Positions 1-38,482 of a stretch of 38,482 nt of DNA are shown here, piece by piece (the stretch's first letter is position 1; each line of letters begins with the position of its first letter). Under the pieces are notes generated by a model. The model worked only from the letters and a program-made list of their open reading frames with translations, ran no database searches and had not been told where the DNA came from. The DNA is from Bacillota bacterium. Lineage in GTDB: Bacteria > Bacillota_I > Bacilli_A > Acholeplasmatales > Acholeplasmataceae. A program made the position numbers and the translations under genes. The stretch lies in assembly GCA_018817915.1 (NCBI GenBank), contig JAHISX010000069.1, positions 1 through 38,482 on the forward strand. The letters are read 5' to 3'.

Positions 1-45
1 TGATAATTTTATGACTTGTTCATCTGTGAAATAATATAATCCCAT
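1..45 (-). CDS. start of an unidentified gene (partial)
   Basis: An ATG at 45 opens a minus-strand frame that runs off the left edge (MGLYYFTDEQVIKLS). In-frame stops lie just upstream, so it is not a continuation of the helicase gene. The Shine-Dalgarno is weak (AGGAAG, about 14 bases upstream). Fifteen residues are too few to assign a family. It may be a short chance frame. Confidence 0.3.
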   Translation of the reverse strand, partial: MGLYYFTDEQVIKLS

Positions 46-85
46 TTCATCACCAGCTTCCTATTATCTCTATTATAAAGTAAAA

Positions 86-101
86 ACCCTATAGCCAGGG
101 T
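86..101 (-). terminator. weak terminator after the helicase gene
   Basis: Five-base arms ACCCT/AGGGT around a six-base loop, with T-runs on both outer sides, so it could work in both directions. It lies about 35 bases after the helicase stop. The short stem makes it a modest prediction. Confidence 0.4.
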
Positions 102-135
102 CTTTTTTCAAAGAGTCCGTTTTATAGGGTACATT

Positions 136-2952
136 TTATTCGATAGGTGGTTTTTTACTTTCCATTTGATTTGGTGAAACGATGAGTTTCCCCTCATAAA
201 AAGCATAATTTGAAAAAGCTATTAATTCTTCATAAGTTGAACGATAATGATAATTTAAGATTGTTTCATTATATTTATACCGTGCTAAGTCGAGCAAGCT
301 CTTAGCATCCATTGAGATGTCCTGTAGGTCTTCTGCTTCAAACAGCTCATCTTCGTCTTCTAGTCTACCAATTCCTAAGGATGACGGTCTCAACTGCTTA
401 GTATCTCCTGCTATAACAACTTTTTTAGCACGATAGATTGCGGGAATACCTTTTTCTACATACATTTGAGATGCTTCATCAAAGATGACTAAATCAAACA
501 TTCCATAAACTAAAGGTACAATTGCACTGACTACTTCAGGGGTCATCATCCAAACTCTGATGTTATTCATGAGTTCTAATTGATACTTATCTATGAATGC
601 TTTAATGCTTAATTTGCGTGTACTATCCAACATATGCTTAATATCCATGATGCGTTTCGTATTCGAAAAATTAAGAGCATATTTGTAAAGTTCCATTTCA
701 AATGATTCAGTAGTCACATGTTTCTTTTCTTCCATTAAATGATTGAGTTCATCAACTTTTTCTTGATATTTCTCAAGGATATATAAATACTTTTGATTTT
801 TGGCTTTGTAATCTTCTAGATATCCAGTGAAAAAGGCGTCAAATAGATAATGGCGTTGTTTAGCAATATTAGGGATATCTTTGACTAAAGGATGATGAAG
901 CAGCATATCTAGAAACTTAACTTCGTTTTCGGTAAGTTGCTCGTGTTTAGTCTTTAACTTATCTAGGTTATTCAGGTTCTCATGAACATATTTGTGTAAT
1001 CTTCCATCGGTTAATAAAAGTCTGAAATATTTTCTATTGAATGACTTCTTCTTCGTTAAGAATAGAATACGTTTTTGATTGTTTTGTAAAAATTTCTTTC
1101 TTAATGATCTTTTCTTAAAAAACCATGCTCTTTGATATTTATCTTTGTAGTCAAAAAAATCAGTATTAAATTGCTCAAATTCGATGCGATTGCTTCTACT
1201 AATTTTTGTTTCTAATTTTAATAACAATGGATGCTCATGGCTCATTTCTTCATATGCCATATAATCATTTAAATGATTTAACTTATCAAATGTTTTTTCA
1301 ATCGAAACAAGCTCTTTAAAAACTGGTTTAACAAAAATATGTTTAAACATTTGATGAACTTTCTTAGGAGTCAGATCATCCATGACATCTTTATCTTTTA
1401 CATATCTTGTGTACAATTTGTGAATAGGAACATCTTGAATACTTTGGTTATAAAGCAAATCAATCGATTTATCTAGCGTCTCTAATATTTCATTGATTTC
1501 TTCTTCTAATTTGAATACATCATTATTAATTGTTCGTTGAGGTGGTGTTGGACTTATGAATTCTTTGAGTTTTTGGTAGAAGTCTTGCTTATTCTCAGAA
1601 TCATCAATAAACATTGTGTACTTCGAGGCATTTTTTAATCTTGAATAAATAACATCTAATGCAACTTTCTTTTCACTAACGACAAGAACATTTTCGCCTT
1701 TTAAAACACTTGCTGCAATTAAACTCGTAATCGTCTGGCTCTTACCAGTTCCTGGAGGTCCCCAAATGACTAATTTTTGTTCTTTATTGACCAAATCAAT
1801 TACTTTTTCTTGGGCATAATTCATATCATTAATATAAGAAAGTCTTGATTCATCAACCGGATCATTTGCAATCTTAAAATTAACATCTTTTTCTTCAGCA
1901 TATAAGTTTGTTTCATCGATGAGCCCACTCAACAATTCATTGTACTTGTTAGAATCTAAAATAGAATTCATATCTTTTTGAATCATCGATGAATATAATT
2001 TGTATTTACCAAGCGTAATATACTCTTTGATTTCAAAAATGCCTTTCTTATGATGTCTTGTGAATTGATCTTTCTGTTCGTTTTTATAGAGGCTAAATGA
2101 AAAATCAGTTTTAGTATCTTTAATATTGACACCATTGGCTACATAATAAGGTATAACTACATCATGCAAAGTTGCTTGATTAAAAGTAGAGATAAAAGGT
2201 GCATTAGAATCGATATCATTTTTTTCCATCTTTGCAGTAACTAGTAATAAGTCACGATTAAAAATGATATCCTTATCTTTATCTTTTTTAATGCTAAATT
2301 CTCGTTTATTTCTAGTGAGTTTTACTGGAAAATATAGAAGCGGTGCTTTAATAGCAAAATTATCATGCTTAAATACACCTTCAATATAAGGATATGCGAT
2401 GTAAAGGTCATATGATCCGGTTTCCTTTTCACTCATATTGATTTCTCTATAAAGTGTCGTGATATGGTTTTCTTGAGTTTCTTCGCTTGAAGTAGACTGA
2501 GCTTGCAACTTCATGGATGTCACACGTTTATTTGTAAGAAAGTCTATGATATCTGCTTTATGATCAAGTAGAGATATGTCAAAACAATTTTTATTTGTTA
2601 TTTTACCCATATAAAGGTTAGAATTTCTTCTGGAAATATTCGTTAATCGATCTTTATAGTGATCCAATACTTTAAATGCCGATTTTGAAACCTGAACTTC
2701 TTTGACTGATTCATTTTGGAATTTAAGAATAACTTGTAAAAAGCGCATCGCGTATTCATCCATAAATACATTATTCACACCGGATATAGCTAAAAAATCA
2801 CTAATTTTTAGTGGTTTTTTCTTAGATATCTCTTCTAATATGCTATCTGTACAGACAATAGGTGTTTTACCTGTACGCAGATTTTCTTCTTCTTTGATTT
2901 GATCTCTTAATAAATCGAGAGATTCTAACAATCTATTCTTCTTTAATGCCAT
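136..2952 (-). CDS. HRDC-like domain SF1 (Dna2/Nam7-type) helicase, C-terminally short
   Basis: A 938-residue DNA/RNA helicase-type protein. Residues 5-78 look like an HRDC domain (a DxxLxEIxxxxP pattern followed by LAISGVN). Helicase motif I is GPPGTGKS at 398-405, the Walker B box is FDEAS around 824-828, motif III is GDTKQLRP at 849-856, and YHYRS lies near 901-905. These are hallmarks of superfamily 1 helicases of the Dna2/Nam7/UvrD-like group. A long mostly helical insert (about 440-780) separates motifs I and II, as in the large SF1 proteins with stalks. The protein stops at KKPPIE, where related helicases normally go on to motifs V and VI, so the second RecA lobe is cut short. The start is supported by GAGGTG seven bases upstream. 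The gene stands alone, divergent from the next gene. It could be a decayed helicase or a truncated functional one. Confidence 0.75.
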   Translation of the reverse strand: MALKKNRLLESLDLLRDQIKEEENLRTGKTPIVCTDSILEEISKKKPLKISDFLAISGVNNVFMDEYAMRFLQVILKFQNESVKEVQVSKSAFKVLDHYKDRLTNISRRNSNLYMGKITNKNCFDISLLDHKADIIDFLTNKRVTSMKLQAQSTSSEETQENHITTLYREINMSEKETGSYDLYIAYPYIEGVFKHDNFAIKAPLLYFPVKLTRNKREFSIKKDKDKDIIFNRDLLLVTAKMEKNDIDSNAPFISTFNQATLHDVVIPYYVANGVNIKDTKTDFSFSLYKNEQKDQFTRHHKKGIFEIKEYITLGKYKLYSSMIQKDMNSILDSNKYNELLSGLIDETNLYAEEKDVNFKIANDPVDESRLSYINDMNYAQEKVIDLVNKEQKLVIWGPPGTGKSQTITSLIAASVLKGENVLVVSEKKVALDVIYSRLKNASKYTMFIDDSENKQDFYQKLKEFISPTPPQRTINNDVFKLEEEINEILETLDKSIDLLYNQSIQDVPIHKLYTRYVKDKDVMDDLTPKKVHQMFKHIFVKPVFKELVSIEKTFDKLNHLNDYMAYEEMSHEHPLLLKLETKISRSNRIEFEQFNTDFFDYKDKYQRAWFFKKRSLRKKFLQNNQKRILFLTKKKSFNRKYFRLLLTDGRLHKYVHENLNNLDKLKTKHEQLTENEVKFLDMLLHHPLVKDIPNIAKQRHYLFDAFFTGYLEDYKAKNQKYLYILEKYQEKVDELNHLMEEKKHVTTESFEMELYKYALNFSNTKRIMDIKHMLDSTRKLSIKAFIDKYQLELMNNIRVWMMTPEVVSAIVPLVYGMFDLVIFDEASQMYVEKGIPAIYRAKKVVIAGDTKQLRPSSLGIGRLEDEDELFEAEDLQDISMDAKSLLDLARYKYNETILNYHYRSTYEELIAFSNYAFYEGKLIVSPNQMESKKPPIE

Positions 2953-3099
2953 ACTTACACCTCTGGTCTTGTTACATACAGTTTATCACTTATAGACAGA
3001 AATGTATAACTTAAAGGTGGCATATTTTTGTGAATCAATAGCTCAGTTATATTGTATATAAACTAAGAAGTTCTTTTTATCTTTTATCAATGATATGCA

Positions 3100-3129
3100 T
3101 TGTATACCTTTGTGAGGTAATGGTATAAT
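3100..3129 (+). promoter_or_regulatory. promoter for the YwaF-like gene
   Basis: The -35 candidate is TTGTAT (3100-3105), the spacer is 18 bases, and an extended -10 (TGG then TATAAT) lies at 3121-3129. It sits about 57 bases upstream of the start codon at 3187. Confidence 0.6.
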
Positions 3130-3186
3130 ATAAATAATTATTTTTGATGGTTAAAGTATTTAAATTCATGGTAAAGAAGGTGCCGT

Positions 3187-3942
3187 ATGCTAGACTTTTT
3201 AAGGAAATTCATGATCGACGGCTTTAACCCTGGGGATTACACCATGGGCACAGTGCATCAATTAGCTTTATTTCTATCAGGTTCAACAATTATATTATTC
3301 ATCATACTTTTAAAAAATAAGACCCCAGAATATATCCATAAGAAAATGAAAATTATTGCTTATATTTCATTTACCATTTATATCCTAAACAGAATTGTTA
3401 GAGTTTATAAAGGTGTCAGTGTCGTTGAATCTTTTTGGCCATTTTATCTTTGTAATGTCAATACTATCCTTTTATCCATTTACATGATATTTGATATAAA
3501 AAAAGGAAAAGATTTTATTATGATTACCGGTATTAGTGGCGCACTGCTTGCTTTTATTATTCCTTATGGAATATTCAATGATCAATATTTGACTTTAAAT
3601 ATTTTAGATAGTATACTTTCACATTATGAAATTGTAGCTATTCCAATCATTTTAATGGCAACTAAGGCTTATGAATTAGATGTGAAAAAAGGTGTATTTG
3701 TTATTCTAGGTTTATTACTATTAACTGTTAATGTTGAATTTCTGCAACCATTATTAATCAATAAACAAATTGATTATTTATTCCTTGATGGCACATTACC
3801 TTTCCAAATAGAAGGAGTTAATCAATTCTTCATCATGCTCGCATCAGCTATTGTCTATGTTTATTTTGTTTATTTTCTCGATTATTTATATTTAGGTAAG
3901 TTAAAAAAAATAAAACCTATACAAGTAAAAGAAGCCAATTAA
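3187..3942 (+). CDS. YwaF-like (TIGR02206-type) integral membrane protein
   Basis: A 251-residue protein with about seven hydrophobic segments and short polar loops, so it is an inner-membrane protein. The stretch FWPFYLCNVN (about 84-93) resembles the conserved P-x-x-LC-N signature of YwaF/TIGR02206 proteins, whose function is unknown. The start is backed by GAAGGTG upstream. It is the only plus-strand gene in the first 23 kb, has its own promoter, and ends at a strong hairpin shared with the converging zinc-ribbon gene. The family call rests on topology and one motif only. Confidence 0.5.
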   Translation: MLDFLRKFMIDGFNPGDYTMGTVHQLALFLSGSTIILFIILLKNKTPEYIHKKMKIIAYISFTIYILNRIVRVYKGVSVVESFWPFYLCNVNTILLSIYMIFDIKKGKDFIMITGISGALLAFIIPYGIFNDQYLTLNILDSILSHYEIVAIPIILMATKAYELDVKKGVFVILGLLLLTVNVEFLQPLLINKQIDYLFLDGTLPFQIEGVNQFFIMLASAIVYVYFVYFLDYLYLGKLKKIKPIQVKEAN

Positions 3943-3960
3943 TTTAAATCCTTATTACAC

Positions 3961-3985
3961 AAAAAAGCGATATCATCGCTTTTTT
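3961..3985. terminator. bidirectional terminator
   Basis: An 11-base perfect stem (AAAAAAGCGAT / ATCGCTTTTTT) with a three-base loop. A T-run follows the stem on either strand, so it can end both the YwaF-like gene (+) and the gene ending at 4058 (-). Confidence 0.85.
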
Positions 3986-4057
3986 AATTGAAATACGTCA
4001 GTTCTATTATTTTGTAAATCTATTTCCTATACTTCTATTAAGAATTATCTAAATATA

Positions 4058-5626
4058 TTATGAATTTTCATGAGTCTTATTACAATATGGACAAATTATT
4101 TCGCCATTTTGGTTAATCTTAGTAATATTTCTAAAATACATTAAGGATTCTATTTGTTTTTCATAATACCATTCATCATCACTCTTGAAACTAGATTTGT
4201 TAATCACATGTTTTTTCAGATGTGTATTATCGGTATAGAAAAAGGGCTTATTTGTTTCTTTACATACACTTTCTTTGATTTGAGTCATACAATCATTACA
4301 CTGATAAAAATCGTGATATGGATCTTTTTGGAGTTTTCCTCCGCAGAAAGGACAAACATCTCGTTTTTTATCTGAATAAACCATGCCCTTGAGAATGATT
4401 TGCTGTATCCTTCTAAATGAGTCAATATCTTCCATACTGATATACACATCATTTCTTTCAAGATAATCTCCATCAAATTGATTAACGACAATAACTTCAT
4501 CCAAACCATAATCTTTTTTATAACTATTAAGTGTTTTAATATTATAGACAGTGTTAGCTATCATGATTCTATATGTTTTATCTTTTGTGAAATATAGCAA
4601 GATCTCTTTTTTATTATTGTTAAAGATATCCAATTTCCAACCTTTAAATGAAAATTTAATATCAAGAGAACTTAAATCTATTTTGTATTGAGGATCTATT
4701 TCAAAATTGAAATGGCCAACAGCAAAAATAGTGAGCATTTGCACATAAGTCAGATAATTTCTTGCCATTAACTCATAATCAACAATCTCTTTTTTCTCTT
4801 CAATTTTATTTTGACTACCTAGTAAGTACTTGTATGTTTTATAAACTTGATGGTAGTCTTTTTGCATTAGAAAAATATTGGTCTTTTTAAGTCTTAAATT
4901 TTTATTTCTATTGATATTTTTTTGATAGACCGGTTTATAAAGCCTTGGATTAATAGCTTGACTGATGAATGTTAATTCGTTTAACATTTCTCTTGATAAA
5001 TTAAAATATTGACTAAAGTCTCTAATGTACCCCGTATGTAGCTTTCCTAAAGCTAAAAAGTAATTCACATGATTGATTTTTTCAAGTAAATTAAACCTCA
5101 TAATATCACTAGCATACAGCAAATTATTTAATGTTCTTCGATTTTTCTTAATCATTGAAAGAACTTCATCAACAAAATTGCAGAAAATGATATTTTCATA
5201 AATGCTATACTCATCTTCATAGATTCTCGTTAACAATTTTCTAGGCTTTACACCTTTATTTGTTATGTTAGACACAAACTGTCCGTGATTAGCTAAATGA
5301 AGTAAAGTATTTTGATTAATGATACGTGCATTTTCGACAGGTAAAACATCATCTGTGTCTTTTAAAACGATAATTGGTTTGCTAAATATTCTTTTTATTG
5401 CTGGTGTTGATTTTTTGATATGATGAATTGTCTTTTCTAATTTTTCAAAATCAAAATCAGGCTCAATCGAAAACAGTGTCATATCATGTACGACATAGTA
5501 GTCAAACTCAATATAAGTTACAACTCGATGTTTTTTAAGAAAATCTTGAATGCCTTCTAAAAGCGAAGCAAAGCGATTATATTCTTCTACATTTAATTTA
5601 TTTACATCTTTATTCATATTATTCAT
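4058..5626 (-). CDS. McrC/DUF2357-like protein with C-terminal zinc ribbons
   Basis: A protein of about 522 residues and probable partner of the AAA+ gene just upstream. With numbering from the longest frame (GTG at 5653), residues 110-230 have the character of DUF2357, the domain of McrC-type proteins: a conserved N/H-G region, then PRKLLTRIYEDEYSIYEN where DUF2357 carries an E-N pair. A tail with CPFCGGK (434-440) and CNDC (452-455) forms a zinc ribbon, and CPYC (521-524) is a further knuckle. I see no convincing PD-(D/E)xK nuclease motif; the stretch around 331-372 could be a decayed one. No start has a good Shine-Dalgarno. ATG 5626 or ATG 5617 overlap or abut the upstream stop at 5619-5621, which suggests translational coupling. 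The McrC relation is an inference from fold-like pattern and position. Confidence 0.55.
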   Translation of the reverse strand: MNNMNKDVNKLNVEEYNRFASLLEGIQDFLKKHRVVTYIEFDYYVVHDMTLFSIEPDFDFEKLEKTIHHIKKSTPAIKRIFSKPIIVLKDTDDVLPVENARIINQNTLLHLANHGQFVSNITNKGVKPRKLLTRIYEDEYSIYENIIFCNFVDEVLSMIKKNRRTLNNLLYASDIMRFNLLEKINHVNYFLALGKLHTGYIRDFSQYFNLSREMLNELTFISQAINPRLYKPVYQKNINRNKNLRLKKTNIFLMQKDYHQVYKTYKYLLGSQNKIEEKKEIVDYELMARNYLTYVQMLTIFAVGHFNFEIDPQYKIDLSSLDIKFSFKGWKLDIFNNNKKEILLYFTKDKTYRIMIANTVYNIKTLNSYKKDYGLDEVIVVNQFDGDYLERNDVYISMEDIDSFRRIQQIILKGMVYSDKKRDVCPFCGGKLQKDPYHDFYQCNDCMTQIKESVCKETNKPFFYTDNTHLKKHVINKSSFKSDDEWYYEKQIESLMYFRNITKINQNGEIICPYCNKTHENS

Positions 5627-8306
5627 TATCGAGATGTTTGATAAATTCAGCACATAGTTTCAAATTTAATTTTTCAAATTCCATCTCAAGTTTTTCTTTA
5701 TCATCAATCGTTTTTACTTCTAGTTTAGCAACCACTTTACTTAATAGAATCTTTTCAATTGCTTCGCTTTCTACATCTTCATCTGAAAAACACTCTTTAT
5801 AGATATTAACGAAATCTTCAATTTGTTTTAAAATACGATTTCCGAATGAAATATTGTATGGAGCAAGTAATACTTCTACATTTTTAATAAGATCACTATT
5901 TTCAGCATCAAAATCACCTTTTTGTTTTGCTTGATCAAACAATTGATTCATCGTCTGATAATCATAATATTGTTTTGAAATTGGATTTGAATAGTTGCGT
6001 ACTTTAGGAGCACGCTTTGTAAAGTTTATGGTATGTGCGCGGTCATAAACTTTATCCGATATGACAAATGTTGATTCGTCACGATTCGCTGTACCTATAA
6101 ACCATACATTGGGTGGTACTTTAAGTGTGTTTCCATAATCAAGCGCTAGATAATCGACTTCTTCTTCATCTTCTTTTCTGGTCAATTTAATATTGATCAA
6201 TTTAATTTCTCTATGATTTTCTTCGTTTTCCATCAGAGATAGAAAATCTGAGAAATAATATTCAATTCTAGATAGATTCATTTCATCGAGCAAAATAAAA
6301 GTAAATATCTCTTGATTAAGTGCTGCTTTATAAAGTGCTAGTGTGAATTTTTTAGGTGTGTAGTTCATTGAAAACTCATTATAGTATCCTAATAACTCGT
6401 TTTTATCTTTCCAAGAAGATTCAACTTCAATAATCTCACAATTACCAAATATAGCTTCTGAAAAAATCTTTGGCAAACTCGTTTTACCAGTTCCTGACAT
6501 CCCTTGAAGAATTGAGAGTTTACTTGCTCCAAGGCCTGCAACAAAAGTAGCAATATCTTCTGGTGTATATGATAAATGAAGTCTTGAATTTCTTGCGTAT
6601 TCTACAACAAAATTAACGAGTTCATTTAAAGTAGCTTCATTCACCCTATATGCTCCCCTATTTTCAAGATCTTGGCTAAACAAATCTTTTCTTGAATCTA
6701 GATCAGTAAATGCATAACATGGGTCAAAAGGATGGTAATTCAGATCATCTATACCATTTGATGATAAATCACTACTTGAAGCTGATGAATGATTCAAAGG
6801 CAATAAGCTATTATCCAATAAACTCATTTCATCTCTCTCAAATCCTTTTCTGATAAAAATCAATACTAATACAACAACAGAGGCAAGCAATGCATAGATG
6901 GCATCGGTACTGATGGTATAATCAAAATTTAAGGCATCCGGTAAATTAATCCCATAAAAATCAAAAACATCTAAAATGATAGCTTGATTAATTTCTTTAG
7001 CAATTTGGAAGTAATATCCCGAAATAGAAATGATAAACACGAAGAAGACATTCACTGATGTTGCTAATTTAACTACTGAACTAAATTGTTTATATTTAGA
7101 AAGGTAACTTGTTATGCTGATAACCAAACAAAGACCTACAGAAATAAGCATGACCACTAGAACAAAAGCAACAATACGATAACCAGGATCTAAACTAGCA
7201 TAGTCTCTTAAAATATTAAGACCAGTTAAACTGACGGTATTTGTATAAGAACCTGATATAATATCATATTTAATTATTGGAAGAAGCAACATCAATACTG
7301 AAATAGCAGTCATCAATATAACATAAAAGAGTGGTTCTATTTTGGAATATTTAATTTTATTTACTCCATTAGATATATGAGTAAACGCATAATATTTACC
7401 TTGAAAAACGGCGAAAATGAAAATGACTACAACCATCAATAGCATTGGAATAAATGAGATTGTTTGGGTGATATTACCACCGAGTGTGTAATAAATATCC
7501 AAACCTAATCCCATAAGGAAAAATAGTAATGTTGCTACGAAAGTATACGTAATGAGTGTTTTTGATTTATTAATAAATGTTTCTTTATCAAAAAAATAAT
7601 TTGAGAGACATTGTGCAAAGTATAGGAAAAGACCCAAAAAGATAGAAAAATTAACAAGAAAATAAATAATAACATCAATTTTAGTGTCTCCAAAAAGCAA
7701 GACATTAATAATAATGGCATAATATGTAGATCCTGATTCAACAAATGAATACAATGGAATAAAAAATGTTGTCAAAAAGACGGCAATTGAAGCGATATCA
7801 ATAAATAAGACACTTAGTGGAATCTTTGTTTGACTTAATTGAGTTTCTTTTTCATCATTTTTAAGACCAATTTCTCGGTTGAGTGCTTTTCTTCTGAAAA
7901 TAAGCAAGACATATGTACCAGCGATTAAAACGATGTTCAAAATGATTAGAATAATAGCAAATATTGACAAATAGCTACTTATTGATTGAAAAGCAATCAA
8001 TACAGTTTCAAATCCAAGAGAATATGTGACTGCTACCATGAATCCCCAATTATTCTTTTTAAAAAAACTAAACCCAGATAAGAGTAAAGGAAGAATTGAA
8101 ATATAAAATAGAATCTTAAAGATGAAAGCAAAGATATTGACATATTCGCCATCAGCTAGATTATTTGCGAGATACCAAAAATTATCACCTTGGTATGTTG
8201 ACGTTAGTTTTAAAGACATAATCCATAGGTTCATCAAGAACACAATGAACAGTACACCAATAACTAATGTTCCTATAAACCATGATTTTTTGAACAAATT
8301 TTTCAT
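5619..8306 (-). CDS. polytopic membrane protein fused to a McrB-like AAA+ ATPase
   Basis: 895 residues. The first 490 hold about 12-13 hydrophobic helices (for example 9-30, 58-78, 112-136, 165-187, 211-233, 250-270, 283-301, 325-345, 376-400, 415-433, 467-485). After a Ser-rich linker (about 495-520) comes a cytoplasmic AAA+ module: Walker A GMSGTGKTS at 602-610, Walker B FILLDEMN at 670-677 followed by the EYYFSDFLS stretch typical of McrB-like AAA_5 proteins, sensor-1 GTANRDEST at 738-746, and a YDR arginine near 754-756. McrB itself uses GTP through an MNxxD motif; here the residues are MNLSR, so nucleotide choice is open. The start is supported by AAAGGGGAT upstream. It is joined by overlap to the DUF2357-like gene. 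The pair looks like a McrBC-type ATPase/effector anchored in the membrane. Confidence 0.75.
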   Translation of the reverse strand: MKNLFKKSWFIGTLVIGVLFIVFLMNLWIMSLKLTSTYQGDNFWYLANNLADGEYVNIFAFIFKILFYISILPLLLSGFSFFKKNNWGFMVAVTYSLGFETVLIAFQSISSYLSIFAIILIILNIVLIAGTYVLLIFRRKALNREIGLKNDEKETQLSQTKIPLSVLFIDIASIAVFLTTFFIPLYSFVESGSTYYAIIINVLLFGDTKIDVIIYFLVNFSIFLGLFLYFAQCLSNYFFDKETFINKSKTLITYTFVATLLFFLMGLGLDIYYTLGGNITQTISFIPMLLMVVVIFIFAVFQGKYYAFTHISNGVNKIKYSKIEPLFYVILMTAISVLMLLLPIIKYDIISGSYTNTVSLTGLNILRDYASLDPGYRIVAFVLVVMLISVGLCLVISITSYLSKYKQFSSVVKLATSVNVFFVFIISISGYYFQIAKEINQAIILDVFDFYGINLPDALNFDYTISTDAIYALLASVVVLVLIFIRKGFERDEMSLLDNSLLPLNHSSASSSDLSSNGIDDLNYHPFDPCYAFTDLDSRKDLFSQDLENRGAYRVNEATLNELVNFVVEYARNSRLHLSYTPEDIATFVAGLGASKLSILQGMSGTGKTSLPKIFSEAIFGNCEIIEVESSWKDKNELLGYYNEFSMNYTPKKFTLALYKAALNQEIFTFILLDEMNLSRIEYYFSDFLSLMENEENHREIKLINIKLTRKEDEEEVDYLALDYGNTLKVPPNVWFIGTANRDESTFVISDKVYDRAHTINFTKRAPKVRNYSNPISKQYYDYQTMNQLFDQAKQKGDFDAENSDLIKNVEVLLAPYNISFGNRILKQIEDFVNIYKECFSDEDVESEAIEKILLSKVVAKLEVKTIDDKEKLEMEFEKLNLKLCAEFIKHLDNE

Positions 8307-8389
8307 ATATTATTATCCCCTTTGAAAGTTGTTAATTTACTCATGTTAAATCAAATTCATTTTTAGACAATCTTCATTGATCATCGATA

Positions 8390-8770
8390 CTAATTCTTCG
8401 TTACAAACAAACCTGTTCCAATCATAAAAAATGAGGTTTTAGCAAAAAGCATGCCCAGCATGAATATCATCAGCCACATATCAACCTGGAATAAAATGAC
8501 AAACAGTGGGTAAACAGTTAAATGAAATGCGACAAATAAGATTAAAGACTTCTTAGGAAGTTCTTTCCATGCAGTATGTGTTTCTTCTCTAGCATTTGAT
8601 ATGAGTCCAGCAAAAATATCAAATGCAAGTACTGCTGTAATCACTGTATTCCAAGAAAATGAATATGAAAATAAGATGAATACAGTAAACAGTGTGGGTG
8701 CAATCAGCATGACAGTAACCATCCATGGATTTGAATCTCTTCCAATGAGTAATTCTAAAGATTTTTTCAT
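8390..8770 (-). CDS. small polytopic membrane protein, unknown function
   Basis: A 126-residue protein with about four hydrophobic helices (roughly 18-38, 42-60, 75-97, 99-120). A polar loop after helix 2 contains AGLISNAREETHTAWKE, the most distinctive part and the likely conserved motif. I do not recognise the family. It has an AAGGAG Shine-Dalgarno, lies 38 bases after the preceding lipid-side protein gene and 83 bases before the membrane AAA+ gene, all in one direction, so it is probably co-transcribed with them. Confidence 0.6.
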   Translation of the reverse strand: MKKSLELLIGRDSNPWMVTVMLIAPTLFTVFILFSYSFSWNTVITAVLAFDIFAGLISNAREETHTAWKELPKKSLILFVAFHLTVYPLFVILFQVDMWLMIFMLGMLFAKTSFFMIGTGLFVTKN

Positions 8771-8808
8771 GTGAATGATAATCTCCTTAATTAATTTATA
8801 AACGTCTT

Positions 8809-9234
8809 TTATGACTGTAAATCAATTAAATCCTGCAGTAATTGTGTAGTATCACTTTCCGATTTATAGTTGATATAATAATAATCGTCTCCATTGATGA
8901 TTTCAATCCAGTTAAGCGAGGCATCTCCTAAATTAAGGTAAACTGGTAAGTCTCCTTCTAATGTGAAATATCCCTTCTTGATATCGCCAATCGATGAGCC
9001 ATTGGTTCTTCTTGTGATCGTAAGTGGAGATACGAGAGCAATTTCTGTATTTTGATCAATTGTTATGGTCTTATCATACATTCCAGTAATCTCAAGTACT
9101 CCTGTTTGATCATCGATAATGAACTCAGCTTCCTTGAGACTATTTTGGATAAGAATAAACACAAAGGCGAGTGTAATGATAGTAAATACAGATGTCACAA
9201 TGAAAATAAATTTTTTACTACTATTATTCTTCAT
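8809..9234 (-). CDS. membrane-anchored extracytoplasmic protein, PH-like fold suspected
   Basis: 141 residues with a basic N-terminus, one hydrophobic helix (about 9-29) and a mostly beta-type remainder. There is no Cys after the helix, so it is probably an uncleaved anchor with the domain outside the cell. The pattern of a small beta domain ending in YYYINYKSESDTTQLLQDL resembles bacterial PH-like domains (bPH families), but this is only a pattern impression. AGGGAG lies upstream of the ATG. It follows the CotH-like gene by 42 bases. Confidence 0.6.
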   Translation of the reverse strand: MKNNSSKKFIFIVTSVFTIITLAFVFILIQNSLKEAEFIIDDQTGVLEITGMYDKTITIDQNTEIALVSPLTITRRTNGSSIGDIKKGYFTLEGDLPVYLNLGDASLNWIEIINGDDYYYINYKSESDTTQLLQDLIDLQS

Positions 9235-9276
9235 TTAAAATTCTCCCTTTATAAAATTTTAATGAGTTTGTTCATG

Positions 9277-10803
9277 TTAAACAAAGATGCCATTGATGTA
9301 ATCATCTTCAAACATAATTCCATACATCCAATTAGAACGTTCATGAAGATATATTTCTAGATAAGATACTTGACCTAAAAAAGTATTTTCGTTCATAACC
9401 TCTTCTGGATTTGGCCATACATATATATCCATAATACTCCATTTATCAAAGTTACGGTTTGCTTCAGTCAAAATAGACTGGGATAGAACAGGTAACATGT
9501 CATAAACTTCAGGTAACATGTCATAAAATACATCATTAAATCTTTCTCTAAACTGAATTCTAATTTCTGGAACATCCATCATTAATTTAAATAATCTATT
9601 TTTATAATCTTTCATGCCATAAAAATTTTCTGGTCCATAATCGATATAATCAGCATTTCCTATCGCAAAATCAAAATCCCAAAGTGGCCCTGGTTTTAAA
9701 GGTCCACCGGCTTCTTTATAATAGAAAACACTTGAAAATCCTACATCAACATTTTTAGTAAGTTCATGAATGATGAAAAAATCAATCCATCCATCAACAT
9801 CTAAGAGTTCTTCATATCCAGTCTTATCACGAAGTGCATTTTCAACAGTTACCATATAATCTGTTAAATAATTAGCGTGGACTTGTGAATATTCTAAATC
9901 ATCGCTATCTGGTTCTTTGATTGCATATGGATATCCATATACAAGAAACCACGTGCTATTTAATTCTGAAAACTCATCAAACAATCTCATATCGAGCTCA
10001 AAAAGATATCCGGTATCAACAATTCCAGCAATCGATTCAACATCAAGCTTGTTCTTATGGAATTCTACCTGTTCTGTCAAGACATATAAACCCATATAAA
10101 CTGTATTGATATATAATTCAACAAATCTTGTTTCTAGAGAATAACTCAAGTGATCCATCAAGCTACTTAATTTATGAACAACAGTGTTTCTCATCAATGA
10201 TTTATCTGCATATTCAGCCAAAAGAACATAGTTCTTAGCTTTAGGCATACCAAATATCGACGTATTTTCATCAAATCTTAATTTAAATGGCTTTTTAGGG
10301 AATGAGAACCAAGTTGAATTTCCTCTGCCTCTGATTTTAGCAGCATCTGTATCAACTTCTGTTACTGCAGTTCCATTCTTTGTCATAATTGCTTGAACGG
10401 ATGCTTGAGTATATTCATCTTTAGTTACATTTTCTACTGAATAGGGTAAATCAATATAAAGTTTATATCCATTATATCCTGAATCGTCAGCAATCAAATG
10501 AATAGTTTTTGTAAATTCTCCTGCATTATTACCTCTTCGAATGATATAATTCAAAGTTATATCTTGATCGTAAAAAGGAGATTCATAGATGAATTCTTCA
10601 GTAAAACTTAATCCATTGTATTCATATGTCACATCAACATCATCAAAAATAGGCAAATCAAAATTAGAGTTGATCGTATCAGGTATCAAATCATTAATTT
10701 CATTCGATCTAGTTTCAAATAACGTTTCATAATCAATATTCTCACAACCGATTAAACCGATGCTCATGAAAATGATCATCATGAATATTATTGTTTTTTT
10801 CAT
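9277..10803 (-). CDS. CotH-like secreted protein kinase, lipoprotein
   Basis: 508 residues. A lipoprotein signal ends in LIGC with Cys 20, so it is probably anchored outside the cell. Residues 155-400 carry the CotH kinase signatures: IRGRGNSTW (157-165) with following Lys 170/171 as the nucleotide-binding start, ETRFVELYIN (224-233) and MGLYVLTEQVE (237-247), LTKNVDV (348-354) at the catalytic position, and GPLWDFDFAIGN (372-383) as the metal-binding Asp motif. CotH kinases phosphorylate Ser residues of spore-coat proteins in Bacillus; this organism type does not sporulate, so the target is unknown. The N-terminal 130 residues look like a beta-rich Ig-like region. The start has AGGAG closely upstream. 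It heads the run of five close genes and lies only about 20 bases after a terminator hairpin. Confidence 0.85.
   Translation of the reverse strand: MKKTIIFMMIIFMSIGLIGCENIDYETLFETRSNEINDLIPDTINSNFDLPIFDDVDVTYEYNGLSFTEEFIYESPFYDQDITLNYIIRRGNNAGEFTKTIHLIADDSGYNGYKLYIDLPYSVENVTKDEYTQASVQAIMTKNGTAVTEVDTDAAKIRGRGNSTWFSFPKKPFKLRFDENTSIFGMPKAKNYVLLAEYADKSLMRNTVVHKLSSLMDHLSYSLETRFVELYINTVYMGLYVLTEQVEFHKNKLDVESIAGIVDTGYLFELDMRLFDEFSELNSTWFLVYGYPYAIKEPDSDDLEYSQVHANYLTDYMVTVENALRDKTGYEELLDVDGWIDFFIIHELTKNVDVGFSSVFYYKEAGGPLKPGPLWDFDFAIGNADYIDYGPENFYGMKDYKNRLFKLMMDVPEIRIQFRERFNDVFYDMLPEVYDMLPVLSQSILTEANRNFDKWSIMDIYVWPNPEEVMNENTFLGQVSYLEIYLHERSNWMYGIMFEDDYINGIFV
9490..9527 (-). repeat. tandem 21-base duplication inside the CotH-like gene
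   Basis: Seventeen identical bases (9490-9506 and 9511-9527) recur with a 21-base period and translate as YDMLPEVYDMLPV. It keeps the frame, so it is a seven-codon duplication in a variable helical part of the protein. Confidence 0.8.
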
Positions 10804-10822
10804 CTTCTTCTCCTATAAAAAA

Positions 10823-10840
10823 GCATAGGAAGCCCTATGC
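10823..10840 (-). terminator. terminator of the ATP synthase operon
   Basis: A perfect seven-base stem GCATAGG/CCTATGC, loop of four, then six T on the minus strand. It lies just after the YwzB-like gene and only 20 bases before the CotH-like start codon. Confidence 0.85.
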
Positions 10841-10848
10841 GTTTTTTC

Positions 10849-11055
10849 TTATAAATTTGCTGTGAATAATTGAGATAATTTCAGCATGATCTCAGCGAGC
10901 ATGTGTCCACCAATAAGCGCAATCAAAAAATACGCAGTTTTAATTTCCCAAATTTTCATTTTTTCAAACTTGTTTTCTATATGTAATGCACATAATATTC
11001 TAAGATTTAATGCAAAGAAAACTGTCAAGGATACAAAATAAATGATTTCATCCAT
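10849..11055 (-). CDS. ywzB: YwzB-like (DUF1146) small membrane protein
   Basis: 68 residues with two hydrophobic helices (about 4-24 and 43-62) joined by a basic loop ENKFEKMKIWEIK, the layout of DUF1146 proteins such as Bacillus YwzB. In Bacillus subtilis ywzB lies just downstream of atpC, as here (12 bases after the atpC stop). AGGAGGT precedes the ATG. Its function is not known; placement suggests a link to the ATP synthase or the membrane. Confidence comes mostly from position plus topology. Confidence 0.65.
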   Translation of the reverse strand: MDEIIYFVSLTVFFALNLRILCALHIENKFEKMKIWEIKTAYFLIALIGGHMLAEIMLKLSQLFTANL

Positions 11056-11067
11056 TTTACTTACCTC

Positions 11068-12851
<1,784 letters not shown>

Positions 12852-13694
12852 CTACACATTGGAGCCATTGATAACATCAATGATCTCACTTGTAATTTCT
12901 TGCTGTCTTGCTCTATGATAAATTGTATGTAATCTTTCAACAATTTCATTCGCATTATCAGTCGCACTTTTCATCGCAATCATTCGCGATGCATGTTCAC
13001 TTAATTTAGCATCAGCCAAAGCTGTGAATATACTACTTTCAATATAAATATTAATCGTATGATCTAACACAATTTCTGGTGTACTATCATATATAAATTC
13101 TCTTTTTGGTTCATTTGATTCTTCGAAGATCACCGGTAAAATTGTTCTTTTCTTAACAATTTGAGTTGCAGTATTGACGTAGTGGTTGTAAAACAAAATC
13201 ACTTCATCAACTTGTTTTTGCATAAACGCATCTTTAATCAAATCAGCATAATGTCTAAAATACATTGTCGTGATATCGTCTCTGTTATAGATAATCTCTT
13301 TATTGACCATCGGTAATTTCTTTTTTTGTGCAAAATAATAACCCTTTTTACCAAGGACGAAGACACGATAGTCTTCTTTTTTCAAATCTTTGACTTCATC
13401 AAGAAAAGCTTTGAATAATTGGCTATGATAACTACCGGCAAGTCCACGATCGCTTGTGACCAAAACATAAAGTCTTGTCTTTCCTTCGTTTATGGATGTT
13501 AACCGATGCTCTTCATCAATGTTTTGATTTGCATAATTGAGAATATCATGAAGTTTGATAACAAATGCTTTTGTTGTATTTAGAAGGACAGAAGACTTTT
13601 TAATTTTGGATAAGGCAATATTATGCATTGCTTGAGTAATGGAGGCAGTTTTTTCAATAGCCTGCATTCTCATTTTAATATCCTTTAAGCTCAT
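12852..13694 (-). CDS. atpG: ATP synthase gamma subunit
   Basis: 280 residues, central rotor shaft of F1. The N-terminal MSLKDIKMRMQAIEKTASITQAM and the C-terminal MIAMKSATDNANEIVERL are the two conserved helices that form the coiled-coil shaft, and VTSDRGLAGSYH (about 87-98) is the conserved core motif. It begins one base after the atpA stop, so it is coupled to atpA. Confidence 0.97.
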   Translation of the reverse strand: MSLKDIKMRMQAIEKTASITQAMHNIALSKIKKSSVLLNTTKAFVIKLHDILNYANQNIDEEHRLTSINEGKTRLYVLVTSDRGLAGSYHSQLFKAFLDEVKDLKKEDYRVFVLGKKGYYFAQKKKLPMVNKEIIYNRDDITTMYFRHYADLIKDAFMQKQVDEVILFYNHYVNTATQIVKKRTILPVIFEESNEPKREFIYDSTPEIVLDHTINIYIESSIFTALADAKLSEHASRMIAMKSATDNANEIVERLHTIYHRARQQEITSEIIDVINGSNV

Positions 13695-13695
13695 A

Positions 13696-15201
13696 CTAAA
13701 TCATCCTCTTCAGCTTATTGATAAACTCATCGAGTTCTTTCGTATCTGGAAGGGTTTTAGTATCAACTAAATGCTTATATAACTTTTGCCCAAGTTCATT
13801 CATATGAAGTCCTTGATTGATTTCTTTTTCAAGCGTCTTAACCTGATCAACTTCTAAATCATCCATAAGACCAGTTGATAGAGCATAGATGGTTACAATC
13901 TGTGTTGGCATTTCAATCAATTCATGAACATCTTGCTTCAAGATTTCAACAGTCTTTCTACCACGTTCGAGTCTTCTCTTAGCGCTCGCATCAAGATCTG
14001 AACCAAATTGTGCAAATGATTCAAGTTCTCTAAAGTTTGCCAAGTTAATACGTACTGTACCTGAAACCTTCTTCATCCCTTTCCACTGAGCGGCACCGCC
14101 GACACGGGAAACAGATAATCCGGCACTGATTGCTGGACGAATTCCTGAATAGAATAATTCTGCCTCTAAGAAGATTTGCCCATCCGTAATAGAAATAACG
14201 TTGGTTGGAATGTATGCTGAGATATCTCCAGCTTTGGTTTCAATGATTGGAAGTGCAGTAATTGATCCTCCACCTAATTTATCATTTAAGCGTGCTGATC
14301 TTTCAAGAAGTCTTGAATGTAGATAGAAGACATCCCCTGGATATGCTTCACGTCCTGGTGGACGGCGAAGTAATAGTGATAATTCACGATAAGCAACAGC
14401 ATGTTTAGATAAATCATCATAAACGATTAAAACATCTTTACCTTGTTCCATGAAGTATTCACCCATAGTAACTCCGGCAAATGGTGCTAAGTAAAGGAGT
14501 GTTCCTTCACGTGATGCGCCAGCGACCACAACAATGGTATAATCCATTGCTTGATGTTGATTTAATAGTTGAACCAATGTGGAGACACTGGATTCTTTTT
14601 GACCAATCGCAACATAAATACAAATTGTATTTTTACCTTTTTGGTTTAATATCGTATCTACAGCAAGTGTTGTTTTACCTGTTTGTCTATCGCCAATGAT
14701 CAATTCTCTTTGCCCACGACCAATTGGTACTAAAGCATCAATAACTTTAATCCCCGTTTCCATGGAAGCATTGATTGATCCTCTAGCCATAACGCCTTGA
14801 GCTTTTCTTTCTACTGGAAGGAATTTTTTAGCATTGATTGCTCCACCAGCATCTAAAGGTTCGCCTAAAGGATTGACGACACGACCTAATAGTTCTTCAC
14901 CGACAGGTACTTCAAAAATACGCTTGGTTGTTTTAACCAAATCGCCTTCTTTGATTTTTTCGCTTTCTCCTAAAAGAATAACACCGACACTTAATTCTTC
15001 TAAGTTAAAAACAAGACCTTTGACATTATGAGGAAACTCTAAGAGTTCTCCCATCATGGCTTGTTGGAGACCATATACTATAGCAATACCATCACCAACA
15101 CTTAGGACCTTGCCTATATTTTCTAGTTTAACGTCTTGTTCAAATGACTCAATCTGCTTTTTAATGATTTCTGTCATTTCTTGGACTCTAATTTTTGACA
15201 A
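13696..15201 (-). CDS. atpA: ATP synthase alpha subunit
   Basis: 501 residues, the non-catalytic nucleotide-binding subunit of F1. Walker A is GDRQTGKT (about 169-176), followed by the AIGQKESSV motif and the SRVGGAAQ stretch (about 364-371) with the arginine finger that reaches the beta active site. Length is normal for the family. It lies 13 bases after atpH in the standard atp order. Confidence 0.98.
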
Positions 15202-15214
15202 TACCTACACCACC

Positions 15215-15721
15215 TTAAATTATCGTATATAACTCTTTGAGTTCACGTGCTATGGAGCGATCAAGTGATTGACCTTGATGGACAATCTTGACGCCTCCAA
15301 GTAAATGTTCGTCAATCGTTATATTAAAATCTAGTTTTTGATTAGGGAATCTTGGTTGAATAACCTTTCTCAAGGTTGCTTCTTGTTCCTTTGTTATTGA
15401 TTTAGCTGAATAGATATGAATATGTGCAATACCTTGAAATTTACGTGACATATGAATCCATTCATTATATATTTCTAAATAGTAATGCATATGATGCTTA
15501 GAAGAGAGCATTTTGAGAAAAGCTAAAAACGAGGCATCAAAATCAAGTGCATCAATTTTCGCCATTTTCTCATCAGAGGAGAGCATGGGTGAGTCCATCA
15601 TGGAAATCCATTCCTCTTTGATCATATCTTTAAAAATATCAAACTGACCAGTGATGAGATCAATTTTGTTTTGTTCTTTTGCTACCGCATATAGCGCTTT
15701 TGCATAATTAGAAACACTCAT
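15215..15721 (-). CDS. atpH: ATP synthase delta subunit
   Basis: 168 residues, peripheral-stalk connector between F1 and subunit b. The N-terminal helical bundle starts SVSNYAKALYAVAKE, typical of delta/OSCP, and the C-terminal beta part has LLGGVKIVHQGQSLDRSIARELKEL, close to the family consensus. Its start shares a base with the atpF stop. It is somewhat shorter than Bacillus delta but complete. Confidence 0.93.
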   Translation of the reverse strand: MSVSNYAKALYAVAKEQNKIDLITGQFDIFKDMIKEEWISMMDSPMLSSDEKMAKIDALDFDASFLAFLKMLSSKHHMHYYLEIYNEWIHMSRKFQGIAHIHIYSAKSITKEQEATLRKVIQPRFPNQKLDFNITIDEHLLGGVKIVHQGQSLDRSIARELKELYTII

Positions 15722-16260
15722 TACGCTTCTCTTTTCTGAATCATTTCATCAATAATATCTTGATGAACTTCTTCATCAATTTCACGTTTGACAATTTTTT
15801 CAGCCGCAGCAAAGGCAATATCTTTAATTGATTGCTTAATTTCTTCATTTGCTTGAAGAATTTCGTATTCAATATCCTTTTGTGCTTGTTCCAATCTACG
15901 TGCTGCTTCTTTTTTTGCATTAGCTATCAGTTCTTCTTGTTGTTTATAAGCTTCAACTGATAATTTTTCTTTTAGTTGTCTTGTTTCTTCCTTCATTGCT
16001 TCATAATCTTTAGCAGATTTTTCTTGTAGCTCATGAGCGCGAAGCTTTTCGCGGTCAGCAGCTTCCAAAGCATCCATCATCACGACTCTTCTTTTTTCAA
16101 TGAAGTCAGTGATCTTTTGCCAAAAGAATTTTTTCACAATGAAAACAAGGATAACAAAAGCGATGATATTCAAAAGCACAATCGAAGGATTTCTGAGCGC
16201 TGAATAAAGACCATCTTCAATTGCTTTAATTACATCATCAAATACATTTGCATAAATCAC
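15721..16260 (-). CDS. atpF: ATP synthase subunit b
   Basis: 179 residues: one membrane helix near the N-terminus (about 27-47), then a long charged coiled coil (about 55-165) rich in Glu, Lys, Ala and Gln that forms the stator stalk. The N-terminal 25 residues ahead of the helix are somewhat longer than in Bacillus. It lies 24 bases after atpE. Confidence 0.95.
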   Translation of the reverse strand: MIYANVFDDVIKAIEDGLYSALRNPSIVLLNIIAFVILVFIVKKFFWQKITDFIEKRRVVMMDALEAADREKLRAHELQEKSAKDYEAMKEETRQLKEKLSVEAYKQQEELIANAKKEAARRLEQAQKDIEYEILQANEEIKQSIKDIAFAAAEKIVKREIDEEVHQDIIDEMIQKREA

Positions 16261-16284
16261 AATATCAGTCCTTTTTTTAAAATC

Positions 16285-16587
<303 letters not shown>

Positions 16588-17280
16588 TTATTTTTTAATT
16601 ATCTCAAAATCCTCTTCGCTGATTTTCATCGAAGTGAATATGATGGTTAATAGAACAATTACTATAGTTTGGATTAATCCAAACCCAATATCAAATAATG
16701 CATGGAATGGTGGAGTAACAAGTATTGATCCCCAACCAAGTAATCCATAAAGCAAAGTCATGATCAATGCGCCACCGGCGATGTTACCAAACAAACGCAG
16801 TGCCATGGATAAAATTGGAACGAATTCACTCACTAGATTCAAAGGAAGCATAGGGAAATAAGGTTGAAAAATACCTAGAAAATGCTTTGCTCCTTTTGAA
16901 ATCACTCCAGTTGATTGAACAATATAGAATGACATCAATGACATCGAAAATGTAATTGCAGTATATTTCGTTGGAGCATCTAGTGCTGCTACACCTGAAA
17001 TATTGGATAAAAATACATAAAGTGTCATCGTTAAAACAAATGGAGTAACATATTGCCATTGTTTTCCAACGTAACCTTGAATGAATTTATTAAATCCACC
17101 AATACCTTCGATAACGACAGTGATTAATTTATTAGGTTTCGCTCTTACATCCATCTTTTCAATGATACGGCCAACGATAATTGAAAAAGTTGCAATAAAG
17201 ACCATGATTGCTAAAGATGTAACGAAATAAGCAGGTGGGTTTTTAATGACTTCTAGAAAATTTTCATACAGAAGTTTCAT
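16588..17280 (-). CDS. atpB: ATP synthase subunit a
   Basis: 230 residues, five to six membrane helices. It forms the ion half-channels against the c ring. The conserved helix LSMALRLFGNIAGGALIMTL (about 152-171) contains the essential Arg (R158 or so), and the C-terminal LIQTIVIVLLTIIF matches the last helix consensus. Its start overlaps the end of the AtpI-like gene by 17 bases, indicating coupling. Confidence 0.95.
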   Translation of the reverse strand: MKLLYENFLEVIKNPPAYFVTSLAIMVFIATFSIIVGRIIEKMDVRAKPNKLITVVIEGIGGFNKFIQGYVGKQWQYVTPFVLTMTLYVFLSNISGVAALDAPTKYTAITFSMSLMSFYIVQSTGVISKGAKHFLGIFQPYFPMLPLNLVSEFVPILSMALRLFGNIAGGALIMTLLYGLLGWGSILVTPPFHALFDIGFGLIQTIVIVLLTIIFTSMKISEEDFEIIKK

Positions 17281-17662
17281 TTTCTTCTACCGCCTTTTCT
17301 TCCAATTTCTTCTTAATGAGTGGTGTATGATAAATATAAATGCCAATCTTGGTTGAAAAAATACCAAGAAGTAAGAAAACATAACTTGTCGTGACATTAC
17401 TCATTGCTTGTCCTTTTGTATCAAAATATACAAATACAATAATGATAAGATACATTACATATCTTTGAATGATGGCAAGAACCACGCGTTCAGTTTTTAA
17501 TCCAAATTTTGTAGCATGAATCATTTGGCTATGATTAAATAAAGATACTGCAGATCCAAGGACTGAAAAAATCAAATACTCCTTGAAAAAGATAAAAGTC
17601 ACGAGGCCTAAAATGATTGAATATATTAGACCGATGATGCTAATGACGTGAAGTTCTTTCAT
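17264..17662 (-). CDS. atpI: AtpI-like ATP synthase accessory membrane protein
   Basis: 132 residues, four predicted helices, with the size and topology of ATP synthase subunit I (PF03899 type). Members assist c-ring assembly in other bacteria. GAGGAAAG lies upstream of ATG 17662. It overlaps the preceding AtpZ-type gene by 23 bases and atpB by 17 bases. The sequence is poorly conserved, so the name rests on topology and position at the head of the atp operon. Confidence 0.6.
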   Translation of the reverse strand: MKELHVISIIGLIYSIILGLVTFIFFKEYLIFSVLGSAVSLFNHSQMIHATKFGLKTERVVLAIIQRYVMYLIIIVFVYFDTKGQAMSNVTTSYVFLLLGIFSTKIGIYIYHTPLIKKKLEEKAVEENETSV

Positions 17663-17888
17663 ATCTTTCCTCGCTTTTTATCATTTTTACTAGTGTAACA
17701 AATCCAACAAATACACCTAGTGCTGTACCTATAGCTGTGAGTAATGTAGGTAGATTTGAATCAGGGTTTACTTTAGTTCCAATGTAATAGCCTAATAGTG
17801 CTAAGCCTAATACACTGAAAATGAATTGCATGATAAGCATGTAATTCATAAACAATTTTTTGGTTTTTGATATCTTATTTCGTTCCAA
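17640..17888 (-). CDS. AtpZ/AtpI-type small membrane protein
   Basis: About 82 residues, two hydrophobic helices with LGYYIGTKVNPDSNLPTLLTAIGTALGVFVGF, close to the AtpZ pattern (G-x-x-I-G-x-x-x-D-x-x-x-x-T/P...G). AtpZ and AtpI together form a small complex in some Firmicutes, linked to cation supply for the ATP synthase. The longest frame starts at 17939, inside upp, without a Shine-Dalgarno. TTG 17888, just before the upp stop and preceded by GGGG, is my preferred start; ATG 17849 is an alternative. Confidence 0.6.
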   Translation of the reverse strand: MERNKISKTKKLFMNYMLIMQFIFSVLGLALLGYYIGTKVNPDSNLPTLLTAIGTALGVFVGFVTLVKMIKSEERYERTSRH

Positions 17889-18501
17889 ATAACCGATCCC
17901 CACAATCTCCAAGACCAGGTACAATATACCCAATTTCATTTAAATGACTGTCTAGAGCTGCAAGATAAATATTGACTTCAGGATGATCTTTTTGTAATCT
18001 TGCGATACCTTCTGGACATCCAACAAGACCAACATATCTAATATCTGTTGCTCCATGTTCTTTTAATATATCAATTGCTTTAGATGCAGAACCACCGCTT
18101 GCTAGCATAGGGTCAACAACTAGAACAACACTTTCTTTAATACATGAAGGGAATTTTGAATAATAAACTTGAGGTTGTAACGTCTCTTCATCACGATATA
18201 GACCAATATGGCCAATCTTTGCAGTTGGAATGATGTCATGAATACCATCTACCATACCAAGACCTGCTCTAAGAATTGGAACAATAACAATTTGTTTTTC
18301 TAATTCATAAACCGTTGTTTCACAAATAGGGGTTTCGATGGTTTTAGGAATCGTTGTGAAATCACGAGTGATTTCATAAGTGATTAAACCACCAACTTCT
18401 GAAACACTTTCTCTAAACTCTTTTGTCCCTGTTCTTTTGTCTCTAATCTTTGCCATCTTGTGATCAATTAAGGGGTGATTAAGTATGACGACTTTGCTCA
18501 T
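17875..18501 (-). CDS. upp: uracil phosphoribosyltransferase
   Basis: 208 residues, converts uracil and PRPP to UMP (pyrimidine salvage). The PRPP-binding loop is VLVVDPMLASGGSASKAI (about 120-137), and the C-terminal VPGLGDCGDRLFGT is the family signature. A longer frame begins at 18525, but ATG 18501 gives MSKVVILNHPL, matches the family length, and has GAGGAG ten bases upstream. It follows rpiB by one base and its end overlaps the AtpZ-type gene. Confidence 0.96.
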   Translation of the reverse strand: MSKVVILNHPLIDHKMAKIRDKRTGTKEFRESVSEVGGLITYEITRDFTTIPKTIETPICETTVYELEKQIVIVPILRAGLGMVDGIHDIIPTAKIGHIGLYRDEETLQPQVYYSKFPSCIKESVVLVVDPMLASGGSASKAIDILKEHGATDIRYVGLVGCPEGIARLQKDHPEVNIYLAALDSHLNEIGYIVPGLGDCGDRLFGTK

Positions 18502-18502
18502 G

Positions 18503-18943
18503 CTATTCATTCTCCTCGATTTCATTTATTTTATTTAATCTTTTTTGATGTCTAAGTTCAAAAGTTGCATTCATATAAGCATCTAATATTTTAATTGCCT
18601 CTTCATTTGATGTCGTTCTTCCACCTAATGCGATGATGTTTGCATTGTTGTGCTCTTTAGCTAATCTTGCTGTGAATTCATCATAGACCAAAGCCGCTCG
18701 AACACCTTTAACCTTGTTTGCAGAAATACTGATTCCAATGCCAGTACCACATATAACGATACCAAAATCAAAATCTTCTTCCGTGACTGCAAGTCCGATT
18801 TTTTTGCCATAATCTGGATAGTCAACTGGATCATTTGAAGTGGTACCAAAGTCAACTACATCTACCGATTTTGTTGCTAAATAGGATTTAATGTATTCCT
18901 TTAATTCATAGCCACCATGGTCGCTACCAATTGCAATTCTCAT
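18503..18943 (-). CDS. rpiB: ribose-5-phosphate isomerase B
   Basis: 146 residues, interconverts ribose-5-P and ribulose-5-P. SDHGGYELK (8-16), CGTGIGISISANKVKGVRAAL (about 66-86, with the catalytic Cys) and the NNANIIALGGR region (about 99-109) are the RpiB/LacAB motifs. GGAGG lies upstream of the ATG. It is the first gene of the rpiB-upp-atp unit, as in Bacillus ywlF...upp-atp but without glyA. Confidence 0.93.
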   Translation of the reverse strand: MRIAIGSDHGGYELKEYIKSYLATKSVDVVDFGTTSNDPVDYPDYGKKIGLAVTEEDFDFGIVICGTGIGISISANKVKGVRAALVYDEFTARLAKEHNNANIIALGGRTTSNEEAIKILDAYMNATFELRHQKRLNKINEIEENE

Positions 18944-18973
18944 AAAATACCTCCATCATTTGACTCATAGATA

Positions 18974-18999
18974 ATTATAACATAAAAACATGTTTTTAT
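18974..18999 (-). promoter_or_regulatory. promoter with internal palindrome ahead of rpiB-upp-atp
   Basis: An extended -10 (TGT then TATAAT, 18974-18979) has no good -35 at 17 bases (TTGCAC lies too far, at 21). Directly upstream is a perfect 18-base palindrome, ATAAAAACATGTTTTTAT (18982-18999), that fills the spacer. It may be an operator. It has too little GC to be a good terminator for typA. Confidence 0.5.
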
Positions 19000-19044
19000 T
19001 GTGCAAGTACATGTGCGAGCAAAAGAAAAAGATGACAAGCACCT

Positions 19045-20862
19045 TTATTCTTTGGTTTCATTAAAAAATGCTTTTCTTCTGTCGAGCGCTCTAAGTAATG
19101 CTTTTCTCAAACGAATACTCTTAGGTGTGATCTCAATGAGTTCATCATCGTCGATAAAAGACATACATGCCTCTAGATTCATAATTTGTGGTTTTTTTAG
19201 AACAACAGTGCTATCTTTACCAGCTGAACGCATATTTGTTTGCTGTTTTTCCATGGTCACATTGACAACCATATCGGTGTCTTTATTACCTTCTCCAACG
19301 ATCATGCCTTCATATACAGCAGTTCTTGGATCAATAAACATATTTCCACGATCTTCAAGTCTTCCAATAGCATAAGCTGTTGTCATACCTTGATTCATCG
19401 AGACCAAAGCACCGGTTCTTCTGTTGCCAACAGTTTCATTAAGTGATGGACGATAGTCTAAGAAAATATGAGATAAGATACCATAACCTTTTGTTGCTGT
19501 TAAGAACATGGTCATGAATCCGATCAAACCACGTGATGGCAAGATGTAATGGATTCTACTGTAATCACCATTTTGGTGCATAGAGATTAAATCACCTCTA
19601 CGTTCTCCTAACATTTCTATGATAGTTCCAACATATTCTGTTGGGCAATCGATTTGAACATCTTCGTATGGTTCACACTTCACATTGTCAATGGTTTTTA
19701 CGATTACTCTTGGACGTGAAACTTGAAATTCATAATTTTCACGACGCATATTTTCGATTAAGATACCCAAATGGAGTTCGCCTCTGCCTGATACAGTCCA
19801 AGCTTCACTTGATCCAATGCGTTCAACTCTTAAGCTAACATCACGTTGTGTTTCTTTAAATAATCTTTCATCAATTTTTGATGCAGTAACGAATTTTCCT
19901 TCTTTACCTGCAAAAGGAGATGAGTTTGTTAAGAATGTGATTTGAACAGTTGGTTCATCAATATGTAGATGTGGTAGTGCTTCTTCAAATCCCACTTCAC
20001 AAATGGTTTCACCAACATGGATGTCAGGTAGTCCAGCAAGTGATACGATATCACCTGAATAAGCTTCATCAACTTCAAATTTATCCATACCCATACTTTG
20101 TAAAATCTTTTGAACTCTGAAGGTGACAATCGATCCATCCATACGAACGCATGAAACTGTATCATTTGTTCTTAAAGTTCCTTTGTAAATCTTGCCAATA
20201 CCCATTCTTCCAACATAATCGTTATAATCGATTAATGCAGGTTGAAATTGAAGATGATCTGTTTGATCTTGATTAGGTTTTGGAATGGATTTGATGATGG
20301 TATCCAAAATTGGAGCCATCTTAATATCCATATCTAAATGTGGTTTATAATTTGCTAATCCTTGAATACCAGATGCGTAGAGCACTGGAAAATCCAATTG
20401 ATGTTCATCAGCACCTAAATCAATGAATAGGTCATAAATTTCATTAACAGTTTTCTGAATATCTGCAAATTTTCTATCAATTTTATTGACAACGACGATT
20501 GGCAATAATTTGGCTTCGAGTGCTTTCTTAAGAACAAATCTTGTTTGAGGCATAACGCCTTCAAAAGCATCAACTAACAACAAAACACCATCCACCATGT
20601 GCATGATTCTTTCAACTTCTCCACCAAAATCAGCATGACCTGGTGTATCTAAAATGTTAATTCGATAATCTTTGTAAATGATGGCTGTATTTTTAGCGAG
20701 AATTGTAATCCCGCGTTCTCTTTCGATATCATTTGAGTCCATAACTCGATCATCTAATTGTGCGTGTTCATCATAACGTTCGCTGTGCTTCAAAAGTTGA
20801 TTCACTAGCGTCGTCTTTCCATGATCAACGTGCGCAATTATTGCTATATTTCTAATTTCCAT
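19045..20862 (-). CDS. typA: GTPase TypA/BipA
   Basis: 605 residues, ribosome-associated translational GTPase. The G1 motif is AHVDHGKTT (10-18), G2 RGITILAK, G3 DTPGHADF and G4 NKIDRKFAD, followed by EF-G-like domains and the TypA-specific C-terminal region with GNRRTGALVSMNQGMTTAY. Full length. AGAGGT precedes the ATG. It has its own promoter and separates the prfA-prmC-tsaC unit from rpiB-upp-atp, where Bacillus has other ywl genes. Confidence 0.97.
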   Translation of the reverse strand: MEIRNIAIIAHVDHGKTTLVNQLLKHSERYDEHAQLDDRVMDSNDIERERGITILAKNTAIIYKDYRINILDTPGHADFGGEVERIMHMVDGVLLLVDAFEGVMPQTRFVLKKALEAKLLPIVVVNKIDRKFADIQKTVNEIYDLFIDLGADEHQLDFPVLYASGIQGLANYKPHLDMDIKMAPILDTIIKSIPKPNQDQTDHLQFQPALIDYNDYVGRMGIGKIYKGTLRTNDTVSCVRMDGSIVTFRVQKILQSMGMDKFEVDEAYSGDIVSLAGLPDIHVGETICEVGFEEALPHLHIDEPTVQITFLTNSSPFAGKEGKFVTASKIDERLFKETQRDVSLRVERIGSSEAWTVSGRGELHLGILIENMRRENYEFQVSRPRVIVKTIDNVKCEPYEDVQIDCPTEYVGTIIEMLGERRGDLISMHQNGDYSRIHYILPSRGLIGFMTMFLTATKGYGILSHIFLDYRPSLNETVGNRRTGALVSMNQGMTTAYAIGRLEDRGNMFIDPRTAVYEGMIVGEGNKDTDMVVNVTMEKQQTNMRSAGKDSTVVLKKPQIMNLEACMSFIDDDELIEITPKSIRLRKALLRALDRRKAFFNETKE

Positions 20863-20888
20863 AGTTACCTCTTTTCATAACCTTATCT

Positions 20889-20918
20889 ATTATATACCAT
20901 TTTTGCTAAAATGAACAA
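20889..20918 (-). promoter_or_regulatory. promoter for typA
   Basis: -35 TTGTTC (20913-20918), spacer 18, -10 TATAAT (20889-20894), about 27 bases from the start codon. Confidence 0.6.
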
Positions 20919-20921
20919 AAA

Positions 20922-20939
20922 AAGTCTCCGAAAAGACTT
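20922..20939 (-). terminator. terminator after tsaC
   Basis: Stem AAGTCT/AGACTT with a six-base loop, followed by a run of T on the minus strand. It ends the prfA-prmC-tsaC unit and overlaps the typA promoter region. Confidence 0.8.
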
Positions 20940-20959
20940 AATTAGACGCTTTAAAATCG

Positions 20960-21517
20960 TTATGTTGTTTTGAGTGCATCTTTGATGGCTTTTTCAGTTA
21001 TGGTTCCTTGTCGTAATATTTGGACGTTTTCATGCGTCAAATCAACAACTGTGGAAGAAACATCACTTTGTTCCAAATTTTGTTCGTAAATATCAGAAAC
21101 AAATCGACCAAATTGTTGTCTTATATGTGTGATATCAGAAAGAGGTGGCTCACCACTTTTATTTAAGCTTGTAACTCTTAATACTCCATACTTTTTAATT
21201 AGTTCTAATGCTTTAGAATGATTAGGAATTCTTGCAGCAATCGTTTTTTCTCCTGTTAAGTGAAAAAATGCTTCCGTTGTATTAAGGACAAACGTAATTG
21301 GACCTGGCCAAAACTTTTCCATGAGCTTTTTTGAATAATCATTAAGCATAGCAATCTGATCTAGGTCGCTGATTTGATGACATAAAATAGGAATTTGTTT
21401 AGATTGATCTCTACCTTTAATTTCGAAGATTCTATGTAATGCTTCTTCATCATAAAGCTTAGCGGCTAACCCGTAAACAGTGTCCGTTGGAATAATGATT
21501 AAATCACCTTTATTCAT
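20960..21517 (-). CDS. tsaC: L-threonylcarbamoyladenylate synthase (YwlC/TsaC)
   Basis: 185 residues, a single YrdC domain that makes threonylcarbamoyl-AMP for t6A37 of ANN-decoding tRNAs. Near the N-terminus IPTDTVYGLAAKL carries the substrate-binding motif, KGRDQSKQIPILC the KxR/SxxN-type region, and RVTSLNKSGEPP the third motif. The C-terminal Sua5 domain is absent, as in the short TsaC form. Its start overlaps prmC by eight bases. Confidence 0.9.
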   Translation of the reverse strand: MNKGDLIIIPTDTVYGLAAKLYDEEALHRIFEIKGRDQSKQIPILCHQISDLDQIAMLNDYSKKLMEKFWPGPITFVLNTTEAFFHLTGEKTIAARIPNHSKALELIKKYGVLRVTSLNKSGEPPLSDITHIRQQFGRFVSDIYEQNLEQSDVSSTVVDLTHENVQILRQGTITEKAIKDALKTT

Positions 21518-22364
21518 CTTGAAGTACGCCTCCTATACCAATAAAAGTAAATCGATCTTTGCCAGCTAAATCTTTGACTTGAATGATTTTAGCTTCTGGG
21601 TAATAATGCTGGGCAAAAGCTAATATTTGGGCTTTTTGTTGATAGCCATGTTCGAATCCAATGAGCGCTTTATCTTTAATAAAATTTAAAGATTCCTTGA
21701 TAATTTTTTCATAAAAATCAACACCAAATTTTCCACCATAAAGGGCCACACTAGGCTCTTTTTTGACGATGTCTTGCACAACCTCAGAATCAGGGATATA
21801 AGGTGGATTTGAAATTATCATATCATATCGCTTTTTTATATTTTGAAACAAATCACTTTGGATTATTTCTGCTTTCGCGTGAAGATTATCTGCATTAAAA
21901 GTAGCAACCCTTAATGCTTCTTTACTAATATCAGAAATGGTTAGATTAAGTGCTTCTGCTTCAAGAGCTAGTGTTAAACCAATACAACCACTGCCTGTGC
22001 CTAAATCAAGAACATCTAGTGTTTGGTCAATAAAATATTGGTCATAATAATAAAGCACATGTTCAACTAACTGTTCAGTTTCACTTCTTGGAATCAAGAC
22101 ATCTTCATTCACCTTAAAGGCATAACCAAAGAAATAAGAGTGCCCAATTAAGTGTTGAACAGGTATATCTTGATTGATATATAAATCTAGTTTAGCTAAA
22201 AATTCATTTTCGAAATTATCTTCAACCTCATCTTGTAAATGTAAATAAAACTGGTGAGGATCTTGATGAGATAATTCCATTAAAAGCAGTTTAACCGCTT
22301 CTTCTTCTTTATTCTTTAAATTGGCTTTTTTATAAGCTATTTTAAGTAATTTGTCGTAGGTCAC
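21510..22364 (-). CDS. prmC: release factor glutamine methyltransferase
   Basis: 284 residues, methylates the Gln of the GGQ loop in release factors. The AdoMet site is VLDLGTGSGCIGLTLAL (about 115-131) and the catalytic motif is NPPYIP (about 184-189). The helical N-terminal domain is present. It overlaps both neighbours by a few bases, next to its substrate gene prfA. Confidence 0.96.
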   Translation of the reverse strand: MTYDKLLKIAYKKANLKNKEEEAVKLLLMELSHQDPHQFYLHLQDEVEDNFENEFLAKLDLYINQDIPVQHLIGHSYFFGYAFKVNEDVLIPRSETEQLVEHVLYYYDQYFIDQTLDVLDLGTGSGCIGLTLALEAEALNLTISDISKEALRVATFNADNLHAKAEIIQSDLFQNIKKRYDMIISNPPYIPDSEVVQDIVKKEPSVALYGGKFGVDFYEKIIKESLNFIKDKALIGFEHGYQQKAQILAFAQHYYPEAKIIQVKDLAGKDRFTFIGIGGVLQDE

Positions 22365-23425
22365 ACTTTTTCTCCCATGAGCTGACGCTTTTGGAATTCG
22401 TTTAAAAGTGGTTCTAAAACAAGATCCAATCTGCCTTCCATAATGGCATCTAATCTTTGTAAGGTTAAACCGATACGATGATCAGAAACACGGTTTTGAG
22501 GATAGTTATAAGTTCTTATCTTTTCGCTACGATCTCCACGGCCAATCATTGCTTTTCTTTCGGCATCTACTTTTGAATTTTGTTCTTCTAAAATAGAATC
22601 AAACAATCTTGTTTTCAACAATTTAAAAGCACTAGCTTTATTTTCATGTTGGCTCTTACCAATTTGACAAGCGACCATCAGACCACTGGGTATATGAGTT
22701 AAACGCACTGCGGATTTTGTCGTATTGACACTTTGCCCGCCTGGACCACTTGAATTATAAGTATCCACACGAATGTCATCCCATTTGATATCAAGCTCAA
22801 TTTCTTCTGCTTCAGGCATCACATGAACGGTTGCTGTCGATGTATGGACACGTCCCATTGATTCTGTTTCAGGAACACGTTGAACTCTGTGTGTACCAGA
22901 TTCATACTTTAAAAATGAGTAAACGAGTTTACCTGAAACGATGAATTCGATGGATGTGAAACCACCCATAGCACCTTCCATCGCATTAAGGATCTCAATC
23001 TTCCATCCTTTGGATTCAGCGTATTTGGAATACATTCTTAATAGATCGCCAGCAAAGATATTACCTTCATCACCACCGGCCGCACCCTTAATATCAACAA
23101 CAACGTTTTTGTCATCATTAGGATCCTTAGGTAATAACAATATTTTAAGTTTATCTTCAGTTTTTGATAAAACTTCATTCAAACGATCAATTTCCAGTTG
23201 AAGCATTTCGACTAAATCTTGATCACTTTCATCTTCTATCATGACTTCTAAATCTTTAAGTTCATTTGATTTATCCTTAAAAAAACGATATGTCTCAACC
23301 GTCTCTTGGATAGAACTAGATTCTTTAAGTAATCCAGTCATTTCTTTAACTTCAAGTTTACCTGAAGCTACTTTGTCTTGAATCTCTTGATATTGCTTTT
23401 CTATTAAAGCTAATCGATCATACAT
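22361..23425 (-). CDS. prfA: peptide chain release factor 1
   Basis: 354 residues, terminates translation at UAA and UAG. The GGQ loop is SSGPGGQSVNTTKSAVR (about 223-239), and the tripeptide region TES lies near 180 (RVPETESMGRVHTS). A longer frame begins at GTG 23434, but ATG 23425 gives the family-typical MYDRLALIEKQY and has AGGTG six bases upstream. Confidence 0.97.
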   Translation of the reverse strand: MYDRLALIEKQYQEIQDKVASGKLEVKEMTGLLKESSSIQETVETYRFFKDKSNELKDLEVMIEDESDQDLVEMLQLEIDRLNEVLSKTEDKLKILLLPKDPNDDKNVVVDIKGAAGGDEGNIFAGDLLRMYSKYAESKGWKIEILNAMEGAMGGFTSIEFIVSGKLVYSFLKYESGTHRVQRVPETESMGRVHTSTATVHVMPEAEEIELDIKWDDIRVDTYNSSGPGGQSVNTTKSAVRLTHIPSGLMVACQIGKSQHENKASAFKLLKTRLFDSILEEQNSKVDAERKAMIGRGDRSEKIRTYNYPQNRVSDHRIGLTLQRLDAIMEGRLDLVLEPLLNEFQKRQLMGEKV

Positions 23426-23466
23426 ATTCATCACCTGCTAGATAATATTACCATATATCACTTTTA

Positions 23467-23481
23467 TTTTCCATAGGAAAA
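23467..23481. promoter_or_regulatory. inverted repeat between prfA and dps
   Basis: TTTTCC-ATA-GGAAAA, six-base perfect arms in the divergent region. A second inverted repeat, TCACA-N5-TGTGA, lies at 23512-23526, nearer to dps. Either could bind a regulator; neither matches a PerR or Fur box that I know. Confidence 0.3.
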
Positions 23482-23559
23482 GATACACCGAATAAAAAAA
23501 ATATCATGAATTCACATCATTTGTGATAAGTCGTGATACATGCATTTACAATCAAATAG

Positions 23560-23568
23560 TGGTATACT
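23560..23568 (+). promoter_or_regulatory. extended -10 promoter for dps
   Basis: TGG followed by TATACT at 23563-23568, about 34 bases upstream of the start codon, with AAAGGTAAGG as Shine-Dalgarno region. There is no convincing -35 at 17 bases, which often goes with an extended -10 and an activator or repressor. Confidence 0.5.
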
Positions 23569-23602
23569 TAAAGAGTAGAAAAAGAAAGGTAAGGTAATAA
23601 TT

Positions 23603-24037
23603 ATGGAAAAACTTTATGTAGCTTTAAATAAGCAAGTAGCAAATTTAAGTGTACTATTTACTAAATTACATCATTTTCACTGGTATGTCAGTGGACCTAA
23701 TTTCTATCCACTACATGCAAAATTTGAAGAATTTTACGATGAAGTCAATGAATTATATGACGCATTCGCAGAAAGATTGTTAATGATCGGTGGCCAGCCC
23801 GTTTCTAATCTTAAGGGTTATCTAGCCGTAACATCTCTTAAAGAAGCATCAGGAGATGAAAAAGCAGCAGATATGATTGGTCATATTTTAGATGACATGA
23901 AATTGCTTGTTACTGAATTCAAAGAAGCATTGTTCCTAGCTCAAGAAAAAGGCGAAGAAACAACAGCTGATATGTTAATTGGTGCAATCGCAAGTTTTGA
24001 AAAACATGTATGGATGTTGTCATCGACACTAAAATAA
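23603..24037 (+). CDS. dps: Dps-family ferritin-like protein
   Basis: 144 residues, a DNA-protection/iron-storage dodecamer subunit that oxidises Fe(II) with peroxide. The inter-subunit ferroxidase residues of the Listeria protein appear as H26 (FHWYV), H38 (LHAKFEE), E42 in place of Asp, D53 and E57 (DAFAERLL). Length fits a Dps without a DNA-binding tail. It stands alone on the plus strand and ends at a strong terminator. Confidence 0.92.
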   Translation: MEKLYVALNKQVANLSVLFTKLHHFHWYVSGPNFYPLHAKFEEFYDEVNELYDAFAERLLMIGGQPVSNLKGYLAVTSLKEASGDEKAADMIGHILDDMKLLVTEFKEALFLAQEKGEETTADMLIGAIASFEKHVWMLSSTLK

Positions 24038-24050
24038 TTTAAAAGAATAA

Positions 24051-24080
24051 AAAGTAGAAACTTTTCGGAGTTTCTACTTT
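24051..24080. terminator. bidirectional terminator between dps and GNAT gene
   Basis: Perfect 11-base stem AAAGTAGAAAC/GTTTCTACTTT with an eight-base loop and T-runs on either side. It serves the converging dps (+) and GNAT (-) genes. Confidence 0.9.
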
Positions 24081-24089
24081 TTTTATGTT

Positions 24090-24668
24090 TTATAATATCT
24101 TCATCATCCAATATGTTGCTGGAAAGATAAACCAAATTCTTTTCGTCTTTTGTTTGATAAACCCATGATTCTCATATAAAGCAATGGCCTTTTTGTTGTT
24201 GACTTCGACATCGAGGAACAATTTACTAATGCCTTCTTTTTTTGCTCGATCGAAAGCATTGAGTAACAATAGCGTTCCAATCCCTTTTCCTCTCGAATTT
24301 TTATCAACACAAACATTTTGGATGTATCTTCCTTCATTGTTTTTGTGTTTCAAGATTGGGAACAGGAGTGTTTGCTTAATTGCTAGCATCATCAGTTGAC
24401 CAAACGAAAAAGTCTGACTAAAATCTTTTGTTTCATCTAGATGCTTTGAAGCATCTAACTCAATGATTATACCCTCAATTTTATCTTCGATATCTATATG
24501 AATATTGTGATAAGAAAAAGAATTATTGTCTAAACTAATGAGTTTGCTCAAGTGGGGTATCGCTTTTTCTTTTTTGCCAAATAAAAATGGGAATAGAGAT
24601 GCATCAGTTTGATAGATAATTTGTGCAACTCGATTTAAATCATCAAATAATGTTAATTTTCTAATCAT
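24090..24668 (-). CDS. GNAT-family N-acetyltransferase
   Basis: About 192 residues. The acetyl-CoA site is VDKNSRGKGIGTLLLLNA (V-x-x-x-x-RG-x-G-x-G/A motif), followed by LDVEVNNKKAIALYENHGF, the classic C-terminal GNAT motif. A longer frame to 24764 overlaps dnaB by 95 bases and has no support; ATG 24668 lies two bases after the dnaB stop and gives MIRKLTLFDD, a normal N-terminus. The substrate is unknown; position alone does not show it to be RimI. Confidence 0.85.
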   Translation of the reverse strand: MIRKLTLFDDLNRVAQIIYQTDASLFPFLFGKKEKAIPHLSKLISLDNNSFSYHNIHIDIEDKIEGIIIELDASKHLDETKDFSQTFSFGQLMMLAIKQTLLFPILKHKNNEGRYIQNVCVDKNSRGKGIGTLLLLNAFDRAKKEGISKLFLDVEVNNKKAIALYENHGFIKQKTKRIWFIFPATYWMMKIL

Positions 24669-24669
24669 T

Positions 24670-26025
24670 TTAGTCTTTATTTTTTTCGTCTTCAAATCGA
24701 TCAGCTTGTGCAGTAAATCTTGAGTATGCTGTATCAAACATGAAGTGTAATGAAACACCAGCAATACCTTGACGGTTCTTAGCGATACTTAAATCAACTT
24801 CACCGGTTAAATTCTTTTCATCTCTTTCGTAATAATCCTTACGATACAAGAACATAACAATATCCGCATCTTGTTCAATACTTCCGGATTCTCTTAAATC
24901 CGCTAATACCGGTCTTTTATCTTCTCTTTTTTCTACTTCACGAGAAAGCTGAGATAAGGCAAGCACCGGAACTTTAAGTTCTCTTGCCATTTGCTTAAGA
25001 CCTCTTGAGATTTTAGCTACTTCTTCTTGACGATTACCTGAGCGATCATCACCCTTAATCAATTGAAGATAGTCAATGACGACAAAATCTAATTTATCTT
25101 CTTGACTAAGTTTTCTACATTTAGCTCTTATGTCAGCAACCGTAACAGCTGCAGAATCATCAAATGCAATATTGAGTTTTGCTAATGATTGCATACCACC
25201 TTCAAGAAATTGCCATTCTTTTGGCGTAAGATGCCCTGTCTTAATCTTCATATTTTCAATATTTGATTCAGAACTCAACATACGCCCTGCAAGTTGTTCA
25301 TTACTCATTTCCAAACTGAAAATTGCTACACCTGCTTGACCATCTTTATTTCTTTTAGCTACATTTAGCGCTAAATTCATTGCCATGGCAGATTTCCCCA
25401 TGGACGGACGAGCAGCTAAAATAATGAGTTCTTCAGGTTGAAGACCTGCAGTAATATTATCTAGATTAGAAAAACCAGTTCTAAGTCCGGTGATACCACC
25501 TTTTTTATCCCTGTTTCTTTCCATCTTATCTTTAACTTCATGAATGACCTCTGATAAAAATGAAAATGCAGAGGTTTTTCTTTTTTGAGCAAGAGCGAAA
25601 ATACTCTCCTCAGCCTTTGATAAATAGTCATTACCATCAAGATCTCCTTGATATCCTTCTTCAAGAATACTTCCAGCAAGTGAAATAACCTGTCTCTTTA
25701 AAGATTCATCTTTAACAAGATCAACATAAGTCTCTAAATGGGCAACAGAAGGAACAGCATCAGATAATTGCAAAAGGTATTTCATACCTCCAGCTTTTTG
25801 TAAATTTTGATTTTGTTCAAGTCTAGAAGCAACGCTTGTATAGTCTATCTTCAAATTATCAACAAATAAATCTTTCATTGCTTGATAGATTAAAGCATGT
25901 CCTTGTTCAAAGAAGTCTTCATTATTTAATTGGTCAATCACTGAATTGATCTGTTTAGGGTCTAGAAATATAGCGCCTAAAACCGATTGTTCTGATTCGT
26001 GATGATGTGGTAAGCTCTTCGCCAT
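24670..26025 (-). CDS. dnaB: replicative DNA helicase (DnaB type)
   Basis: 451 residues, the hexameric fork helicase (called DnaC in Bacillus). N-terminal DnaB domain SLPHHHESEQSVLGAIFLDP, Walker A AARPSMGKSA (about 204-213), Walker B FVVIDYLQLI (about 306-315), and the LSREVEKR/DLRESGSIEQDAD motifs. Full length. It follows gdpP-rplI by eight bases, as in Bacillus (rplI then dnaC). Confidence 0.97.
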   Translation of the reverse strand: MAKSLPHHHESEQSVLGAIFLDPKQINSVIDQLNNEDFFEQGHALIYQAMKDLFVDNLKIDYTSVASRLEQNQNLQKAGGMKYLLQLSDAVPSVAHLETYVDLVKDESLKRQVISLAGSILEEGYQGDLDGNDYLSKAEESIFALAQKRKTSAFSFLSEVIHEVKDKMERNRDKKGGITGLRTGFSNLDNITAGLQPEELIILAARPSMGKSAMAMNLALNVAKRNKDGQAGVAIFSLEMSNEQLAGRMLSSESNIENMKIKTGHLTPKEWQFLEGGMQSLAKLNIAFDDSAAVTVADIRAKCRKLSQEDKLDFVVIDYLQLIKGDDRSGNRQEEVAKISRGLKQMARELKVPVLALSQLSREVEKREDKRPVLADLRESGSIEQDADIVMFLYRKDYYERDEKNLTGEVDLSIAKNRQGIAGVSLHFMFDTAYSRFTAQADRFEDEKNKD

Positions 26026-26033
26026 AGTTTCCC

Positions 26034-26477
26034 CTACTTTTCTATGATATGTACTTCAAATAGTGCTTTGATATCCTTATGTAGTGAAACTGTAGCAGTA
26101 TATATACCTATCGAATTAATTTCACTTGAGATTTCAATCTTTTTGCGGTCGATTAAAATGTGGTGCTCTTTTTCAAACTCTTCAACGATCTGTTTGGTTG
26201 TTACACTTCCAAAGAGTTTTCCATCTTGACCAATTTGAATGCCAAGGGTTACTTTCTTGTTATCAATTTCAGCCTTGAGTTTCTTCATTAAATCAATATG
26301 TCTTTGAGTTTCTTCAAATGCTTCTTCTTTTGCTCTATTGAGTTCAGCAAGGTTTTCATCTGATGCAGTAACAGCTTTCTTTTGTGTGACTAAAAATTGG
26401 CCATAACCACCAGCAACTTCTATGACGTCATCTTTTTTACCTTTGCCTTTAACATCTTCTAATAAAATAACTTTCAC
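26034..26477 (-). CDS. rplI: possible separately translated ribosomal protein L9
   Basis: An internal GTG at 26477 lies at the exact start of the L9 homology (family start M-K-V-I-x-L-x-D-V-x-G-x-G-K-K) and is preceded, eight to ten bases away, by GGAGGTGGAG, the best Shine-Dalgarno in the neighbourhood (26483-26492). Those bases encode the Gly linker of the fusion. The product would be a 147-residue normal-length L9. No other L9 gene is seen here. Internal initiation is an inference; the fused reading frame itself is open. Confidence 0.6.
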   Translation of the reverse strand: MKVILLEDVKGKGKKDDVIEVAGGYGQFLVTQKKAVTASDENLAELNRAKEEAFEETQRHIDLMKKLKAEIDNKKVTLGIQIGQDGKLFGSVTTKQIVEEFEKEHHILIDRKKIEISSEINSIGIYTATVSLHKDIKALFEVHIIEK

Positions 26478-28469
26478 GGGCTCTCCACCTCCACCATATT
26501 CTAAATCGATATAATTCTTTAATTGATCGTACACTTCGTGTACAGATGAGTTTTTAATTTGTGCAGCAGCACTATTTAAATGGCCTCCGCCACCTAATGC
26601 TTCCATCAGAATCTGAACATTAATATTTTGATAGGATCTTGCTGAAACACCAATCATATTTGAGTTCATACGTGCAATCATGAAAGCAGCATCTACGCCA
26701 TTGATTTGTAGTGCAGCATCAGCTACTTGTGCTAATAAGATACGATCTTCATAAATATCTGATGTGATCACAAATGCAAATCGTTCTAAATAAATTTCAA
26801 CATTGCCTAATAAGTTGTTGATTTCGAGTGTTCTCATCAAATCGCGACGAAGCCATAATTTGACGCTTGTCACATCTGCACCTAAATCTTTAAGCTTAGC
26901 AGCAACTTCAAAAGTTCTTGCTCCAGTTCTATAACTGAAATTGTTGGTATCAACAACTAAACCACCATACATAATGGTTGCTTCCAAAGGTGATATCTTG
27001 ATTTCTTCTTCCATATTATAAAAATTGAGTAACTCCATCATCAATTCAATTGTTGATGAAGCATATGGCTCAATAAAACTAAATATTGCATTAAAGCTTT
27101 CTTCACTGGCACGATGATGGTCAATGACGATCAGCTTGTTCACTTTATCTAAAATATCAGGATTCATCACCATTTTAGGTGATTGCGTATCAACAACAAT
27201 TAACAAACTATCAGGGTTTATTAATTTGATGATTGACTCCGAATCTGTACAATTTTCGACTAATGCCGGTAAGTCTTCTTTAACTAGTTCGAAAATCTTT
27301 TGAACCGTACTATCTAATTTAGGCACATCAACAACTAAGTGAGCTGGTTTCTTACTTGCTTTAGCCATATGATAAACAGCTATCATTGAACCAAAAGCAT
27401 CTAGATCAGCTTGATTATGACCCATGATGATAATGTTTGATGATTTTTCAATGAAGTCTCTAATCGTTTGGGCATTAATTCTAACACCTACACGAGAATT
27501 TTTAGCTGAAGCATCATTTTTAGCTCCAAAATATGCAATCTTTTGATCTTGTATATTAACAACGACTTGATCTCCACCACGCTTTTCAGCAAGTTCAATC
27601 GCATTTTGAGCATAGATGCCAAGTTCTTCATAATTGACATCCCATGAGGCAACGCCCATGGAAACACTCACTCGAACCTGGTTTTGTACAGAAATCAAGC
27701 GAATCTTATCTAAAATATCAAATTTATCTTGAATCATTAGATTCAATTGCTTACGAGATAATACGACAACAAGTCGTTCATCTGAATATGGTTTTAAGAA
27801 TCCATTGTATTTGTTTGCCCAGTCGGCAATCGCTGCTAAATATTCACCTTTTAAACTTGACTGTTCTGATACATCCATCGATCCTAGTGCTTCATCCAAA
27901 TTATCTAAATAGATGATACCTAAAGCAGGAATTTGTTCTGTATATCTTTGCTTAACAGTTTCACGATCGGTCACATTAAATAAGTAGAAGAATTTATATT
28001 CTGCACGATATGTGACATCGTAACTTTCATTCTTTACTTGAATGATGAATTGAATTTTATTATTCATTGCTGCTAAATGAAGTTGCGGATGAACATCTTT
28101 TAAATCTTTACCGGTGATTTTAGGATCAAATATAGTTTTAGCATGTGGGTTTGCCCACTTGATTTCAAAATCTTCATCTAAGGCAATAATCCCTATAGGT
28201 AATTCATTAAAAACTTCATCACCTACTTGATTGACATGATAGGATAACTTAGTCCACATGGATAATCTATTTTGCAATGTTTTTACTTTTTGTCTATTTT
28301 GAAAGTTAAATGTAACATATACCGACACAAAAATAAGGACAAAACTGCCCAGTAATAAAATAAATGAAGTGAGTTGTGTGGCTGACTCAAATTGAAAATA
28401 TGGAATATATAAATAAATACTTGTTCCAAAAACAATCAAAGTGAGTATTAAGAATAGCCATCGTTTCAT
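26034..28469 (-). CDS. gdpP: GdpP c-di-AMP phosphodiesterase fused to ribosomal protein L9
   Basis: 811 residues. Two membrane helices (about 4-25 and 35-57), a PAS-like region (about 90-170), a degenerate GGDEF domain (about 180-305), then a DHH/DHHA1 phosphodiesterase: GHNQADLDAFG (351-361), a metal Asp near 427, DHH (450-452) and GGGGHLNSAAAQ of DHHA1. GdpP homologues normally end shortly after; here a GGGGE linker leads straight into a complete L9 (last 147 residues, starting VKVILLEDVKGKGKKDD). The GTG start at 28478 is less likely than ATG 28469, which has AGGTGG upstream. GdpP degrades c-di-AMP and helps control K+ and osmotic balance. Confidence 0.93.
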   Translation of the reverse strand: MKRWLFLILTLIVFGTSIYLYIPYFQFESATQLTSFILLLGSFVLIFVSVYVTFNFQNRQKVKTLQNRLSMWTKLSYHVNQVGDEVFNELPIGIIALDEDFEIKWANPHAKTIFDPKITGKDLKDVHPQLHLAAMNNKIQFIIQVKNESYDVTYRAEYKFFYLFNVTDRETVKQRYTEQIPALGIIYLDNLDEALGSMDVSEQSSLKGEYLAAIADWANKYNGFLKPYSDERLVVVLSRKQLNLMIQDKFDILDKIRLISVQNQVRVSVSMGVASWDVNYEELGIYAQNAIELAEKRGGDQVVVNIQDQKIAYFGAKNDASAKNSRVGVRINAQTIRDFIEKSSNIIIMGHNQADLDAFGSMIAVYHMAKASKKPAHLVVDVPKLDSTVQKIFELVKEDLPALVENCTDSESIIKLINPDSLLIVVDTQSPKMVMNPDILDKVNKLIVIDHHRASEESFNAIFSFIEPYASSTIELMMELLNFYNMEEEIKISPLEATIMYGGLVVDTNNFSYRTGARTFEVAAKLKDLGADVTSVKLWLRRDLMRTLEINNLLGNVEIYLERFAFVITSDIYEDRILLAQVADAALQINGVDAAFMIARMNSNMIGVSARSYQNINVQILMEALGGGGHLNSAAAQIKNSSVHEVYDQLKNYIDLEYGGGGEPVKVILLEDVKGKGKKDDVIEVAGGYGQFLVTQKKAVTASDENLAELNRAKEEAFEETQRHIDLMKKLKAEIDNKKVTLGIQIGQDGKLFGSVTTKQIVEEFEKEHHILIDRKKIEISSEINSIGIYTATVSLHKDIKALFEVHIIEK

Positions 28470-28491
28470 GCGAACCACCTACTTTAAGCAT

Positions 28492-28520
28492 ATTATATCA
28501 ATAATATGATGCTAATTCAA
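28492..28520 (-). promoter_or_regulatory. promoter for gdpP-rplI-dnaB-GNAT
   Basis: -35 TTGAAT (28515-28520), 17-base spacer, -10 TATAAT (28492-28497), about 23 bases from the start codon. It lies after the rpsR terminator, so this block has its own transcription. Confidence 0.7.
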
Positions 28521-28545
28521 TTAAAAATCAGTTTCTTGAAAATAA

Positions 28546-28567
28546 AAACTGCATATGTATGCAGTTT
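28546..28567 (-). terminator. terminator after rpsR
   Basis: Ten-base perfect stem AAACTGCATA/TATGCAGTTT with a tiny loop, then a T-rich run on the minus strand, eight bases after the rpsR stop. Confidence 0.85.
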
Positions 28568-28574
28568 GAATTAA

Positions 28575-28817
28575 TTAGTCCTTGACAAATGGTAACAATG
28601 CCATATGACGAGCTCTTTTGATAGCTATCGCAAGTGGACGTTGCCATTTAGCTGATGTTCCAGTTACACGTCTTGGTAAAATCTTACCGCGATCTGTAAT
28701 GAAACGCTTTAATAGCTCTACATCCTTGAAATCTATGTGTTCAACTTTATTTTGTGTAAAGTAACATACTTTCTTGCGTTTTTTGAATCCACCGCCACCG
28801 CGTCTTTGTTGTTGCAT
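28575..28817 (-). CDS. rpsR: ribosomal protein S18
   Basis: 80 residues, 30S subunit protein that pairs with S6. [19 protein letters not shown] and the C-terminal [19 protein letters not shown] are the S18 signatures. The basic Gly/Lys N-terminus is typical. One Cys (residue 18) sits where some S18 proteins have zinc-binding Cys, but the other Cys residues are absent. Twelve bases after ssb. Confidence 0.97.
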
Positions 28818-28829
28818 GTTGTTTCCTCC

Positions 28830-29252
28830 TTAAAATGGTAGATCTTCTTCTGCAGCGAGTTGCTTACTTGTTTCGTAGAACTCATCGTTGTCTGCAGTGT
28901 CCGTATCTTTTTGGTAAGTTGTTTCGGTGTTATCGCCCTTGCTCTCTAAGAACTGGACGGAATCACAAACAACTTCCGTAACATAACGTGTACCGTTGTC
29001 CGCTTCATAATTTCTCGTTTGAATGCGACCCTCGATACCTAGTAATGCACCTTTTTTTACAAAGCGTGCTAAATTTTCTGCTTGTTTGCGCCATACGACG
29101 CATTGAATGAAGTCAGCTTGATTCTCTCCGGACTGATCCTTAAATTGACGATTGACTGCAAGAGTAAAGCTAACTACGGCAATATTAGATTGTGTCGATT
29201 TCATTTCTGGATCCTTGGTAATTCTACCCACTAAAATGACTCTATTCATCAT
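28830..29252 (-). CDS. ssb: single-stranded DNA-binding protein
   Basis: 140 residues: an OB fold (about 1-105, starting [16 protein letters not shown], with [21 protein letters not shown]), a short acidic linker, and the C-terminal tip EEDLPF that recruits partner proteins. The order rpsF-ssb-rpsR is the widely conserved one. A second ATG follows directly; either start gives almost the same protein. Confidence 0.97.
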
Positions 29253-29254
29253 AA

Positions 29255-29551
29255 TTATTCGCCTTCCTTTACAACAATAAATCGAATGACTTCTTCTGTG
29301 ATTCTAACAACACGGTTAAATTCAGCGACTGCTTCTGGAGTTGCTTCAACAAGCAACCAAACATAATAGCCTTTTTTGTGATGTTCAATTTCATAAGCTA
29401 AATCTTTCAAGCCCAACTCTTTAAGCTCAAGCACTTTACTATCGTAATTAACAAATATTTCGTTAAAATGATTTACAATGGTTTTAATGTTTTCGCTTTC
29501 AACAGTTGGACGGATGATATACATAACTTCGTATTTTTTCATCTGTTCCAC
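29255..29551 (-). CDS. rpsF: ribosomal protein S6
   Basis: 98 residues with YEVMYIIRP near the N-terminus and [21 protein letters not shown], both S6 consensus. It forms the 30S platform with S18. AGGAGGTGG lies upstream of the ATG. First gene of the rpsF-ssb-rpsR unit. Confidence 0.97.
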
Positions 29552-29603
29552 CTCCTTTTGGTCTATGGTCTTTATAAGACAAGGATATATCTTATGCCAA
29601 ATT

Positions 29604-29632
29604 ATTATATCATATATGATATGAGATTACAA
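29604..29632 (-). promoter_or_regulatory. promoter for rpsF-ssb-rpsR
   Basis: -35 TTGTAA (29627-29632), 17-base spacer, -10 TATAAT (29604-29609). The leader of about 45 bases contains a small hairpin (GTCTT-ATA-AAGAC), but I do not see the CCG-loop S6:S18-binding element known from other bacteria. Confidence 0.7.
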
Positions 29633-29638
29633 CGCATT

Positions 29639-30115
29639 TTAAAACTGTTTTTTTAATAAAATGAGATTCAGTTGTTGATAAACAAATTCAACTGTTTTTC
29701 TTATAGCTTTAAATCGAGATAATTGATCAAATGTCAATTGGTATGTGCTTATTTCACCTTGATCATCTATAGCTATCCAAGCCTCTAAATGTGACGTGAA
29801 AGCTTGTTTATCTGGTCCTGCATTCCCGGTGACTCCGACACCCATATCAGATTTTAGTTGAGTTCTAACCGATTTTGCCATCGATACAGCAACATGCTCG
29901 CTCACCACTCCAAACTCATCAATTTCCGTTTTAGATAAATCTAGTAACTTAATTTTTTGTTCGATGCTATAAGCAATTAAACTACCCGAAATAACGTGTG
30001 ATGCTCCTGGAATTTTAATCATTTCATAAGCGAGAGATCCTCCAGTCATACTTTCGGCAAACGCTATTGTTAAGCCATTAACTATACATTGATGATATAC
30101 TTTATTTGCTATCAT
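29639..30115 (-). CDS. pncC: PncC/CinA C-terminal-domain protein (NMN amidase)
   Basis: 158 residues, stand-alone CinA C-terminal domain, which deamidates nicotinamide mononucleotide to the nicotinate form. IAFAESMTGGSLAYEM (about 17-32) and GVGVTGNAGP (about 92-101) are the family motifs. Its ATG overlaps the HtrA-like stop in an ATGA, so it is the third coupled gene after tatD and the protease. Confidence 0.88.
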   Translation of the reverse strand: MIANKVYHQCIVNGLTIAFAESMTGGSLAYEMIKIPGASHVISGSLIAYSIEQKIKLLDLSKTEIDEFGVVSEHVAVSMAKSVRTQLKSDMGVGVTGNAGPDKQAFTSHLEAWIAIDDQGEISTYQLTFDQLSRFKAIRKTVEFVYQQLNLILLKKQF

Positions 30116-31188
30116 GACAGGATGATGGTCACAGTAACTTCTACGAATGTTGTACCATTAAATCTCATCACTTTGATGATGTGTGAGTCACCAAATTCTG
30201 CACCTTCAAGTTGTGTACCAATGTCAGCAACTGATGTAATTGGTGTTCCATTCATTTCAATAATAAGATCATTTTCTTCTAAAACTAGATATGCATTTCT
30301 TGTTAAATCAAATCCAACAACAACAACTCCAACTGGATTTTCAGGAAGTAATGAAGCATCATTTTCTTGAAGGAATACACTTACTTCTTGAACTGATATA
30401 CCTAGTCTAGGTTTTCTTACAACAACTTCATAATCTGAATCTTGAAAGCCACGTATAATTGGTGCAATCTTATTAATGTTCAAGGAATAATTCAATCCTT
30501 CTGCAGATATGACACCATCAGTAGTAGAAATTGAAGCAACCTTGGCTACGTTAACACCAATCAGTTCACCATTCAGATTGAATAGTGCACCTCCACTATT
30601 TCCAGGATTTAATTCTGCATCATGCATCAATCCTAATCCTGTTACTCCGTTGTATGGATAAGAAGCCATACTTACAATACCTTGTGTTACATAATTGAAT
30701 TTATCTAAATCTTGAGGTGTACCAATTGCATAGACATCTTGACCAACTAGAATTTCAGTGATCGTATTATCATCAATTGGTGATACGTGTTGTACACGTA
30801 AAACTTCATCGGTTTCGATACGAACAACAGCTATATCATAAGTTGAATTCCCTGTATAATCTACAACAGCAATATCATCAATTTCTCCACCAAAGTTAAT
30901 ATACATTTCTCCACCATCTTCAACCACATGGTAGTTTGTCATGATATAGTAACGAGTTAAATCTGTTCCCACAATCTCTTCACTCTTATAGATTGTACCA
31001 GAACCATGTCCTGTTTCAGTTTTGACAACAACAACAGATGGCATGACTTCTGCTAACATATCCATTCTTAATTGCTCATAGGCAATCGGTGATGTATATG
31101 GGACTTCTGCTCTAAGATCTAAAGAGCAACCCACTAAGATTAGAACTGAAAAAACAACAACAAGCATACTTAATAATTTCTTCTTCAT
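30112..31188 (-). CDS. HtrA/DegP-like serine protease, lipoprotein
   Basis: 358 residues. A lipoprotein signal ends LVGC with Cys 21, rather than the membrane helix usual in Firmicutes HtrA. The trypsin-like triad is H87 (NYHVV), D118 (STYDIAVV) and S198 (PGNSGGALF). A single PDZ domain follows (about 253-352, RLGISVQEV...GVVVVGFD...LEENDLIIEMNG). It probably acts outside the membrane in quality control of secreted proteins. A Shine-Dalgarno, GGAGGT, lies inside the end of tatD, and it is joined to both neighbours by ATGA overlaps. Confidence 0.9.
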   Translation of the reverse strand: MKKKLLSMLVVVFSVLILVGCSLDLRAEVPYTSPIAYEQLRMDMLAEVMPSVVVVKTETGHGSGTIYKSEEIVGTDLTRYYIMTNYHVVEDGGEMYINFGGEIDDIAVVDYTGNSTYDIAVVRIETDEVLRVQHVSPIDDNTITEILVGQDVYAIGTPQDLDKFNYVTQGIVSMASYPYNGVTGLGLMHDAELNPGNSGGALFNLNGELIGVNVAKVASISTTDGVISAEGLNYSLNINKIAPIIRGFQDSDYEVVVRKPRLGISVQEVSVFLQENDASLLPENPVGVVVVGFDLTRNAYLVLEENDLIIEMNGTPITSVADIGTQLEGAEFGDSHIIKVMRFNGTTFVEVTVTIILS

Positions 31189-31952
31189 GATGTAATACCT
31201 CCTAATTTAAATAAATGATACGCATTTTCTGTTGTTTGATTCATGACTTCTTCAACAGATATTTTTTTGATCTCAGCTATTTTCTCAACAACATACTTGG
31301 TATATGCTGGTTCGTTTCTCTTTCCCCTAAATGGCATTGGTGCTAAATAAGGACTATCCGTTTCCACTAAAATATGCTTTAAATCAATATTTTCAACAAT
31401 CTCTACTAAATCTGCTGCTTTCTTGAATGTAATTGGGCCGTCAATTCCAATATAAAATCCTAACTCAACTGCTCTTTTCGCATCTAAAAGATTCGAACTG
31501 AAACAATGAAAAACACCTGTAACTAGTCCTTTATACGGCAATAAGCATTGATAAGCTTCCTCAAATGAACTTCTTGTGTGAATGACTAATGGCAATTTAT
31601 ATTTTTTTGCTAATTCGATTTGTTCGAGAAAGATTGTCTTTTGCAAATTATAATTGTCTTGTCTCCAATGCAAATCGATCCCACATTCCCCAATAGCAAC
31701 GACTTTCTCGTTTGTGATCAGTGACTCTAAATGATCTGTTGTTTCATGATCAACATAACCTGGATGAACACCAACAGTAGCAAATAACATCTCATGTGTT
31801 TGTGCTAACTTGATTGCTATTTCATTTGTTGCCTTATCCATCCCAATGACAATAATTTGATCTACATGATTTGTCCTTGCACTTTCCAACACTTCTATCA
31901 TATCACTTTGATACTCTTCTGTATTTAAATGTGCATGTGTATCAACTATCAT
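31185..31952 (-). CDS. tatD: TatD-family metal-dependent hydrolase (DNase)
   Basis: 255 residues, a TIM-barrel metallo-hydrolase with 3'-5' DNase activity in studied members. The metal ligands are visible: DTHAHLN (4-10), GECGIDLHW (about 91-99), IHTRSSFEEA, GVFHCFSS and VETDSPYLAP (about 202-211). First of the tatD-htrA-pncC cluster. AGGTGATC lies upstream, with an extended -10-like TGATAAAAT further up (near 31975-31985). Confidence 0.95.
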   Translation of the reverse strand: MIVDTHAHLNTEEYQSDMIEVLESARTNHVDQIIVIGMDKATNEIAIKLAQTHEMLFATVGVHPGYVDHETTDHLESLITNEKVVAIGECGIDLHWRQDNYNLQKTIFLEQIELAKKYKLPLVIHTRSSFEEAYQCLLPYKGLVTGVFHCFSSNLLDAKRAVELGFYIGIDGPITFKKAADLVEIVENIDLKHILVETDSPYLAPMPFRGKRNEPAYTKYVVEKIAEIKKISVEEVMNQTTENAYHLFKLGGITS

Positions 31953-32066
31953 TCATGATCACCTCGACTGTAAATATATTTTATCATAGATAGATAAAAA
32001 AAATAGAGACTTGCAAAAAATAAAATAATTCACATTTTTTATCATTTTTCCAATAAAAATAAAAAA

Positions 32067-32090
32067 CATGCCAGGAGCTAACCTGACATG
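32067..32090 (-). terminator. terminator after the 40-residue repeat gene
   Basis: Nine-base stem CATGTCAGG/CCTGGCATG with one G-U pair and a six-base loop, then six T on the minus strand. Confidence 0.88.
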
Positions 32091-32123
32091 AGAGTCTTAG
32101 TACGTGTTAATTAATTTAGAGCA

Positions 32124-32246
32124 TTATTTCTTAGGAGCTGGTTTGATTGGTTGTTGAACTTTTTGAGCTGGTTTAGCTTGTGCTTGGACCTTTTGTGCAG
32201 GCTTAGCTTGTACTTGCGCTTTTGGAGCTTGTTTGAATTGTGCCAT
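32124..32246 (-). CDS. 40-residue basic repeat peptide (Lys/Ala/Gln/Pro)
   Basis: A short gene: AGAGAGGTGA lies six bases before the ATG, and the frame runs 40 codons to TAA, with its own terminator just after and a promoter upstream. The product begins MAQFKQAPKAQVQ and contains two copies of QAKPAQKVQ (residues 13-21 and 23-31) and an IKPAPKK end; it has about ten Lys and no acidic residue. Such low-complexity basic tails occur in nucleic-acid-binding proteins and ribosomal protein extensions, so nucleic-acid binding is a guess. I recognise no family. Confidence 0.7.
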   Translation of the reverse strand: MAQFKQAPKAQVQAKPAQKVQAQAKPAQKVQQPIKPAPKK

Positions 32247-32425
32247 GGATATTCACCTCTCTTTCTGATTTTGATATTCTAGTAAAATCATCTGTAGTGG
32301 TGACTATCTATTATGCGCTAAATGCTCCAAAAATTAGATCTAGCTCGTAAGGTTTTCATCATCGACCAGCATGATTTATGCTGTTCATTATTGGGGATAT
32401 ACACTTCACAATCCCTCTCACTTTT
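32247..32425 (-). other. long leader of the repeat-peptide gene, possible structured RNA
   Basis: About 175 bases between the promoter and the start codon hold no other gene. Two hairpins are visible: GGGAT/ATCCC (arms 32394-32398 and 32411-32415) and CAGCAT/ATGCTG with a five-base loop (32367-32383). I see no T-box, tRNA, SRP RNA or known riboswitch motif. It may be a regulatory leader or a small RNA. Confidence 0.4.
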
Positions 32426-32453
32426 ATCATACGCTTTTCCTAATGATTTGTAA
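32426..32453 (-). promoter_or_regulatory. promoter for the repeat-peptide gene
   Basis: -35 TTACAA (32448-32453), 16-base spacer, -10 TATGAT (32426-32431); TTGTTA at 32451-32456 with 19 bases is an alternative -35. It lies after the tuf terminator, so the peptide gene is a separate unit. Confidence 0.55.
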
Positions 32454-32517
32454 CAATTTTGCATCATTTTGTTAAAAAAAAATTAAGACTTCATTCAAAC
32501 AAAAAAAGCAACAAAAA

Positions 32518-32537
32518 AGAGGCCTAAATAGACCTCT
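32518..32537 (-). terminator. terminator of the str operon after tuf
   Basis: Seven-base stem AGAGGTC/GGCCTCT (one G-U pair), loop of six, then a T-run on the minus strand, about 20 bases after the tuf stop. Confidence 0.88.
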
Positions 32538-32557
32538 GATTTTATAAATTTTTAAGA

Positions 32558-33742
32558 CTATTCAAGAATCTTAGTTACAGATCCTGAACCAACAGTACGT
32601 CCGCCTTCACGAATTGAGAACTTAGTAGTTTCTTCAATAGCGATTGGGTGAATCAATTCAACGATCATGACAGTGTTATCACCAGGCATAACCATTTCTG
32701 TACCTTCTTGAAGTGTAATAACTCCAGTTACGTCAGTTGTACGGAAATAGAATTGAGGGCGATAGTTTGAGAAAAATGCTGTATGACGTCCGCCTTCTTC
32801 TTTTGAAAGTACGTAAACTTGAGCTTCAAATCTGAAGTGTGGGTTAACTGATTTTGGTTTAGCTAATACTTGACCACGTTCTACTTGATCACGGTTAATA
32901 CCACGAAGAAGTGCACCGATGTTGTCACCAGCTTGAGCGAAATCTAATAATTTTCTAAACATTTCAACGCCTGTTACAACTGTTTGTTTAGTATCAGTGA
33001 TACCAACGATTTCAACAGGATCGCCGACTTTAATTTGTCCACGGTCTACACGACCAGTAGCAACTGTTCCACGACCAGTAATTGTGAAGACATCTTCGAC
33101 TGGCATTAAGAATGGTTTGTCAGTAGCGCGTACTGGATCATCAATATATGAATCAACTGCATCCATTAATTCTTGTACGCCAGCTTCCCATTTAGGATCG
33201 CCGTTTAATGCTAATAATGCAGATCCACGGATAACAGGAATGTCATCTCCTGGGAAATCATATTCTGATAATAATTCACGAATTTCCATTTCAACTAGGT
33301 CTAATAATTCTTCATCATCAACCATGTCGCATTTGTTCATGAATACAACAAGCTTAGGTACACCAACCTGGCGAGCAAGAAGAATGTGTTCTCTTGTCTG
33401 AGGCATAGGACCATCTGCTGCAGAAACAACTAGGATACCACCGTCCATTTGAGCAGCACCTGTAATCATGTTCTTGACATAGTCAGCATGACCTGGGCAG
33501 TCAACGTGTGCATAGTGACGCTTTAGTGTTTCATATTCAACGTGTGCAGTATTAATAGTGATACCGCGTGCTTTTTCTTCTGGTGCACTGTCAATAGATG
33601 CATAATCTTTAATTGTTGCTAACCCTTGCTTTGCGAAAACTGTAGTGATCGCAGCAGTAAGTGTAGTCTTACCATGGTCAACGTGGCCGATTGTACCAAC
33701 ATTAACATGTGGTTTTGTTCTTTCAAATTTTTGTTTTGCCAT
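32558..33742 (-). CDS. tuf: elongation factor Tu
   Basis: 394 residues, delivers aminoacyl-tRNA to the ribosome. G1 GHVDHGKT (19-26), G2 [14 protein letters not shown]3 [13 protein letters not shown]4 NKCDMVDD, then domains II and III with the usual [11 protein letters not shown] and C-terminal [16 protein letters not shown] precedes the ATG. Last gene of the str operon, with its own promoter in addition. Confidence 0.99.
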
Positions 33743-33809
33743 TTTAAATAGTTCCTCCTATAATTAGTTATTTTTTATTTTATTTTTAAATTTTTGTTTA
33801 ACCATAATC

Positions 33810-33838
33810 ATTGTATATTAAAATATACATTTTTGCAA
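33810..33838 (-). promoter_or_regulatory. internal promoter for tuf with palindrome in the spacer
   Basis: -35 TTGCAA (33833-33838), 17-base spacer, -10 TACAAT (33810-33815). The spacer is filled by an 18-base palindrome, TGTATATTAAAATATACA (33812-33829), that overlaps the -10. It lies six bases after the fusA stop and about 70 bases before tuf. Confidence 0.6.
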
Positions 33839-33843
33839 GATAA

Positions 33844-35916
33844 TTAGTTCGTTCCGCGCTTTTTAATAATTTCTTCCATAATTGATTTTGGACAACGTTC
33901 GTAACGAGAGAATTGCATCATAAATGTTGCGCGTCCTTGAGTGTTTGAACGAAGTGAAGTTGCATATCCGAACATTTCGGATAAAGGCACACTGGCACGG
34001 ATTGCGACAGCATTACCACGTCCTTCTTGACTCTCTAAACGGCCACGTCTAGACGTTAAATCGCCAATAACGTTACCTACATAATCATTTGGAACAACAA
34101 CTTCAACATCCATAATAGGTTCTAATAGAACAGGATGAGCCTTCGTCTTAGTTTCTTTAAGTGCCATTGAAGCAGCAATCTTAAATGCCATTTCGGATGA
34201 ATCGACATCATGGTAAGAACCATAATGAAGTGTTGCTTTAATATCAATAACTGGATAACCAGCAATGATACCATTTGGAAGTGCTTCTTCAAGACCTTTT
34301 TGAACAGCTGGAATGTATTCTCTAGGAATGACACCACCAACGATTTTATCTACGAATTGGAAGCCTTTACCTGGGTTTGGTTCAAATTTAATAACAACGT
34401 GTCCATATTGACCACGACCACCTGACTGACGTACGAATTTACCTTCGATATCAGCTTCACCAGCGATAGTTTCACGATAAGATACTTGAGGTTCAGCAAC
34501 ATTAGCTTCTACCTTGAATTCTCTTTTCATGCGATCAACAATAATTTCCAAATGAAGTTCACCCATACCAGCAATAATTGTCTGGCCAGTTTCATGATCT
34601 GTAAATGTCTTGAAAGTTGGATCTTCTTCTGCAAGTTTTGATAAAGCTAAAGTCATCTTGTCTTGGTCTTGCTTTGTCTTTGGTTCAATAGCAACGTTAA
34701 TTACTGGTTCTGGGAATACCATAGATTCTAAGATGATATCATCTCTTTCTCCAGTTAGTGTATCTCCAGTAGTTGTATCTTTGAGTCCAACAACTGCTGC
34801 AATGTCCCCTGCGAATACTTCTTTAATTTCTTCACGATGGTTTGCATGCATTTGAAGCACACGGCCAAATCTTTCTTTATTGTTCTTATTTGTATTGTGT
34901 ACATAAGAACCTGCAGTGATTTTGCCTGAATAGACTCTAAAGAATGTTAGACGACCAACATATGGGTCTGTCATAACTTTAAATGCTAAAGCTGTAAATG
35001 GTTCGTCATCACTAGGATTACGTCTCACTTCTTCGCCATAACTGTCATGACCTACAACTGCATCAACATCAGTTGGTGCTGGAAGGTAATCAATGACTGC
35101 ATCTAGCATCAATTTAACACCTTTATTTTTGAATGAGCTTCCGCAAATTACTGGGAAAAATTTGACTGCAAGCGTTCCTTTACGGATTGCAGCTTTAATC
35201 TGAGGAATGCCTATTTCTTCACCCTCAAGATATTTTGTCATCAAATCTTCATCAAAATCAGCAACTGCCTCAACAAGTTCTTCTCTTTTTTGTTCAACGA
35301 TCTCAACCAAATGTTTTGGTATTGGTACTACTTTACTAACTTCATCAGCGTCTCCATCATACAAGTATGCTTTTCTTTCAATGATGTCAATGATTCCATT
35401 GAAATCAGATTCAGCACCAATTGGCCACTGAATAGGATAAGCTTTAACTCCTAAGCGATTATGCATCGTCTTGATGGCACGGGCAAAATCTGCACCGATC
35501 TTATCCATCTTGTTAACGTAAACAATTCTTGGAACCTTATATTCGGTGGCTTGTCTCCAAACAGTTTCTGTTTGAGGCTCTACACCGGCTTGTGCATCTA
35601 GAACAGCAACAGCGCCGTCTAATACACGAAGTGATCTTGATACTTCAACCGTGAAGTCAACATGACCTGGGGTATCAATAATATTCACGCGGTAATCCTT
35701 CCAATATGCTGTTGTTGCAGCAGATGTAATGGTAATTCCACGTTCCTGTTCTTGGGCCATCCAGTCCATAGTAGCAGCACCATCGTGAACCTCACCGATC
35801 TTATGAATTTTACCAGTATGGTATAAAACTCTTTCAGTCGTTGTAGTTTTTCCCGCGTCGATATGAGCCATGATGCCAATATTACGGGTTTTATTTAATG
35901 GGTATACACGAGGCAT
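33844..35916 (-). CDS. fusA: elongation factor G
   Basis: 690 residues, the translocation GTPase. G1 [12 protein letters not shown] (17-28), G2 [11 protein letters not shown]3 [13 protein letters not shown]4 [10 protein letters not shown], and domain [19 protein letters not shown]. Full length. Located between rpsG (16 bases) and tuf in the standard str order. Confidence 0.99.
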
Positions 35917-35932
35917 ATTTTAATCTCCTTAC

Positions 35933-36403
35933 TTACCAGCGATAGTGAGCAAATGCTTTATTTGCTTCAGCCATGCGGTGCACATCTTCACGTTTCTTCA
36001 CAGACGCTCCTAAACCTTGTGACGCGTCTATAATTTCTTTCGCAAGTTTTTCTTCCATGGTTTTCTCATTACGCAAGCGTGCGTAATTGATTAACCATCT
36101 CAATGCTAATGTTTGTTTTCTAGAAGCTCTTACTTCAGTTGGTACTTGATAGTTTTGACCACCAATACGGCGTGAACGAACTTCTAATATTGGGGTAATA
36201 TTATTTAAAGCTTCATTGAACACTTCAATTGGTTCGCGTCCAGTAGCTTCTTTGACACGATTGAATGCTCCATATAAAATACCTTGGGCAGTTCCTTTTT
36301 TACCATCAACCATGATTGTGTTAACAATACGAGTAACTAGTTTTGATTGATAAATAGGATCCGGTAAAACGTCGCGTTTTACTATATGACCTTTACGTGG
36401 CAT
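35933..36403 (-). CDS. rpsG: ribosomal protein S7
   Basis: 156 residues, primary 16S 3'-domain binder. [36 protein letters not shown] and [16 protein letters not shown] are S7 consensus. Length is standard. Lies between rpsL and fusA. Confidence 0.98.
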
Positions 36404-36453
36404 GAGTTCACCTTCTTCCTTTCATTTTGATAGATGATTTTTCTTTATATTAA

Positions 36454-36885
36454 TTACTTTTTCTTTGCAGCTGCAGCCTTAGGACGCTTAGCGCCATACT
36501 TAGAGCGTGACTGTTTGCGGTTGGCAACGCCTGATGCGTCTAATGTACCGCGTACAATGTGATAACGAACTCCTGGAAGGTCTTTTACACGACCACCACG
36601 AATGAGTACCACACTATGTTCTTGAAGTGAATGTCCGATTCCTGGGATATAAGCAGTAACTTCAGTTTGATTGCTTAAACGAACACGAGCATACTTTCTA
36701 AGAGCAGAGTTTGGTTTCTTTGGTGTCATAGTAGTAACACGTGTGCATACACCACGTTTTTGAGGTGATGAATAGTCACTTTCACTTTTGTGTAGACTGT
36801 TGAAACCGTAGCCTAGTGCAGGTGATTTAGATTTGTACTTTTTGTCTGTTCTTCCGTTTTTTACTAGTTGTGAAATAGTTGGCAT
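36454..36885 (-). CDS. rpsL: ribosomal protein S12
   Basis: 143 residues, decoding-centre protein. [31 protein letters not shown] (with the Lys whose change gives streptomycin resistance) and [16 protein letters not shown] are present in wild-type form. The C-terminal [12 protein letters not shown] is a basic extension. Starts the str operon. Confidence 0.98.
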
Positions 36886-37006
36886 TTGTAGTTCTCCTTT
36901 CTTCTAACACATATCCAAGTGTTTCTTTTTTGTTTTAAAAAATTAATTTCGGCTTTATTAGGCCAAAATAATGGTAATTCTGACGTGTAATTAACACAGC
37001 GTATTT
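36886..37006 (-). promoter_or_regulatory. str operon leader with possible attenuator-like hairpins
   Basis: About 115 bases of untranslated leader. A seven-base stem TTTTGGC/GCCGAAA (36947-36968, one G-U pair) is followed by a T-rich run, so it could act as a weak attenuator. AACAC/GTGTT with an eight-base loop lies nearer to the Shine-Dalgarno (36905-36922). Function is inferred only. Confidence 0.35.
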
Positions 37007-37035
37007 ATTATATAATAAGTAGGTCTTATTGTCAA
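37007..37035 (-). promoter_or_regulatory. consensus promoter of the str operon
   Basis: Perfect -35 TTGACA (37030-37035), 17-base spacer, perfect -10 TATAAT (37007-37012). It is the strongest promoter in the window, as expected for rpsL-rpsG-fusA-tuf. Confidence 0.9.
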
Positions 37036-37135
37036 CTTTTTTGTGTAAATATTGTGATAAAAACAACATTTATAAATATCTCATTTCGTACAAGAGATTC
37101 TAGTTCGTCTAGTTCTTATAGGTGTATAATAAAAA

Positions 37136-37158
37136 AATCTAGAAAAAATTTCTAGATT
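37136..37158 (-). terminator. terminator after the 296-residue membrane protein gene
   Basis: Ten-base perfect stem AATCTAGAAA/TTTCTAGATT with a three-base loop, then seven T on the minus strand. It separates this gene from the str promoter. Confidence 0.85.
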
Positions 37159-37179
37159 GTATGTTTTATTCATCGAGTA

Positions 37180-38070
37180 CTAATTTGAAGACATCACGAG
37201 ATTTGCGATTGCTGATAGTTCATCACATGTTTTTTGAACAAAATCTTCAATTGCTTTATATTCTGATTCTTTATATTTTTTTACATATGGAAAAAGCTTA
37301 AATAAGTCAAGCGCCATGTGCAATTCTGTTTTTGTTAAACCCAGACGATAGGATACTTCAGGATGTTTTAACTCCATATATTTTAAAATAGCTATAACAG
37401 CTTCAGGAACTTCTCCTTTTGAATCGTATGAAAGCTTCCCATTCATGAATTCGCGTTTAGTTTTAAATTGTGTAGGCAGACTTGAATCCGATGGAAATAG
37501 TCTATTTGAAATCGCATTTGTCAATTGATTAAGAAATCCGTTCGCTTTTTCATAATATAAAGCACTTGTTGACGCCATTGCAATTTTTAAATATAACCCA
37601 TTAAATAAAGGTGTATTTCTGCCTTCGGCACCTGCGAGATAGATTCTAGTTTGAAATGCTTCAATACTTTTATTTTCTTCAGTAAAAGATACCAATGTCT
37701 CGTTGACACTATAATCTGGGTACAGTGGAAATATAATTATTTTTTGATCAGCTGAGTCAATATTGTACTCAGTCAATGCCTGAGCATTATACTTATTAGC
37801 AACAACAGGATAGATGACATCAACAGTATTTTTTATCATTTGTAATCTGATTTTAGCTTTATGAATGAGTGAAATGAATAACATAATAAATACTAATATA
37901 AGACTAATAAAAAAAGATATGACAGCATACCCTTGAAACTTATTTGAGTCAATGATAAGTAAAACGAACCCTAGAGTAATTAATAGCATAAAGAAATAGA
38001 ACAACTTACTCGAGCTATCTTTTCTTACTGTTTGATTCAATTCCTTTAATTTATTGTATTGATTATCCAT
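37180..38070 (-). CDS. two-helix membrane protein, DUF3137-like layout
   Basis: 296 residues. Two membrane helices (about 24-42 and 49-70) close to the N-terminus, then a cytoplasmic domain with FNGLYLKI (about 157-164) and a C-terminal helical part. This plan, including the central F-x-GL(Y/F) element, resembles DUF3137 proteins, but I cannot confirm it. AGAGGTGG lies ahead of two adjacent ATGs; the second (38070) has the better spacing. Transcribed in the direction of the str operon but separated from it by a terminator. Probably shares a transcript with the 56-residue gene upstream. Confidence 0.6.
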   Translation of the reverse strand: MDNQYNKLKELNQTVRKDSSSKLFYFFMLLITLGFVLLIIDSNKFQGYAVISFFISLILVFIMLFISLIHKAKIRLQMIKNTVDVIYPVVANKYNAQALTEYNIDSADQKIIIFPLYPDYSVNETLVSFTEENKSIEAFQTRIYLAGAEGRNTPLFNGLYLKIAMASTSALYYEKANGFLNQLTNAISNRLFPSDSSLPTQFKTKREFMNGKLSYDSKGEVPEAVIAILKYMELKHPEVSYRLGLTKTELHMALDLFKLFPYVKKYKESEYKAIEDFVQKTCDELSAIANLVMSSN

Positions 38071-38150
38071 CATTCCACCTCTTTTTGTTAGTATACATTA
38101 AAAGAGTAAACGGGTCAAATGATGCGTCCAATCGTTATATCTTTAAAAAA

Positions 38151-38321
38151 CTAAATGTAGTGTGCTAACAACAAGATAGCTACAAATGCAAAAAACACGA
38201 TGAGTAACCCAATCCATGGCTTACTGCCTTTATTGTTGGATTGTATTTTTTGAGTGACATTTTCACCATCTTCTTTTTTGTAATATTCATCTCTCCAAAA
38301 TTGACTATTTTTGTCTTGCAT
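38151..38321 (-). CDS. 56-residue single-helix membrane peptide
   Basis: A short gene: ATG 38321, with AAGGGGG seven bases upstream, runs to TAG at 38151. The product starts MQDKNSQFWRDEYYKKEDGE, a charged N-terminal half, and ends in one hydrophobic helix (about 37-53, ending LLLAHYI), so it is a tail-anchored type with most of the chain in the cytoplasm. An ATG six bases earlier (38327) is too close to the Shine-Dalgarno. Unknown family; lies 80 bases upstream of the two-helix membrane protein gene on the same strand. Confidence 0.6.
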   Translation of the reverse strand: MQDKNSQFWRDEYYKKEDGENVTQKIQSNNKGSKPWIGLLIVFFAFVAILLLAHYI

Positions 38322-38339
38322 GTTCATTCCCCCTTAAAT

Positions 38340-38374
38340 CAAAGGTAGTGTCAAAAATTGATTTTTTTGACCTA
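38340..38374. repeat. long imperfect hairpin near the right edge
   Basis: Arms of about 15 pairs with two single-base bulges (left arm 38340-38356, right arm 38360-38374) around a TTGA-like loop. The left arm contains GGTAGTGTCAAAAA. It may be an attenuator or the end of an insertion element whose gene starts at 38476. Confidence 0.4.
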
Positions 38375-38428
38375 CTTTTCTTCATATTTTTATACTCTTT
38401 AAGATAATAAAAAGAGTAGTTAATCCCG

Positions 38429-38437
38429 TGTTATAAT
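38429..38437 (+). promoter_or_regulatory. extended -10 promoter at the right edge
   Basis: TGT followed by TATAAT (38432-38437), about 39 bases before ATG 38476. No -35 consensus is seen at 17 bases. Confidence 0.45.
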
Positions 38438-38475
38438 GAATGTGCGAACATCACATATAAGGAGATCAACTACCT

Positions 38476-38482
38476 ATGCAAA
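38476..38482 (+). CDS. start of a plus-strand gene (partial)
   Basis: ATG 38476 is preceded by AAGGAGAT nine bases away and by the extended -10 above, so a gene very probably starts here (Met-Gln-) and runs off the window. The product cannot be known. A transposase is one possibility because of the inverted-repeat-like sequence upstream. Confidence 0.45.

Follow-up and report, generated by a model that had tools for sequence, protein, structure and literature searches.

A conserved structured leader and the small lysine-, proline- and alanine-rich peptide gene that it may control in Acholeplasma-like bacteria

INTRODUCTION

Ribosomal-protein autogenous leaders are cis elements, grouped in Rfam classes, that are bound by the gene's own product. 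The leader described here resembles them as a cis element tied to one kind of gene, whose own product is proposed as the binder. However, it has no match in Rfam, its product matches no known protein family, and the unit contains a single gene. Metabolite riboswitches usually control several different genes of a pathway, and some have a platform that sequesters the Shine-Dalgarno (SD) sequence. Competing helices around an anti-SD are likewise predicted here, but again there is no Rfam match, and significant matches to the leader precede one gene only. For the peptide, the nearest likeness lies in the KPAAK-type Lys/Ala/Pro tails that occur in AlgP, PhaF and histone H1. Composition and charge are similar, whereas the present peptide is free-standing, 15 to 43 amino acids (aa) long and without Pro-Pro.

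The cspA-type leader, a cold-shock thermosensor, shares with this locus a structured leader, a short gene, a nucleic-acid-binding product and a structure that sets ribosome access (the last two putative here). In contrast, the peptide described here carries no cold-shock domain detectable with Pfam, the folding models are flat with temperature, and separate csp genes are present. One study reports that CspA, in addition, promotes the translation of its own message (PMC9947658). The uORFC-13-1 motif of Acholeplasma was reported, in the excerpted text, exclusively upstream of aroF (PMC8632094). As described there, it is likewise a conserved short-ORF/RNA element from Acholeplasma, but the unit reported here is closed by a terminator of its own and is not followed by any fixed gene. 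A search of literature excerpts returned nothing on the small-peptide gene or its leader, although this does not prove that none exists. Structured leaders that gate the SD of small genes are a known type of system, but the leader and peptide described here appear to be new in the collections searched.

RESULTS AND DISCUSSION

The small-peptide gene in the window

The window analyzed, a stretch of 38,482 nucleotides, is one entire contig of a 2.13-Mb genome in 89 contigs. The 13 closest named records by tatD are metagenome-assembled or uncultured and are mostly labeled Acholeplasmataceae or Tenericutes, with two labeled Bacillota and one Phytoplasma. A sequence-only reading of this DNA had pointed to an overlooked 40-codon gene between tatD and tuf, with its own promoter, SD and terminator and a doubled QAKPAQKVQ. 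The ORF was confirmed and lies on the minus strand, which that reading had left unstated (Table 1). It encodes MAQFKQAPKAQVQAKPAQKVQAQAKPAQKVQQPIKPAPKK, with nine Lys, no Asp or Glu, and QAKPAQKVQ at residues 13-21 and 23-31. The rest of the described layout is also present, with tuf (32558-33742) and tatD (31185-31952; Pfam TatD, 2.1e-79) as neighbors, all on the minus strand, and comparison among relatives bears out a genuine small gene.

Terminator-like sites are enriched in the region (3 versus 0.3 expected). The promoter of the window copy stands less firmly, as the motif alone is at chance level there (3 versus 3.1 expected). However, of 18 members examined, 17 (including the window copy) have a -10-like hexamer (loose pattern) 147 to 190 nt before the ATG, and the promoter therefore gains some weight. 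A 43-aa mechanical ORF antisense to the gene (window 32151..32282, plus strand) shows no sign of use.

Table 1. Features of the small-peptide unit in the window, with the reading direction in brackets where given
Feature	Position	Strand	Basis
ORF, 40 aa, Lys/Ala/Gln/Pro-rich basic peptide	32124..32246 (32246..32124)	-	profile searches, comparison across members
Shine-Dalgarno AGAGAGGTGAA	32252..32262 (32262..32252)	-	AGGTGA invariant in 23/23 aligned leaders
Intrinsic terminator of the small-peptide gene	32067..32090 (32090..32067)	-	terminator scan, fold
Promoter GTTACA (32454-32449), 17-nt spacer, TATGAT (32431-32426)	32426..32454	-	motif scan
tuf terminator upstream of the unit, stem-loop and T run; cuts the unit off from the tuf transcript	32518..32537	-	
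Conserved structured leader; transcription start inferred	32247..32419	-	R1 matches 32413..32247, 90 bits (window copy among the 18 of R1)
Hairpin P1 (AGGGAT/ATCCCC)	32393..32416	-	fold only, pairs not counted
Hairpin P2, CAGCAT-AAATC-ATGCTG	32367..32383	-	fold, pair counts
Strand B AAATCATG, partner of B'; forms the loop and 3' side of P2	32370..32377	-	pair counts
Anti-SD UCACC, complementary to GGUGA in the SD	32299..32303	-	fold/duplex
Strand B' GATGATTT, partner of B; also in SD-side hairpin (TGATTTT/AAAATCA)	32285..32292	-	pair counts
AAAATCA, inner-stem partner of B' in the SD-closing hairpin	32266..32272	-	fold

Family members and their detection

As a single query the window peptide gave few matches, and a DNA search together with a 12-row peptide profile (A1) was used to extend the family. 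These located the gene in 18 of the 88 genomes of the window's family, 12 in the profile and 6 new. Among the latter, G030, G041, G045 and G078 matched A1 at E values of 2e-9 to 3e-8 and G028 at 0.005, while G042 (E 2.98) was taken in on the strength of its leader and terminator. Across the window's order (160 genomes), which was covered by peptide profile and by leader search in some of its families, 17 genomes matched the profile at E<=1.

A leader model (R1) was built from a plain MAFFT alignment (A3) of the 18 leaders, which match it by construction. In the window's family it matched 21 of 88 genomes at E 1.4e-8 or better, with the next match at E 0.011. Three of these genomes (G027, G040, G029) were new, each with the leader directly followed by a KPA-type ORF that A1 had missed. 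A 16-row peptide profile (A4) applied to 395 class genomes added one genome of another family, G335. In the order of that genome, R1 matched G335 (4.5e-12) and G294 (5e-4), that is, 2 of 90 genomes; the G294 peptide, MAELKKAPAKPAGKK, has 15 residues behind the same leader type. Applied to a sample of 395 genomes of the class, R1 yielded seven matches at E<=0.01, all within the known members. The family comprises 23 members with 22 distinct peptides, 21 in the 88 genomes of the window's family and 2 in the 90 of another order. Beyond the 18 leaders of the model, five matches at E<=0.01 were new and all five precede a KPA-type ORF; peptide searches had missed four of them (G027, G029 and G040 with A1, G294 with A4). 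The leader can reveal a gene that, being so short and of such low complexity, escapes the peptide searches used (4 of 23 members missed).

The R1 genome searches used filters able to lose weak matches. Under stricter filters G033, G035 and G037 (same genus), G022, G025, G026 and G079 yielded no member, which does not prove absence; in G037 the contig stops about 1.3 kb after fusA. The R1 match in G017 (L065; E 0.011) was taken as noise, the frame behind it reading as transposase-like, and other inspected matches (E 0.2 to 0.9) lay on unrelated sequence; L003 (E 0.155) is not a member. Among 21 named loci around tatD the leader was found in two (L074, L081), and no new member was gained.

Genomic context

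Flanking genes vary between groups of members. The tuf/tatD setting is found in 3 of the 23; ten members lie upstream of a putative NuoE-like gene, with differing upstream genes and, in G034, another ORF intervening; other flanks include a putative dihydrofolate-reductase-like gene and a peptidase-U32-like gene (labels by reading alone). No neighboring gene is constant across all 23 members. A terminator hairpin follows the ORF in 21 of 23 members by fold and in the remaining two (G043, G294) by eye. Because the flanking genes differ between groups, we consider promoter, leader, ORF and terminator to be the conserved unit. An operon with tuf or tatD is not favored, given terminators on both sides and the few members in that setting. 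Likewise, a leader peptide (uORF) serving a downstream gene was rejected, as the gene has its own terminator and no constant gene downstream.

In G034 (L034) the family member is preceded, at a distance of about 470 nt, by a second Lys/Pro/Ala-rich ORF of 31 aa, MPKNYTPKAPAQGLKQAKTIPTSKPAKPVKK. This ORF comes with an SD-like sequence of its own and possibly a terminator, but its upstream region is different.

The leader and its helices

The main feature of the locus, absent from the sequence-only reading, is the conserved structured leader. It is about 150 to 190 nt long in the members (about 170 nt in the window copy) and exceeds the ORF in length. Rfam gave no match above gathering score in the window or in 20 loci of other members (all but G036 and G294); snoRNA, miRNA and sRNA rows at low score were below the gathering scores, at chance level, and were set aside. 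P1, P2 and the SD-closing hairpin recur in the folds, with single-sequence energy z scores of +0.18 to -5.1 in 18 leaders, mostly modest against shuffles.

Pairing between strands B and B' was the sole helix returned by RNAalifold on the plain MAFFT alignment of 18 leaders, in which it is 87.5% paired with 12 two-sided cells (0/500 shuffles). Over all 23 leaders 85.9% of pairs are standard and 14 cells have changed on both sides, and either figure was reached by 0 of 500 shuffles. Versions slid along the 23 leaders were 35 to 51% paired. In a set of 51x51 offset placements (those with more than 100 letter pairs) the exact B-B' register was best, the next ranks printed being shifts along the same helix. 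Two of five measures did not exceed the shuffles, namely pairs changed on both sides (220/500) and pair types (494/500). In the window copy B is complementary to B' at seven of eight positions; by aligned columns, pairing is poor in G042 (3/8 pairs) and weak in G027, G040 and G080 (5/8). P2 is 77.9% paired (0/500 shuffles), and the SD-side helix 84.8% (4/500), with changes that are mostly one-sided.

An EF-G tree of 28 genomes (G030 and G035 gave no match at the cut-off), the backbone branches of which are weak (49-53), has variants of AUGGUG/CACCAU in the outgroup and early branches. Pair 72-166 is C-G rather than G-C in G000/G039, G036 and G034, pair 73-165 is A-U rather than G-C in several members, and pair 69-169 is C-G rather than A-U in G031. 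Such a distribution suggests roughly three or more independent compensatory changes, with weak backbone support. Judged against shuffle nulls, which are not tree-aware, both P2 and the long-range B-B' helix show compensatory changes.

The duplex energy between the P2 region and the pre-SD region was -14.8 kcal/mol for own pairs versus -11.3 kcal/mol for swapped sequences in 18 leaders. Taken singly, 11 of the 18 were at p<=0.1 and 7 above, with the window copy at p 0.24. For the pre-SD/SD duplex, 10 of 18 were at p<=0.05 and 8 above (window copy, 0.03). Direct pairing of P2 with the SD was rejected, as it gave no signal in 17 of 18 leaders, the exception being G042.

Model of SD accessibility

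In the proposed resting (off) state, B' and the nearby anti-SD would close the SD into a hairpin. In the window copy this would involve two pairings, one between UCACC (32303..32299) and the GGUGA of the SD, the other between AAAATCA (32272..32266) and B' (32292..32285). In the on state the P2 loop and 3' strand, B, would pair with B', the hairpin would open, and the ribosome could bind; instead of a full exchange, a loop pseudoknot could form and leave P2 intact. When B-B' was forced, modeled mean SD accessibility rose from 0.21 to 0.46 over the 23 leaders, compared with 0.27 for control stems, and was higher in 21 of 23. G034 moved in the opposite direction, G032 was unchanged, and control stems did equally well or better in G042 and G029. 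Shuffled leaders with SD access at or below the native value made up a share of 0.05 or less in 5 of 23 leaders only. In nested folding B-B' cost a mean of 7.5 kcal/mol and had a mean probability of 0.09 at 37°C. As B-B' is costly and rare in such folds, the open state would depend on a ligand, a protein or a pseudoknot, or else on folding during transcription.

The weakest step of the model is the signal, which we propose to be the product itself, with the polycationic peptide binding its own leader. Such autogenous control is favored because no significant leader match precedes any other gene, unlike the usual metabolite riboswitches. It is an argument from exclusivity, based on five matches beyond the model's own 18 sequences. 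Overall, we assign a probability of roughly 0.6 to a single-gene unit in which a translational on/off leader serves a presumed disordered polycation with putative nucleic-acid or ribosome binding and an autogenous signal. The broader proposal of a new RNA-switch class in Acholeplasma-like bacteria, whose leader would control a disordered polycation of about 30 residues that binds its own leader and tunes ribosomes or RNA, is put forward tentatively and is itself improbable as a whole. The locus contributes a family of small proteins and a candidate class of regulatory RNA, with no match in Pfam, NCBIfam or Rfam, from a group of mostly uncultured bacteria.

The foremost competing explanation is a riboswitch or thermometer, in which a metabolite, ion or temperature would set the SD hairpin and the peptide would be the effector of the response. 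Strands able to pair in two ways, as B' can with B or the SD side, are typical of such elements, and the combination of long leader and short gene is reminiscent of cspA. However, all five new leader matches precede the same peptide, with none at E<=0.01 before another gene, and Rfam offers no match. Furthermore, nested models, which leave out pseudoknots, do not respond to temperature, mean SD accessibility staying at 0.20 to 0.22 from 5 to 45°C. We regard this explanation as possible but on the unlikely side. A role as stand-in for a missing CspA was ruled out, as 77 of the 88 genomes of the family, among them every one of the 21 bearers, carry cold-shock-domain genes.

The peptide and its coding evidence

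Peptides of the family range from 15 to 43 residues and contain more or fewer KPAPKAPVQ-like units, the repeat-number variation that the sequence-only reading had suggested seeking in relatives. Its remark that there is no acidic residue is true of the window copy but not of the family, where 12 Asp/Glu occur in 23 peptides, 11 of them in the N-terminal MAE/MAD/MPE/MKD/MEN part. Over the 23 members Lys makes up 25%, Pro 23%, Ala 20%, Gln 11% and Val 9% of residues, Arg and Cys are missing altogether, and aromatics are absent from 19 peptides. Net charge is +4 to +10. The consensus is MAxKKPAPK...QP..KPAPKAPVQPxKPAGKK, and six columns of the 16-row alignment are invariant, the start Met and five Lys. 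Pro-Pro was not observed in the 23 peptides, compared with a mean of 37.8 (minimum 23) in 2000 shuffle rounds; as the members are related, this count is a description and not an independent test. Its absence would fit a protein made for translation without polyproline stalls. A Pro-Pro-free Lys/Ala/Pro design of 15 to 43 residues offers a simple test case for the minimal sequence of a functional disordered polycation.

No protein-family match was found in Pfam, NCBIfam, PHROGs or the PDB at the cut-offs used (16 of 23 members scanned; a profile versus the PDB); one weak PHROG match (E 0.059) was seen in 1 of the 16. Judged by composition, the peptide is presumably a disordered polycation. Its charge fits RNA, DNA or ribosome binding, and it probably binds nucleic acid or ribosomes. 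The same Lys/Ala/Pro make-up, positive charge, lack of Arg and Cys and scarcity of aromatics would also suit a nucleoid protein of the histone-H1 type, similar to what is found in the KPAAK tails of AlgP or PhaF. This identity is doubtful, as there is no sequence relation to Pfam, NCBIfam or PDB entries at the cut-offs used, and 15 to 43 residues leave no space for a folded DNA-binding domain.

Conservation of the frame in relatives, the lack of which the sequence-only reading had counted towards refutation, was found throughout the 23 members. Five non-overlapping close pairs have 24 differences in total, 14 of which are synonymous versus about 24% expected (p 3e-4; p 0.009 if 33% is expected instead). 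Two further close pairs that share genomes with these, kept outside the sum, have 4/11 and 4/10 synonymous differences. These patterns point to a real, protein-coding gene with a conserved frame under purifying selection.

Twelve members (e.g., L059, L062, L064, L027) have an extra hairpin in the 3' untranslated region, after the stop codon and before the terminator (CTGATTGT..GCAATCAGAC, with variants), which has changes on both sides in the 12 aligned members and is missing from the window copy and others.

This hairpin, together with a leader longer than the ORF and the mere 15 residues encoded in G294, could be taken to mean that the RNA is the main product, either as a small RNA that contains an ORF or as an RNA with two functions, and the peptide secondary. 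Such an arrangement is quite improbable, as the peptide keeps its composition, SD and synonymous excess, and the hairpin is not shared by all members. Short Lys/Pro-rich antimicrobial or signal peptides exist, but export of this peptide to act as a proline-rich antimicrobial or signal is very unlikely, with no signal sequence apparent on reading the 23 printed peptides and no gene at a constant place beside the members. Low-complexity repeats can give long open frames and the promoter alone is at chance, but a chance ORF in an intergenic region is ruled out for practical purposes by the constant order of leader, SD and ORF across 23 members, 5 of which were recovered with a leader model that did not include them.

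Other features of the window

Three further loci were noted, all on the minus strand. An 814-aa ORF (26034..28478) is a GdpP-type cyclic-di-AMP phosphodiesterase (PAS, GGDEF, DHH, DHHA1) fused in frame to ribosomal protein bL9, both L9 domains of which match. Adjacent ORFs of 531 and 895 aa (4058..5653 and 5619..8306) have no Pfam match at E<=0.001; by reading, an AAA-type ATPase part comes after membrane segments in the 895-aa ORF, and the pair is possibly McrBC-like. A CotH kinase-family protein (9277..10803; Pfam CotH, 2.2e-42) has, by reading, a lipoprotein-like N-terminal start.
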